From assembly GCA_000277545.1 (NCBI GenBank), contig AKXM01000040.1:1-64000 (forward strand): a DNA stretch of 64,000 nucleotides. The letters run 5' to 3'. Positions 1 through 64,000 of this stretch are shown here, in pieces. The notes under the pieces are model-generated. The model did not search any database. It saw nothing but the letters and a program-made list of their open reading frames with translations, and was not told where the DNA came from. How positions within the stretch are numbered: the stretch's first letter is position 1; each line of letters begins with the position of its first letter. Source of the DNA: Enterobacter sp. Ag1 (GTDB lineage: Bacteria > Pseudomonadota > Gammaproteobacteria > Enterobacterales > Enterobacteriaceae). The position numbers and the translations under genes were made by a program.

Positions 1-2
1 AA

Positions 3-380
3 GCGCTCAACCAACATTGCTCATTTTCTTCTCTGGAAGAACAGCAACAATGGTTTGACAGATGGCGAAAGGAATTCAACGAGATAAGGCCGCATAAAGC
101 GCTTCAGGGTAAAACGCCGGCCTCGGTCTGGAAACCTTCGGAAAGACAGTTTGCGGGGCCACGAACAGAAATGCCTGTCCCGGATAATGCCAGAATGTTG
201 AGAGTCGCGCAGAGAGGAGATTTATGGTTCAACAGTACCCGAATATTTCTGAGTGAAGCGCTACGAAATGAGTGGGTCTGGATGAAACCGTTGAATGAGC
301 AATGCGACGAAATAGGATTTGGTGAACTGATACTGGCGCATTACGACAGAATCAATCACCGTATCCTGAGGTTAGATTGA
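3..380 (+). CDS. IS481-like transposase, C-terminal part (cut by window start)
   Basis: The reading frame is open from base 3 to the stop at 378-380 and gives the last 125 or so residues of a DDE transposase. It holds the end of the integrase core, with the WFDRWRKEFN segment followed by RPHKALQGKTPASVW, typical of the IS3/IS481 group. The tail resembles the C-terminal extension of IS481-type enzymes, with FLSEAL-NEW and a final FGELIL-HYD stretch. The 5' part and the catalytic DDE residues lie outside the window, so it cannot be judged whether the gene is intact. The tandem GTAACCCATGTGACCGGT motif just downstream fits an IS481-like end. The family call is from memory of the pattern. Confidence 0.72.
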   Translation, partial: ALNQHCSFSSLEEQQQWFDRWRKEFNEIRPHKALQGKTPASVWKPSERQFAGPRTEMPVPDNARMLRVAQRGDLWFNSTRIFLSEALRNEWVWMKPLNEQCDEIGFGELILAHYDRINHRILRLD

Positions 381-388
381 GAGAAAGG

Positions 389-432
389 TGTAACCCATGT
401 GACCGGTCAGTTCTGTAACCCATGTGACCGGT
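389..432 (+). repeat. Tandem IS-end repeat, two 19-bp copies
   Basis: The 19-mer TGTAACCCATGTGACCGGT occurs at 389-407 and again at 414-432, a 25-base period with a 6-base spacer. Paired subterminal repeats of this sort are probable transposase binding sites at the end of the IS. The bases after 432 (to 633) show no gene and presumably are the pre-insertion nudK upstream region. Confidence 0.75.
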
Positions 433-633
433 TCATACAGCGTAATGCCCCCTGACACGTTCACTATTTATGGAAGTGGCAGAAATAAATGATGCTACGG
501 TGAACGGAAAAACTGCGAACTAAAATATTCCTTCTCGTTTCAACACCCATACAAAAACACACCTAACGCCACGCGACAACGCTCACAGAACGGCATATGA
601 TTGTCGGCTCCCTTACCGCCTTGTGGAGACCGT

Positions 634-1209
634 ATGTCGTTACGTATCGAAGTCATCAAAGATAAAGTCCTGTCTGATAACTACTTCATCCTGCGCAATA
701 TTACCTATGACCTGTCTCGTAACGGGGCCGAAAGCGTGCGTCATAAGCGCGAAGTTTATGACCGGGGCAACGGGGCGACCATTCTGCTTTATAACCGCGA
801 AAAGAAAAGTGTGGTGCTAACACGCCAGTTCCGCGTCGCGACCTGGGTTAACGGGAATGAAGACGGCATGCTGATAGAAGCCTGTGCCGGGCTGCTGGAT
901 GCCGACGAGCCAGAAGTCTGCGCCCGCAAAGAGGCGATGGAAGAAACGGGCTTTCAGGTAGGAGAGGTTGAGAAAGTCTTTGAGTTGTATATGTCTCCCG
1001 GCGGCGTGACCGAAATCGTCTATTTCTATCTGGCAGAATACAGTGATTCTCAGCGAGAAGGCGCCGGCGGCGGCGTGGAAGATGAAGATATCGACGTGCT
1101 GGAAATCCCGTTTAGCCAGGCAATGGCGATGGTGAAGAATGGGGAAATTCGCGACGGGAAGACAGTGATACTGCTTCAACAGCTACAGTTGCGCAATATT
1201 ATGGGGTAA
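634..1209 (+). CDS. nudK: GDP-mannose pyrophosphatase NudK
   Basis: Nudix hydrolase of 191 residues, the same length as E. coli NudK, which hydrolyses GDP-mannose to GMP and mannose-1-phosphate in the cytosol. The Nudix box runs from G86 to G106 ([21 protein letters not shown]), with the KEAMEE core that is usual in this subfamily. The segment [10 protein letters not shown] and the motif MSPGGVTE are also conserved. The start chosen is the ATG at 634 behind GTGGAG; an in-frame TTG at 601 would add 11 unrelated residues. The gene is transcribed alone, with ypfG 143 bases downstream on the same strand. The IS end lies about 200 bases upstream and could affect its promoter. Confidence 0.95.
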
Positions 1210-1352
1210 AACTCCATAAAATCATGTTATTGCGATTTTTAATATTGATATAAAGCTATCCGACAAATCCGATTGAGCAGGCTGTCTCGTGGGCCGAAGA
1301 TACGTCGCACCATCGTACGTTTTTCACGCTTCGCTTTTTAGGGCTGCCTTCA

Positions 1353-2396
1353 ATGTTCTATCGGACATCCTCCTTGCTTATGCTTGCATTGCTGGTAGCC
1401 AATGCTGCATTTGCCGCGCCAGCGCAAAAGCAGTTTTCCGACTGGCAGGTGACCTGCAATAACCAGAACTTTTGCAGCACCCGTAATACCGGACTGCATC
1501 AGGGGTTGGTGATGACGATTACCCGGGGTGCCGGGGCTCGCACTGACGCCAGTTTGCGCATCGACCTGGGGAATATGGAGAGTGCGGACGTTAAAGTCTC
1601 GCCTGTAGCACCGAGGCTGCGGTTTGACGACGCGCCGCTTGCTATCCAGCCCAGCGAGTGGAAAGTGTCGCCTCATCATTTGATGACCAATAATCCGGAG
1701 GCGATTAACGGTCTGCTAGACGCTGTTATGAACGGCGATAAAATTACCCTTGCCGACGGCAGGGGCATCATTTCACTCAGCGGGCTCAAAGCGGCGCTGC
1801 TCTTTATCGACAGCCAGCAAAAGCGTATCGGCAGCGAAACCGCATGGATTAAAAAAGGCGACGGACCTCCGCTCAGCGTGCCTCCGGCTCCACCGCTCAA
1901 AGAAGTGGCTGCAGCTACGGCACCAACAACGCCACTTTCACACGATGAACTGAACGACCTGTTGGATTACGGCACATGGCGGATGAATAACAGCCAGTGT
2001 TCGCTCGATCCGCAGCGCCGGGAAGTGCGCGTTTTCCCTCTGACTGACGATAAAGCCTTGATGCTTACCAGCTGTGAAGCAGGCGCCTATAACGTGGTTT
2101 ATCTGGCCTGGGTCATCTCCCGGCAAAAGCCGTTTGTCGCCAGGACGATTCACCTGCGATTACCCTTTATACCGGACGGCGGCAGCGCTGAGCTGGAACT
2201 AATGAACGCGGGATTTGATGAGCACGATAAAGTGTTAACCACCCTGGCGAAAGGGCGTGGGCCTGGCGACTGCGGCGTGGCCACGCGCTGGCGCTATGAC
2301 GGACAGCGCTTCCGGCTTGTGCGTTATGCCGCTGAATCTGCCTGTGATAGCTGGCATAAAGCGGGCGGCTGGCCGACGCTGTGGGTCACCAAATAG
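1353..2396 (+). CDS. ypfG: DUF1176 exported protein YpfG
   Basis: 347 residues, equal in length to E. coli YpfG and in the same place between nudK and tktB. Residues 1-21 form a Sec signal peptide with a hydrophobic core (LLMLALLVANAAFA) and an AFA-AP cleavage site, so the mature protein should be periplasmic. The remainder is the DUF1176 domain, with a conserved opening FSDWQVTCNN and several cysteines (CNNQNFCSTR; TSCEAG; GDCG; ESACDSW) that could form disulphides. The function is unknown. It is convergent with tktB, with a short hairpin between the stops. Confidence 0.9.
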   Translation: MFYRTSSLLMLALLVANAAFAAPAQKQFSDWQVTCNNQNFCSTRNTGLHQGLVMTITRGAGARTDASLRIDLGNMESADVKVSPVAPRLRFDDAPLAIQPSEWKVSPHHLMTNNPEAINGLLDAVMNGDKITLADGRGIISLSGLKAALLFIDSQQKRIGSETAWIKKGDGPPLSVPPAPPLKEVAAATAPTTPLSHDELNDLLDYGTWRMNNSQCSLDPQRREVRVFPLTDDKALMLTSCEAGAYNVVYLAWVISRQKPFVARTIHLRLPFIPDGGSAELELMNAGFDEHDKVLTTLAKGRGPGDCGVATRWRYDGQRFRLVRYAAESACDSWHKAGGWPTLWVTK

Positions 2397-2420
2397 GGTG
2401 GATTCATGGAATAAGAAGAA

Positions 2421-2442
2421 CCCTCTCCCCATGAGGAGAGGG
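2421..2442. repeat. REP-like hairpin between ypfG and tktB
   Basis: An 8-bp perfect stem, CCCTCTCC with GGAGAGGG, closes a 6-base loop. The same CCCTCTCC/GGAGAGGG stem recurs at 7968-8103 and 49723-49880, so it belongs to a dispersed REP-like family. It lies between convergent genes and could block transcript decay or help termination; there is no clear T run. Confidence 0.6.
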
Positions 2443-2455
2443 CTGGCAGTGTAGG

Positions 2456-4456
2456 CTATTTCTTGCCGAGTGATTTTTTCGCTACGGCTACGATGTTTTC
2501 TACCGTAAAGCCAAAGAATGGGAACAGCTTCCCGGCAGGGGCGGATTCGCCGAAGGTTGTCATACCCACAATCCCGCCTTTGAGACCGACGTATTTGTAC
2601 CAGTAGTCGGCTATACCGGCCTCTACCGCCACTCGAGCCCGTACGGCATAAGGCAGGACGGACTCCTGATACGCCTCATCCTGAGCATCAAACACGTCGG
2701 TGGACGGCATAGACACGACGCGAACCTTATGCCCTTCTTTGCTCAATGCTGCCGCGGCCTCGACGGTGATTTCAATCTCAGAGCCCGTGGCAATCAGGAT
2801 GAGGTCTGGTTTGCCGTCGCTGTCCTTCAGAATATAACCCCCTCGGCCGATCGCTTTCAGTTGCTCGGGCGTACGGTCCATCTGGGCCAGATTCTGGCGA
2901 GACAGGATCAGCGCAGTTGGGCCGGTCTGGCGCTCAAGTGCGGATTTCCAGGCCACGGCGGCCTCAACCTGATCGCAAGGCCGCCAGGTGCTGAAGTTGG
3001 GCGTCAGGCGCAGGCTGGCTAACTGCTCGACGGCCTGGTGTGTCGGGCCATCTTCCCCAAGGCCGATGGAATCATGGGTATAAACCATGATCTGCCGCGC
3101 TTTCATCAGCGCCGCCATACGTGCCGCGTTACGGGCGTACTCCACAAACATCAGGAAAGTGGCGGTGTAAGGGATAAAGCCGCCGTGCAGGGCGATGCCG
3201 TTGGCAATGGCGGTCATACCGAATTCGCGTACGCCGTAGTGGATATAATTCCCGGCGGTGTCCTCTTTAATCGATCTCGAGCCTTTCCAGATGGTCAGGT
3301 TACTCGGGGCCAGGTCGGCGGAGCCGCCAAGCAGTTCCGGCAGCGACGGACCAAAGGCGTTAAGGGTATTCTGCGAAGCTTTGCGGGTGGCGATTTTGTC
3401 CGGGTTCGCCTGCAGTTGTTCAATGTAGCTTTGGGCTGTTTTCTGCCAGTTATCCGGCAGTTTACCTTCGGTACGGCGTTTAAATTCGGCGCTCAGGGTA
3501 GGGTGAGCTTTTGCGTAAGCGGCAAACTTCTCTTTCCAGGCGGCCTCCGCTTTTTCGCCTGCCTCTTTGGCGTCCCAGGCGTGATAGACCTCTTTTGGGA
3601 TCTCAAACGGCGGGTATTTCCAGCCGAGCTGCTTGCGCGCCAGGGCGACTTCTTCTTCACCCAGCGGTGCGCCGTGAGCCTCTTCTTTGCCCGCTTTGTT
3701 TGGCGAACCAAAACCGATCACGGTGCGGCAGATAATGAGGGACGGTTTGTCCTTCACGCTCTGGGCTTCTTTGATGGCTTTTTTCAGCGCAGCCGGGTCG
3801 TGACCGTCAATCTCATGGATCACGTGCCAGTGATAGGCCTCGAAGCGTTTGGCCGTGTCGTCGGTAAACCAGCCATCGGTTTCCCCGTCGATGGAAATCC
3901 CGTTATGGTCATAGAAGCCGATCAGCTTGCCTAAACCCAGCGTTCCGGCAAGGGAAGATACCTCATGGGAAATGCCCTCCATCAGGCAGCCGTCCCCCAT
4001 GAACACATAGGTGTAGTGGTCAACGATGTCATGGCCCGGCTGGTTAAACTGCGCGGCCAGCGTGCGCTCGGCAATCGCCATCCCCACGGCGTTGGCTAAC
4101 CCCTGGCCCAGCGGGCCGGTGGTGGTTTCCACGCCGGGGGTATAGCCCACTTCCGGGTGACCGGGCGTTTTGGAGTGAAGCTGGCGGAAGTTTTTCAACT
4201 CGTCCAGCGGCAGGTCATAGCCGCTCAGGTGCAGCAGGCTGTAAAGCAGCATCGACGCATGGCCGTTCGACAGCACGAAGCGGTCGCGGTTGGCCCAGTG
4301 CGGGTTAGACGGGTTATGGCTGAGGAAATCATTCCACAGCACCTCGGCGATATCGGCCATGCCCATGGGCGCTCCGGGGTGGCCGGAATTGGCTTTCTGG
4401 ACCGCATCCATACTGAGGGCGCGAATGGCGTTGGCAAGCTCTTTACGTGATGACAT
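2456..4456 (-). CDS. tktB: Transketolase TktB
   Basis: Thiamine diphosphate enzyme of 666 residues that moves two-carbon ketol units between sugar phosphates in the non-oxidative pentose phosphate pathway. The N-terminal catalytic histidine is in [10 protein letters not shown] (H26). The ThDP/Mg motif is MGDGCLMEG with the downstream DHNGISIDG. The PP and Pyr domains are followed by the C-terminal transketolase domain. It is tktB rather than tktA by position: talA lies 18 bases upstream on the same strand, as in the E. coli talA-tktB operon. In E. coli this pair is stationary-phase induced; no regulatory site is evident here beyond the shared promoter region upstream of talA. Confidence 0.96.
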
Positions 4457-4474
4457 GTTTCACTCCAGGTCTTG

Positions 4475-5425
4475 TTAAAGTTTGGCGGCGAGCAGGTCTT
4501 CCAGTTTGCGTTGATCTATGGCGAACAGGCGGATCCCTTCGGCCAGTTTTTCCACGGCCATAGCATCCTGGCTATGTTCCCAACGGAATTCCGCTTCGCT
4601 CATGGGGGCCGGACGGCGGAAGCCCTGTGAGAATGGGATCAGTTTACGGATAACTTCTTCTTCACTGTCCTGCAGCTGCTGCAGCAGGTTAGGGGCGATG
4701 GTCAGCCGGTCGCAGCCCGCCAGGGCGAGGATTTGTTCCTTACGACGGAAGCTGGCGCCCATGACGATGGTTTCATAGTTATGTTGCTTGAAGTAGTCGT
4801 AGATATTGCGCACGGATTTCACGCCCGGATCTTCTTCAACGATATACGGATCCATCGGTTTACGCGCCTGATACCAGTCGTAAATACGGCCCACGAACGG
4901 GGAAATCAGGAAAACGCCCGCTTCCGCACAGGCACGCGCCTGAGCAAAAGAGAACAGCAGTGTCAGGTTGCAGTTGATGCCTTCTTTTTGCAGCTCTTCC
5001 GCCGCGCGGATGCCTTCCCAGGTTGACGCCAGCTTGATGAGAATGCGGGATTTATCGATCCCCTGTTCGGCGTACAGATCCACCAGGCGACGAGCCTTGC
5101 TGATGCTCTTTTCTTTGTCGTAGGAGAGACGGGCATCCACTTCGGTAGACACGCGACCTGGAATGCTTTTCAGAATTTCCGCACCGACATTGACCGCCAG
5201 TTTGTCACTGGCTTCGGCCACAATGTGTTCCCTGCTGCCGCCGCGCTGTTTGCCGTAGGCCAGCGCGTCATCAATCAGCGGCTGATATTGCTCAAGCCCC
5301 GCGGCTTTTAACAACAATGAAGGGTTGGTGGTGGCGTCTTCAGGCTGGTAGTGGCGAATAGAGTCGATATCACCGCTGTCTGCAACCACGGTGGTGTACT
5401 GTTTAATGCTGTCTAACTGATTCAT
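4475..5425 (-). CDS. talA: Transaldolase A
   Basis: 316 residues, the length of E. coli TalA. It transfers dihydroxyacetone from sedoheptulose-7-phosphate to glyceraldehyde-3-phosphate in the cytosol. The Schiff-base lysine is K131 in ILIKLASTW, and the conserved [10 protein letters not shown] segment is at 31-40. The start is the ATG at 5425 behind AAGGAGATAGTA; the frame stays open further upstream but the added 41 residues are not transaldolase-like. It is the first gene of the talA-tktB operon and is divergent from maeB. Confidence 0.96.
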
Positions 5426-5681
5426 TACTATCTCCTTGAAAAAGCAACGTCTTACCTGAGCGTTCCGTGTCGCTCGCCGTGAAAACTTACGCTTTGCATA
5501 ACCCAAAAGCATAGCAGATGGGGGCGATGACGGGGCAGCCGCTAACATTGGTTCTATAGTTAGCTAACAATAATCACGCCTAATCTTAATAGTATGGCTA
5601 CCTTCAAAGTTTGCGAAACGTGCCCGCGTGATACTAGGCGGCTGACGTAACAATAAAGAAGACCCAAAAAGGAACGATGCA
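5426..5681. promoter_or_regulatory. Divergent talA/maeB intergenic region
   Basis: 256 bases with no gene, holding the two outward promoters. On the maeB side the start codon is preceded by AAGGAACG; on the talA side by AAGGAGA. A GTTAGCTAAC palindrome-like stretch lies near 5557-5567. No specific operator can be assigned; a tandem CreB-type TTCAC repeat was looked for and only one half is present. Confidence 0.4.
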
Positions 5682-7961
<2,280 letters not shown>

Positions 7962-7967
7962 TTGAAC

Positions 7968-8103
7968 TCCCTCTCTCCCCGGAGGGGCGAGGGGGAAAAC
8001 CGAGTAAAGCGGATAATAGAGTCATCTTTCCCCAAAGGGATATGGGGTACAGCGAGCACTAAAAATCCCCTCTCCCTTTTAGGGAGAGGGTTAGGGTGAG
8101 GGT
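7968..8103. repeat. REP-like hairpin pair downstream of maeB
   Basis: Two GC-rich hairpins are present: 7969-7993 (CCCTCTCTCCCC / GGGGCGAGGG) and 8068-8090 (CCCTCTCCCT / AGGGAGAGGG), the second with the tail TTAGGGTGAGGG. This is the usual architecture of an enterobacterial BIME. It fills the gap between convergent maeB and hemF, at the place of the E. coli eut operon. Confidence 0.7.
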
Positions 8104-8116
8104 AAAAACGCGAAAG

Positions 8117-9900
<1,784 letters not shown>

Positions 9901-10116
9901 GCGGATGAATTATTTATCTTATGGAGTCCAGATGGGAAGTTATAACGTATCGGCTTCATGCAAACGACACTCTGGCGTCAGAAATGTATATCCATTCGTT
10001 TCATTTCATGACTGGTCGGAGATTATGCCATTTTTTTCGCGCTTTTGCGGCAGTTATTGGCTTAACGGACGGTTAACGCCATAATCAACCTTTTACGGCT
10101 TAAGGTGGCTAATACC

Positions 10117-10542
10117 ATGGAAATTCGCGTTTTTCGCCAGGAAGATTTCGAAGAGGTCATTACCCTTTGGGAGCGCTGCGATTTACTGCGCCCATGGAAT
10201 GACCCGGAAATGGACATTGAACGTAAGCTGCATCACGATGCGGACCTATTTTTAGTCGCTGAGGTGGGCGGCGAGATCGTCGGTTCGTTGATGGGCGGGT
10301 ATGACGGCCATCGGGGGTCAGCCTATTACCTGGGCGTGCACCCGGAGTTTCGGGGCCGCGGCATTGCTAACGCCTTGCTGAACCGGCTGGAAAAGAAGCT
10401 GATTGCCCGCGGTTGCCCGAAGATCCACATCATGGTGCGCGAAGAGAACGATCTGGTTATCGGCCTTTATGAAAAGCTCGATTACGAGCATCAGGACACC
10501 ATTTTGCTCGGCAAACGGCTGATAGAAGATCAGGAATATTAA
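10117..10542 (+). CDS. ypeA: GNAT acetyltransferase YpeA
   Basis: 141 residues, same length as E. coli YpeA and very close in sequence from [14 protein letters not shown] onwards. It is a single GNAT domain; the acetyl-CoA pyrophosphate loop is [14 protein letters not shown] (residues about 77-90), with the following [10 protein letters not shown] helix. The substrate is unknown. The start is the ATG at 10117; an in-frame GTG at 10105 is less likely because the E. coli protein begins at the equivalent ATG. yfeZ begins 20 bases after the stop. Confidence 0.93.
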
Positions 10543-10562
10543 TTTTCAAATGTGTTCATGCC

Positions 10563-11015
10563 ATGTATTTGCCTGCTGATTATGATTCACAGGGCAACTT
10601 AAAAGCACCGCTGCTGTTCTGGGCGGTGTTGTTGTTACAGGCCCGCACCTGGGTTTTGCTGGTGCTGGCGGGGGCTTCTCGTCAGCAGGGCGATGCGCTG
10701 CTGGGCCTGTTTTATCCCGATCGCGATAACTTCTGGCTGGGGCTGATCCCCGGTATTCCGGCTGCGCTGGCCTTTTTGTTCAGCGGACGTCGCCACCTTT
10801 GGCCCCGGTTCTGGCGGGCATTTCGCTGGATATTGATTGCCGCCCAGGTTGGGCTGCTGGCGTGGCAACTGGCGCTGCTGGCCGGGGATGAAACGCTGAC
10901 CGGTACCACCGTTGTTCTGCTGATTATCGATCTGTTCGCGCTTTGGTGGCTGCTGACTAACCGCCGGCTGCGGGATTACTTTGCCCTGAAAAACGAGTTA
11001 AGCGGCACTTTTTGA
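10563..11015 (+). CDS. yfeZ: DUF2919 inner-membrane protein YfeZ
   Basis: 150 residues with about four hydrophobic segments (around 18-40, 58-73, 86-106 and 112-131), so an inner-membrane protein of the YfeZ/DUF2919 family. Function unknown. It lies between ypeA and yfeY on the same strand with short gaps, as in E. coli, and is probably in one transcript with them. Confidence 0.9.
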   Translation: MYLPADYDSQGNLKAPLLFWAVLLLQARTWVLLVLAGASRQQGDALLGLFYPDRDNFWLGLIPGIPAALAFLFSGRRHLWPRFWRAFRWILIAAQVGLLAWQLALLAGDETLTGTTVVLLIIDLFALWWLLTNRRLRDYFALKNELSGTF

Positions 11016-11064
11016 CGTCCCCGTACTCCAAAGGCCGTTACCATTTTTTGAAAAGGAATGATCA

Positions 11065-11640
11065 ATGAAATCTCTGCGCCTGATGATGCTAAGCCTGCCG
11101 CTGGTTCTGAGCGGGTGTTCCACGCTATCCTCCGTTAACTGGTCTGCGGCTTATCCGTGGAACTGGTTTGGCTCTTCCGTTGAGGTGAGCGAGCAGGGCG
11201 TGGGGAAACTGACTTCAGCCACCGCGATGGATGAGAAGGCCGTGAGCGAGGGGTTGAATGACAATTATCGTCTGCGCAGCGGCATGAAAACTGAAAACGG
11301 CAACATCGTGCGCTACTTTGAGGCGATGAAAGACAAAGACGTTAAGCTGGTGGTGAACGGCGAAAAAGGCACCGTGAGTCGCGTAGATGTGATGGATGCT
11401 GACATCAAAACCGCCAGCGGCGTGAAAATCGGCACGCCTTTCAGCGATCTGTATCAGAAAGCGTTTGGGGTCTGCGAAAAAGCGACCGGCGACGATGCGG
11501 CAGGCGTTCTCTGCCAGGCGCCGAACAGCCAGCACATCAGCTATCTGTTTACAGGCGAGTGGCACGGGCCGGAAGGATTGATGCCGTCGGATGATACGCT
11601 GAAGAAATGGACGCTTAACAAAATTATCTGGCGTCGATAA
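11065..11640 (+). CDS. yfeY: RpoE-regulated lipoprotein YfeY
   Basis: 191 residues, the length of E. coli YfeY. The lipobox LSGC places the lipidated cysteine at C18; the next residues are STLSS, with no aspartate at +2, so sorting to the outer membrane is expected. The rest is the DUF1131 domain. In E. coli yfeY belongs to the sigma-E regulon; a sigma-E promoter was not identified here. The gene has its own GGAATG ribosome site and a hairpin with T run downstream at 11735-11759. Confidence 0.92.
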   Translation: MKSLRLMMLSLPLVLSGCSTLSSVNWSAAYPWNWFGSSVEVSEQGVGKLTSATAMDEKAVSEGLNDNYRLRSGMKTENGNIVRYFEAMKDKDVKLVVNGEKGTVSRVDVMDADIKTASGVKIGTPFSDLYQKAFGVCEKATGDDAAGVLCQAPNSQHISYLFTGEWHGPEGLMPSDDTLKKWTLNKIIWRR

Positions 11641-11734
11641 AATTTGCGCCGGGTTTGCGCCGTCGCAAGTCGGCGTGAATAAATCAGGTTAGAATAGCCC
11701 GATAAATGCCTCCGTTCGGAGTCATCATAGTTAT

Positions 11735-11759
11735 GTGCCACCTTTGGTGGCATTTTTTT
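11735..11759 (+). terminator. Rho-independent terminator after yfeY
   Basis: TGCCACC pairs with GGTGGCA around a TTT loop, followed by a T run. It lies 12 bases before the yfeX start, separating yfeY and yfeX transcripts or acting as an attenuator. Confidence 0.8.
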
Positions 11760-11770
11760 CAGGAGGAATC

Positions 11771-12670
11771 ATGTCTCGGGTTCAAAGCGGCATTCTGCCG
11801 GAACATTGTCGTGCCGCCGTTTGGCTGGAAGCTTCTGTCCAGGGCGACTTCAGCGCGCTGAGCGCAGGGTGCAAAACCTTTATTGAAGCGTTGAATGCTT
11901 TCCAGGAACAATTCCCTGACGCGATGCTGGGGGCGACCGTTGGCTTCGGGCACGACCTGTGGCGCGACCTCAGCAAAGGCGAAGGTGCCGCAGAGCTGAA
12001 AAACTTTACGCCACTAGGCAAAGGCCTGGCGCCCGCGACCCAGCACGATGTGATGATCCACATTCTTTCTCTGCGCCATGACGTGAACTTCTCCGTGGCT
12101 CAGGCCGCGCTGGCCGCGTTTGGCGATGCGCTGAAAATTGAAGAAGAGATTCACGGTTTCCGCTGGGTAGAAGAGCGCGATCTCAGCGGCTTCGTTGACG
12201 GGACCGAAAATCCACAGGGCGAAGAAAATCGTCGCCAGGTGGCGGTGATCAACGAAGGCGTGGATGCCGGGGGCAGCTACGTGCTGGTTCAGCGCTGGGA
12301 ACACAACCTCAGGCAGCTTAACCGCCTGAGCGTGCACGACCAGGAGATGATCTTCGGCCGTACCAAACAGGAAAACGAAGAAATTGACGGCGACGCGCGG
12401 CCAGCCACTTCTCACCTGAGCCGGGTCGATCTGAAAGAAGACGGCAAGGGGCTGAAAATTGTGCGTCAGAGCCTGCCTTACGGCACCGCCAGCGGCGTGC
12501 ACGGTCTCTATTTCATCGCCTATTGCGCGCGTTTGCATAACATTGAACAGCAGCTGTTGAGCATGTTTGGCGACGCTGACGGGAAGCGTGACGGTATGCT
12601 GCGCTTCACTAAGCCGGTCACCGGCGGTTACTACTTTGCGCCGTCGCTCGATAAATTACTGAGCCTGTAA
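11771..12670 (+). CDS. yfeX: Dye-decolorising peroxidase YfeX
   Basis: 299 residues, the length of E. coli YfeX, a cytosolic haem peroxidase of the DyP family. The distal aspartate is D143 in GFVDGTENP, the proximal haem ligand is H215 in TSHLSRVD and the distal arginine is R232 in IVRQSLPYG, all at the E. coli positions. The start is the ATG at 11771 behind AGGAGGAATC; an open frame extends upstream across the terminator but is not coding. In E. coli yfeW and murPQR lie next; here the cys operon follows directly. Confidence 0.96.
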
Positions 12671-12677
12671 TCCCCTC

Positions 12678-12706
12678 CGGCGTAGCGTTTGCTACGCCGC
12701 TTTCTT
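12678..12706 (+). terminator. Rho-independent terminator after yfeX
   Basis: A 9-bp stem CGGCGTAGC / GCTACGCCG with a GTTT loop, followed by CTTTCTT. Confidence 0.85.
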
Positions 12707-12827
12707 ATATCCCTTTCTTCTTGTAAATCGCCAAACGGTATATAAAAGCGTTACAGCTTTATCGCTCGTTATAAATACACTGACTGTCATGACTTTATGG
12801 CATTCATCACATTTATAAGGGCGAAGC
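12707..12827 (+). promoter_or_regulatory. cysP promoter region, probably CysB-controlled
   Basis: 121 bases between the yfeX terminator and the cysP start. It is AT-rich around 12735-12775 (GGTATATAAAAGCG and CGTTATAAATAC), which fits the degenerate CysB-activated promoters of cys genes. CysB control is known for cysPTWA in E. coli; the site itself cannot be placed by eye. Confidence 0.4.
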
Positions 12828-13844
12828 ATGGCAATCAGGTCAGTTAAAAAAGTATGGAACGCGCTCGCTGTCTCTTTGCTGCTGGCAGGCTCTGCCCATG
12901 CAACCGAGCTGCTGAATAGCTCTTATGATGTGTCCCGCGAGCTGTTTGCCGCGCTTAACCCGCCGTTTGAAAAGCAGTGGGCGCAGGAGAATAACGGCGA
13001 CAAGCTGACGATAAAACAATCTCATGCCGGGTCATCAAAACAGGCGCTGGCCATTTTGCAGGGCTTAAAAGCTGACGTTGTAACTTATAACCAGGTGACC
13101 GATGTGCAGATCCTGCACGACAAAGGCAACCTGATCCCGGCGGACTGGCAGAGCCGTCTGGGCAACAACAGCTCGCCTTTCTACTCCACCATGGCTTTCC
13201 TGGTGCGCAAAGGCAACCCAAAGAACATCCACGACTGGAGCGATCTTGTGCGCCCGGACGTGAAGCTCATTTTCCCGAATCCGAAAACTTCTGGTAACGC
13301 TCGTTATACCTATCTGGCAGCCTGGGGTGCGGCAGACAAAGCTGACGGCGGCGATAAAGCCAAAACCGAGCAGTTCATGACGCAATTCCTGAAAAACGTC
13401 GAAGTGTTTGATACCGGCGGCCGCGGGGCGACAACCTCCTTTGTCGAGCGTGGGCTGGGCGACGTGCTGATCTCTTTTGAATCAGAAGTGAACAATATCC
13501 GCAACCAGTACGCCAAAGACGGTTATGAAGTCGTAGTGCCGAAGGTCAACATTCTGGCCGAGTTCCCGGTTGCCTGGGTGGATAAAAACGTGAAGGCCAA
13601 CGGCACGGAAAAAGCGGCCAAAGCCTACCTGAACTATCTCTATAGCCCTCAGGCGCAGACCATCATTACCGATTACTACTACCGCGTGAATAACCCGCAG
13701 GTAATGGATAAGCTGAAAGATAAATTCCCACAGACCGAGCTGTTCCGCGTGGAAGATGCGTTCGGCGGCTGGCCGGAAGTGATGAAAACGCATTTTGCTA
13801 CCGGCGGGGAGCTGGACAAGCTGTTAGCGACGGGGCGTAGTTAA
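12828..13844 (+). CDS. cysP: Thiosulfate-binding periplasmic protein CysP
   Basis: 338 residues, the length of E. coli CysP. It binds thiosulfate (and sulfate) for the CysTWA ABC importer. A Sec signal peptide covers residues 1-25 (core [13 protein letters not shown]). The mature part shows the sulfate-binding family signatures [10 protein letters not shown] and [16 protein letters not shown]. It is the first gene of the cysP-T-W-A transcript; the stop overlaps the cysT start by one base. Confidence 0.97.
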
Positions 13845-14677
13845 TGTTTGCCAGCCGTTCAAAACGCGTATTGCCGGGGTTTACGCTTAGCCTCGGCACC
13901 AGCCTGCTGTTTGTTTGCCTGATCCTGCTGCTGCCGCTGAGCGCGCTGGTGATGCAGCTGGCGCAAATGTCGTTCTCCCAGTACTGGGACGTGATTACCA
14001 ACCCGCAGGTGGTGGCCGCCTATAAAGTCACGCTGCTTTCCGCCGCGCTGGCTTCCGTGTTTAACGGCGTGTTCGGCCTGTTAATGGCGTGGATCCTGAC
14101 GCGTTATCAGTTTCCGGGGCGCAGCCTGCTAGATGCGCTGATGGATTTACCCTTTGCGCTGCCCACCGCGGTGGCGGGTTTAACCCTCGCCGGGCTGTTT
14201 TCTGTCAACGGCTGGTACGGCGAGTGGCTGGCGCAGTTTGGCATTAAGGTGACTTACACCTGGCTGGGTATTGCCGTCGCGATGGCGTTTACCAGCATTC
14301 CGTTTGTGGTGCGCACCGTTCAGCCCGTGCTGGAAGAATTGGGGCCAGAATACGAAGAGGCTGCTGAAACGCTCGGCGCGACTCGCTGGCAGAGTTTCCG
14401 CCGCGTAGTGCTGCCGGAGCTTTCTCCGGCACTGATGGCGGGCGTAGCGCTTTCCTTCACCCGCAGCCTGGGGGAGTTTGGCGCGGTTATCTTTATCGCC
14501 GGAAACATCGCCTGGAAGACGGAAGTCACCTCGCTGATGATCTTCGTGCGCCTGCAGGAGTTTGATTACCCGGCGGCCAGCGCCATTGCGTCAGTGATTC
14601 TGGCGGCGTCGCTGCTGCTGCTGTTCACCATTAACACGTTGCAGAGTCGCTTTGGTCGACGCGTGGTAGGTCACTGA
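13844..14677 (+). CDS. cysT: Sulfate/thiosulfate ABC permease CysT (CysU)
   Basis: 277 residues; inner-membrane permease with about six transmembrane helices. The binding-protein-dependent transport signature EEAAETLGATRWQSFRRVVLP, which contacts the CysA ATPase, is at about 165-185. It overlaps cysP by one base at its start and cysW by one base at its end, consistent with translational coupling. It pairs with CysW. Confidence 0.97.
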   Translation: MFASRSKRVLPGFTLSLGTSLLFVCLILLLPLSALVMQLAQMSFSQYWDVITNPQVVAAYKVTLLSAALASVFNGVFGLLMAWILTRYQFPGRSLLDALMDLPFALPTAVAGLTLAGLFSVNGWYGEWLAQFGIKVTYTWLGIAVAMAFTSIPFVVRTVQPVLEELGPEYEEAAETLGATRWQSFRRVVLPELSPALMAGVALSFTRSLGEFGAVIFIAGNIAWKTEVTSLMIFVRLQEFDYPAASAIASVILAASLLLLFTINTLQSRFGRRVVGH

Positions 14678-15552
14678 TGACGGACGTCACTGCTTTGAAA
14701 AACTATACCCGCTCCCGCATTAACTGGGGAAAATGGGCGCTGATCGCCATCGGTGTGCTCGTCTCTTTCCTGATTCTGGTGGTGCCGGTCGCGTCTATTT
14801 TTGTAGAAGCCTTTTCCAAGGGGCTGATGCCCGCGCTGCAAAATATCGCTAACCCGGACATGCTGCACGCCATCTGGCTGACGGTGATGATTGCCCTGAT
14901 TACCGTGCCGGTAAACCTGGTGTTCGGCACGCTGCTGGCCTGGCTGGTGACGCGTTTTAACTTCCCTGGCCGCCAATTGTTGCTGACGCTGCTGGATATC
15001 CCATTTGCCGTTTCCCCGGTGGTTGCGGGCCTGGTTTATCTGCTGTTTTATGGCTCTAACGGCCCGCTGGCGGGGTTCCTCGATGCCCACAACCTGCAAA
15101 TCATGTTTGCCTGGCCGGGCATGGTGCTGGTGACTATCTTCGTCACCTGCCCGTTTGTGGTGCGTGAGCTGGTGCCGGTGATGCTAAGCCAGGGCAGCCA
15201 GGAAGATGAAGCCGCGATTTTACTGGGCGCTTCCGGCTGGCAGATGTTCCGCCGCGTGACGCTGCCCAATATTCGCTGGGCCCTGCTTTATGGCGTGGTG
15301 CTGACCAACGCCCGCGCCATCGGTGAATTTGGCGCGGTGTCGGTGGTGTCCGGTTCGATTCGCGGCGAGACGTTCTCGTTGCCGTTACAGATTGAGTTAC
15401 TGCAGCAGGATTACAACACCGTTGGTTCGTTTACCGCCGCGGCGTTGTTGACCCTGATGGCAGTCCTGACCTTGTTCTTAAAGAGTGCGGTGCAGTGGCG
15501 TCTGAATAATCAGGAAAAACGCCTGAAGCAGGAGGAAAATCATGAGCATTGA
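14677..15552 (+). CDS. cysW: Sulfate/thiosulfate ABC permease CysW
   Basis: 291 residues (E. coli 291). Second membrane subunit of the importer, paralogous to CysT, with the EAA-type loop [21 protein letters not shown]. About six transmembrane helices. Starts at the ATGA overlap with cysT and runs 11 bases into cysA. Confidence 0.97.
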
Positions 15553-16627
15553 TATTGCCAATATTAAGAAGTCATTTGGACGCACCCAGGTGCTGAACGA
15601 TATCTCGCTGGATATCCCTTCTGGTCAGATGGTGGCGCTGCTTGGTCCGTCCGGCTCTGGTAAAACTACGCTGCTGCGTATTATTGCCGGGCTGGAGCAC
15701 CAGAACAGCGGTCGCATCAGCTTCCACGGCACCGACGTCAGCCGGATGCATGCCCGCGATCGCAAAGTCGGCTTTGTGTTTCAGCACTATGCGCTGTTCC
15801 GCCATATGTCGGTATTCGACAATATCGCCTTTGGCTTAACGGTGCTGCCGCGTCGCGAACGGCCTTCCGCCTCTGCGATCAAACAGAAAGTGACGAAACT
15901 GCTGGAAATGGTGCAGCTTTCCCATCTGGCCGACCGCTACCCGGCGCAGTTGTCCGGCGGGCAGAAGCAGCGTGTTGCCCTGGCGCGTGCGCTGGCGGTG
16001 GAGCCGCAAATCCTGCTGCTGGATGAACCGTTTGGCGCTCTGGACGCACAGGTTCGTAAAGAGCTGCGCCGCTGGCTGCGCGAGCTGCACGAAGAGTTAA
16101 AGTTCACCAGCGTGTTTGTGACGCACGATCAGGAAGAAGCGATGGAAGTTGCCGACCGCGTGGTGGTGATGAGCCAGGGCAATATCGAGCAGGTCGATAC
16201 GCCTGAGCAGGTCTGGCGTGAGCCCGCGACCCGCTTCGTGCTGGAGTTCCTCGGCGAGGTTAACCGCCTGAAAGGCGTGATTCGTGGGAGCCAGTTCCAC
16301 GTCGGCGCGCATCGTTGGCCGCTGGGGTTCACGCCGGCCCATCAGGGGGATGTTGATTTGTTCCTGCGTCCGTGGGAAGTGGACGTCAGCCGCCGCACGA
16401 ATCTTGATTCACCTCTGCCGGTGCAGGTGCTGGAAGTCAGTCCGCGCGGGCATTACATGCAGCTGGTTGTGCAGCCGCTGGGCTGGTATGACGAACCGCT
16501 GACGGTGGTTCTGAAGGAACAGCAAATTCCGCAGCGCGGTGAGCGTCTGTTTGTGGGATTACAAAACGCGCGCCTGTATGAAGGTGCCAACCGTATTCAG
16601 GGTGTAGACCTGGCGCAGTCCGCCTGA
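15542..16627 (+). CDS. cysA: Sulfate/thiosulfate ABC importer ATPase CysA
   Basis: 361 residues (E. coli 365). Walker A is GPSGSGKTT (about 35-43), the ABC signature [15 protein letters not shown] and Walker [13 protein letters not shown] are intact, and the switch histidine is in [16 protein letters not shown]. The C-terminal third is the regulatory TOBE-like domain. It starts inside cysW, overlapping by 11 bases. A terminator follows, separating it from cysM. Confidence 0.97.
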
Positions 16628-16653
16628 TAATTTACCCCGACAGGACACGCACT

Positions 16654-16677
16654 AGCGGCCCACCGAGGCCGCTTTTT
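16654..16677 (+). terminator. Rho-independent terminator between cysA and cysM
   Basis: AGCGGCC pairs with GGCCGCT around a six-base loop, followed by TTTTCA. It lies 21 bases before the cysM start, so part of the transcription may stop before cysM. Confidence 0.75.
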
Positions 16678-16697
16678 CATTTATTGCGGGCAGGCAA

Positions 16698-17609
16698 GTG
16701 ATCACTTTAGAAAGCACTATTGGCAATACTCCTCTGGTCCGGCTGCAGCGCAGCGGGCTGACGAACGGCAGCGAGATTTGGGTCAAACTCGAAGGAAATA
16801 ACCCGGCAGGTTCGGTTAAAGATCGCGCGGCGCTGTCGATGATTGTTCAGGCGGAAAAACGAGGGGAAATACAACCCGGCGATACGCTGATTGAGGCAAC
16901 CAGCGGCAATACCGGCATTGCGCTGGCGATGATCTCTGCGCTCAAAGGCTACCGTATTAAGCTGCTGATGCCGGACAACATGAGCATGGAGCGCAAGGCG
17001 GCGATGCAGGCTTACGGCGCCGAGCTGATTCTGGTCAGCAAAGCTCAGGGCATGGAAGGCGCGCGTGAGCTGGCTCAGCAAATGGCCGACCGTGGCGAAG
17101 GCAAGATCCTCGATCAGTTTAATAACCCGGATAACCCGCTGGCGCATTACACGACGACCGGGCCGGAGATCTGGCGGCAGACCGAAGGGCGAATCACGCA
17201 TTTTGTCTCCAGCATGGGCACGACGGGCACGATAACCGGCGTGAGTCGTTTTATGCGCGAGCAAAGCAAGCCAGTGAGAATTGTCGGGCTGCAGCCGGAA
17301 GAGGGCAGCAGCATCCCGGGGATCCGCCGTTGGCCAGAAGAGTGGTTGCCGAAAATTTTCAACCCGACACTGGTGGATGAAGTCATCGACATGGCGCAGA
17401 CCGAAGCCGAGCAGACGATGCGCCGCCTGGCGATGGAAGAGGGGATTTTCTGCGGCGTAAGTTCCGGCGGGGCAGTGGCGGGTGCGTTGCGCGTAGCCAA
17501 AGCAAATCCGGGGGCCATAGTGGTCGCTATTATTTGCGACAGAGGCGATCGCTATCTTTCTACCGGCGTGTTCGGGGAAGAGAGCTACGTTCAGGGCGCT
17601 GGCATCTGA
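16698..17609 (+). CDS. cysM: Cysteine synthase B (O-acetylserine sulfhydrylase B)
   Basis: 303 residues, same length as E. coli CysM. PLP enzyme that makes cysteine from O-acetylserine and sulfide and, unlike CysK, can use thiosulfate to form S-sulfocysteine, which fits its place behind the thiosulfate importer. The PLP lysine is K41 in GSVKDRAAL, the phosphate loop is TSGNTGIAL, and the C-terminal SSGGAVAG and ICDRGDRYLSTGVF motifs are present. The start is GTG at 16698; no ATG fits the conserved N-terminus. Confidence 0.96.
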   Translation: MITLESTIGNTPLVRLQRSGLTNGSEIWVKLEGNNPAGSVKDRAALSMIVQAEKRGEIQPGDTLIEATSGNTGIALAMISALKGYRIKLLMPDNMSMERKAAMQAYGAELILVSKAQGMEGARELAQQMADRGEGKILDQFNNPDNPLAHYTTTGPEIWRQTEGRITHFVSSMGTTGTITGVSRFMREQSKPVRIVGLQPEEGSSIPGIRRWPEEWLPKIFNPTLVDEVIDMAQTEAEQTMRRLAMEEGIFCGVSSGGAVAGALRVAKANPGAIVVAIICDRGDRYLSTGVFGEESYVQGAGI

Positions 17610-17620
17610 CGCTGTAAGCC

Positions 17621-17651
17621 AGGAAAAGGTCGCCTGAGGCGATCTTTTCCT
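17621..17651. terminator. Bidirectional terminator between cysM and the oxalate decarboxylase gene
   Basis: A 14-bp near-perfect stem (AGGAAAAGGTCGCC with GGCGATCTTTTCCT) around TGAG sits between the convergent stops and has A/T runs on both sides. Confidence 0.75.
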
Positions 17652-17661
17652 GAGAGCAGGC

Positions 17662-18873
17662 TTACTTCACAACCGGGTTTTTATGCAGGCTCAACGCCTT
17701 CATAAAGGTATCATCAAGCTGTAAATGCTGTTTCACCAGCTCAGGCGGCGTGCTGGCCAGCCACTGGTTAAGCGAAATATCCGCGTAATAGTCGCTTTTA
17801 AACAGTTCCAGGAAACGCAGGGTTGTGGTGCCGGTATTCTCGATATAATGCCCCATCGCAAAGGGAACGTAGCCGACATCCCCGGCGCGGTAATCAAAGG
17901 TTCTGGCCTGGCCCGAAGAGGCGAAAACGCCCATTCTGCCTTCCCCTTCAAGATAGTACTGCCATTCATCGTTATTTGGGTGCCAGTGAAGTTCTCTCAG
18001 CCCGCCGGGCTCTATTTCCACCAGGGCTGCCGCAATAGTCTTCGACACCGGGAAATTAGATGAATCCGTTATTCTGACGGTGCCGCCAGGGGCTTTGATC
18101 GGATCCTGAGCCAGCATATGGTGGGTGAAATTAATCTCTGATTTAGCTGCGCCATTAATACTGTCTGAGGCAAGGCTGCCGGGTACTGTACCCGCGAAAA
18201 TATATTCATCAGCAGGTGAAGGCAGTTTAGAAAATGTAGACACGGGCACCTGGAAGTTTTTTGCTAATATCTCCGGAGGGATATGTTTAAACCAGTCGGA
18301 TAACAGGAACGTACTGTCTTCATCAAATCCGCCGTCGTCGAAGGCCAAAAGAAACTCACAGCCGTCAGGCCCGATACCCTGAATGGAGTGAGGAATGCCC
18401 GGCGGGAAATACCATAAATCACCGACGCCGATATCATCCACAAACCAGCCTCCTTTTGCATCGAAGGCCGTTACCCGCGCATTGCCGTAGGTCATGTAGG
18501 CCCATTCACCCTCTTTGTGCCAGTGAAGTTCGCGGATGCCTCCGGCATTCAGGCGCATGTCTACCCCGGCGATGGTGGTTGAAATCCCCAGCTCCCGCTT
18601 GGTGACTTGTCGGGTCCAGCCGCCGGTGCCTTTTCTGACATGGGCATCGCTGAAGGAGTAGCGCAGGTTCGGCAACGTGCCGCTGTCGGTAGCGGGCGGG
18701 TTAACAATGTCAGGGTTTTCAGCTTCCCGGATGGGGTCGTGAGGGCCCGGATCGCGCACGCTTGCCGGATAGGATTTTACTTTGTCATCGTGGGCATGGG
18801 CCTGCCCGGCCGCTAATACGACGGTACCGCCTGCGGCAAAGGCCATGAAGCTTCTTCTGGATATATCTTTCAT
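17662..18873 (-). CDS. Tat-exported bicupin oxalate decarboxylase
   Basis: 403 residues with two cupin domains. It should convert oxalate to formate and CO2 with manganese. The N-terminus has a Tat signal ([11 protein letters not shown], ending AHA around 27), so it acts outside the cytosol. The N-terminal metal site is H117, H119, E123 and H162; the C-terminal site is H296, H298, E303 and H342. The lid DEDST (184-188) keeps a glutamate where Bacillus OxdC has SENST, which separates decarboxylases from oxidases. Ribosome site AAGGAAG precedes the ATG. It stands alone between cysM and pdxK, where E. coli has yfeS/yfeK, and the AT-rich upstream flank suggests acquisition. Confidence 0.88.
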
Positions 18874-19320
18874 ATAATAGCTTCCTTATATTCATGCAGA
18901 GTGAGGTTTATTCTCCGGAGGGAACTTTTGTTATAGGTGAACTTATGGAGTTTGACCTTGTGGAATTGTAAGGCAGGCATGAGTCGACAATGTAAACAGA
19001 GGATGGTGAAGATATATCCTCATAATGTAATGGATATTTCGTTGATGCAATGTTTAAGTGGTGGTTATTAATTTCCAGGTATCCAGCACTAATCGGTAAT
19101 AATGTTTTCTTCATCATTCAGGTGATACATCTTCAAGGTGTAACGGCTGAAAGAAAATATTACTTTTATCGTTCATTCGATAAATCTGAAGGATGGTAGC
19201 TGTATCTCTGCTATTGCCGGAATAAAGAGGGCGCTCTGAGCATGGTTGTACCGCCCGGGTCTGGCTATAATGGCCGCTTCGCAATTCAGACCTTAGCTGT
19301 CTGGCGGGCAAGGGGAAAAT
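18874..19320. other. AT-rich intergenic region between oxalate decarboxylase gene and pdxK
   Basis: 447 bases. The left part must hold the promoter of the leftward decarboxylase gene; the right end holds the pdxK promoter and ribosome site (CAAGGGGAAAAT). The middle is AT-rich compared with the neighbours. A 69-codon frame on the minus strand (18908-19117) has no convincing ribosome site or recognisable product, so I do not call it a gene. Confidence 0.5.
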
Positions 19321-20172
19321 ATGAGTCAGGATAACGATATACAGTCTGTACTGTTTCACGATGCAGGCCGGGCGCTGCAGGCCGATATTGTGGCAGTGCA
19401 ATCTCAGGTCGTTTACGGCAGCGTCGGGAACAGTATCGCGGTTCCGGCGATTCAGCAGCATGGCTGGCGGGTGATGGCGGTGCCAACGGTGTTATTCAGC
19501 AACACGCCGCATTACGATACGTTTTATGGCGGCGTGATCCCGGCGGACTGGTTTAGCGGCTATCTGCGAGCGCTCGAAGAACGGGATGCGTTGCGCGAAC
19601 TGAAGGCCGTGACGACGGGTTACATGGGCAGTGCGGAGCAAATCCATCTGCTGGCGGATTGGCTGCGTCAAAGACGCAAAAGCCATCCTGAGCTGTTGAT
19701 ACTTGTCGACCCGGTAATGGGGGACACCGACAGCGGTGTTTACGTCAAGGCGGGTATTCCTGAAGCTTATCGCACGGCGCTGCTGCCTCATGCACAGGGG
19801 ATCACGCCTAATCTCTTTGAACTGCATATTCTGACCGGAATGCCCTGCGATACGCTGGAGCAGGCGGTGATGGCGGCCAGAAGTCTTCTCTCTGAAACGC
19901 TGCGCTGGGTGGTAATAACCAGTGCGCCGGGGAACTGCGCGGATACTATTTCCGTGGTGACGGTGACCGCTGATGAAGCCGATGTGACCAGCCACGCTCG
20001 CGTGGTGACCGACCTGAAAGGCACCGGGGATTTGTTCTGCGCCGAGCTGGTAAGCCGAATACTTGCAGGCAAGCAGGTGGCGGTTGCCGCAGGAGAAGCT
20101 GCGCATCGGGTGTTTGAAGTGATGACCTGGACTCAGGGGCAGCGCTCAGATGAACTGATTCTTCCTCGCTGA
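19321..20172 (+). CDS. pdxK: Pyridoxine/pyridoxal/pyridoxamine kinase PdxK
   Basis: 283 residues, length of E. coli PdxK. Phosphorylates B6 vitamers at the 5' hydroxyl in the salvage route to PLP. The ribokinase-fold signatures are present: [15 protein letters not shown] near residue 24, LVDPVMGD in the centre and the [10 protein letters not shown] anion-hole/catalytic aspartate near 240. It is convergent with crr and separated from it by a two-way terminator. PLP is the cofactor of CysM and CysK nearby, but there is no sign of shared transcription. Confidence 0.96.
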
Positions 20173-20183
20173 ATCGCAGCCAA

Positions 20184-20212
20184 TAAAAAAGGCACCCCAG
20201 GGTGCCTTTTTC
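20184..20212. terminator. Bidirectional terminator pdxK/crr
   Basis: AAAAAAGGCACCC pairs with GGGTGCCTTTTT over a two-base loop, with A and T runs on opposite sides, so it can serve both convergent genes. Confidence 0.9.
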
Positions 20213-20224
20213 TCTGCATGAATC

Positions 20225-20728
20225 TTACTTCTTGATGCGGATAACCGGGGTTTCGCCCACGGTCACGCTACCTGTCAGTTTGATCAGCTCTTTGATTTCG
20301 TCCATGTTGGAGATAACAACCGGTGTCAGGGTAGACTTGGCTTTCTCTTCCAGCAGCGGCAGGTCGAACTCAATAACCACGTCGCCTTTCTTCACGCGCT
20401 GGCCTTCTTCAGCGATGCGCTTAAAGCCTTCGCCTTTCAGCTCAACGGTGTCGATACCAAAGTGAACAAACAGCTCAATGCCGCTATCGGATTCGATAGA
20501 GAAGGCATGGTTGGTTTCAAAGATTTTACCGATGGTGCCGTCAACCGGAGCAACCATTTTGTTGCCGGTTGGTTTGATAGCGATCCCATCACCAACGATT
20601 TTTTCAGCAAACACGACGTCCGGCACGTCTTCAATGTTAACGATTTCGCCAGACAGTGGAGCAACGATCTCAATGGTTCCGGTGTCGCTATTGCCTTTGT
20701 CACCGAACAGTTTACTAAATAACCCCAT
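20225..20728 (-). CDS. crr: PTS glucose-specific EIIA component (EIIAGlc)
   Basis: 167 residues, two fewer than E. coli; the shortening is in the N-terminal amphipathic tail ([17 protein letters not shown]). The phosphorylated histidine is H89 in FVHFG and the partner is H74 in TNHAF. It accepts phosphate from HPr and passes it to EIIBGlc; unphosphorylated it inhibits sugar permeases, and phosphorylated it activates adenylate cyclase. Last gene of the ptsH-ptsI-crr operon, 43 bases after ptsI. Confidence 0.97.
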
Positions 20729-20771
20729 TAGCCTTCTCTCCTAAGCAGTAATTTGGGCAGCATCTCGTGAA

Positions 20772-22499
20772 TTAGCAGATTGTTTTTTCTTCAATGAACT
20801 TGTTAACCAGCGTCATTAACTCGTCCGTTGTCGGTTGAGCAAGAGCCTGCTCTGCTAACACTTTCGCATCTTCGAAGTTCGTGTTACGAATAATCTTCTT
20901 GATACGTGGGATAGAAATGGCGCTCATACTGAATTCGTCCAGGCCCATCCCAAGCAACAGAAGTGTAGCACGTTCGTCGCCCGCAAGCTCACCACACATA
21001 CCGGTCCATTTACCTTCTGCATGAGAAGCATCAATAACTTGCTTAATCAGAGTCAGTACGGACGGTGACATCGGCTGGTAAAGATGTGAAATCATATCAT
21101 TACCGCGGTCAACTGCCAGGGTGTACTGAGTTAAATCGTTGGTGCCGATGCTGAAGAAGTCGACTTCTTTGGCCAGATGATGAGCAATCGTCGCAGCCGC
21201 AGGGGTTTCGACCATTACGCCGATTTCGATAGATTCATCGAATGCTTTGCCTTCGTCACGCAGTTCCTGCTTGAAGATCTCAATCTCTTTTCTCAGGGCA
21301 CGCACTTCTTCAACAGAGATGATCATCGGGAACATAATGCGCAGCTTGCCAAAAGCAGAGGCGCGCAGGATAGCGCGAACCTGGTCACGCAGGATCTCTT
21401 TGCGATCCATGGCGATACGAATGGCACGCCAGCCCAGGAACGGGTTCTCTTCTTTAGGGAAGTTCATGTACGGCAGCTCTTTGTCGCCGCCGATGTCCAT
21501 GGTACGGACGATAACCGCCTGAGAGCCACAGGCTTCAGCCACGGCTTTGTACGCGGCAAACTGCTCTTCTTCGGTTGGCAGTGAGTCACGGTCCATGAAC
21601 AGGAATTCGGTACGATACAGACCCACACCTTCAGCGCCGTTACGCTCAGCACCGTCGATGTCACGCACGGTACCAATGTTGGCACACACTTCGACCTGGT
21701 GGCCGTCGAGGGTGATGGCTGGCAGGTCTTTCAGCTTAGCCAGCTCTGCTTTTTCAGAGGCAACCTGCTGTTGAACGGCGCGCAGCTCTTCGATCTGCTC
21801 GTTGGTTGGGTTAACGTAAACTTTGTTGTTAACCGCGTCGAGGATCAGATAGTCGTCGTTTTTCACGTCGGAGGTGACGCTACCGGTGCCCACAATCGCT
21901 GGCAGCTCAAGGGAGCGCGCCATGATGGAAGTGTGGGAGGTACGGCCGCCGATGTCGGTGATGAAACCCAGCACCTTTTTCAGGTTCAGCTGTGCGGTTT
22001 CAGACGGGGTCAGATCTTTGGCAACCAGGATAACTTCATCCTTAATTGCGCTTAAATCGATAATGTTCAGGCCGAGAATGTTCTGCAGAAGACGCTTACC
22101 GATGTCACGTACGTCAGCCGCACGTTCTTTCAGGTATTCGTCATCCAGCTCTTCCAGAGCCGTTGCCTGGCCTTCAATCACTTCGTATGCCGCAGCGTCC
22201 GCCGTGACCAGCTTGTCTTTGATAAGGGCTATGATTTCCTGCTCGAGCTCTTCGTCTTCCAGCAACATAATGTGGCCTTCGAAGATAGCTTCCTTTTCTT
22301 CACCGAAGGTCTCGCCAGCTTTAATTTTGATCGCTTCTAACTGCTCGGATGCTTTGGCGCGCCCGCTGAGGAAACGTTCAACTTCCTGCTCAACTTTGTC
22401 GGCAGAAATTTTCTTCCGGTCGATGACAATTTCATCTTCTTTCAGCAAAAGTGCTTTGCCGAAAGCGATACCCGGGGATGCTAAAATGCCTGAAATCAT
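20772..22499 (-). CDS. ptsI: PTS enzyme I
   Basis: 575 residues, as in E. coli. Transfers phosphate from PEP to HPr, the first step of the sugar phosphotransferase system. The active histidine is in [15 protein letters not shown] (near 189), the PEP-binding signature [16 protein letters not shown] is near 450 and the catalytic cysteine is in GMCGELAGD near 502. Second gene of the pts operon, 44 bases after ptsH. Confidence 0.98.
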
Positions 22500-22543
22500 A
22501 ACCCTACCTTACTTGTGACTGATATTTACGAAGAACCCAGAAC

Positions 22544-22801
22544 TTACTCGAGTTCAGCCATCAGTTTTACTAAATGCTCAACGGCTTTCTGCTCATCTTC
22601 ACCTTCGGCGGAGAGCGTCACTACGGTACCCTGAGTCAGGCCCAGAGTTTGCAGTTTGAACAGGCTCTTAGCGCTGGCGCTTTTGCCGTTGGAAGTCACA
22701 GTGATTTCGGAAGTGAAGCCTTTAGCTTCTTTAACAAACTGAGCAGCAGGGCGGGTATGCAGACCGTTCGGAGCGGTAATAGTTACTTCTTGCTGGAACA
22801 T
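22544..22801 (-). CDS. ptsH: Phosphocarrier protein HPr
   Basis: 85 residues. The phosphorylated histidine is H15 in [10 protein letters not shown]; the S46 region is [14 protein letters not shown]. Shuttles phosphate from enzyme I to the EIIA proteins, including Crr two genes downstream. First gene of the operon. Confidence 0.98.
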
Positions 22802-23123
22802 TGTATTTCCCCAACTTATAGGTTTAGTGTTGTGGAACTAAAGTCTAGCCTGGCGGCCACACTTTAGCCTGTATCGTTAGCGCCATCGTCAAAGGAACGG
22901 GGCACTGGATGCATGGGAATCGTGAAAAAAACGCCAACAGCGTGTTTCACAGATTCTTCATCATTATGCCGTGAAAACCAGATAGGCACCAAATCGTTAA
23001 ATCGATTCAGCAGGCGCATCTCACAGCTTGATTAATTTCGCGCATCAAAATAATTGCTGGTTAAATACCAGACCTGCGGGGGTAAGCGCAATGCCGATGA
23101 GGGTGAAAGTTTGATGCAGGCCA
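22802..23123 (-). promoter_or_regulatory. ptsHI-crr promoter and leader region
   Basis: About 320 bases between ptsH and the cysK terminator with no gene. In E. coli this region has several promoters under CRP and Mlc. On the minus strand a CTGTGAAACACGCTG stretch (about 22938-22953) has one good CRP half-site, TGTGA, and a second TGTGA lies near 23020. Neither forms a full CRP consensus by eye. Confidence 0.45.
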
Positions 23124-23152
23124 CAAAAAAGCACCCTCACGGGTGCTTTTTT
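23124..23152 (-). terminator. Rho-independent terminator after cysK
   Basis: AAAAAAGCACCC pairs with GGGTGCTTTTTT around a TCAC loop. It lies 22 bases beyond the cysK stop and could also work on the opposite strand. Confidence 0.88.
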
Positions 23153-23174
23153 AAGCATATATCAAATACTGGCA

Positions 23175-24146
23175 TTACTGTTGCAGTTCTTTCTCAGTGA
23201 ACAGATCGGCAAACAAAGCAGTACTCAAATAGCGCTCCCCGGAGGACGGAAGGATAACCACAATATTCTTATTGGTAAAGGCTTCGTCTTCCTGAAGTTT
23301 CAGCGCGGCGGCCACGGCGGCACCGGAAGAGATACCCGCGAGAATACCTTCCTCATCCATCAGGCGGCGAGCGGTCGCAATGGCGTCGTCGTTGCTGATA
23401 GTGACCACTTTGTCGATAAGCTTCAGATCGAGGTTACCAGGGATAAATCCGGCCCCGATACCCTGAATTTTATGCGGACCAGGCTTCAGTTCTTCACCCG
23501 CCAGCGCTTGAGTAATTACCGGAGAATCCGTTGGTTCTACCGCCACGCTAATGAGCGAGGTTTTGCCTTTGGTATTTTTGATGTAGCGGCTGACGCCCGT
23601 CAGCGTACCGCCGGTACCGACGCCGGCGATAAACACATCCACTTCACCATCGGTATCTTCCCAGATTTCCGGGCCGGTGGTTTTTTCGTGAATTTCCGGG
23701 TTTGCCGGGTTGCTGAACTGCTGAAGCAGTAAGTATTTAGCCGGGTCGCTGGCGACGATTTCCTCGGCTTTCTGGATGGCACCTTTCATGCCTTTAGCGC
23801 CTTCGGTCAGCACCAGGTTTGCACCCAGCGCTTTTAACAGCTTACGGCGTTCGATGCTCATGGTTTCCGGCATGGTCAGCGTCAGCTTGTAGCCGCGCGC
23901 TGCCGCGACATAGGCCAGAGCGATACCGGTGTTGCCACTGGTAGGTTCGACTAACTCCACGCCAGGCTTCAGCACGCCGCGTTTTTCGGCATCCCAAATC
24001 ATGTTGGCACCAATACGGCATTTGACGCTAAAGCTTGGGTTACGGGACTCCACCTTAGCCAGAATGCGTCCGTTGCCGATACGGTTCAGGCGAACCAGCG
24101 GCGTGTGGCCGATTGTCAGGGAGTTGTCTTCATAAATTTTGCTCAT
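23175..24146 (-). CDS. cysK: Cysteine synthase A (O-acetylserine sulfhydrylase A)
   Basis: 323 residues as in E. coli. PLP enzyme forming cysteine from O-acetylserine and sulfide; it also binds the CysE C-terminus in the cysteine synthase complex. The PLP lysine is K42 in [11 protein letters not shown], the phosphate loop is [11 protein letters not shown] and the C-terminal motif [10 protein letters not shown] is intact. It lies downstream of cysZ on the same strand, separated by 159 bases that hold its own promoter. Confidence 0.97.
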
Positions 24147-24159
24147 GGCTCGTCCTTAA

Positions 24160-24300
24160 CTGTCTGAATTTTGGGATACCGGTCCAGCATACCCGCTCAG
24201 GAAATATGCGGAAGTAAGGAAATAGCATATCTATATGTGGAAGGGAAATAAGCCAATGCAACATGGAATAAGCCATAGCATAAGCCGCTTCCCTTCCTGA
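24160..24300 (-). promoter_or_regulatory. cysK promoter with likely CysB sites
   Basis: Read on the minus strand the region resembles the E. coli cysK leader (segments TATGCTATTTCCTTAC and CCGCATATT, then CAGTTAAGGA before the ATG). On the plus strand ATAAGCC occurs three times (24247, 24267 and 24280 area) within about 45 bases, a spacing that fits tandem CysB contacts. CysB activation of cysK is known in E. coli; the exact contacts are inferred. Confidence 0.5.
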
Positions 24301-24305
24301 GAGCA

Positions 24306-25067
24306 TTATTTCCACATGGCGTGTTTTGCCCGATAGCAGTCCACCCACATGGCCGTCGCGCCGCAGACGGCAACCGGCATGATAAACAGGTTCAGAACCG
24401 GGATCAGCGTGAACAGGCTCACCAGCGCGCCAAACTGCATGTTGACGATCTTTTGCTCGCGAAGCGCCACTCGCATCTGTTTGAACGGCACTTTATGGTT
24501 ATCAAAAGGGTAGTCGCAGTATTGAATCGCCAACATCCATGCGCTGAATAAGAACCACAAGACCGGGGCGACGGTTTGGCCAATGCCGGGAATAAAGTAG
24601 AGCAGAAGCAGGACTAGCGCGCGCGGCAGATACCAGGCTAGCTTTTGCCACTCACGCTTCATGATGCGTGGCAGATCTTTCATTATATCGAGCACGCCCG
24701 TATCCGGCGGCGTTGCGCCCGTAAGGCGAGCTTCAAGCTGCTCTGCCAGCAGGCCGCTAAACGGCGCGGCAATCAAGTTTGCGATTGTCGAAAAGAAGTA
24801 ACCAAACACCAATAACACCGAGAGCGTTACCAGTGGCCAGAGTACGTAACTCAGCCATTGTAGCCAGTCTGGCACGTGGCTCATCATCGACGGGATCCAG
24901 ACATCAAGACGCGTGAATAACCACCAAAAAGCGCCACCAAGCAAGATGATATTGACCAACAGCGGCAGCACGACGAAACGCTTGATGCCGGGTTCGCGGA
25001 CCAGTTTCCAGCCCTGGGAAAAATAATACACGCCACTGCGCGGCGGGGTTCCGGAAGATGAAACCAT
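24306..25067 (-). CDS. cysZ: Sulfate permease CysZ
   Basis: 253 residues, the length of E. coli CysZ, an inner-membrane sulfate channel/transporter feeding assimilatory sulfate reduction. Strongly hydrophobic segments lie at about 28-50, 68-92, 145-185 and 200-235. Conserved stretches include [14 protein letters not shown] and [13 protein letters not shown]. Neighbour of cysK, as in E. coli, and divergent from zipA. Confidence 0.95.
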
Positions 25068-25299
25068 AATCTGAGCAGACTCCTTATCAGGTCAATGCAG
25101 TTAGCTGCTTCGCTATCATAACTGACTGCATTCAGAAAAACTTGCCAGGAATTGGTCGAAAAATCAGCTAAAAGGTGCGCTTACGCTATCTTTATGGTGA
25201 GAAAACCGTGCTCGCACTTGCACTTGAGCAGATGGGCAAATACTCTTAGTGAGTAAATGTTTGCCGCGGTGGCAAGGTGTTAGAACAACAGAGAATATA

Positions 25300-26256
25300 A
25301 TGATGCAGGATTTGCGTCTGATATTAATCATTGTTGGCGCAATCGCCATAATAGCCTTACTGGTTCACGGTCTGTGGACCAGTCGTAAGGAACGCTCGTC
25401 CGTGTTCCGCGATCGCCCTTTGAAACGTATGAAGTCGAAGCGTGACGAATACGAAGAAGAGGATGATGAGGAAGAAGAAGGCGTCGGTGAAGTGCGCGTG
25501 CGTCGTACTGCGCCCGTGCCGGAATCTGCCTCTCGTGAAGCGAATGCGCCACGTCAACCTCAGGCACCTCAGCACAACTATGAGCCGCCGTATGCGTCAG
25601 CAGAACCTCGTCCTGCCCCGCAATCGCGCCAGCCTGAGCCGGTTACCCCGCACCACTTTGAGCCCGCGCCTCAGCATGTGGAACCAGTGCGTCCTGTCGC
25701 ACCTCCTGCGCCAGCTCCGGCGGCAGTGCCTGAGCCACAGCCGGTCGCTCCCGTTCAGCCTGCACCACAGTTCACTGTGGAACCAACGCCAGAGCCTGTG
25801 GCTGCTGAACCAGTGCCGCAGCCTGCACCAGTGAAAAAAGAGACGGTGATCGTGATGAACGTCGCTGCCCACGCGGGCACGATGTTAAACGGCGAGTTGC
25901 TGTTGAACAGCATTCAGCAGGCCGGTTTCAAGTTTGGTGAAATGAATATTTTCCACCGCCATCTTAGCCCTGATGGCAGCGGTCCAGTTCTGTTTAGCCT
26001 GGCGAATATGGTTAAACCTGGGTCTTTCGACCCAGAGAACATGGCGGATTTCGCCACGCCAGGCGTGACCATCTTTATGCAGGTGCCGTCCTACGGCAAT
26101 GCAGCGCAAAACTTTAAGCTGATGCTGCAGTCTGCGCAGCACATCGCCGATGAAGTCGGTGGCGTGGTGCTCGACGATCAGCGTCGCATGATGACTCCGC
26201 AAAAGCTGCGCGAGTACCAGGACAGGATCCGCGAGGTTGTTGAAGCCAACGCCTGA
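25300..26256 (+). CDS. zipA: Cell division protein ZipA
   Basis: 318 residues. Anchors FtsZ to the membrane at the septum. The N-terminal transmembrane helix is at about 5-25 ([20 protein letters not shown]) with the N-terminus outside. It is followed by a basic stretch ([12 protein letters not shown]), an acidic patch ([10 protein letters not shown]), then a Pro/Gln-rich linker to about 185. The C-terminal FtsZ-binding domain starts near [13 protein letters not shown]. The start is the ATG at 25300 (MMQDLRL, as in E. coli); the frame opens 17 codons earlier. Divergent from cysZ, followed by a terminator and ligA. Confidence 0.96.
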
Positions 26257-26280
26257 ATCCCGGCCTGAATCTTCCCCCTA

Positions 26281-26306
26281 AACCCCCGCCTGTCGGGGGT
26301 TTTTTA
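26281..26306 (+). terminator. Rho-independent terminator between zipA and ligA
   Basis: AACCCCCG pairs with CGGGGGTT around CCTGT, followed by TTTTT. It ends 17 bases before the ligA start. Confidence 0.85.
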
Positions 26307-26313
26307 TCATTGA

Positions 26314-28341
<2,028 letters not shown>

Positions 28342-28557
28342 ATGGACAAAGAACAGCTCATTGAGATAGCCAACACGGCCATGCCCTTTGGTAAATACAA
28401 AGGCCGGATGCTGATTGATTTACCGGAAGAGTATTTGCTGTGGTTTTCCCGCAAAGGGGAGTTCCCCGTGGGCCATCTCGGTGAGCTGATGGCCCTGACG
28501 CTGCTGATTAAAGTGGAAGGGCTGGACAACCTGGTCCGGCCCCTCAAGCGGCACTAG
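28342..28557 (+). CDS. ypeB: DUF3820 small protein YpeB
   Basis: 71 residues. The conserved core MPFGKYKGRMLIDLPEEYLLW identifies the DUF3820 family, a fold also seen near exonuclease-type proteins. Function unknown. It abuts ligA, so the two are surely co-transcribed. Its 3' end overlaps the 3' end of yfeH on the other strand by four bases. Confidence 0.92.
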   Translation: MDKEQLIEIANTAMPFGKYKGRMLIDLPEEYLLWFSRKGEFPVGHLGELMALTLLIKVEGLDNLVRPLKRH

Positions 28558-29555
28558 GTTCTGATGGCTGCGGCCTGTTTTTCACCGGCTGCAGCCGATT
28601 TCCTTTGGTAACGCCGGGCCATACCGGCGCAGATCATCAGCTGGACCTGGTGGAAGATCATCAGCGGCAGCACCATCATTCCCACGGCAGCAACCGGAAA
28701 TAGAATATTAGCCATCGGGATCCCGTTGGCCAGGCTCTTTTTCGATCCGCAGAAAACAATCGTAACTTCATCCGCTTTGCTAAAGCCAAAGCGCCGCGCC
28801 ACAAAGATATTTACCGCTATCACAATGGCCAGCAGCACGAGGCTGGAAGCTACGATAAACAGCAGCGAACCCGCGCCAACCTTATGCCAGATGCCGTGCG
28901 TCACGGCTTCACTAAAGGCGGAATAGACCACCAGAAGAATCGAAGTCTGGTCAGTTTTGCCGATCCATTTCTTGTTTTTTGCCACCCAGGCACCAATCCA
29001 GGGCCGCATCAGATGCCCGGCCACGAACGGCACCAGGAGTTGTAGCATAATGCTGCCCACCTGATGCAGGCTGCCGCTTGCACCCTGAACGTGCATCACC
29101 AGGCCAACCAGCAATGGCGAAAGAAAAATGCCCAGCAGGCTTGATGCCGAGGCTGAACAAATAGCCGCCGCGACGTTGCCCCCGGCAATAGAGGTAAAAG
29201 CGATGGCCGATTGTACCGTGGCGGGCAAAATACAAAGATAAAGGAACCCGCTGTAAAGTTCGGGGCTGACATTGACCGGTTTCCACCAGCTAAACAACAC
29301 GCCAAGCACCGGGAACAGGACGAATGTGCTGCACATCACCCACAGATGAAGCCGCCAGTGGCCGCCGCCGGAGATCACCGCCTCGCGAGACAGTTTGGCG
29401 CCATGCATAAAGAACAATAAGGCGATGGCGGCGGTGGTCAGCCCCTCGAAGAAACCGACAAAACTGCCTTGTGCCGGGAAGAAAGAGGCCAGCAGGACGG
29501 TACAAACCAGCGTTAACGTAAAGGGGTCGACAATGCGGAGCAATTTCATAGCCAT
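28554..29555 (-). CDS. yfeH: Bile acid:sodium symporter family protein YfeH
   Basis: 333 residues (E. coli YfeH 332), with eight to ten hydrophobic segments, of the SBF/BASS-like DUF4137 family. Conserved segments include FMHGAKLSREAV, the membrane stretch ILPATVQSAIAFTSIAGGN and FCGSKKSLANGIPMA, which carries the substrate-site type helix breaks. The substrate is unknown. It is divergent from the LysR gene yfeR, which probably controls it. Confidence 0.9.
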   Translation of the reverse strand: MAMKLLRIVDPFTLTLVCTVLLASFFPAQGSFVGFFEGLTTAAIALLFFMHGAKLSREAVISGGGHWRLHLWVMCSTFVLFPVLGVLFSWWKPVNVSPELYSGFLYLCILPATVQSAIAFTSIAGGNVAAAICSASASSLLGIFLSPLLVGLVMHVQGASGSLHQVGSIMLQLLVPFVAGHLMRPWIGAWVAKNKKWIGKTDQTSILLVVYSAFSEAVTHGIWHKVGAGSLLFIVASSLVLLAIVIAVNIFVARRFGFSKADEVTIVFCGSKKSLANGIPMANILFPVAAVGMMVLPLMIFHQVQLMICAGMARRYQRKSAAAGEKQAAAIRT

Positions 29556-29639
29556 TCCTCAAAGGTGAAGGGCGCTATTGTGTTTCTGCTAATTTCAGAA
29601 ATAAAATTGATTTATTAAATACATTGATGAAGAAAATAG

Positions 29640-30569
29640 ATGAACTATTCCCTGCGTCAGCTTCGCGTATTCGTGGCCGTAGCCCATGCCGGCAGTTTCA
29701 GTCGGGCAGGGGAGAGTATTGGTCTTAGCCAGTCAGCCGTAAGCCACAGCCTGAAGGAGCTGGAAGCCGAGCTGGGCGTGAAGCTGCTTGACCGTACTAC
29801 CAGGGAAGTGGTGCTTACGCCTGCGGGAGAGTTGCTGGCTCCTCGCCTTGAGCGGCTGCTGGAAGAGCTGACCACAACGTTGCTGGATGCTCGCGTGGTT
29901 GGGCATCAGCTTAGCGGCACGGTTCGCGTGGCCGCCAGCCAGACGCTATCCGCGCACCTGATGCCGCAATCTATCGCTGCCAGTGCGGAGGCTTATCCGA
30001 ATATTCGATTTATGCTGCATGATGCTTCCCAGCAGTGGGTTTTGCAGAGTATCCGCCAGGGCGAAGTTGATTTTGGCGTAGTTATCGATCCGGTTCAGGC
30101 TAGCGATCTGGAGTGTGAAACGGTGTTGTCTGAGCCTTTTCTGCTGCTGTGCCGCAGCGATCATCCGTTTGCTGAGAGGGAGCAGATTGACTGGCAGGCG
30201 CTGCAGGGGCAAAAGCTGGTGCTGCAAGATTATGCCTCGGGCAGCCGCCCGTTGATTGATGAGGCTTTTGTCCGGCAGGGGATCGAGGTGAACGTTGTTC
30301 AGCAGATTGGGCACCCCGCAACGCTGTACCCGATGGTAGAAGCTGGGATTGGTTTAAGTGTGTTGCCCGCGTTGGCGCTGCCTTTGCCACAAGGGAGACC
30401 GCTGGTGGTGAAGCGGTTAACGCCGGTCATAAACCGACAGCTGATGCTGGTCAGGCGAAAGAACCGATCGCTTTCCCGTGCGGCGGAAGCTATCTGGCAG
30501 GAGGTGCGGGAACAGGCCAGGCTGTTAACCCTGGCCCGGATTGGCGACCCGCTATTTATGGACGACTAG
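29640..30569 (+). CDS. yfeR: LysR-type regulator YfeR
   Basis: 309 residues (E. coli YfeR 308). The winged helix-turn-helix covers residues 1-60 ([23 protein letters not shown]), followed by the periplasmic-binding-like effector domain (about 90-295). It is divergent from yfeH with an 84-base gap, the standard layout for a LysR protein and its target. Its stop overlaps the stop of the FlxA-like gene on the other strand. Confidence 0.93.
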
Positions 30570-30934
30570 ATATAAATATCAATCTGGTGATCGTCGGAAG
30601 GTTTGTTCACGCCGGTGGCCTTGATCTGCTGCTGTTCCTGCTTCTGCTGGGCTTCCTCAGCCTGCTTGCGCTGAAGCTGCGCCAACTGGGCCTGCAGCAT
30701 TTTAATCTCGGTCTGAAGTAACTCGACCTGTTTCTTTTTCTCTTCAGCTGGACGATCCGGCGTGCTGGAGACTTCTCTCAGTTTCTCCGTCAACTGGGTA
30801 ATTTTTTTGCTGATTTGGGCAATCTGCGAGGCTGTGCTGTTATCAGTGCCGCCGGAGGCAGAAGAGGACCCGGTAGCTGTGCCGGTGGTCAGCTGAGAGC
30901 CCTGAAGAGCATTACTGGATATTGTAGTCATCAT
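30566..30934 (-). CDS. FlxA-like coiled-coil protein
   Basis: 122 residues. The N-terminal third is Ser/Thr/Gly rich, the middle (about 38-105) is a strong coiled coil ([35 protein letters not shown]) and the tail is charged. The pattern is that of the FlxA-like family; FlxA in E. coli is FliA-regulated, but its role is unknown. No signal peptide. The gene has a fair ribosome site (AAAGGAGTTATG). It lies where E. coli has the xap genes and yfeN, so it is lineage-specific here. It overlaps yfeR by four bases at the 3' ends. Confidence 0.78.
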
Positions 30935-31019
30935 AACTCCTTTGATGGAATGGTAAGGGAGTTATCGGCCTGGCGGCGAGGAAGTTGATAATTTTTTGAC
31001 GATGGGATTCTCAGATACT

Positions 31020-31077
31020 GCAGATAGCAAAAAGGCGCCTTTAGGGCGCCTTTCTACATTGGTGGGTCGTGCAGGAT
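31020..31077 (-). repeat. 58-bp direct repeat, distal copy, with tRNA-Lys 3' end
   Basis: This copy matches 31167-31224 with one difference, at an offset of 147 bases. It contains a hairpin (AAAGGCGCC TTTA GGGCGCCTTT) and then the last 18 bases of tRNA-Lys, including the CCA end, without the rest of the tRNA. It is a decayed tRNA copy or the scar of an integration at the tRNA 3' end. Confidence 0.75.
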
Positions 31078-31166
31078 GGTATTGCCCTTCGGGCTCGTCG
31101 CAAGCGACGCGCAAAATCAAAAGCGATTTTGTCGAACCTGCTGCAGGCTCGAACCCTGCCCGAATC

Positions 31167-31224
31167 GCAGATAGCAAAAAGGCGCCTTTAGGGCGCCTTT
31201 CCACATTGGTGGGTCGTGCAGGAT
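31167..31224 (-). repeat. 58-bp direct repeat, proximal copy
   Basis: The copy attached to the intact tRNA-Lys. Its hairpin at about 31177-31200 (minus strand: AAAGGCGCCC TAAA GGCGCCTTTTT) lies just beyond the tRNA-Lys 3' end and works as the terminator of the tRNA transcript. Confidence 0.75.
31177..31201 (-). terminator. Terminator of the Val-Lys tRNA operon
   Basis: GC-rich stem GGCGCC with A/T extensions and a poly-T on the minus strand, 6 bases past the tRNA-Lys CCA. A second identical hairpin is at 31030-31054. Confidence 0.8.
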
Positions 31225-31282
31225 TCGAACCTGCGACCAATTGATTAAAAGTCAACTGCTCTACCAACTGAGCTAACGACCC
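31207..31282 (-). tRNA. lysV: tRNA-Lys (TTT)
   Basis: 76 bases with encoded CCA. Acceptor stem GGGTCGT/ACGACCC, D-arm AGCTCAGTTGGTAGAGC, anticodon loop with TTT (GACTTTTAATC) and T-loop GGTTCGAATCC. Last gene of the Val-Val-Val-Lys operon, as in E. coli valUXY-lysV. Confidence 0.98.
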
Positions 31283-31284
31283 GA

Positions 31285-31360
31285 TGGTGGGTGATGACGG
31301 GCTCGAACCGCCGACCCCCTCCGTGTAAAGGAGGTGCTCTACCAACTGAGCTAATCACCC
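31285..31360 (-). tRNA. tRNA-Val (TAC), copy 3 of 3
   Basis: 76 bases with CCA. Acceptor GGGTGAT/ATCACCC, anticodon TAC in CCTTTACACGG. This copy has C27-G43 at the top of the anticodon stem; the other two copies have T27-G43. Only two bases separate it from tRNA-Lys. Confidence 0.98.
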
Positions 31361-31393
31361 AAACTTCGGTACTGCTAATTTCATAAGAGGAGA

Positions 31394-31469
31394 TGGTGGG
31401 TGATGACGGGCTCGAACCGCCGACCCCCTCCGTGTAAAGGAGATGCTCTACCAACTGAGCTAATCACCC
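31394..31469 (-). tRNA. tRNA-Val (TAC), copy 2 of 3
   Basis: 76 bases with CCA; identical to the promoter-proximal copy, including the T27-G43 wobble pair in the anticodon stem. Confidence 0.98.
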
Positions 31470-31512
31470 ATCTCTAAATCTCTTACTTCACATTCCGGGT
31501 CACTCTAAAGAG

Positions 31513-31588
31513 TGGTGGGTGATGACGGGCTCGAACCGCCGACCCCCTCCGTGTAAAGGAGATGCTCTACCAACTGAGCTAATCACCC
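31513..31588 (-). tRNA. tRNA-Val (TAC), copy 1 of 3
   Basis: 76 bases with CCA, first gene of the tRNA operon. Anticodon TAC; T27-G43 wobble. The promoter is 18 bases upstream. Confidence 0.98.
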
Positions 31589-31605
31589 CCGGTTTGTGGA
31601 GTCGC

Positions 31606-31633
31606 ATTATAGGGACAGTTGAAAATGAGTCAA
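31606..31633 (-). promoter_or_regulatory. Promoter of the Val-Lys tRNA operon
   Basis: On the minus strand TTGACT (31628-31633) and TATAAT (31606-31611) are separated by 16 bases, followed by a GCGACTCC discriminator. The GC-rich discriminator is typical of stringently controlled stable-RNA promoters. Confidence 0.85.
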
Positions 31634-31753
31634 CGCATTTTCTAAAGTTTTTATTCGTTCGTCTTAAAATTAAACGATGCGATCAAGAAACAGGCATTGG
31701 CGTTTGATTTATCATCAAATTCTCTGCTTTACCGCTATCTACAGGCATCAACA

Positions 31754-31781
31754 TTGAGGAATTAGCGCACAGTGATAGAAT
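31754..31781 (+). promoter_or_regulatory. Likely gltX promoter
   Basis: TTGAGG (31754-31759) and TAGAAT (31776-31781) with 16-base spacing, 66 bases upstream of the gltX start. Divergent from the tRNA operon promoter, as in E. coli. Confidence 0.55.
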
Positions 31782-31847
31782 GTTGCCTGTTAATTTTCCC
31801 TGGCAATTGCCGCTTTGCCGGCAAATATGTGTAACTAAGGCCGTTTA

Positions 31848-33263
31848 ATGAAAATCAAAACTCGCTTTGCGCCAAGCCCAACAGGCTATCTGCACGTTGG
31901 CGGTGCCCGTACTGCTCTCTACTCCTGGCTGTTTGCTCGTCATAACAAAGGCGAGTTCGTGCTGCGTATAGAAGACACCGACCTCGAGCGTTCAACCCCG
32001 GAAGCCATCGAAGCGATTATGGACGGGATGAACTGGCTGAGCCTGCAGTGGGATGAGGGCCCGTACTATCAGACCAAGCGTTTTGATCGTTACAACCAGG
32101 CCATCGACGAAATGCTTGCTGCGGGCACGGCGTATAAGTGCTATTGCTCTAAAGAGCGCCTTGAGGCATTGCGTGAAGAGCAAATGGCCAATAACGAGAA
32201 ACCTCGTTATGACGGTCGCTGCCGCCATAGCCATGAGCATCATGCTGATGACGAACCGTGCGTTGTGCGTTTCGCCAACCCGCAGGAAGGTTCCGTCATC
32301 TTTGATGATCAGATCCGTGGCCCGATCGAATTCAGTAACCAGGAACTGGACGACCTGATCATTCGCCGTACCGATGGTTCCCCAACTTACAACTTCTGCG
32401 TAGTGGTGGACGACTGGGATATGGAGATCACCCACGTGATCCGTGGTGAAGACCATATCAACAACACGCCGCGCCAGATCAACATCCTGAAGGCGCTGAA
32501 CGCGCCGGTTCCGCTTTATGCCCACGTTTCTATGATCAACGGCGACGACGGTAAAAAACTGTCTAAGCGTCACGGGGCGGTGAGTGTGATGCAGTACCGT
32601 GACGACGGCTATCTGCCGGAAGCGCTGCTCAATTATCTGGTGCGTCTGGGCTGGTCCCACGGTGACCAGGAAATCTTCTCTCGCGAAGAGATGATTGAGA
32701 TGTTCAGCCTGAACGCGGTAAGCAAGTCTGCCAGCGCCTTCAATACTGAAAAGCTGCAGTGGCTGAACCACCATTACATCAATACGCTGGAGCCAGAGTA
32801 CGTGGCAACGCACCTGCAATGGCACATCGAGCAGGAAAATATTGATACCCGTAACGGCCCGCAGCTGTCTGAGCTGGTGAAACTGCTGGGCGAACGCTGT
32901 AAAACCCTGAAAGAGATGGCGCAGACCTGCCGCTACTTCTACGAAGATTTCAGCGAGTTTGATGCCGATGCGGCGAAGAAACACCTGCGTCCGGTAGCGC
33001 GTCAGCCGCTGGAAGTGGTGCGAGACAAGCTGGCAGCGCTGAGCGACTGGACTGCAGAAAACGTTCATCACGCTATACAGGCAACTGCTGATGAACTGGA
33101 AGTTGGGATGGGGAAAGTGGGGATGCCGCTGCGTGTCGCCGTGACCGGGGCTGGTCAGTCTCCTGGACTTGATGTCACCGTGCATGCCATTGGCAAACAG
33201 CGCTCCGTGGCGCGCATTAATAAAGCGCTCGATTTCATCAGCGAGCGTGAAGCTCAGCAGTAA
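31848..33263 (+). CDS. gltX: Glutamyl-tRNA synthetase
   Basis: 471 residues as in E. coli. Class I synthetase that charges tRNA-Glu. The HIGH-type motif is [13 protein letters not shown] (9-21) and the KMSKS-type motif is KKLSKRHG (near 237). The zinc-binding segment CYCSKERLE and [11 protein letters not shown] lie near 98-137. Monocistronic, with a two-way terminator shared with yfeD. Confidence 0.98.
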
Positions 33264-33282
33264 ACATCGCAAATGTAGATGC

Positions 33283-33314
33283 AAAAAGCCGGTGCTCAGT
33301 CACCGGCTTTTTTA
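33283..33314. terminator. Bidirectional terminator gltX/yfeD
   Basis: AAAAAGCCGGTG pairs with CACCGGCTTTTTT around CTCAGT; A and T runs on each side serve both convergent genes. Confidence 0.9.
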
Positions 33315-33315
33315 T

Positions 33316-33672
33316 TTACTTATTCTTTTGAATTCCGAGTCGCTTGAGCAAACCTTCGCTGCCTTCACTCTCAAGGATCTCGGTCATTTTATGCTGTTCT
33401 TCTTCGGATAAGGTACGCAGGGTGTTTAGCATCAGCTGTTCCAGCGGCGTTCGAAGGACGCTATAAGATGCCACTCTCTCACTCATTTTGCTGGTGTTGG
33501 AGAGAAACGTTTTCACCGGCTCGGAGATATAAACAAATCTTGCTTTACCACCCGGTACGCCTCGTTTTTTACTGGTTTCCCAGTTATGTTTTAGTACCCA
33601 TTTATTAATTGTCTGGCGGGTGTAACCCGTCATCTCCGCCAGTTCATCGGCGGTCATTTTTTCCTTGAACAT
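33316..33672 (-). CDS. yfeD: DUF1323 putative DNA-binding protein YfeD
   Basis: 118 residues. The N-terminus is a helix-turn-helix of the DUF1323 type (MTADELAEMTGYTRQTINKWV), followed by GGKARFVYI and a C-terminal helix ending in GLLKRLGI. The start at 33672 has AAGGATTACTG in front; the frame opens 16 codons earlier. It is paralogous to the next gene, sharing the whole architecture. Position next to gltX equals E. coli yfeD, although the sequence is closer to YfeC. No known targets. Confidence 0.87.
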   Translation of the reverse strand: MFKEKMTADELAEMTGYTRQTINKWVLKHNWETSKKRGVPGGKARFVYISEPVKTFLSNTSKMSERVASYSVLRTPLEQLMLNTLRTLSEEEQHKMTEILESEGSEGLLKRLGIQKNK

Positions 33673-33720
33673 CAGTAATCCTTTATTTTTCCTGACGCCA
33701 ACAAGACAATAGCCGGGCAA

Positions 33721-34077
33721 TTATTCGTTATCGCTGATCCCCAACCGCGCAAGTAAACCGGCAATCCCGTCCCGCAGCAGCATGGCAGACATCTTTTTCT
33801 GTTCGCTGTCGGACATTTGCTGCACTGAGTTGAGCAGTAGATTTTCCAGGGAGGCGTCCGTTGTGCTGTAGCGGGCTGTATTTTCCGTCACTCGTCGGGT
33901 GCTATTGATAAATTCCCTGACCTGCTCATCTATATGGATAAGCCTCGCTTTTCCTCCCTGAACGCCGGGTTTAGGTGAGGTCTCCCAATTTTCTTTACGC
34001 ACCCACTTATTGATGGTCTGGCGGCTGTAGCCGGTGATCACGGCCAGTTCTTCTGGTGTCATTCTTTCCTTGAGCAC
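33721..34077 (-). CDS. yfeC: DUF1323 putative DNA-binding protein YfeC
   Basis: 118 residues with the same layout as YfeD: N-terminal HTH (MTPEELAVITGYSRQTINKWV), GGKARLIHIDEQVREFI, then a helical tail with GLLARLGIS. Start is GTG at 34077 behind AAGGAATCACT. It is followed 48 bases later by yfeD and both are likely co-transcribed. Close to E. coli YfeC. Function unknown beyond probable DNA binding. Confidence 0.88.
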   Translation of the reverse strand: MLKERMTPEELAVITGYSRQTINKWVRKENWETSPKPGVQGGKARLIHIDEQVREFINSTRRVTENTARYSTTDASLENLLLNSVQQMSDSEQKKMSAMLLRDGIAGLLARLGISDNE

Positions 34078-34244
34078 AGTGATTCCTTTTCATTGCGACC
34101 GAAACGGCTTTATTAGTGGTTCATTTTATTGAACTGACTAACGCGAAACTGTGACAGAATTAACTACAACGGGATGATATGCAACCGAGAATTGCCGAAG
34201 GCGATGGCTTTTTAGGCGATTGATCGCGGAAGAACAAATTGCCG

Positions 34245-34273
34245 TTGACACGCTATGTGGGGTTTCATATTAT
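34245..34273 (+). promoter_or_regulatory. Promoter of the tRNA-Ala pair
   Basis: TTGACA (34245-34250) and TATTAT (34268-34273) with a 17-base spacer, then a GC-rich discriminator (GCCGCCCG). 34 bases upstream of the first tRNA-Ala. Confidence 0.88.
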
Positions 34274-34307
34274 GCCGCCCGTCAACACGACAAGGTCTTT
34301 ACGGTTT

Positions 34308-34383
<76 letters not shown>

Positions 34384-34429
34384 AATCTTCACCAGCAGAT
34401 TTGGTACCGTAAAATCAGCACCTGTCAGT

Positions 34430-34505
<76 letters not shown>

Positions 34506-34512
34506 AAATTTG

Positions 34513-34537
34513 AACCCTCGCTTCGGCGGGGGTTTTT
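34513..34537 (+). terminator. Terminator of the tRNA-Ala operon
   Basis: AACCCTCGC pairs with GCGGGGGTT around TTCG, followed by TTTT. Confidence 0.85.
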
Positions 34538-34738
34538 GCTTTTCAGACTCCAACACACCTGCTTTTGGCTACCCTCGGTAAAAAAACCTCAACTTATGTC
34601 CGCTTGTTCTATTATTTCTGCTGTAGGGTAAGTTCTGCTTTTGTGCAGGCCTGAAACTTGATTCGCTCAATAAATAAACGTAACCTTGCCAGCGAAAAAC
34701 CCTTTTTAAGCAATCACATAAAATTAACACCAGGGCCT

Positions 34739-36922
34739 ATGATTATTTACAAGATGATAAAAAAAATAGCGGTTGCCCTGGCGCTGTGTTTACTTCTCAT
34801 TCCCTTTTCTCGTTATATTTCACCGACAACCGTTGTTGATGGACATAAAACCTACCTCGCCTATCTGCCGCTCAGCTTTATAATGGCAATGATTATTATT
34901 TATGGCCGGTCTGCGATTATTCCGCTCACGCTAGGGTCGCTGGTTGTTTACAGCTGGCTGCTTGATTTAGCCGTTGTGCCGCTGGTTGCTTTTATTTTCT
35001 GTCTGCTATTCCCCTTATTGATTGCCAGTTTAATTACCCGCCACTACGTGGGCCGTCGCTGGCGTTTTGGGCTGCCCAATAAAGGCATGGGGCAGCGTAT
35101 TTTTTGGCTTGGTTTTGTCGCCCCGTTTACCATCAAACTGCTGATGTACCTCACAGGCAATGTGATTGAGTACCCACCAGAACTGGCGCCATTCTTTGGT
35201 GGCGGTTCCGTTATCTACATGATTGTTGATGTGCTGAATCTTGTCGTGGCCTCGCTCATCTTTACAACGCTTTTCTATTACCCGCTGCGTATGCTGTTGA
35301 ACCCGCATTTTGCGGTCGGTTTCTGGCGGCGCTGTGTCTGGCACTACAGGCAGGATAAAAACCGTTTCTATACGCCGATTTGGCTGGTTGTCTGGATGGT
35401 GTATTTGCTGCTGATGTGTTCGCCGTGGCATAGTGAACTGATTGCCGGCTATCTGGTTCCGCTGGTCTTTGTGCTGCTTACCCTGGGGATCCGTCGCCTT
35501 GGTGCGAGGCCTGTTTCTCTGTTGTGGGGGATTTCGGCATGGGTATTATTGACTTACAACACGGGTTTTTTGCAGGGCGTAAATACGCAATATGCTCTTT
35601 CCTTTATTCTGTCAGTCTTTATCTCCTTTACCGTATGTCTGTTGTATATGGCCACTTCATACCATAAAAATGAATGGATGAAGCGTGTTTATCATCTCCA
35701 GGCGCAGACAGATCCATTAACGCAATTACCTAATTTACGCGCGCTTGAAGAACATATTCAGACCTTTCAAACCGGTGCACTTTGCTGCCTGAGAATGGCG
35801 AACTTTGAGTTTCTTAGCCGACATTACGGCATGATGATGCGTGTTTACTGCAAGAAAACCATTGCCAGAGAATTACAACCCTGGCTGCTGGAAGGGGAAA
35901 AAATATTTCAGCTGCCGGGCAGTGAGCTGCTTCTGTTTTTACGGGAAGGCGAAACAGAAGCCCGGCTTACCTATTTTGTTGAACACCTGAATAATAAGAA
36001 AATCCCCTGGCACAATGTTACCCTTGAAATTGAATATGGGGCTTCCTGGGGCATTGTGGATTCACCGAAAGAGCTGCAGCGCATGCTCGGGCAATTAAGC
36101 TATCTGGCTGAAAAAGCCAGCGACACGCAGCGCGTACTTGGCCTTGATGCCAGGCTGCAGGCGGTCTCCGGGCAAACAACCGAGCGGGTGCTGCTGCTGC
36201 AAAAGATTAAGCAGGCAATAGACGAAGAAGCCTTTCAGCTCTACGCGCAGCCCATTGTCGACTGCGAAGGGAAGGGCTATCACGAAATCCTCAGCCGTCT
36301 GGTGATTGATGGGCAGCACATCACCCCGGATAAATTTATTCCGATTGTTGCCGAATTTAACCTCAGCACCCGTTTTGACATGATGGTGATGAAGATGCTG
36401 CTGACCTGGCTTGCAAAGCACCCAGGCAACGTGCAGCAGACGCGCTTTTCGGTCAATCTGATGCCGCTCACGCTAATGCAAAAAGAGATTGCCCAGCAGA
36501 TTATTGCCCAGTTTGACGTTTACAAGGTGCCGACCAGCGCGGTCGTCATTGAAGTGACGGAAGAGCAGGCATTTTCAAACTCAGAAACCTCTAACCAAAA
36601 TATTGCCCTGCTGCGTGAGAAAGGTTTTAAGATTGCTATTGATGACTTTGGAACAGGCTACGCTAACTATGAGCGCCTGAAGAAGCTGCAGGCGGATATC
36701 ATTAAGATAGATGGTTGCTTTGTCCGCGATATCACCGGCGATGTGATGGATAAGCTTATCGTGAAGTCCATTTGCGAACTGGCGGCGGCCAGAGAGCTCA
36801 GCGTCGTCGCAGAGTATGTCGAAACGGAAGAGCAGCGCGACATCCTGCTGCAGCTTGGCGTCCAATACCTGCAGGGGTATCTGGTGGGGAGACCCAAGCC
36901 TTTGCAGCAGCTTAAGCACTGA
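34739..36922 (+). CDS. pdeA: Cyclic-di-GMP phosphodiesterase PdeA (YfeA)
   Basis: 727 residues (E. coli YfeA/PdeA 729). Residues 1-310 hold about eight to ten transmembrane helices of a MASE1-type sensor. Next is a degenerate GGDEF domain (DPLTQLPNLRALEE; LPGSELLLFL where GGDEF would be), so no cyclase activity is expected. The C-terminal EAL domain keeps the catalytic set: the EIL variant of EAL in GYHEILSRL, the NLMPLTL asparagine, EVTEEQ, IDDFGTGYANYE, KIDG and AEYVET. It should cleave c-di-GMP to pGpG. Start chosen at 34739 by length match; a TTG at 34658 and ATG at 34754 are alternatives. A diguanylate cyclase gene follows after 32 bases. Confidence 0.92.
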   Translation: MIIYKMIKKIAVALALCLLLIPFSRYISPTTVVDGHKTYLAYLPLSFIMAMIIIYGRSAIIPLTLGSLVVYSWLLDLAVVPLVAFIFCLLFPLLIASLITRHYVGRRWRFGLPNKGMGQRIFWLGFVAPFTIKLLMYLTGNVIEYPPELAPFFGGGSVIYMIVDVLNLVVASLIFTTLFYYPLRMLLNPHFAVGFWRRCVWHYRQDKNRFYTPIWLVVWMVYLLLMCSPWHSELIAGYLVPLVFVLLTLGIRRLGARPVSLLWGISAWVLLTYNTGFLQGVNTQYALSFILSVFISFTVCLLYMATSYHKNEWMKRVYHLQAQTDPLTQLPNLRALEEHIQTFQTGALCCLRMANFEFLSRHYGMMMRVYCKKTIARELQPWLLEGEKIFQLPGSELLLFLREGETEARLTYFVEHLNNKKIPWHNVTLEIEYGASWGIVDSPKELQRMLGQLSYLAEKASDTQRVLGLDARLQAVSGQTTERVLLLQKIKQAIDEEAFQLYAQPIVDCEGKGYHEILSRLVIDGQHITPDKFIPIVAEFNLSTRFDMMVMKMLLTWLAKHPGNVQQTRFSVNLMPLTLMQKEIAQQIIAQFDVYKVPTSAVVIEVTEEQAFSNSETSNQNIALLREKGFKIAIDDFGTGYANYERLKKLQADIIKIDGCFVRDITGDVMDKLIVKSICELAAARELSVVAEYVETEEQRDILLQLGVQYLQGYLVGRPKPLQQLKH

Positions 36923-36954
36923 CGCTCTCCTTTGCACCCTAAAAAGGAATCACC

Positions 36955-38598
36955 GTGAGCACGTCGCTGATTAGCCATATTCGTCTGCCGATGGTAAAAA
37001 CACTGCGCATCACCCATGTGTGCTTTCTGTCGCTCTTTTTGCTGATCACCTTTCTTTTCTGGCAGCAGGGGGAGCTGTTCAACCACGGCTATCGCACCAG
37101 CCAGCTTAGCCATCTCGAAAGCGTGATCGCCAGGCTTGAAAGCAAATCTGAATATCAGATGGACAACCTGCGCTATCTCCGCCGCATGTTCATTGAAACG
37201 CTGAATGAGCCGCAGTTCACGCCGATCTCGCAGCTGGCTTCCCGGGCCAGCAATAAAGAGACGCTGTCGCCGCTGCATATCCAGAGCCTGCCGATCCCCG
37301 ATAGCGTGCAACCTTTTAAAAACAAGCCGAAAGAAGAAAGGGAAAAACTCACGCAGCGGGAATATCAGGCCCTGCGCGACATTCAGGATCTCTTTCCGCT
37401 GGCAGGCGGGAGCAACCGTCTCTCTTCGAACATTTATTACATGTCGCGCTCCGGGGCATTTATTGCGTCGCTCTCCCCCGATGTGAACAAACTGCTTATC
37501 GAAAGTGCTAACCCGCTGGCGATGCAGGGATCGTTTGTGCTTGGCTCTCCGCTGTTGAACCCGCGCCGCGATCCTTTCTGGACCCGGCAAAATATTGCAG
37601 ATACCGGCAAAACGCTGATTAATGGCTCTCTTCCGGTGGACTTTGACGACCGGTGGATTGGGCTGTTTGGTATCGCGGTCACCACCGAAACGCTTCGGCT
37701 GTTTCTCTCCAGCGCTTTGCCAGAGGACACGCAAAGCGCCTATCTGCTTTTTGATGAGCAGATGAACCCGCTGACTCGCCCCGTTGGCTCGCAGAATGGC
37801 TATCGCCTCAGCGAGAAGCAGCGACAGGCAATTCTTGAAAAGTTGATCGATGAATCCCGGGGCACCTTACGTTTTGGCTATGCTTATGCCACTTTCGGCC
37901 ATGTCACGGGGACGGGGGCAATCCTTGTCAGCGTCCAGACCATCCGGCAGGGGCTACACGAGGACTTTGGGCGTTTTAGCGTGCTGCTGGTAGTGATGTG
38001 GCTGACGGTGATCCTTATTCTGTTTGGTTCACACCGCATGATTTGCCGGCTGATTCGCAACATGGGCCATTTGCAGCAGGAAATGCACCGGCATGCGCTG
38101 CACGATGATCTGACCGGCGTTCTAAATCGCCGTGGCTTCTTTGAAACAACCGGGCGTATCAGCCCGCAGTACGTGGATTACTCCCTGATTCAGCTGGATC
38201 TCGATCATTTCAAAAAAGTGAATGACCGCTTCGGGCATCAGGTTGGCGATCGGGTGCTTATTCACGCCACGCGCTGCATCCAGCAGGCGATCCGCAGCCA
38301 GGACATTGTCGGGCGTATCGGCGGCGAAGAGTTTTGTGTCTACCTGCCTAATACCGATCTGCATGCGGCGATTGCCGTGGCGCAGCGGGTGCGCAAAATG
38401 CTGGTGAACACGCCGCTCAGGCTGGAGGACGAGTCTGAACTGCTGGTGACGGCCTCGCTGGGCGTGGCTTCCCATGAAGAAGCCCCAGACGGTGACCTGG
38501 AACACATCCAGAGTCAGGCGGATATTCGCCTGTATAGGGCGAAACAGCAGGGGAGAAACAGAGTGTGTTGGGGCGGCGAGGCTGAATCGCAGGCATAA
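36955..38598 (+). CDS. Membrane diguanylate cyclase with periplasmic sensor
   Basis: 547 residues. Transmembrane helices at about 18-37 and 341-359 enclose a 300-residue periplasmic region that looks Cache-like, similar in plan to E. coli DgcJ. The GGDEF domain starts near 382; its signature is GGEEF (456-460), the metal ligand is in LDLDHFKKVND and the inhibitory I-site RSQD (447-450) sits five residues ahead, so product feedback is expected. It makes c-di-GMP from two GTP. The start is GTG behind AAAAAGGAATCACC. It forms a pair with the upstream phosphodiesterase; E. coli K-12 lacks a cyclase here. Confidence 0.9.
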   Translation: MSTSLISHIRLPMVKTLRITHVCFLSLFLLITFLFWQQGELFNHGYRTSQLSHLESVIARLESKSEYQMDNLRYLRRMFIETLNEPQFTPISQLASRASNKETLSPLHIQSLPIPDSVQPFKNKPKEEREKLTQREYQALRDIQDLFPLAGGSNRLSSNIYYMSRSGAFIASLSPDVNKLLIESANPLAMQGSFVLGSPLLNPRRDPFWTRQNIADTGKTLINGSLPVDFDDRWIGLFGIAVTTETLRLFLSSALPEDTQSAYLLFDEQMNPLTRPVGSQNGYRLSEKQRQAILEKLIDESRGTLRFGYAYATFGHVTGTGAILVSVQTIRQGLHEDFGRFSVLLVVMWLTVILILFGSHRMICRLIRNMGHLQQEMHRHALHDDLTGVLNRRGFFETTGRISPQYVDYSLIQLDLDHFKKVNDRFGHQVGDRVLIHATRCIQQAIRSQDIVGRIGGEEFCVYLPNTDLHAAIAVAQRVRKMLVNTPLRLEDESELLVTASLGVASHEEAPDGDLEHIQSQADIRLYRAKQQGRNRVCWGGEAESQA

Positions 38599-38627
38599 AA
38601 AAGCCGGTGACCAGCACCGGCTTTTTA
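38597..38627. terminator. Bidirectional terminator cyclase/nupC
   Basis: AAAAAAGCCGGTG pairs with CACCGGCTTTTT around ACCAG, with A and T runs on either side, between convergent genes. The stem core is the same GCCGGTG/CACCGGC as at gltX/yfeD. Confidence 0.9.
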
Positions 38628-38638
38628 ATACGCAAAAA

Positions 38639-39826
38639 TTAGATAACCAGCGCGGCGATAGATGCCGACAGGATACTCACCAGCGTAGAGCCGTAAACCA
38701 GCTTCAGGCCGAAGCGGGAAACCACGTTGCCTTGCTCTTCGTTCAGGCCTTTAATGGCCCCGGCGATAATACCGATAGAAGAGAAGTTAGCGAAGGACAC
38801 CAGGAACACGGACAGGATGCCTTCCGCGCGTGGTGACAGGCTGCCGGCAATCTTCTGCAGATCCATCATCGCAACGAATTCGTTAGACACCAGTTTAGTC
38901 GCCATGATACTGCCGACCTGCAGCGCTTCTGCGGACGGCACGCCCATCACCCAGGCAACCGGGTAGAAGATATAGCCCAGAATGCCCTGGAAGGAGATAC
39001 CCAGCACGGCAGCGAACAGCGCGTTCAGGCCAGAAATCAGGGCGATAAAGCCGATCAGCATGGCGGCAACGATAATCGCCACTTTGAAACCTGCCAGAAT
39101 GTACTCGCCGAGCATTTCGAAGAAGCTTTGACCTTCATGCAGGTTAGTCATCTGCAGATTTTCTTCTTTCTCATCCACGCGGTACGGGTTGATCAGCGAC
39201 AACACGATAAAGGTACTGAACATGTTCAGCACCAGCGCGGCAACCACGTATTTTGGCTGCAGCATCGTCATGTACGCACCTACGATTGACATGGACACGG
39301 TAGACATAGCGGTCGCCGCCATGGTGTACATGCGGTTGCGCGACATCTTGCCGAGAATATCCTTATAGGCGATGAAGTTTTCTGACTGTCCCAGAATCAG
39401 CGAGCTTACGGCGTTAAAGGATTCCAGCTTACCCATACCGTTGACTTTAGAAAGCACGGTACCGATAGCGCGGATAACAATCGGCAGAATGCGAATATGC
39501 TGCAGAATACCGATCAGCGCAGAAATGAACACGATAGGGCACAGCACCTTCAGGAAGAAGAAAGCCAGGCCTTCATCGTTCATTTTGCCGAAGACAAAGT
39601 TTGTCCCTTCGTTAGCGAAACCGAGCAGTTTCTCGAACATTTCGGAGAAACCTTTTACGAAGCCCAGGCCGACGTCGGAGGTCAGGAAGAACCAGGCCAG
39701 TAACACTTCGATCACCAACAGCTGAATGACAAAGCGAATACGAATTTGCTTGCGGTTAGGGCTAACCAGCAAAGCCAGCAGCGCGACCACAGCAAGCGCT
39801 AAAACAAAGTGCAAAACGCGGGACAT
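38639..39826 (-). CDS. nupC: Nucleoside:H+ symporter NupC
   Basis: 395 residues (E. coli 400), a concentrative nucleoside transporter of the inner membrane. N-terminal helices, then the family signatures [13 protein letters not shown] and [27 protein letters not shown] and [18 protein letters not shown]. Imports pyrimidine nucleosides and adenosine with protons. In E. coli it is controlled by CRP and CytR; the upstream region is shared with mntH. Confidence 0.97.
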
Positions 39827-40189
39827 ATTTGCTCCAAATATGAGGCAGGTTTAATTTCGTTGCACATTCTATGTAACAAGCAATAAGAAAACGAGATCAA
39901 TTCCACACTATAGTGATGAGCTGTGACGGAACGCAAAAATAGTGATCCACCATACATTTCTGCTATGTTAAGTAAAGAAGCTAAAAGTTACGTTAAGATG
40001 GCTCATCGACAGTTTACACGTTGGCCAAATGTTAATCCGTTAACCGGCATCCAGATTCACTATCTCACGCCTCCTGCACATCGTTTTCAGCTATCAGAGA
40101 AATCAATTTCCCCGCACTAAATGAACTTGATAACCATTCTCATTTTGATAGCATAAAACATAGCAAAGGCTATATCTCAGAGGCAGAAG
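39827..40189. promoter_or_regulatory. Divergent nupC/mntH regulatory region
   Basis: 363 bases without a convincing gene. The nupC side (about 39880-39950) holds TGTGA/TCACA-like elements (TCCACACTATAGTGATGAGCTGTGACGG, split here as overlapping half-sites), fitting CRP/CytR control known in E. coli. The mntH side carries the MntR box listed separately. A 65-codon plus-strand frame at 39923 is not supported. Confidence 0.5.
40157..40177 (+). promoter_or_regulatory. MntR operator upstream of mntH
   Basis: AACATAGCAAAGGCTATATCT matches the MntR box of E. coli mntH (AACATAGCAAAGGCTATGTTT) in all but a few right-end bases, with the ATAGC/GCTAT inverted repeat intact. It lies 12 bases upstream of the mntH start. 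MntR with manganese should repress mntH here. Confidence 0.88.
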
Positions 40190-41428
40190 ATGACAAGCAG
40201 TCGCATTGACAGCAATACCGGACGTACCGCGCGTAAGCTGCGGCTGGCGTTGATGGGGCCAGCGTTTATCGCCGCTATCGGCTACATCGACCCCGGTAAC
40301 TTCGCGACCAATATCCAGGCCGGGGCGAGTTATGGCTATCAACTGCTGTGGGTGGTGGTGTGGGCAAACCTGATGGCGGCGCTGATTCAGGTACTCTCCG
40401 CCAAGCTGGGGATCGCCACCGGCAAGAACCTCGCCGAGCAAATCCGCGATCATTACCCGCGCCCGCTGGTGTGGATTTACTGGGTTCAGGCGGAAATTAT
40501 TGCCATGGCGACGGACCTCGCGGAGTTTATCGGGGCGGCCATTGGCTTCAAGCTGATTCTGGGCGTCTCTTTGCTCCAGGGAGCGGTGCTGACAGGGATA
40601 GCCACTTTCCTGATTTTGATGCTGCAAAGCCGCGGGCAAAAGCCGCTGGAAAAAGTTATCGGCGGGCTGCTGCTGTTTGTGGCGGCGGCCTACATCGTTG
40701 AGCTTATTTTTTCCCAGCCGAAGGTAGCTGAGCTGGGCAAAGGGATGCTGATCCCAAGTCTGCCGACGTCCGAGGCGGTCTACCTTGCTGCTGGCGTTCT
40801 GGGCGCGACAATCATGCCGCACGTGATTTACCTGCATTCTTCTCTGACTCAGCACCTGCATGCGGGCAACCGGGCAGAGCGCTATTCCGCCACTAAATGG
40901 GACGTGGCGATAGCGATGACGATTGCCGGCTTCGTCAACCTGGCGATGATGGCCACCGCCGCAGCGGCGTTTCACTTCACCGGGCATACCGGCGTTGCCG
41001 AGCTGGAAGATGCCTATAAAACGCTGGAACCGCTGTTGAGCCATGCTGCAGCCACGATTTTCGGGCTTAGCCTGGTGGCGGCCGGTTTGTCATCCACGGT
41101 GGTGGGCACGCTTGCCGGGCAGGTGGTGATGCAGGGGTTTGTCCGTTTTTATATTCCGCTGTGGGTTCGCCGGGCGATTACCATGGCGCCGTCCTTCGTG
41201 GTCATCATGATGGGGCTCGACCCAACGCGTATTCTGGTCATGAGCCAGGTGCTGTTGAGCTTCGGGATTGCGCTGGCGCTGGTGCCGCTGCTGGTGTTTA
41301 CCAGCGACAAAAAGCTGATGGGTGATTTGGTTAACGTGCGCTGGGTTAAGCTGGTTGGCTGGGCGATAGTCGCGGTGGTGGTGGCGCTCAACCTGTGGTT
41401 AATTTTTAGTACGCTGTTTGGCAACTAA
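40190..41428 (+). CDS. mntH: Manganese/iron Nramp transporter MntH
   Basis: 412 residues as in E. coli. Proton-coupled Mn2+ importer with eleven transmembrane helices. The metal-binding helix-break motif is DPGN (34-37) and the second motif is [12 protein letters not shown] near residue 209. Ribosome site CAGAGGCAG. Controlled by the MntR box upstream. A strong hairpin follows the stop. Confidence 0.98.
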
Positions 41429-41448
41429 TCTTGCCAAAGAAAGTGAGA

Positions 41449-41475
41449 AGGGCTGGATTATCCAGCCCTTTTTTA
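41449..41475. terminator. Bidirectional terminator mntH/ypeC
   Basis: AAGGGCTGGAT pairs with ATCCAGCCCTT, followed by TTTT; it lies between convergent mntH and ypeC. Confidence 0.88.
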
Positions 41476-41476
41476 T

Positions 41477-41797
41477 TTAATGACGGTGTCCGTGACCTCT
41501 GCCGCGATGGTCGTCGCGGTCGTTCCAGCCTTCGCGATAGCCGCGTTCATAGCTATTTCGTCCGCGGTCCCAGCCTCGATCCCAGCCACGGTGGCGATGC
41601 CAGCCGCGATCGCGCCATTCATAATTGCGGTGCCAATAATCACGGTCGCGCCATCTGCCGCCGTCCCAGTAATTACCGCGATAATCTTGATCGCCAATCT
41701 GTAATTTCACCGACGGCAGCAGGGTGATTTCACCCGCGTTTGCGACCATCGGCGCCGCGGCCAGTAAGGCAAGGGCAAGCATTAGTGACCTGAACAT
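41477..41797 (-). CDS. ypeC: DUF2502 exported protein YpeC
   Basis: 106 residues (E. coli YpeC 108). Signal peptide 1-21 ([17 protein letters not shown]). The mature protein starts with [14 protein letters not shown] and then becomes very rich in Trp, Arg, His, Tyr and Asp ([20 protein letters not shown]), ending in an HR-rich tail. Periplasmic, function unknown; the His/Asp/Arg-rich tail could bind metal, but that is a guess. Convergent with mntH. Confidence 0.93.
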
Positions 41798-41952
41798 ACT
41801 TTCTCTCCCTGGTTCTCAGAGCCGTGTTGCGGCTTGTTAACACAATCTTACAAACCGACAACCGGGCTGATGAATTACACAATTCCTAAATCATCGGCCA
41901 TAGCACTTATTGCACAAGTCACTGGCGTGAACCCGGAGGGAAAGTTAAACGT

Positions 41953-42942
41953 TTACACTAAGATCGCCTCGATTTCTGCTCGTTCCTGTTCGCTGAAATG
42001 GCGCTGGCTTAGCATGCCCACGGCGTCCTCTATCTGGCTGGTTTTACTCGCGCCAATAAGCACCGAAGTCACTTTTTCATCGCGGAGTACCCAGGCCAGC
42101 GCCATCTGCGACAGCTTTTGCCCGCGTTTCTCCGCCAGCGCGTTGAGCTGCCGTACTTTTGCCAGCTTCTCTGCCGTAATCTGATCGGGGTTCAGGAAAC
42201 GGCTGCCGCTGGCAGCGCGTGAATCTGCAGGGATGCCGCTCAGATAGCGGTCGGTTAGCTGGCCCCCGGCAAGCGGGGAAAAAGCGATGCTGCCTACGCC
42301 TTTTTCCTGCAGCAGATCCAGCAGGCCACCTTCGACCCAGCGCTCAAACAGGGAATAACGCGGCTGGTGGATCAGGCAAGGCGTACCGAGATCGTTCAGG
42401 ATATCAATAGCTTTCTCCGCCCGATCGGCCGGGTAGTTTGAGATCCCGACATACAGCGCTTTGCCCTGGCGCACCACATGGTCGAGGGCGCGCATGGTCT
42501 CCTCCAGCGGCGTGTCAGGATCCGGGCGGTGATGATAAAAGATATCGACATACTCCAGCCCCGTGCGCTTCAGACTCTGGTCGAGACTTGAAATCAGATA
42601 TTTGCGTGAACCCCAGTCGCCGTAAGGCCCGTCCCACATGGTGTAACCCGCTTTGGTGGAGATAATCAGCTCGTCGCGCCAGGCCTGAAAATCTTCCCGC
42701 AAAATGCGCCCAAAGTTGGCTTCAGCTGACCCAGGCGGTGGCCCGTAATTATTGGCAAGGTCAAAATGGGTAATGCCCAGATCGAAAGCCTTTCTCAGCA
42801 GTTGACGGCTGGTTTCCAGCAGCGTTTCATCGCCAAAATTGTGCCAAAGGCCAAGGGAAATAGCGGGCAGTTTCAGGCCGCTGCGGCCGCAGCGACGGTA
42901 CTCCATAGACGAATAGCGTTCAGGGTGGGGCTGCCAGGTCAT
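41953..42942 (-). CDS. Aldo-keto reductase, YghZ/L-glyceraldehyde-3-phosphate reductase type
   Basis: 329 residues. The catalytic tetrad is D61 and Y66 (FDLANNYG), K97 (STKAGY) and H137 (DIFYHHR). Overall it resembles E. coli YghZ (346 residues), which reduces L-glyceraldehyde 3-phosphate and methylglyoxal with NADPH, but it is shorter at the C-terminus. The NADP site shows VLIGASK near the end. The start is the ATG at 42942 behind AAGGATGACAATA; the frame opens 28 codons earlier without similarity. Not at this locus in E. coli; divergent from ipdC. Confidence 0.85.
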   Translation of the reverse strand: MTWQPHPERYSSMEYRRCGRSGLKLPAISLGLWHNFGDETLLETSRQLLRKAFDLGITHFDLANNYGPPPGSAEANFGRILREDFQAWRDELIISTKAGYTMWDGPYGDWGSRKYLISSLDQSLKRTGLEYVDIFYHHRPDPDTPLEETMRALDHVVRQGKALYVGISNYPADRAEKAIDILNDLGTPCLIHQPRYSLFERWVEGGLLDLLQEKGVGSIAFSPLAGGQLTDRYLSGIPADSRAASGSRFLNPDQITAEKLAKVRQLNALAEKRGQKLSQMALAWVLRDEKVTSVLIGASKTSQIEDAVGMLSQRHFSEQERAEIEAILV

Positions 42943-43099
42943 TATTGTCATCCTTACAGGTAACAGAGAAATCAGTGTATACGCTTTCACAACCCAGAAT
43001 ACGCCGTATTTCACTGTAAATTCCACGTGCCACCCCTTAAATCGGATATATTCTCGACACCGATCCCGGTTACTTAATACTCACAGCAAGCCCTCATAG

Positions 43100-44773
<1,674 letters not shown>

Positions 44774-46006
44774 TTAGCGGTTTGGCCGCCCGGCCATCAT
44801 CAACGGTTTACCCGCCAGCAGGAGCCAGGCGGGCAACATCACGATGCACAGCAAGGGCAGGAGTTTGACGTCCGGTACCACGGCCATCGCCATAAACAGG
44901 CTCAGCCAACCGTCGCGCGTGACCACCAGCACCATGCCAAGGACGGCGCAGGAGAGGGTAATCGCGGCAGGGACCGCCTCAACGTGCTGGTGCAGCATCA
45001 TGCCTAACGCCACGCCCACAAACACCGCCGGGAAAATACGACCACCCCGGAAACCGCTGGCGGCAGCGATAATCAGCGCGGCCAGCTTCACCACGGCAAA
45101 CAGCAGCAGCGACGACACGGAGAAATCGGCGATAGCCAGCTGCCGCATCTCATCCAGGCCTTTAAACATTGTCACCTCACCGCCGATTACCCCCAGCAGG
45201 CCTAGCAAAAAACCGCCTGCACCGAGTATAAGCACCGGATGTTTGAGCTGGTGCATCAGGCGGTGCAGCCTTGGCAGACACCAGACGCCCACCATGCCCA
45301 TCGCAATGGCGATAGCCGCGACAACCGCCCCGCTGAACAGGTCTTCAATGTGCATTTCGGGGTAGCTGGCAACCGGCAGTGCAAAGTGCGGCTGAAAGAA
45401 AATGCTGGTGGTCAGCGCCCCGGCGGATGCGGCCATCAATGGCGCGAACAGTCTGTCCCACAGCGGGACTTCATTATTTCCGCCCAGGGTTTGCGAAAAG
45501 ATCAGCGCCGCGGCCACCGGCGTGCCGAATAAAGCGCCGACGGTGCCCGCCGCGGCGAGAATAGTCCAGTCAAGCGGGCTGACCTTCGGCAAAACGCGGG
45601 CGCCAAGCGCCACCGCGAGCGCAATATTCACCGCCATAATCGGGTGCTCCGGCCCCAGGCTCACGCCACCGGCAAGGCCAATCACCAGCGCCATCACCAG
45701 GCCAGGAATAGCCATCGTTGGCACGGGCGCCCCGATAAGCGGTTCGGTCGCGGGATCGGGCCCGCCGTGGCCAGGCAAATAGCGGATAACCAGCCCAACC
45801 GCGACGCCGGTCAGGGTCAAAATAAGCAGTATCCAAAATGGGGACTGGGGATCGTACCCGCGCGCCGCTGGCAGCGTGGCCCACAGATATTCCTGCAGCG
45901 CAGCGGCAACCTTCATAACGACAATTAATACCAGGCTGGATAAGACGCCGATAATCAGAGCCGGAATGGAAAGTACCAGCATGGTTCTGGCTCGCGGATG
46001 GAGCAT
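44774..46006 (-). CDS. yfeO: ClC-type ion channel family protein YfeO
   Basis: 410 residues (E. coli YfeO 418). Member of the voltage-gated chloride channel (ClC) family with about ten membrane segments. Conserved stretches: [46 protein letters not shown] and [20 protein letters not shown], the last being a pore-lining ClC signature. Ion specificity is unknown. Start at the ATG 46006 behind AAGGATTGACT, as in E. coli; a TTG two codons earlier is less likely. Convergent with ipdC and divergent from glk. Confidence 0.93.
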
Positions 46007-46208
46007 AGTCAATCCTTACAATAGGAAGTCGCACGGCGCAAAAACGGAAAGTCTTAAGCCGCATTGCAAATAGAGCTGAAACGGTAAAGCCAGAATGTGA
46101 CCTGGTTCAACAATCGCGCCGCACCTGGATGATGGTCATTGTTGTTTCGGCTGGCTAATTTTACAGTGTTGCCAGAACTTATTCTGACTTTAGCGGAGCT
46201 GTTTGAGA

Positions 46209-47174
46209 ATGACAAAATATGCTTTGGTGGGAGATGTCGGCGGCACCAATGCACGTCTGGCGCTATGCGATTTGAACACGGGTGATATTTCACAGGCAAA
46301 GACTTACTCCGGCCTTGATTTTCCAAGCCTGGAAGCGGTGATTCAGCACTACCTCAAAGAACATAACATCAGCGTGCAGTCAGGCTGTGTGGCGATTGCC
46401 TGCCCGATAAACGGGGACTGGGTGGAAATGACCAACCACACCTGGGCATTTTCCACCGCCGAAATGAAGCAAAACCTGGGCTTCGATCATCTGGAAATTA
46501 TCAACGACTTTACCGGCGTTTCCATGGCCATCCCGGCGCTGAAAAAAGAGCATCTGATTCAGTTCGGCGGTGGCGAGCCTGTGGCAGGCAAACCGGTGGT
46601 GGTGTACGGTGCGGGCACCGGGCTGGGCGTTTCTCACCTGGTGCATGTCGACAAACGCTGGATCAGCCTGCCGGGCGAAGGCGGCCACTCAGATTTCGCG
46701 GCGAACAGCGAAGAAGAGGGCATTATCCTGGAGCAGCTGCGCAATGAACTTGGGCACGTCTCCAACGAGCGCATTCTCTCCGGGCCAGGTCTGCTGAATC
46801 TCTACCGCGCCATCGTTAAGGCCGATGGCCGTGAGCCGGAAAACTACCAGCCGAAGGACATCACCGAAAAAGCCGTGGACGATACCTGCACCGACTGCCG
46901 CCGCGCGCTGTCGCTGTTCTGCGTGATCCTGGGGCGTTTCGGCGGCAACCTGGCCCTGAACATGAGTACGTTTGGCGGCGTGTATATCGCCGGCGGTATC
47001 GTGCCGCGCTTCCTGGAGTTCTTTAAGGCTTCGGGCTTCCGCGGCGGGTTTGAAGACAAAGGCCGCTTCAAAGCGTTCGTGAAGGATATTCCCGTTTATC
47101 TCATCGTGCACGATCAGCCTGGGCTGCTGGGCGCCGGGGCACACCTGCGTCAGACGCTGGGTCACGTCCTGTAA
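46209..47174 (+). CDS. glk: Glucokinase Glk
   Basis: 321 residues as in E. coli. Phosphorylates cytosolic glucose with ATP. The phosphate loop is [12 protein letters not shown] at the N-terminus; the catalytic aspartate is in IINDFTG; the adenosine loop is VYGAGTGLG and the zinc-free E. coli-type motif LPGEGGH is present. Start at ATG 46209 (MTKYALVGD); a TTG two codons earlier is in frame. Convergent with pyrR. Confidence 0.97.
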
Positions 47175-47180
47175 TACCGC

Positions 47181-47205
47181 GCGGGCGCACTGCGATTGCG
47201 CCCGC
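47181..47205. terminator. Hairpin between glk and pyrR
   Basis: GCGGGCGCA pairs with TGCGCCCGC around a seven-base loop between convergent stops. No T run follows on the plus strand, so intrinsic termination is uncertain. Confidence 0.5.
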
Positions 47206-47218
47206 CAGTTTCCCTTCT

Positions 47219-47950
47219 CTACAGGCGCATTAGCTGCCGGAACTCTTTCACCTTACTGCGGCTCACCGGCACCTGAAAATCGAGATCTCGCAGGCGAAGA
47301 ATATAGGTATTGTTAAACCACGGCTCTATTTCACGGATTTTGCTCAGGTTCACCACATAAGAGCGGTGGCAGCGGAAGAAATGGCTCTCCGGCAGGCGGC
47401 TGCAGAATTCGGTGAGGTTCATCGGCATGACGTAAGACTCACGGCGCGTATAGACGAAGGTCATCTTCTCGTGAGCTTCCGCGTAGTAAATATCGTTGAT
47501 GTCGGTGACGATAATTCGCTCGTCTTTGATCAGGTTAATCGTCGTGGCGTCGCGGTTTTCATGGCTGGCGGCAGGCTGAGAGGTTTGCTGCTGATAAGCC
47601 ACCTCTAGTTTTTGCAGCATGCCAATAATGCGTGACTCCTGATACGGCTTCAGAATGTAGTCAAACGCTTCCAGCTCAAAAGCTTCCACCGCATGCTCTT
47701 TCCAGGCAGTAATAAACACGATGAACGGCCTGTGGGCAAATTTGCTGATGTTCTGCGCCAGCAGCACGCCGTCCAGCGACGGAATATTGATGTCGAGGAA
47801 AATGGCGTCCACTTCATGATGCTGCAAATACTTCAGCACATCCATACCATCGTCGAAAGAGGCGACAATCTCCATGTCGCTGTGGTTTTTGATAAGCCAG
47901 CTCAGCTCCTGCTGCGCCAGAAACTCATCCTCTACGATAATGACCTTCAT
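47219..47950 (-). CDS. pyrR: LytTR response regulator PyrR (YpdB)
   Basis: 243 residues (E. coli YpdB 244). The receiver domain has the phosphorylated D53 in [11 protein letters not shown] and the lysine in [11 protein letters not shown]. The C-terminal LytTR DNA-binding domain (about 140-243) has [12 protein letters not shown]. In E. coli YpdA/YpdB responds to pyruvate and activates the transporter gene yhjX. It overlaps pyrS by four bases, so it is translationally coupled. ypdC, which follows in E. coli, is missing. Confidence 0.95.
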
Positions 47951-49650
47951 GCTTCTCTCCCTTCCAGTGGGCGCGGCGCGGCGGTGGGGACATAGCGCGG
48001 CACGTAAAAGGCGATTTCGGTCCCCGGCTCCAGGCGGCGGATGATCAGCCCTTCGCCGTAGAGCAACTGCACTCGGTGATGCACGTTCAGCAGGCCAATT
48101 TTATTCCCCGGCATTTCGTTATTCTCCACGCGCTCGACCACTTTAGGATCGATCCCGTGGCCGGTATCGCGCACGGCAATGCGCACCCGGTTGCCGCTCT
48201 CTTCAATGCTTATCGTCACCACACCCTTACCTTTACAGGGCTGAATGCCGTGCACAATGGCATTTTCCACCAGAGGCTGGATAAGCAGGCTGGGAATGCG
48301 GCAGTTGACCTCTTCATCAATGTTATAAATCACCGTCAGCTTGTCGCCAAAGCGCGCCTGCTCAATGGCAATGTAATCCTTGATTTGATACAGCTCCTTG
48401 CGGATATCAATTTGCTCGTCGTCGTTCAGCTCGATGTTATAGCGCAGGTAGCGTGACAGGTTGACGATAAGCTGGCGGGCAGTGTCCGGGTTCATACGGA
48501 TTGAGGAGGATATCGCATTCAGCGCATTGAACAGGAAATGCGGGTTTATCTTGCTTTGCAGCGCCCGGAGTTCGGCTTTGTTGGCCATTTCGCGCAGCTG
48601 CTCCGCGCGGGAAACCTCAAGCTGGGTAGAAATAATCTGCGACAGGCCAACCGCCATTTCCTGTAGCGTGGAGGTGATCTGGTGGGCATGGCGGTAATAG
48701 ATTTTCAGGGTGCCGGTCACCACGCCTTTTTCCCACAGCGGGATGATGATTAAGGAGTGAATTTCCGGCGTTCGCCAGGCTTCGTCATCGTTGCGAATGA
48801 TGATGCGCCCCTCTTTCAGTGCCTGACGGGTGCGCGGGCTGAAAGCCTGGTCGTTCTCGTGATAGTTATTTTCCCCCAGCCCGACGTAGGCCAGCACTTT
48901 TTCGGTATCGGTAATGGCCACCGCATCCGCATCGATATCGTGGCGAATAATCTGGCAAACTTGGCGTAGCGACTCGCTGTTAACCTTGCGGAACAGCGGC
49001 AGCGTTTTGTTGGCGATATCCAGCGCCAGCTTGGCCTGGCGGGCGGCGCTGGCCTCTTTCTCGCCCTCGACGCTTTGCACCAGCAGGATAATAAAGCCGA
49101 TTGACACCGAGCCGAGGATCATCGGCACGCCGATTTTGGACACGATATCAAGGCCCAGCGCGGTGCTTGGCGCCCAGAGCACCACCAGAATCATGGTCAT
49201 CGTTTCACAGAGCATGCCGCCGATGATACCGACCCGCCAGTGCTTCTCTTTCGGCACTTTGCGGTTGATCCAGCCGGACATTATCCCGGCCAGGATGCTG
49301 GTGATAAAGCAGGGGATAGCGGTGATGCCGCCGATATCAATCAGGTAGCGGTGTGTCCCGGCGATAAGCCCGGTAATAATCCCCACCCAGGGGCCAAACA
49401 GGATCCCGCCGGACATCACCGCGATAATACGCACGTTGACCAGCGAGCCTTCAACCGGCACGCCTGACCAGGTACTGAACAACGCAAACATTGAGAAAAT
49501 AGCGGTGACCGCCAGCAGCTCTTTAGGCGTATGGGCGCTTTTGTGCAGCAATTCGCGGAACAGACGAATTCGAATCAGGAAGAAAAGGCAAATAAGCATC
49601 AGCGCCGCGCGATCGAACACCGCCAGCAGCATAGTAAAAATTTCGTGCAC
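47947..49650 (-). CDS. pyrS: Pyruvate-sensing histidine kinase PyrS (YpdA)
   Basis: 567 residues (E. coli 565). N-terminal five-to-six-helix 5TM-LYT membrane sensor (1-185), GAF domain (about 220-345), then the His_kinase domain with the phospho-histidine in [13 protein letters not shown] near residue 370 and a HATPase_c domain ending in [14 protein letters not shown]. Start is GTG at 49650 ([12 protein letters not shown], as in E. coli). Pairs with PyrR. REP-like hairpins lie upstream. Confidence 0.95.
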
Positions 49651-49722
49651 GGGTCACTCGCGTGGCTCAGAGGGGAAGCGCCAATGATAAGGAAATTTGG
49701 CGGGGGTTTCCAGTTGAGGACA

Positions 49723-49880
49723 CCCCTCACCCCGACCCTCTCCCCAAGGGGGCGAGGGAGAAAATACCAGGTCACAACAGCATGCAGTCTACTCCCTCCC
49801 CGCAAAGGGGCAGGGAGAAAATAGGTGACGAGGAACATGGTTTATTGCCTCTCCCTTCCAGGGAGAGGGCCTGGGTGAGG
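49723..49880. repeat. Cluster of three REP-like hairpins
   Basis: Three related palindromes: 49735-49757 (CCCTCTCCCC...GGGGGCGAGGG), 49792-49817 (CTCCCTCCCC...GGGGCAGGGAG, with the same GAGAAAATA tail as the first) and 49849-49880 (CCTCTCCCT...AGGGAGAGG with the tail CCTGGGTGAGG). They fill the gap between pyrS and the DUF1479 gene and belong to the same family as 7968-8103. Confidence 0.75.
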
Positions 49881-49884
49881 ATCA

Positions 49885-51126
49885 TTACTTCCCGCCAAGC
49901 TGTTCCCGCCCAGCAGGCGTCAAATCCTGCGTGGTCGCACGACCAGCAAAATCCACCTCAAAATCATCGGCGGCGAAATCCGGCGGCGTTTTACCCTCAA
50001 CAAATGCGTCCCACTGGCGCGGCAGATACCCGGCATTCTTCTCGCACCACGGCGCGGCGGCGATGTACATCACGTTGCTATCGAACTCACCGAGGTGCTC
50101 GTTCTCGACGGCATGAATCACATCGCAGTGCCAGAAAACGGTATCGCCCGGCTCCATATCGGGAATTGAGGAAATCCCAGTCAGTAAAAGGGGATGCCAC
50201 TCTTTGTTAATGGATAATGCTCTGCCTGGCTTAGCTTCGCACAACGATTCCTCTGGTACATCGTCCTGCAGCGCCCGCAGCAAGATCCAGGCCATGGCAT
50301 TAGCCACCGGCAGCAAATTTAGCGTGCCGCCGTGTTTGCGCTGGGGCGTGAGCGCCGTCCAGCCCTGGAAAGTACGGAACATCGAACAGACCGCAGGGGA
50401 CGGGAACTCCCTTACTTCCGTTCTGCCTTCGGCGGCAAACGGGTCGTAATCTTTCCAGTTACCGGAAAATACGTGGCGGTAAACGTGGCGGAAGTTTTCG
50501 TCCAGCCAGCGCTCAACCGATCCGCCGTCAACGTGCGGAGAAAGCCCCAGCGAGCTTGAGCGGGGCGGGCGACGGCGAGTGCGATCCGCGTAAGAAACGA
50601 CGCGATTTGGATCGAAGTGTTGCCTGCCGTGGCTTTCCGTTTGCCACAGATTATTGAGGAACACCTGCAACGCTTTCATACGCTCATGCTGGCGGGCTTC
50701 GGTTTGTGGTTTAGACCAGTAAATGCCGTAAATCTGCGGCTTACTGTCGGCAAGCGTGCCGAAATAGTTGTCTTCCGCCGCATTTTTCAGGCGTTCGACA
50801 AAATGATTTCGTGCCAGATAATTGCCGATCTCTTCATTCCAGCCACGAGCTTGTTCCTGCGGGAAAACGCCCCGGATCGTGCAGCAGCCGCGCTGGCGAA
50901 TCAGCGCTTTTTGTTGCTCGCTCACGTGGCCCTGAAGAATGTCGTCGGCGTCGAGCTGCGGAACAGGGTTCTCGCCGCGCGCCATTTCTTCGCGGATCGT
51001 TTCGATCTGCTGGCGAATATTGGCTTCAAGTTCGGTAAACGCCGATTGATAGTGGGGCAGATCGCGGCGCAGCTTTTGTTTTATCTCGCGGATAGCTTTT
51101 GGCAGATCGTTAATGTCCAGGTGCAT
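49885..51126 (-). CDS. DUF1479 (YbiU-like) Fe(II)/2-oxoglutarate-type oxygenase
   Basis: 413 residues, resembling E. coli YbiU and other DUF1479 proteins. The putative iron site is H198-V-D200 (HVDGGS) with a distal histidine, probably H338 in [11 protein letters not shown]; the arginine-rich segment around 182-190 ([10 protein letters not shown]) is a family feature. The cupin-like double-stranded beta helix spans the middle and C-terminal half. Substrate unknown. Not present between ypdA and alaC in E. coli. Divergent from alaC. Confidence 0.82.
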
Positions 51127-51367
51127 AGGTGACGCCCTCTTTCAGAGAATAAGTTACTGAGTTGTTGCTACCTGGTTAATGTATGCCTGAATTATTAAAT
51201 GAAATAGTGATGTGTTTCATTCGAAACTTCCCGTTTTGTGTCGCGGAAAAAATATTTTCATTTCCCCCTCGACAGGCGATTTTTATTCAGGCTATTTTCA
51301 AAACAGGCCACATCACGTGGCAGCGTCGCTCGGACGGTCCGGGCGCTCACGTTACTCTGAGGAATTT
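51127..51367 (+). other. alaC upstream region
   Basis: 241 bases between the divergent DUF1479 gene and alaC. The left half is AT-rich (51180-51290) and should hold promoters. A short GC-rich inverted repeat (CGGACGGTCCG, 51334-51344) lies 23 bases before the start, behind which CTGAGGAATTT gives the ribosome site. The reading frame of alaC is open through this region from 51212 but the added residues are not AlaC-like. Confidence 0.4.
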
Positions 51368-52606
51368 ATGGCTGACTCCAGTCCAAAACGTCGTTTTTCG
51401 CGTATCGATCGCTTACCCCCTTACGTTTTTAACATCACTGCCGAGCTGAAAATGGCTGCGCGACGCCGCGGCGAAGACATTATTGATTTCAGCATGGGCA
51501 ACCCGGACGGGGCGACGCCGCCGCATATCGTCGAGAAACTTTGCACCGTGGCCCAGCGTGAAGACACGCACGGGTATTCCACTTCGCGAGGCATTCCTCG
51601 TCTGCGCCGCGCCATTTCTCGCTGGTACAAAGATCGCTACGATGTGGATATCGACCCGGAAAGCGAAGCCATTGTGACCATTGGCTCGAAGGAAGGGCTG
51701 GCGCACCTGATGCTGGCGACGCTGGATCACGGGGATACCGTGCTGGTGCCGAACCCAAGCTACCCGATTCACATTTATGGGGCGGTGATCGCCGGGGCGC
51801 AGGTTCGCTCCGTGCCGCTGGTGGAAGGCGTGGACTTCTTTGCCGAGCTGGAGAGGGCGATTCGCGAAAGTTATCCGAAACCGAAGATGATGATCCTCGG
51901 CTTTCCGTCTAACCCAACCGCCCAGTGCGTGGAGCTGGCGTTTTTCGAGAAGGTTGTTGCCCTGGCGAAGCAGTACGACGTGCTGGTGATTCATGATCTG
52001 GCCTACGCCGATATTGTCTATGACGGCTGGAAAGCGCCTTCCATTATGGAAGTGCCCGGCGCGCGCGACGTGGCCGTTGAGTTCTTCACGCTGTCAAAAA
52101 GCTACAATATGGCGGGCTGGCGGATCGGCTTTATGGTCGGTAACCAGGAACTGGTCAGCGCGCTGGCGCGTATCAAGAGCTACCACGATTACGGCACCTT
52201 TACGCCGCTGCAGGTGGCGGCGATTGCTGCCCTTGAAGGCGATCAGCAGTGCGTGCGTGATATCGCAGAGCAATACAAACGCCGTCGGGACGTACTGGTA
52301 AAAGGGTTACATGAAGCGGGCTGGATGGTGGAATGCCCGAAAGCGTCCATGTACGTCTGGGCAAAAATTCCTGAACATTACGCGGCGATGGGTTCGCTGG
52401 AGTTCGCCAAAAAGCTGCTGCAGGAAGCGAAAGTTTGCGTTTCACCGGGGATTGGCTTCGGCGACTACGGTGACACTCACGTTCGCTTCGCGCTGATTGA
52501 AAACCGGGATCGTATCCGTCAGGCCGTGCGCGGTATTAAGGCGATGTTCAGGGCTGACGGGCTGCTGCCACCGCTGCCGAAAAACGCGGCGGAAAACGCC
52601 GAATAA
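51368..52606 (+). CDS. alaC: Alanine transaminase AlaC
   Basis: 412 residues, same length as E. coli AlaC and highly similar from [14 protein letters not shown]. Class I/II aminotransferase converting pyruvate and glutamate to alanine and 2-oxoglutarate. The PLP lysine is K244 in [15 protein letters not shown], with the SNPTAQ and HDLAYAD motifs. In E. coli it is adjacent to ypdAB; here one extra gene intervenes. Functionally it shares pyruvate with the PyrSR sensor. Confidence 0.97.
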
Positions 52607-52613
52607 TGAAACG

Positions 52614-52645
52614 AAAACAGGAGCCCTTTGGCTCCTGTTCTTTTT
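52614..52645. terminator. Bidirectional terminator alaC/ypdK
   Basis: AAAACAGGAGCC pairs with GGCTCCTGTTCTTTTT around CTTT; lies between the convergent alaC and ypdK stops. Confidence 0.88.
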
Positions 52646-52665
52646 GCGCTGCTGTTTGTGAAGGC

Positions 52666-52740
52666 TTATTCAACCATCAGGAAGAAGGTGCCGGCCCACA
52701 ACACAACAATCACAGAAATACCCATCAGAAAATATTTCAC
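52666..52740 (-). CDS. ypdK: Small membrane protein YpdK
   Basis: 24 codons on the minus strand, GTG at 52740 to TAA at 52666, with GGAG nine bases ahead of the start. The product is MKYFLMGISVIVVLWAGTFF followed by LMVE: one transmembrane helix. E. coli YpdK (23 residues, next to alaC) differs only by a few residues, and the position is the same. Expressed small inner-membrane protein of unknown role in E. coli. Too short for ordinary gene finders. Confidence 0.88.
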   Translation of the reverse strand: MKYFLMGISVIVVLWAGTFFLMVE

Positions 52741-53071
52741 TTCACATCGCTCCGCGCTGACGCGCATCTCAACAGGTACATAATAAGCTGAAGCCGCAAA
52801 CTGCTTTTAGGGTGCCGCTTCATCTGGTATTCGGAGGTAAAACCTTACCCGGACGGCGCTAATGTACTCCCAAATTAAAAATGAAAACAAGTGTCTCAAA
52901 ATTGTGACAGTTGTCTGTTTTTTGAACTTTAATTAGGTGTGGGTGATCCCTTATTTACTTCATTAAAAACATTAAGATATATCGCATTTTCAGTGATATT
53001 TTTTGTCTGAAAATAAGTATTTTTGCTTACGCTAAATTTTATTAATTTTTTTCGCTGAACAGGGGGGAAAG
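52741..53071. other. AT-rich gap between ypdK and the cupin gene
   Basis: 331 bases. The left half is the ypdK promoter side. From about 52860 the sequence becomes strongly AT-rich, quite unlike the GC-rich flanks, and ends in AACAGGGGGGAAAG, a strong ribosome site for the cupin gene. I see no gene or RNA here; it marks the start of the accessory block. Confidence 0.45.
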
Positions 53072-55028
<1,957 letters not shown>

Positions 55029-55030
55029 CT

Positions 55031-55795
55031 ATGAAAAAAAACATCGATTTAAACAGTGATTTAGGTGAAAGCTTCGGGCAGTGGACAATGGGGGATGATG
55101 CCGCGATCCTGCAAATTGTCAGCAGTGCCAACGTGGCCTGTGGTTTTCACGCCGGATCGCCTGCGGGCATGCTCGAAACACTTCGCGCCGCAAAAGCTCA
55201 GGGCGTTGCCGTGGGCGCGCACGTGGCGTATCCGGATCTCGTCGGGTTTGGCCGGCGCAATATGGATATTGCCAGCGACGAACTGACGGCGGACGTCATT
55301 TACCAGATTGGCGCGCTACAGGGGCTGGCACAGGCAGTGGGAACGCGCGTCCGGTATGTGAAACCGCATGGGGCGCTGTATAACACCATCGCGCATGACA
55401 AGCGCCAGGCCGAAGCGGTGCTGGATGCCATTCTGGCGTTTGACGCCTCCTTGCCGCTGGTGGTGCTGGCGGGCTCGCCCCTGCTGGCATGGGCGCAGCA
55501 AAAAGGGGTGGCGACCGTCAGCGAAGCCTTTGCCGACCGGGCCTATCATGCTGATGGTTCTCTGGTGTCAAGACGTGAACCTGGTGCCGTGTTACACGAT
55601 GCCGGGCAGGTTGCCGCACGTATGCTGCAGCTGATTACTGAGGGTGGCGTGGAGTCAATCGAAGGCGTATTTACCCCCATCCAGGCCGACTCCATTTGTG
55701 TGCACGGCGATAGCGCGGGGGCGCTTGCTATGGCGCAGGCAATCCGCAATCTGTTTATTTCTCAGGAAATAGAGGTGCAGGCTTTTGCCAGATAA
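55031..55795 (+). CDS. pxpA: 5-oxoprolinase subunit A / LamB-YcsF family protein
   Basis: 254 residues. The start [16 protein letters not shown] and the motifs [27 protein letters not shown] and VKPHGALYN define the LamB/YcsF (PxpA) family. PxpA works with PxpB and PxpC in ATP-dependent cleavage of 5-oxoproline to glutamate. No pxpB or pxpC is in this window, so either they lie elsewhere or this copy has another partner. It is coupled to the MFS gene, two bases apart. Confidence 0.85.
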
Positions 55796-56031
55796 ACGCG
55801 TTTTGCGCTGCAGGCGGAGTGCGGGGTGACCGGCTCTCCGCGAACATTGTGGCTGGCGCTTTTTCCATCTCTGAAATTGCTTTCATTCGCTCTTCTTCTG
55901 TCTTTTATTATTAACAATACAATAACATTATATCTAACAAAATTGTGACAAGGCACAATATACATATAACTTAATATGTTTTATAAAATGTAGCTATTGC
56001 CTGCAACTATGCCCCCTAAAGAGAAAGACAT
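55796..56031 (+). other. Permease promoter region
   Basis: 236 bases, AT-rich from 55890. It holds a palindrome at 55961-55981 listed separately and ends with AAAGAGAAAGACAT ahead of the permease ATG. No gene. Confidence 0.45.
55961..55981. promoter_or_regulatory. Palindromic candidate operator upstream of the APC permease
   Basis: ACATAT-AACTTA-ATATGT is a perfect 6-6-6 inverted repeat, 52 bases before the permease start. It shares TACATA-N8-TATGTTT with the site at 59223-59243 in front of the aldehyde dehydrogenase gene. The most likely binding protein is the GntR/FCD regulator encoded between the two sites; this is inference. Confidence 0.5.
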
Positions 56032-57513
56032 ATGGAACAGACATCTGCTACAAAAAATACCGATTCCCTGCCGGAGAAGGGCCAGCAGTTCAACCGCTCC
56101 ATCGGCCTGGTGTCTAACTTTGCGCTCGGTTTTACCTACCTCTCGCCGTTGACCGCCGTGTATTCCCTGTTTGCGCTGGCGATAACCCTCGCCGGGCCGC
56201 CAGCCATCTGGTGGATCCTGATTGCCGCCTGCGGGCAGCTGCTGGTTGCCCTGGTGTTTGGCGAGGTGGCTTCGCAGTATCCCATCACCGGCGGGCTATA
56301 TCCGTGGGCCAGAAGGCTGTGGGGGAAGAAATACGCCTGGATTGCCGCGTGGATTTACCTCTGGGCGCTGGTGGTGACCATTACGTCTATCGTGGAATAC
56401 ACCTCCACCTTCGTCGCCTCGCTTTTTCATTACGGCGATACGCCAATTGCGATGCTGCTCACTTCCGTGGTGCTGCTCACCATCATGATGGGCGTCAACA
56501 TGTCCGGGACGAAAAACCTGGCGAGGGTCGCCCGCTTCGGCTTCTGGTGCGAAATTATCAGCGTGATTGCGCTCGGCATTTACCTGCTGATTTTCCACCG
56601 CAATCAGCCTTTCTCCGTGGTGTTTGACGCCATGGGCGCGCTGGCAAAAGACGGCAGCTACGGCACGGCCTTTATGTCGGCGTCGCTGATGGGGCTGTTT
56701 ATGTTCTTCGGCTTCGAAGCCTGCGGCAACGTGGCGGAAGAGGTGAAAAACCCGGGGCGTAAGATCCCGGTGGCGATGATCCTCAGTATCGTTTTCGGCG
56801 CGATCTCTGCGGTGATCTCCATTCTGGGTTACCTGCTGTCATCCCCGGATCTGATGAACATTGTGAACGGCAAAATAGCCGATCCGATCCCGGCGATTCT
56901 GAACGATGCGCTGGGCGAGAAGGGCGCCACGCTGTTTATCGTGATTGCCATTGTGGCGATGCTCTCCTGCATCCTGTCGCTTCAGGCCGCGCTGAGCCGC
57001 CTGATCTTCTCGTTCTCCCGCGACAAAATGCTGCCGGGCAGCGAGTGGATGGCGAAGATCTCGAAGCATAGCGTGCCGGACAACGCGATGTTGGTGAGCT
57101 GCCTGCTGCCGATGGTGATTTGCGTCTGGGTCTACTTCCAGCCGGATAACCTTGCTCGCATCACCGCGTTTGCCGTGATAGGGATATACGTCTCCTTCCA
57201 GATGGTGATTCTGGCCGCGCTGCGCCAGCGCTTTAAGGGCTGGAAGCCTGCGGGAGAATGGACGCTGGGGGCATGGGGCACGCTGGTGAATGTGCTGGCG
57301 CTGGCCTACGGTATCGGCGGGATCTGGCTGTTGGCCCAGCCTGCGGACAGCGCAACCTTTATTGACCGCTGGACGGTGCTGATTGGCCTGGCGTTGGTCA
57401 TCGGCTCGGGGCTGGTTTACATGACGATTGCCAGACCGTTCGGCCATTCTGATGCGCCTGAAAATGACGCCATTGAATACGCCAAACGGCTAAATCTTTC
57501 CCGCGAGTATTAA
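56032..57513 (+). CDS. APC-superfamily amino acid/amine permease
   Basis: 493 residues, about twelve transmembrane helices. It belongs to the APC amino acid-choline transporter type related to GABA/choline permeases: GFTYLSPLTAVYSLFALA in the first helix, GGLYPWARRLWGKKYAW, and FGFEACGNVAEEVKNPGRKIPVA in helix 6-7. The substrate is probably an amine or gamma-amino acid; GABA, putrescine or a related polyamine product would fit its neighbours. Followed by a terminator and convergent with the Cache-domain gene. Confidence 0.82.
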   Translation: MEQTSATKNTDSLPEKGQQFNRSIGLVSNFALGFTYLSPLTAVYSLFALAITLAGPPAIWWILIAACGQLLVALVFGEVASQYPITGGLYPWARRLWGKKYAWIAAWIYLWALVVTITSIVEYTSTFVASLFHYGDTPIAMLLTSVVLLTIMMGVNMSGTKNLARVARFGFWCEIISVIALGIYLLIFHRNQPFSVVFDAMGALAKDGSYGTAFMSASLMGLFMFFGFEACGNVAEEVKNPGRKIPVAMILSIVFGAISAVISILGYLLSSPDLMNIVNGKIADPIPAILNDALGEKGATLFIVIAIVAMLSCILSLQAALSRLIFSFSRDKMLPGSEWMAKISKHSVPDNAMLVSCLLPMVICVWVYFQPDNLARITAFAVIGIYVSFQMVILAALRQRFKGWKPAGEWTLGAWGTLVNVLALAYGIGGIWLLAQPADSATFIDRWTVLIGLALVIGSGLVYMTIARPFGHSDAPENDAIEYAKRLNLSREY

Positions 57514-57516
57514 TCC

Positions 57517-57539
57517 AAAGGGCCTTATGGCCCTTTTTT
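57517..57539 (+). terminator. Terminator after the permease gene
   Basis: AAGGGCC pairs with GGCCCTT around TTAT and runs into a T tract. Confidence 0.85.
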
Positions 57540-57561
57540 GTATGCATTTATCCACAGTATT

Positions 57562-57584
57562 AAAGGGTCTTATGACCCTTTTTT
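57562..57584 (-). terminator. Terminator overlapping the 3' end of the Cache-domain gene
   Basis: AAAGGGTC pairs with GACCCTTT around TTAT, a near copy of the hairpin at 57517. On the minus strand the last codons (Lys-Lys-Gly-Ser-stop) of the Cache gene lie inside the stem, so the gene ends within its own terminator. Confidence 0.75.
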
Positions 57585-58277
57585 AATAAGCTCATATAAC
57601 GTGCAGTATTCTGTGTTATAGACTTCAGCCGCCTCAGCGATATTCAGTAATTCACCCACGCGGTATTTAGGATAAGTAGAGAAAATAATCCGCTTATCTA
57701 AATTAGTCAGCATAACTCTGTGGTTATTGAACAGCGGAAGTAATTCTTCCTCGACTTCACTGACCAGCACATCAATTGCCGCCACGCCAATAAAACGCTG
57801 GTGCAAATAAACCGGCATCGCAGAGGTTAAGGTATAAGACGTATTACAAACGTAATCGACATAAGGGCCGTGAATATACGCCTGGCCGTTTTCCTGAGCA
57901 TCTTTAAACCACTCAAAGGTCCTGAAATCCAGCCGCTGCTGGGTGGCCTGATCCAGGTCGAGATTCACCTTTTTCACGCCGTCGGCCTTTTTGTACCACC
58001 ACTCCAGCAGCCAGTACTCTTTCTCTTCCGTGCTGCCTGCAATGTGGCTGGCAAAGCCAGAGCCTGAGCAATAAGGCGTTTCGTTCAGCGTCTCTTTGAT
58101 GTGTTCCTGGATGGCTCGCTTTACCGCGGGATCCAGCAGCAATTTATGATCGCCGCCGTGAAACGCTGCCAGCGTGGACTCAACCTGCCCGGCAAGCGCA
58201 ATGGTTGCCTGGATGGTGGTGGTAAGGATGTCGTCAATCTTACGGGTAAAAGGGATGAGGCTTGCAGGTACATTCAT
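57570..58277 (-). CDS. Soluble Cache (PDC) sensor-domain protein
   Basis: 235 residues. Central and C-terminal parts resemble the PDC/Cache fold of chemoreceptors and kinases: EWFKDAQENGQAYIHGPYVDY, TSYTLTSAMPVYLHQRFIGVAAIDVLVSEVEE, then a membrane-proximal subdomain ending with the tail NTEYCTLYELIK. Unlike usual Cache proteins it has no signal peptide, transmembrane helix or output domain, so it is a cytosolic ligand-binding module. It follows the GntR gene by 27 bases and is probably its co-transcribed partner. The ligand is likely an amine or amino acid by analogy with other dCache domains and by context; this is not shown. Confidence 0.7.
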   Translation of the reverse strand: MNVPASLIPFTRKIDDILTTTIQATIALAGQVESTLAAFHGGDHKLLLDPAVKRAIQEHIKETLNETPYCSGSGFASHIAGSTEEKEYWLLEWWYKKADGVKKVNLDLDQATQQRLDFRTFEWFKDAQENGQAYIHGPYVDYVCNTSYTLTSAMPVYLHQRFIGVAAIDVLVSEVEEELLPLFNNHRVMLTNLDKRIIFSTYPKYRVGELLNIAEAAEVYNTEYCTLYELIKKGS

Positions 58278-58304
58278 GGCGATGCCCGTGTTGTTGTGTC
58301 AGTT

Positions 58305-59024
58305 TTATTTATATTTTAATTTGCTTTCAATGAGATAGAAGGTGAAGGTGTCGATGAGTTGCGTGGCTAATCGCACCGCCTCCTGCTCGTGATGGGTTTC
58401 TAGCGCGGCGATCAATTCGGTATAAACATCAATCACTTCCCGATGAATGGCTTCATCACGGTAAAGAATGGCCACCAGTGAAGCCCATTCGGCCTGCAGC
58501 AGCAGTTCCTGGTTGGCAAGCCTTGCGGACTGAGAACTGGCGGAAAGTGCCAGCAGGCAGCGCATATCTGCCTGAGTTTTTAGCTCCGGCGTGCTGGCCG
58601 ATTTCAGCGCCTCAACAAACTCCTGTAGCCGGGTGATATCCGCGCTGGTCATGCGTCTGGAGGCCAGTTTGGCGCTGTGGCTAATTATGGCGCAATGCAT
58701 TTCGCCGAGGTCAGAAATATAGTCTGAGCTGATGGTCTTAAAAGGGTGGAGCGGCGTCTGAAATTCGCCGCTATTTTCGCAAACAAAGCTGCCGCCATTT
58801 CGCCCACGAACGGTGTGGATTAAATTATTCGCCCGCAGAGTATTTAAGGCTTCGCGTATTGTTATGTGGGAAACGCCCATCATTTTGGCAAGGTCGGCTT
58901 CATTAGGAAGCTGCTCATTTGCCTCAAGCAAACCAGTAATAATTGCATTTGAAAGCCGCTGCACAATTTGATCGGATCGACTTGCCTGTCCTATAGGTGC
59001 GAATATTACTGCGTGAGTAATCAT
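58305..59024 (-). CDS. GntR-family (FadR/FCD-type) transcription regulator
   Basis: 239 residues. The winged HTH is at about 18-82 (LPNEADLAKMMGVSHITIREALNTLRANNLIHTVRGRNGG), followed by an all-helical FCD-type effector domain (about 100-230). It is divergent from the aldehyde dehydrogenase gene and upstream of the Cache gene on its own strand, so it probably controls the whole cluster. The candidate operator is the palindrome found in front of the dehydrogenase and permease genes. Confidence 0.85.
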   Translation of the reverse strand: MITHAVIFAPIGQASRSDQIVQRLSNAIITGLLEANEQLPNEADLAKMMGVSHITIREALNTLRANNLIHTVRGRNGGSFVCENSGEFQTPLHPFKTISSDYISDLGEMHCAIISHSAKLASRRMTSADITRLQEFVEALKSASTPELKTQADMRCLLALSASSQSARLANQELLLQAEWASLVAILYRDEAIHREVIDVYTELIAALETHHEQEAVRLATQLIDTFTFYLIESKLKYK

Positions 59025-59260
59025 AGTGCTCTCTGATTAAAATTCCCTGAATCAACGGTTATTGATAGCACAGCCCGGGCCTTTAAGAAAGGCATCGACA
59101 GGCTACCAGAAACGGCGGTTTTCACCGCTTGCCCGGCATTGCAATGTAAAAATATTGTTAAATTGTGGGGTCGATCATGTTGCTATCAAGCGCAGATTGA
59201 AAAGTCGCCACTCAAAAGATATTACATAATATTGTTTATGTTTAATCTGAGGAAAAGGCG
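59025..59260. promoter_or_regulatory. Divergent regulator/aldehyde dehydrogenase promoter region
   Basis: 236 bases, AT-rich in 59140-59245. It holds the candidate operator at 59223-59243; GAGGAAAAGGCG forms the dehydrogenase ribosome site. A second AT-rich stretch with AAATATTGTTAAATTG lies at 59151-59166. Confidence 0.5.
59223..59243. promoter_or_regulatory. Palindromic candidate operator upstream of the aldehyde dehydrogenase
   Basis: ACATAA-TATTGT-TTATGT is a perfect 6-6-6 inverted repeat 19 bases ahead of the start codon, in a place where a bound repressor would block initiation. It shares 13 fixed bases (TACATA-N8-TATGTTT) with the permease site. Confidence 0.5.
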
Positions 59261-60688
59261 ATGCAAACCCTGAAGCATTTTATCAACGGGCACTATGTGG
59301 CGGGCCAGCCAGCCACATTGTTTGACCTGGTCAGCCCGGTCAACAGCGAGGTTTATGCGCAATCCCCTGACGGCGGCGCGGAAGAAGTTAACCAGGCTTA
59401 CGCGGCGGCAAAAGCGGCGTTCGCGGTATGGAAACATTCCCTGCCGTCCGAGCGGCAGCGTGCCTTGCTGAAGCTTGCCGATGAAATTGAACGTAATGCC
59501 GCGCGGATTGTGGAGGTGCAAAGTCAGGAAACGGGGCAGCTTAAACACTTTATCGAGCGCGATGAAATCGCGGCGTCCTGCGACGCTATCCGCTTCTTTG
59601 CCGGGGCGGCCCGTTGCCTTGAGGGGAAAGCTTCCGGGGAATATGCCGCCGGGTTTACCTCAACCATTCGCCGCGAACCGCTGGGGATTGTCGGGCAGGT
59701 GACGCCGTGGAACTACCCATTCATGATGGCCGTTTGGAAAATCGCTCCGGCGCTTGCGGCGGGCAACACCGTGGTGCTGAAACCGAGCGATACGACGCCT
59801 ATCAGCACGCTGATTCTGGCCGAAATTGCGGCACCTTTGTTCCCACAAGGCGCATTCAACGTGGTGCTGGGCAAAGCGGGGACGGGCTCGCTGGTGGTAT
59901 CCAACCCGGAAGCCTCGTTGGTGTCGATTACCGGTTCCGTTCGCGCCGGGCTGCAGGTTGCCGCCTCTGCTGCCGCCAACCTGACCAAAGCGCATCTCGA
60001 ATTGGGTGGCAAGGCGCCGGTGGTGGTGTTTGCCGATGCGGACATGAACAAAGCGGTCGAGGTGATTACCGCCGCCGGTTTCTCTAATGCCGGGCAGGAT
60101 TGCACCGCTGCCACGCGTATCATCGTTGAAGCCTCCGCCTACGACGCTTTCCTTGAAAAGCTGATTCAGAAAACCAAATCAATCACCTTCGGCGAGCCGG
60201 ACGATCGCGAGGCTTTGTATGGCGCCCTCAACAGCCGCAACCAGCTGGAGCAGGTGACGGGCTTTATTGAACGGCTGCCTGCCCATGCAAAAATTGAAAC
60301 CGGCGGCAAAAAGGGCGCGGGCCCCGGCTACTACTTTGAGCCGACGATCATTTCCGGGCTGAAGCAGCGCGATGAGGCCATCCAGCATGAAGTTTTTGGC
60401 CCGGTGATGACTATCCAGTCTTTCAGCAGCGAAGAAGAGGCGCTCAGCAGAGCCAACGACGTGGAATACGGCCTGGCGGCAAGCGTCTGGACCAGCAGCC
60501 ACAGCCGGGCGCAGCGCTTTAGCACCCGTCTCGATTTCGGCACCGTGTGGATCAACAACCATATCCCGCTGTGCGCGGAAATGCCCCATGGCGGATTTAA
60601 AAAGTCCGGCTACGGCAAAGACCTTTCGTCTTACTCCCTCGACGAATACACCCGCCTCAAACACATTATGTGCGATATCACTGAATAA
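59261..60688 (+). CDS. Aldehyde dehydrogenase, gamma-aminobutyraldehyde type
   Basis: 475 residues. NAD(P)-dependent aldehyde dehydrogenase with N151 (PWNYP), E247 (LELGGKAP) and the catalytic C281 (GQDCTAATR). It shares long blocks with E. coli PatD/YdcW, including FFAGAARCL-G-A-GEY and TS-IRR-PLG-V, so gamma-aminobutyraldehyde or a related aminoaldehyde is the probable substrate and GABA the product. PatD acts in putrescine breakdown. First gene of the rightward group; a SnoaL-like gene starts 11 bases downstream. Confidence 0.83.
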   Translation: MQTLKHFINGHYVAGQPATLFDLVSPVNSEVYAQSPDGGAEEVNQAYAAAKAAFAVWKHSLPSERQRALLKLADEIERNAARIVEVQSQETGQLKHFIERDEIAASCDAIRFFAGAARCLEGKASGEYAAGFTSTIRREPLGIVGQVTPWNYPFMMAVWKIAPALAAGNTVVLKPSDTTPISTLILAEIAAPLFPQGAFNVVLGKAGTGSLVVSNPEASLVSITGSVRAGLQVAASAAANLTKAHLELGGKAPVVVFADADMNKAVEVITAAGFSNAGQDCTAATRIIVEASAYDAFLEKLIQKTKSITFGEPDDREALYGALNSRNQLEQVTGFIERLPAHAKIETGGKKGAGPGYYFEPTIISGLKQRDEAIQHEVFGPVMTIQSFSSEEEALSRANDVEYGLAASVWTSSHSRAQRFSTRLDFGTVWINNHIPLCAEMPHGGFKKSGYGKDLSSYSLDEYTRLKHIMCDITE

Positions 60689-60699
60689 GGATCCCTGCG

Positions 60700-61173
60700 A
60701 TGAAAAGAGTTAATGCTGTTGCGCTGTCGCTGTTTTTCTTTTCAACCCTGGCGCTGGCCGAAAGCGCTCCGCTTTCCGTCGTGAAAAATTATATGGCCGC
60801 GTGGAATGCCCACCAGGCCGGGCAGGCGGCCCAGTATCTTGCCAGCGATATGGTTTATTACGACGCCGCCGTCGGCACACCGGTTGAAGGGAAAGAAAAA
60901 GCCGAGAAAGAGGTGATTGGCGCGTTTATTAAAGCGGTGCCGGACCTGCACTGGCAGATGACCAGCGAGCCGGTTTATAACCACGACACCATCGCTTTCC
61001 GCTGGACGTTCACCGGCACCAACAGCGGCGAGTGGGGCGGCAGCCCGGCAACCAACAACCCGATCAAGTTTGAAGGCGTGAGCTTTATCAAAGTCAGCCA
61101 CGGCAAAATTACCTGGCAGGGCGATTACTACGACTCGAAGAAACTCGACGAAGAGCTCAAACCTCGGCAATAG
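60700..61173 (+). CDS. Exported SnoaL-like (NTF2-fold) protein
   Basis: 157 residues. A Sec signal peptide (1-20, core VALSLFFFSTLALA) is followed by an NTF2/SnoaL-like domain: VVKNYMAAWNAHQAGQAAQYL, GAFIKAVPDLHWQM and WTFTGTNSGEWGG. Members include ester cyclases and ketosteroid isomerase-like proteins, but many have no known reaction. Here it is exported and sits between a cytosolic dehydrogenase and a periplasmic oxidoreductase, so an accessory or protective role in the periplasm is possible. Confidence 0.75.
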   Translation: MKRVNAVALSLFFFSTLALAESAPLSVVKNYMAAWNAHQAGQAAQYLASDMVYYDAAVGTPVEGKEKAEKEVIGAFIKAVPDLHWQMTSEPVYNHDTIAFRWTFTGTNSGEWGGSPATNNPIKFEGVSFIKVSHGKITWQGDYYDSKKLDEELKPRQ

Positions 61174-61304
61174 CACGCCGCTTACTGGTCGTTACCCGCG
61201 GGCGGCGCACCGGCAACCCGTTACCAGAAAAGACACTATAGTTAACAGGCTTATCGCGTAGCGAAGCGGCAGGGAGTTTGTTATCATTTGGTTAACAATA
61301 TGTC

Positions 61305-61421
61305 TATACCCTAAATAATTCGAGTTGCAGGAAGGCACCAAGGCCGTGAATCCTCAGGCGCATAGATAACTATGTGACTGATGCAGGTAACGCACATGCA
61401 ACTTGAAGTATGACGGGTATA
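61305..61421. repeat. MITE-like enterobacterial palindromic repeat
   Basis: 117 bases with 25-base imperfect terminal inverted repeats: TATACCC...GAGTTGCA at the left and TGCAACTT...GGGTATA at the right. The centre holds CATAGATAACTATG. The same type of element (ends GTTGCAGGAAGGC and TGCAACTTGAAGTATGACGG) is scattered through genomes of Enterobacterales, as I recall. Here it lies directly upstream of the FAD oxidoreductase gene and may carry or disrupt its promoter. Confidence 0.75.
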
Positions 61422-61445
61422 AAGGACTGATAAAAAAGGTTATCT

Positions 61446-63350
61446 ATGTCTATTACCCGACGTGACTTTCTTAACGGGATGGCAATTGCAATTGTCTCTG
61501 GTTTAACGCCTCTGGAACTGGTGAGGGCAAACGGCAAAGCATCCGGCAGCGCCGTGATAAATGCAGATTACTACCCGCCGGGGCTAACTGGTCTGCGCGG
61601 CAACCACCCTGGCTCGTTCGAAATGGCGCACGCCCTTGGGCGCGAGCACGAAAAATTCGACTTCGGTAAGCTGCCGGTAGAAGAAGAGTACGACCTGGTG
61701 GTGGTTGGAGGCGGGATCAGCGGCCTGGCGGCAGCCTGCTTCTGGCGCGAAAAAATGGGGAAGGAGGCCAAAATCCTGATCCTCGACAACCATGACGACT
61801 TCGGCGGGCACGCCAAGCGCAACCAGTTCAACGTCGGCGGCAAAACGCTGCTGGGCTACGGCGGCAGCGAATCATTCCAGTCGCCGAACAGCAACTTCAG
61901 CCCGGTGGTTCACGGCCTGATGGATTCCCTGGGCGTCAGCATCACGCGAATGAAAAGCAGCTTTGACGCTACTTTCTACCCGGACCAGAACCTGAGCCGC
62001 GGCGTGTTCTTCGACAAAAAGAACTTCGGTGAAACCAAAATCGTCAGCGGCGACCCAGGTCGCGCGGTGTCGGACGATATTCCGCCGGACAGGCTCAATG
62101 GCCGCAGCATCGAAGCCTTTATCAATGACTTCCCGCTGAGCGAGGCAGACCGCAAGGCGCTGCTGGATCTGCACGTCAACCCTGCCGATTACCTGCCGGG
62201 CATGACGGTCGAGCAGAAAAGTGAATGGCTGGATGTCCACAGCTATCATGAGTTCCTCGAGCAGAAAGTCGGCTTAAGCAAAATGGCGCTGATGTACTTC
62301 CAGCAGCGTACCAACGACTTTTTTGCCATCGGGATTGAAGGCGTGAGCTGCAGCGACGCGCGCGCCTGTGCGCTGCCGGGCATGGAGGCAATGGGGTTGC
62401 CGCCGCTGGATGGCGAAGCGCTGGCCGACCTTGAAGAGCCGTACACCTACCACTTCCCGGACGGCAACGCCGGGCTGACGCGCCTGATGGTGCGAAAACT
62501 GATTCCTGACGCGCTGCCGGGCAGTACGATGGAAGATTCCGTCACCGCAAGGCTGCACTACGAGCTGCTGGACAGGCCGGAAAACGGTACCCGCATTCGG
62601 CTCAACAGCAGCGTGATTAACGCCGCCAATGCCGATAACGGCGTGGTGGTGAGCTATATCAACAATCAGAGCGGCAAGCTGCACCGCGTGAAGAGCCGCA
62701 ACGCCATTATGGCGGGCTACAATATGATGATCCCGTACATCGTGCCGGAGGCACCGGAGCAGCAGAAAGAAGATCTGCGCCTCAACGTCAAAGCGCCGCT
62801 GGTCTACACCAACGTGGTGGTCAACAACTGGCGTGCTTTCAAAAACACCGGCGTGCATGAATTCTATTCCCCGGCAGCACCGTACAGCCGCGTGAAGCTT
62901 GATTACCCGGTCAGCATGGGCGACTACCATCACCCGCAAACGCCGGACGACCCGATGTGTATCCACATGGTGTATGTGCCGACTTATCCGGGCAGCAACA
63001 TGTCTCCGCGCGAGCAGTTTCGCCGGGGCCGTGCATTCCTGCTCGGTTCTTCCTTTGAAGCCCATGAGCAGATGATCCGCTCTCAGCTGCAGGAGATGCT
63101 GGGCCACACTGGCTTTGACCACGAACGCGATATTGCGGCCATCACGGTCAACCGCTGGGCGCACGGCTATGCCTACTATGCTAACGCCCTGAGCGATGAC
63201 ATGGAGAAAATGCCGGAAATTATCAACCGTGCCCGCCAGCCGATAGGCCGCATCACGATTGCTAACTCTGACTCAGACTGGAGCGCTTACGCCCACGCGG
63301 CTATCGACCAGGCATGGCGTGCGGTCAACGAACTTGTGGCGATGGGGTAA
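61446..63350 (+). CDS. Tat-exported FAD oxidoreductase, spermidine dehydrogenase-like
   Basis: 634 residues. N-terminal Tat signal ITRRDFLNGMAIAIVSGL. The FAD-binding Rossmann motif is VVVGGGISGLAAA (G88-G93) with the ribose-contact acid in LILDNHDDFGGHAKR near 115. The opening YYPPGLTGLRGNHPGSFEMAHAL and the overall length resemble SpdH, the FAD/haem spermidine dehydrogenase known from Citrobacter freundii and Pseudomonas aeruginosa, which gives 1,3-diaminopropane and 4-aminobutyraldehyde. The neighbouring aminoaldehyde dehydrogenase supports this. Other amines remain possible. The cytochrome c gene follows after 7 bases. Confidence 0.65.
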   Translation: MSITRRDFLNGMAIAIVSGLTPLELVRANGKASGSAVINADYYPPGLTGLRGNHPGSFEMAHALGREHEKFDFGKLPVEEEYDLVVVGGGISGLAAACFWREKMGKEAKILILDNHDDFGGHAKRNQFNVGGKTLLGYGGSESFQSPNSNFSPVVHGLMDSLGVSITRMKSSFDATFYPDQNLSRGVFFDKKNFGETKIVSGDPGRAVSDDIPPDRLNGRSIEAFINDFPLSEADRKALLDLHVNPADYLPGMTVEQKSEWLDVHSYHEFLEQKVGLSKMALMYFQQRTNDFFAIGIEGVSCSDARACALPGMEAMGLPPLDGEALADLEEPYTYHFPDGNAGLTRLMVRKLIPDALPGSTMEDSVTARLHYELLDRPENGTRIRLNSSVINAANADNGVVVSYINNQSGKLHRVKSRNAIMAGYNMMIPYIVPEAPEQQKEDLRLNVKAPLVYTNVVVNNWRAFKNTGVHEFYSPAAPYSRVKLDYPVSMGDYHHPQTPDDPMCIHMVYVPTYPGSNMSPREQFRRGRAFLLGSSFEAHEQMIRSQLQEMLGHTGFDHERDIAAITVNRWAHGYAYYANALSDDMEKMPEIINRARQPIGRITIANSDSDWSAYAHAAIDQAWRAVNELVAMG

Positions 63351-63357
63351 CCAGGAA

Positions 63358-64000
63358 ATGAAACGTATTTTAGCGGCTATCTCGATCCTCTTTTCTGCCA
63401 GCGGCTACGCTGCCGTATCGCAAGGTGAGTATGTGGCGCGCGCGTCAGACTGCGTCGCCTGCCACACCGTAGACGGCGGCCAGCCGATGGCCGGAGGCAA
63501 AAAGTTTTCTACGCCGGTGGGGGATATCTACTCCACCAACATCACGCCGGACAAAACCCACGGCATTGGCGATTACAGCTACGAAGATTTCGAGAAGGCG
63601 GTTCGCCAGGGGATAGCCAAAGATGGTCACGCCCTTTACCCGGCGATGCCTTATCCTTCCTACGCCAAAATGACCGATGAAGACGTGAAGGCGCTGTACG
63701 ACTACTTTATGAAGGACGTTGCCCCGGCGGCGACCGCCAATAAAGAGAATGATATTCCGCTGCTGCTGTCGGCCCGCTGGCCGCTGCGCGTGTGGAACGG
63801 CCTGTTCGTGGATGACGTGAAATCCGGCGGTGTGGTGGTTGAGGCCCGCGGGGATAACGCGGAGAAAATTAAACGTGGGGCTTATCTGGTGCAGGGGCCG
63901 GGCCACTGCGGCGCCTGCCATACTCCACGCGGCATGGCGATGCAGGAGAAAGGCTACGATGATTCCAGCCCGGAATTCCTGAGCGGGGCGATGATCGACG
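63358..64000 (+). CDS. Exported multihaem cytochrome c (cut by window end)
   Basis: At least 214 residues, open to the window end. Signal peptide 1-19 (ILAAISILFSASGYAA). Two haem c sites are visible: C32-V-A-C35-H36 and C184-G-A-C187-H188, with a probable axial methionine in YPAMPYPSYAKM near 97. The spacing matches the cytochrome c subunits of membrane-bound gluconate, sorbitol and alcohol dehydrogenases, which carry three haems; a third site would lie beyond the window. It begins 7 bases after the flavoprotein gene and is the likely electron acceptor for it, passing electrons to quinone. Confidence 0.88.
   Translation, partial: MKRILAAISILFSASGYAAVSQGEYVARASDCVACHTVDGGQPMAGGKKFSTPVGDIYSTNITPDKTHGIGDYSYEDFEKAVRQGIAKDGHALYPAMPYPSYAKMTDEDVKALYDYFMKDVAPAATANKENDIPLLLSARWPLRVWNGLFVDDVKSGGVVVEARGDNAEKIKRGAYLVQGPGHCGACHTPRGMAMQEKGYDDSSPEFLSGAMID

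Follow-up and report, generated by a model that had tools for sequence, protein, structure and literature searches.

The window, by which we mean the whole stretch of 64,000 nucleotides of Enterobacter sp. Ag1 that was analysed, carries at its end a group of seven adjacent genes, all seven of which are present as reading frames where the initial annotation had placed them (Table 1). The families that it had named were likewise recovered, namely AA_permease_2, a dCache/MCP-like PDC domain, GntR plus FCD, Aldedh, SnoaL, SpdH, and cytochrome c. The last gene, described there as encoding an exported cytochrome c, keeps its family but not its extent; it runs from 63358 to 64560, ending on the contig beyond the window, and its complete product is a triheme protein of 400 aa. 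Given the gene strands, the layout suggests three transcription blocks: the permease gene (+), GntR-Cache (−), in which the GntR/FCD gene lies in tandem with the Cache gene and ahead of it in transcription, and ALDH-SnoaL-SpdH-cytochrome (+), ALDH being the aldehyde dehydrogenase. Among the NCBIfam models, the Cache protein has no match, the regulator, SnoaL, and SpdH have none above cut-off, and the permease matches only below cut-off.

Table 1 Features of the island and its predicted control sites, in contig positions.
Feature	Position	Strand	Basis
Predicted operator before permease gene, ATATAACTTAATATGTTTTAT	55964..55984	+	Phylogenetic footprint
Permease (APC superfamily)	56032..57513	+	PF13520 163.7 bits, PF00324 120.5 bits
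Cache protein (stand-alone dCache domain)	57570..58277	-	PF22673 above cut-off, PF02743 below
GntR/FCD regulator	58305..59024	-	PF00392 59.2 and PF07729 34.4 bits, both above cut-off
Predicted operator, GntR/ALDH divergent promoter, ATATTACATAATATTGTTTAT	59219..59239	+	Phylogenetic footprint
ALDH (PatD-like aminobutyraldehyde dehydrogenase)	59261..60688	+	NF010000 644.7 bits (cut-off 615)
SnoaL-like protein, predicted exported	60700..61173	+	PF07366 75.3 bits; signal peptide by eye
spdH (predicted Tat-exported FAD/heme b spermidine dehydrogenase)	61446..63350	+	PaSpdH 7d9f, E = 1.3e-227
Triheme cytochrome c gene	63358..64560 (first 214 codons to 64000)	+	Three CxxCH; 8gy2_B

The next frame downstream of the cytochrome gene, of 232 aa and presumably a pseudouridine synthase, is, in our set, the same neighbor only within the genus (own locus and L115-L118) and lies outside the island. 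Between the SnoaL-like gene and spdH there is a gap of 272 bp (window 61174-61445), which measures 289 bp in L115, 164 bp in L116, and 157 bp in L117; a sequence inside it matches five places of the genome at ≤2 mismatches, which would look like the insertion of a small dispersed repeat into the operon, and a search of the gap for inverted repeats found none. Elsewhere in the window, six tRNA genes lie in two clusters (31210-31588 and 34308-34502).

The FAD enzyme is by homology a spermidine dehydrogenase. Its best match among the solved structures in the PDB is PaSpdH (7d9f, 760 bits), with residues 1-630 of the query aligned to residues 1-619 of the chain, and the next family, monoamine oxidase A, reaches 24 bits. 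This profile check upheld the earlier reading of an SpdH-like FAD enzyme, and by the same wide margin a non-amine flavoenzyme was ruled out. Identity of the window protein is 79% to the homolog from Citrobacter braakii, 65% to one from Serratia, and 55% to one from Pseudomonas. The heme-b ligands of PaSpdH are given as H54 and H562 in the accessible text of PMC12564564, and via the alignment with the PaSpdH chain they map to H62 and H573, with His at both positions in all 103 aligned rows, a set that includes near-duplicates of one species. At the N-terminus lies the Tat motif TRRDFL; the Tat pattern occurs in 87 of the 103 rows, and in most of the remaining 16 either the residues flanking RR differ or the start is doubtful. 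Asp291 is Asp in 82/103 rows, and the 7d9i chain has Ala at the counterpart position. On a Serratia proteamaculans plasmid (L005:6001-7632), a FAD oxidoreductase 26% identical to the window enzyme appears to be a distant SpdH relative with another role, its neighbors being annotated as ketoacyl synthases, an acyl carrier protein, and an aminotransferase.

The enzyme class itself is old, dating from 1970 for Serratia, 1992 for Citrobacter, and 2006 for Pseudomonas. The original papers are reportedly Tabor 1970, Hisano 1992, Dasu 2006, and Che 2021; the C. freundii enzyme of 1992 is reported to be membrane-bound. According to the accessible parts of two later papers, SpdH has been purified from Serratia marcescens, Citrobacter freundii, and P. 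aeruginosa (PMC12564564, PMC7576179), its products are 1,3-diaminopropane and 4-aminobutanal or 1-pyrroline (PMC7576179, PMC12564564), and the purified C. freundii enzyme oxidises spermidine while PaSpdH accepts spermine too (PMC7576179). By homology, spermidine would thus be the substrate of the window enzyme as well.

By sequence similarity, the cytochrome groups with the c-type subunits of membrane dehydrogenases that act on alcohol, glucose, or fructose. Its best PDB relatives are the c subunits of an alcohol (8gy2_B, E = 7.7e-104), a glucose (8hdd_B), another alcohol (9x0q_B), and a fructose dehydrogenase (7w2j_C), and it aligns over residues 16-394 of 399 with 8gy2_B, the subunit of the membrane alcohol dehydrogenase. 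Triheme subunits of such dehydrogenases reduce ubiquinone, and their C-terminal extension is the membrane anchor. Past the aligned end, this extension comprises 43-55 residues in 8gy2, 8hdd, 9x0q, and 7w2j and 19 in 8gy3_A, whereas the window cytochrome lacks it and stops near the last aligned residue; reduction of quinone by this protein is therefore not assured. No hydrophobic stretch occurs in its last 60 residues, where the best 19-residue hydropathy mean is 0.07. A hydrophobic C-terminal segment is absent in 57 of 59 cytochrome rows, a set in which our own locus appears twice and near-duplicates were kept. As to the other two, L087 is a 169-aa partial match, and L066, from a Neisseriaceae MAG, is the only SpdH-linked cytochrome of the 59 rows that has the segment. 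Some 10 kb downstream of the triheme cytochrome gene, possibly by chance, lie what we take to be the cytochrome c maturation (ccm) genes (L002:13542-18911; contig C40, about 74541-79910).

To follow the gene pair and the island across the family, we surveyed 392 genomes, accepting SpdH at E ≤ 1e-100. SpdH is present in 52 of them, and we inspected the surroundings of all 52 loci, our own included. The triheme cytochrome gene directly follows spdH in 52/52. The island, GntR-Cache-ALDH-spdH-cytochrome, is found at 17 of these 52 loci (own locus included), with the SnoaL-like gene in 13 of the 17 and missing from four, and with the permease gene in view in 16; the contig of L125 stops short of where this gene would lie. 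Another 17 loci have an ALDH gene of 46-50% identity within ~8 kb upstream of spdH, and at the remaining 18 nothing of the island is visible beyond spdH and the cytochrome gene; two of these 18 (L157 and L162) are cut off upstream. The pair therefore also works without the rest of the island, and it stands without the island on a Duffyella plasmid as well. We further sampled named loci, taking the best 80 of at least 529 confirmed candidates, so that the fractions lean to close relatives. Among these best 80, the spdH-cytochrome pair occurs in 35 and the island in 10: four Citrobacter, three Buttiauxella, Enterobacter ludwigii, and two other Enterobacteriaceae, one of the ten loci (L044) lacking the permease at a contig end. 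The remaining 45 of the best 80 have no triheme cytochrome gene next to spdH; 42 of them fall below 53% SpdH identity, including L072, for which only 232 bases behind spdH are known, and three at 53-62%. The pair-less loci of this sample include Campylobacter, Helicobacter, and Acidobacteria at 42-55% and Aeromonas diversa at 62%.

These counts agree with the expectation of the initial annotation that the genes would be found together elsewhere. Because the island is conserved in other genera, it is more than a chance neighborhood, an explanation that we could thus rule out. A recent mobile element was also rejected as the main story, the gene order being the same in several genera and the base composition of the region lying inside the range of the window. 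The set had also been described as absent from this locus in E. coli; in nucleotide searches of 20,395 E. coli records, neither the island nor the ALDH gene had a match in 'near' mode and spdH had none in the more sensitive 'distant' mode.

Other arrangements of spdH bring in related partners. In Serratia bockelmannii (L048), the order is ABC-type genes, two ABC permease genes (PF00528), PatD, spdH, and the cytochrome gene; by eye, the first genes look like those of a periplasmic binding protein and an ABC ATPase, and the PatD protein scores above the TIGR03374 cut-off (953.9 vs 909.3). Three Commensalibacter loci (L049, L051, and L067) encode an SpdH 64-65% and a cytochrome 51-53% identical to the island proteins, together with an ALDH 67-69% identical to that of the window, whose gene begins 3.3-7.1 kb beyond the start of spdH. 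In all three, a 257-aa frame follows the ALDH gene, and it is SnoaL-like in both loci tested; its similarity to the island SnoaL (18% over 98 residues, E = 0.017) is a fold-level link at most. In L051 the ALDH gene is also followed by a GABA-transaminase-like gene that scores just below cut-off (505.7 vs 506.65). Thus spdH is accompanied by an aminobutyraldehyde dehydrogenase gene in three contexts, and the ALDH gene by a SnoaL-like one in two. SpdH, the triheme cytochrome, and ALDH of Commensalibacter are much nearer to the enterobacterial ones than is other alphaproteobacterial SpdH in the set, suggesting that the three genes may have been transferred together. In Aeromonas bestiarum (L064), the spdH-cytochrome pair adjoins the quinol oxidase genes cyoA and cyoB.

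The earlier assignment of the dehydrogenase as PatD-like stood the comparison with subfamily models, although at one level only: ALDH lies above the NF010000 cut-off and below that of the equivalog TIGR03374 (516.8 vs 909.3). Its best PDB rows are 1wnb and 6c43, and its nearest paralog in the same genome is 47% identical. A GABA transaminase, GabT, scores over cut-off elsewhere in the genome (C32). The permease is predicted to import an SpdH product, GABA, or a polyamine. The SnoaL-like protein has only weak relatives in the PDB and may act in the same pathway.

The two plus-strand blocks appear to share a control site. Aligned promoters contain a conserved block of about ATATnACnTAATATnnTTTAT before the permease gene and before the ALDH operon, and the copy in the Buttiauxella permease promoter is a nearly perfect palindrome. 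At ≤3 mismatches, a 27-base pattern made from both window sites matches only these two places in the 4.75 Mb genome, its reverse matches none, and a symmetric 21-base pattern returns the same two. Within the window, a looser 21-base pattern matches both operators and a third place at 52962, the latter with 3 mismatches. Across the 17 family islands, the looser pattern at ≤3 mismatches precedes 16 of the 16 permease genes in view and 15 of the 17 ALDH genes, missing those of L119 and L164, and it occurs in 3 of the 35 non-island loci, always with 3 mismatches. Since the patterns were derived from the sites themselves or from their kin, what speaks for them is their occurrence in other genera, together with the lack of further sites. 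We infer that GntR binds these near-palindromic sites, and the shared operator type probably makes the island a regulon.

The Cache protein is probably cytosolic, because by eye it has neither a signal peptide nor a hydrophobic start. Alignment with chemoreceptor domains shows the aromatic pair W123/F124 to be retained, along with Y139, D141, and D169. Where amino-acid sensors have their carboxylate-binding Arg, it has F121 (placed by eye), and the surrounding stretch RTFEWF is identical in 21/21 rows, near-duplicates included. In the accessible text of PMC10104139, the carboxylate-binding Arg is not conserved in amine-binding dCache domains; the amine motif of dCache_1AM comprises an aromatic pair, a cation-pi Tyr, and a terminal Asp, along with an R103/D133 insertion, and in Actinobacteria the gene for an intracellular dCache_1AM accompanies that for a transcription factor. 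The position of the amine-motif Tyr (Y206 of PctD) reads D141 in the Cache protein, the positions again being placed by eye, and membership in dCache_1AM is therefore not established. An amine-sensing role for the Cache protein is a prediction.

The respiratory inventory of the genome bears on where the electrons of SpdH might go. In our own genome, listed as 100% complete, no match was found to the proteobacterial Rieske protein of bc1, in a search whose controls gave a match in 10 of 14 genomes and only one over cut-off. The single COX1 match is CyoB, a quinol oxidase, so that among the proteins searched there is no cytochrome c oxidase to serve the cytochrome. In view of these two results, and by analogy with the family to which the cytochrome belongs, quinone is the most likely sink for electrons leaving the cytochrome, and a path from SpdH through the cytochrome to quinone may be drawn.

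As a plausible mechanism, SpdH would be exported folded by the Tat route and in the periplasm convert spermidine to 1,3-diaminopropane and 4-aminobutanal, the latter cyclising to 1-pyrroline. Electrons would pass from FAD to the surface heme b and on to the triheme cytochrome c, which would deliver them to the ubiquinone pool and thereby to the quinol oxidase. The APC permease would bring in an SpdH product, the PatD-like dehydrogenase would turn 4-aminobutanal into GABA, and GabT would channel GABA into central metabolism, while GntR/FCD and the cytosolic Cache amine sensor would govern both promoters via one near-palindromic operator type. We therefore regard the island as, probably, a real and conserved spermidine-to-GABA regulon. 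That it uses external spermidine (or spermine) as a source of nitrogen and electrons, by way of SpdH, cytochrome, and quinone and of the PatD-like step, under GntR/Cache control, is a reading that we hold with reasonable confidence. More tentatively, and with somewhat less than even confidence, we propose that SpdH and the anchorless triheme cytochrome form a dedicated periplasmic chain (FAD, heme b, and three heme c) to quinone in bacteria that have no cytochrome c oxidase, and that the whole set is switched by GntR, working with a Cache domain that has been relocated from the surface of the cell into the cytosol as a sensor of polyamine products.

The absence of the hydrophobic C-terminal segment from nearly all cytochrome rows (57/59) would suit a soluble carrier that serves a different acceptor in the periplasm, for example cytochrome c peroxidase or a reductase of nitrate or nitrite, in place of a quinone reductase. 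However, the near full-length alignment with the membrane alcohol dehydrogenase subunit (residues 16-394) and the cyoAB genes next to the pair in Aeromonas bestiarum both argue against such a carrier, which we consider rather unlikely. The substrate is open to a similar discussion, as SpdH might mainly oxidise spermine, an acetylated polyamine, norspermidine, or an unrelated amine, with the island serving that substrate. PaSpdH does take spermine (PMC7576179, accessible parts), the permease and ALDH families are broad, and among the best 80 of at least 529 candidates there are SpdH relatives at 42-55% identity without these partners, so that specificity may vary. The identity of the window enzyme to the Pseudomonas (55%) and the Citrobacter braakii (79%) homologs nevertheless speaks for spermidine, as does the activity of the purified C. 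freundii enzyme on it (PMC7576179, accessible parts), and the repeated linkage to aminobutyraldehyde dehydrogenase genes suits 4-aminobutanal as the product. Another main substrate thus seems improbable to us.

Still less probable, in our judgement, is a role in defence or signalling, in which external polyamines would be removed or GABA, diaminopropane, or an aldehyde would act as a signal. The patchy distribution of SpdH (52/392 genomes at E ≤ 1e-100) and the presence in the island of a Cache protein of its own are compatible with such a role, but a cytochrome that recovers the electrons, a permease, and enzymes that form and use GABA look catabolic, in keeping with the nutritional reading that we favor.

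The initial annotation had called the system uncharacterised. This holds for the gene set and the likely electron route, of which we found no description in the titles and abstract openings of the open-licence literature searched, but not for the enzyme, which the accessible parts of PMC12564564 and PMC7576179 report as already purified from three genera. What is new is the conserved unit, the anchorless triheme partner, and the likely regulon. Where these two papers in their accessible parts name acceptors for SpdH, they are assay acceptors (cytochrome c, ferricyanide, and DCIP) and an electrode, and a natural one is not named there. The co-encoded triheme cytochrome, present in 52/52 family loci, is a direct candidate for this natural electron acceptor. 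Should the dedicated chain prove true, an enzyme described as early as 1970 would gain a physiological partner. From the island one can further predict a way for Citrobacter-like bacteria to exploit polyamines outside the cell with no import beforehand, and on it the joint action of a GntR regulator and a cytosolic Cache sensor could be tested.

Several parts of the proposed system have a known counterpart from which they depart. The Cache protein resembles the Actinobacteria dCache_1AM proteins in standing alone, in having no signal peptide by eye, in adjoining a regulator gene, and in lacking an Arg at the carboxylate position; it differs in its enterobacterial host, its GntR/FCD partner, and an amine motif that, by our reading, is left incomplete by D141 in place of Tyr. 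With the PatD-type enzymes and the Serratia ABC transporter-PatD-spdH locus, the island ALDH shares the NF010000 subfamily model, but it forms a separate branch, 47-50% identical to the Serratia ALDHs and below the TIGR03374 cut-off. The cytochrome has the same three CxxCH motifs as the 8gy2, 8hdd, and 7w2j subunits and aligns with them over nearly its full length, whereas their last 43-55 residues have no counterpart in it and its partner in the island is a FAD/heme-b amine dehydrogenase. A review places spermidine dehydrogenase (EC 1.5.99.6) among the membrane-associated flavoenzymes with a c-type cytochrome, beside gluconate 2-dehydrogenase, and its subclass entry, in the accessible text, gives no gene, subunit, or heme number (PMC6472588). 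The SpdH of the island is like PaSpdH (7d9f-7d9j) and the Serratia marcescens and Citrobacter freundii enzymes in its full-length homology, its Tat-type N-terminus, and both heme-b histidines. These known enzymes are treated as stand-alone, working with cytochrome c, ferricyanide, and DCIP as acceptors (PMC12564564, accessible parts); the SpdH of the island, unlike them, is paired with a triheme cytochrome of its own and with a catabolic gene set.
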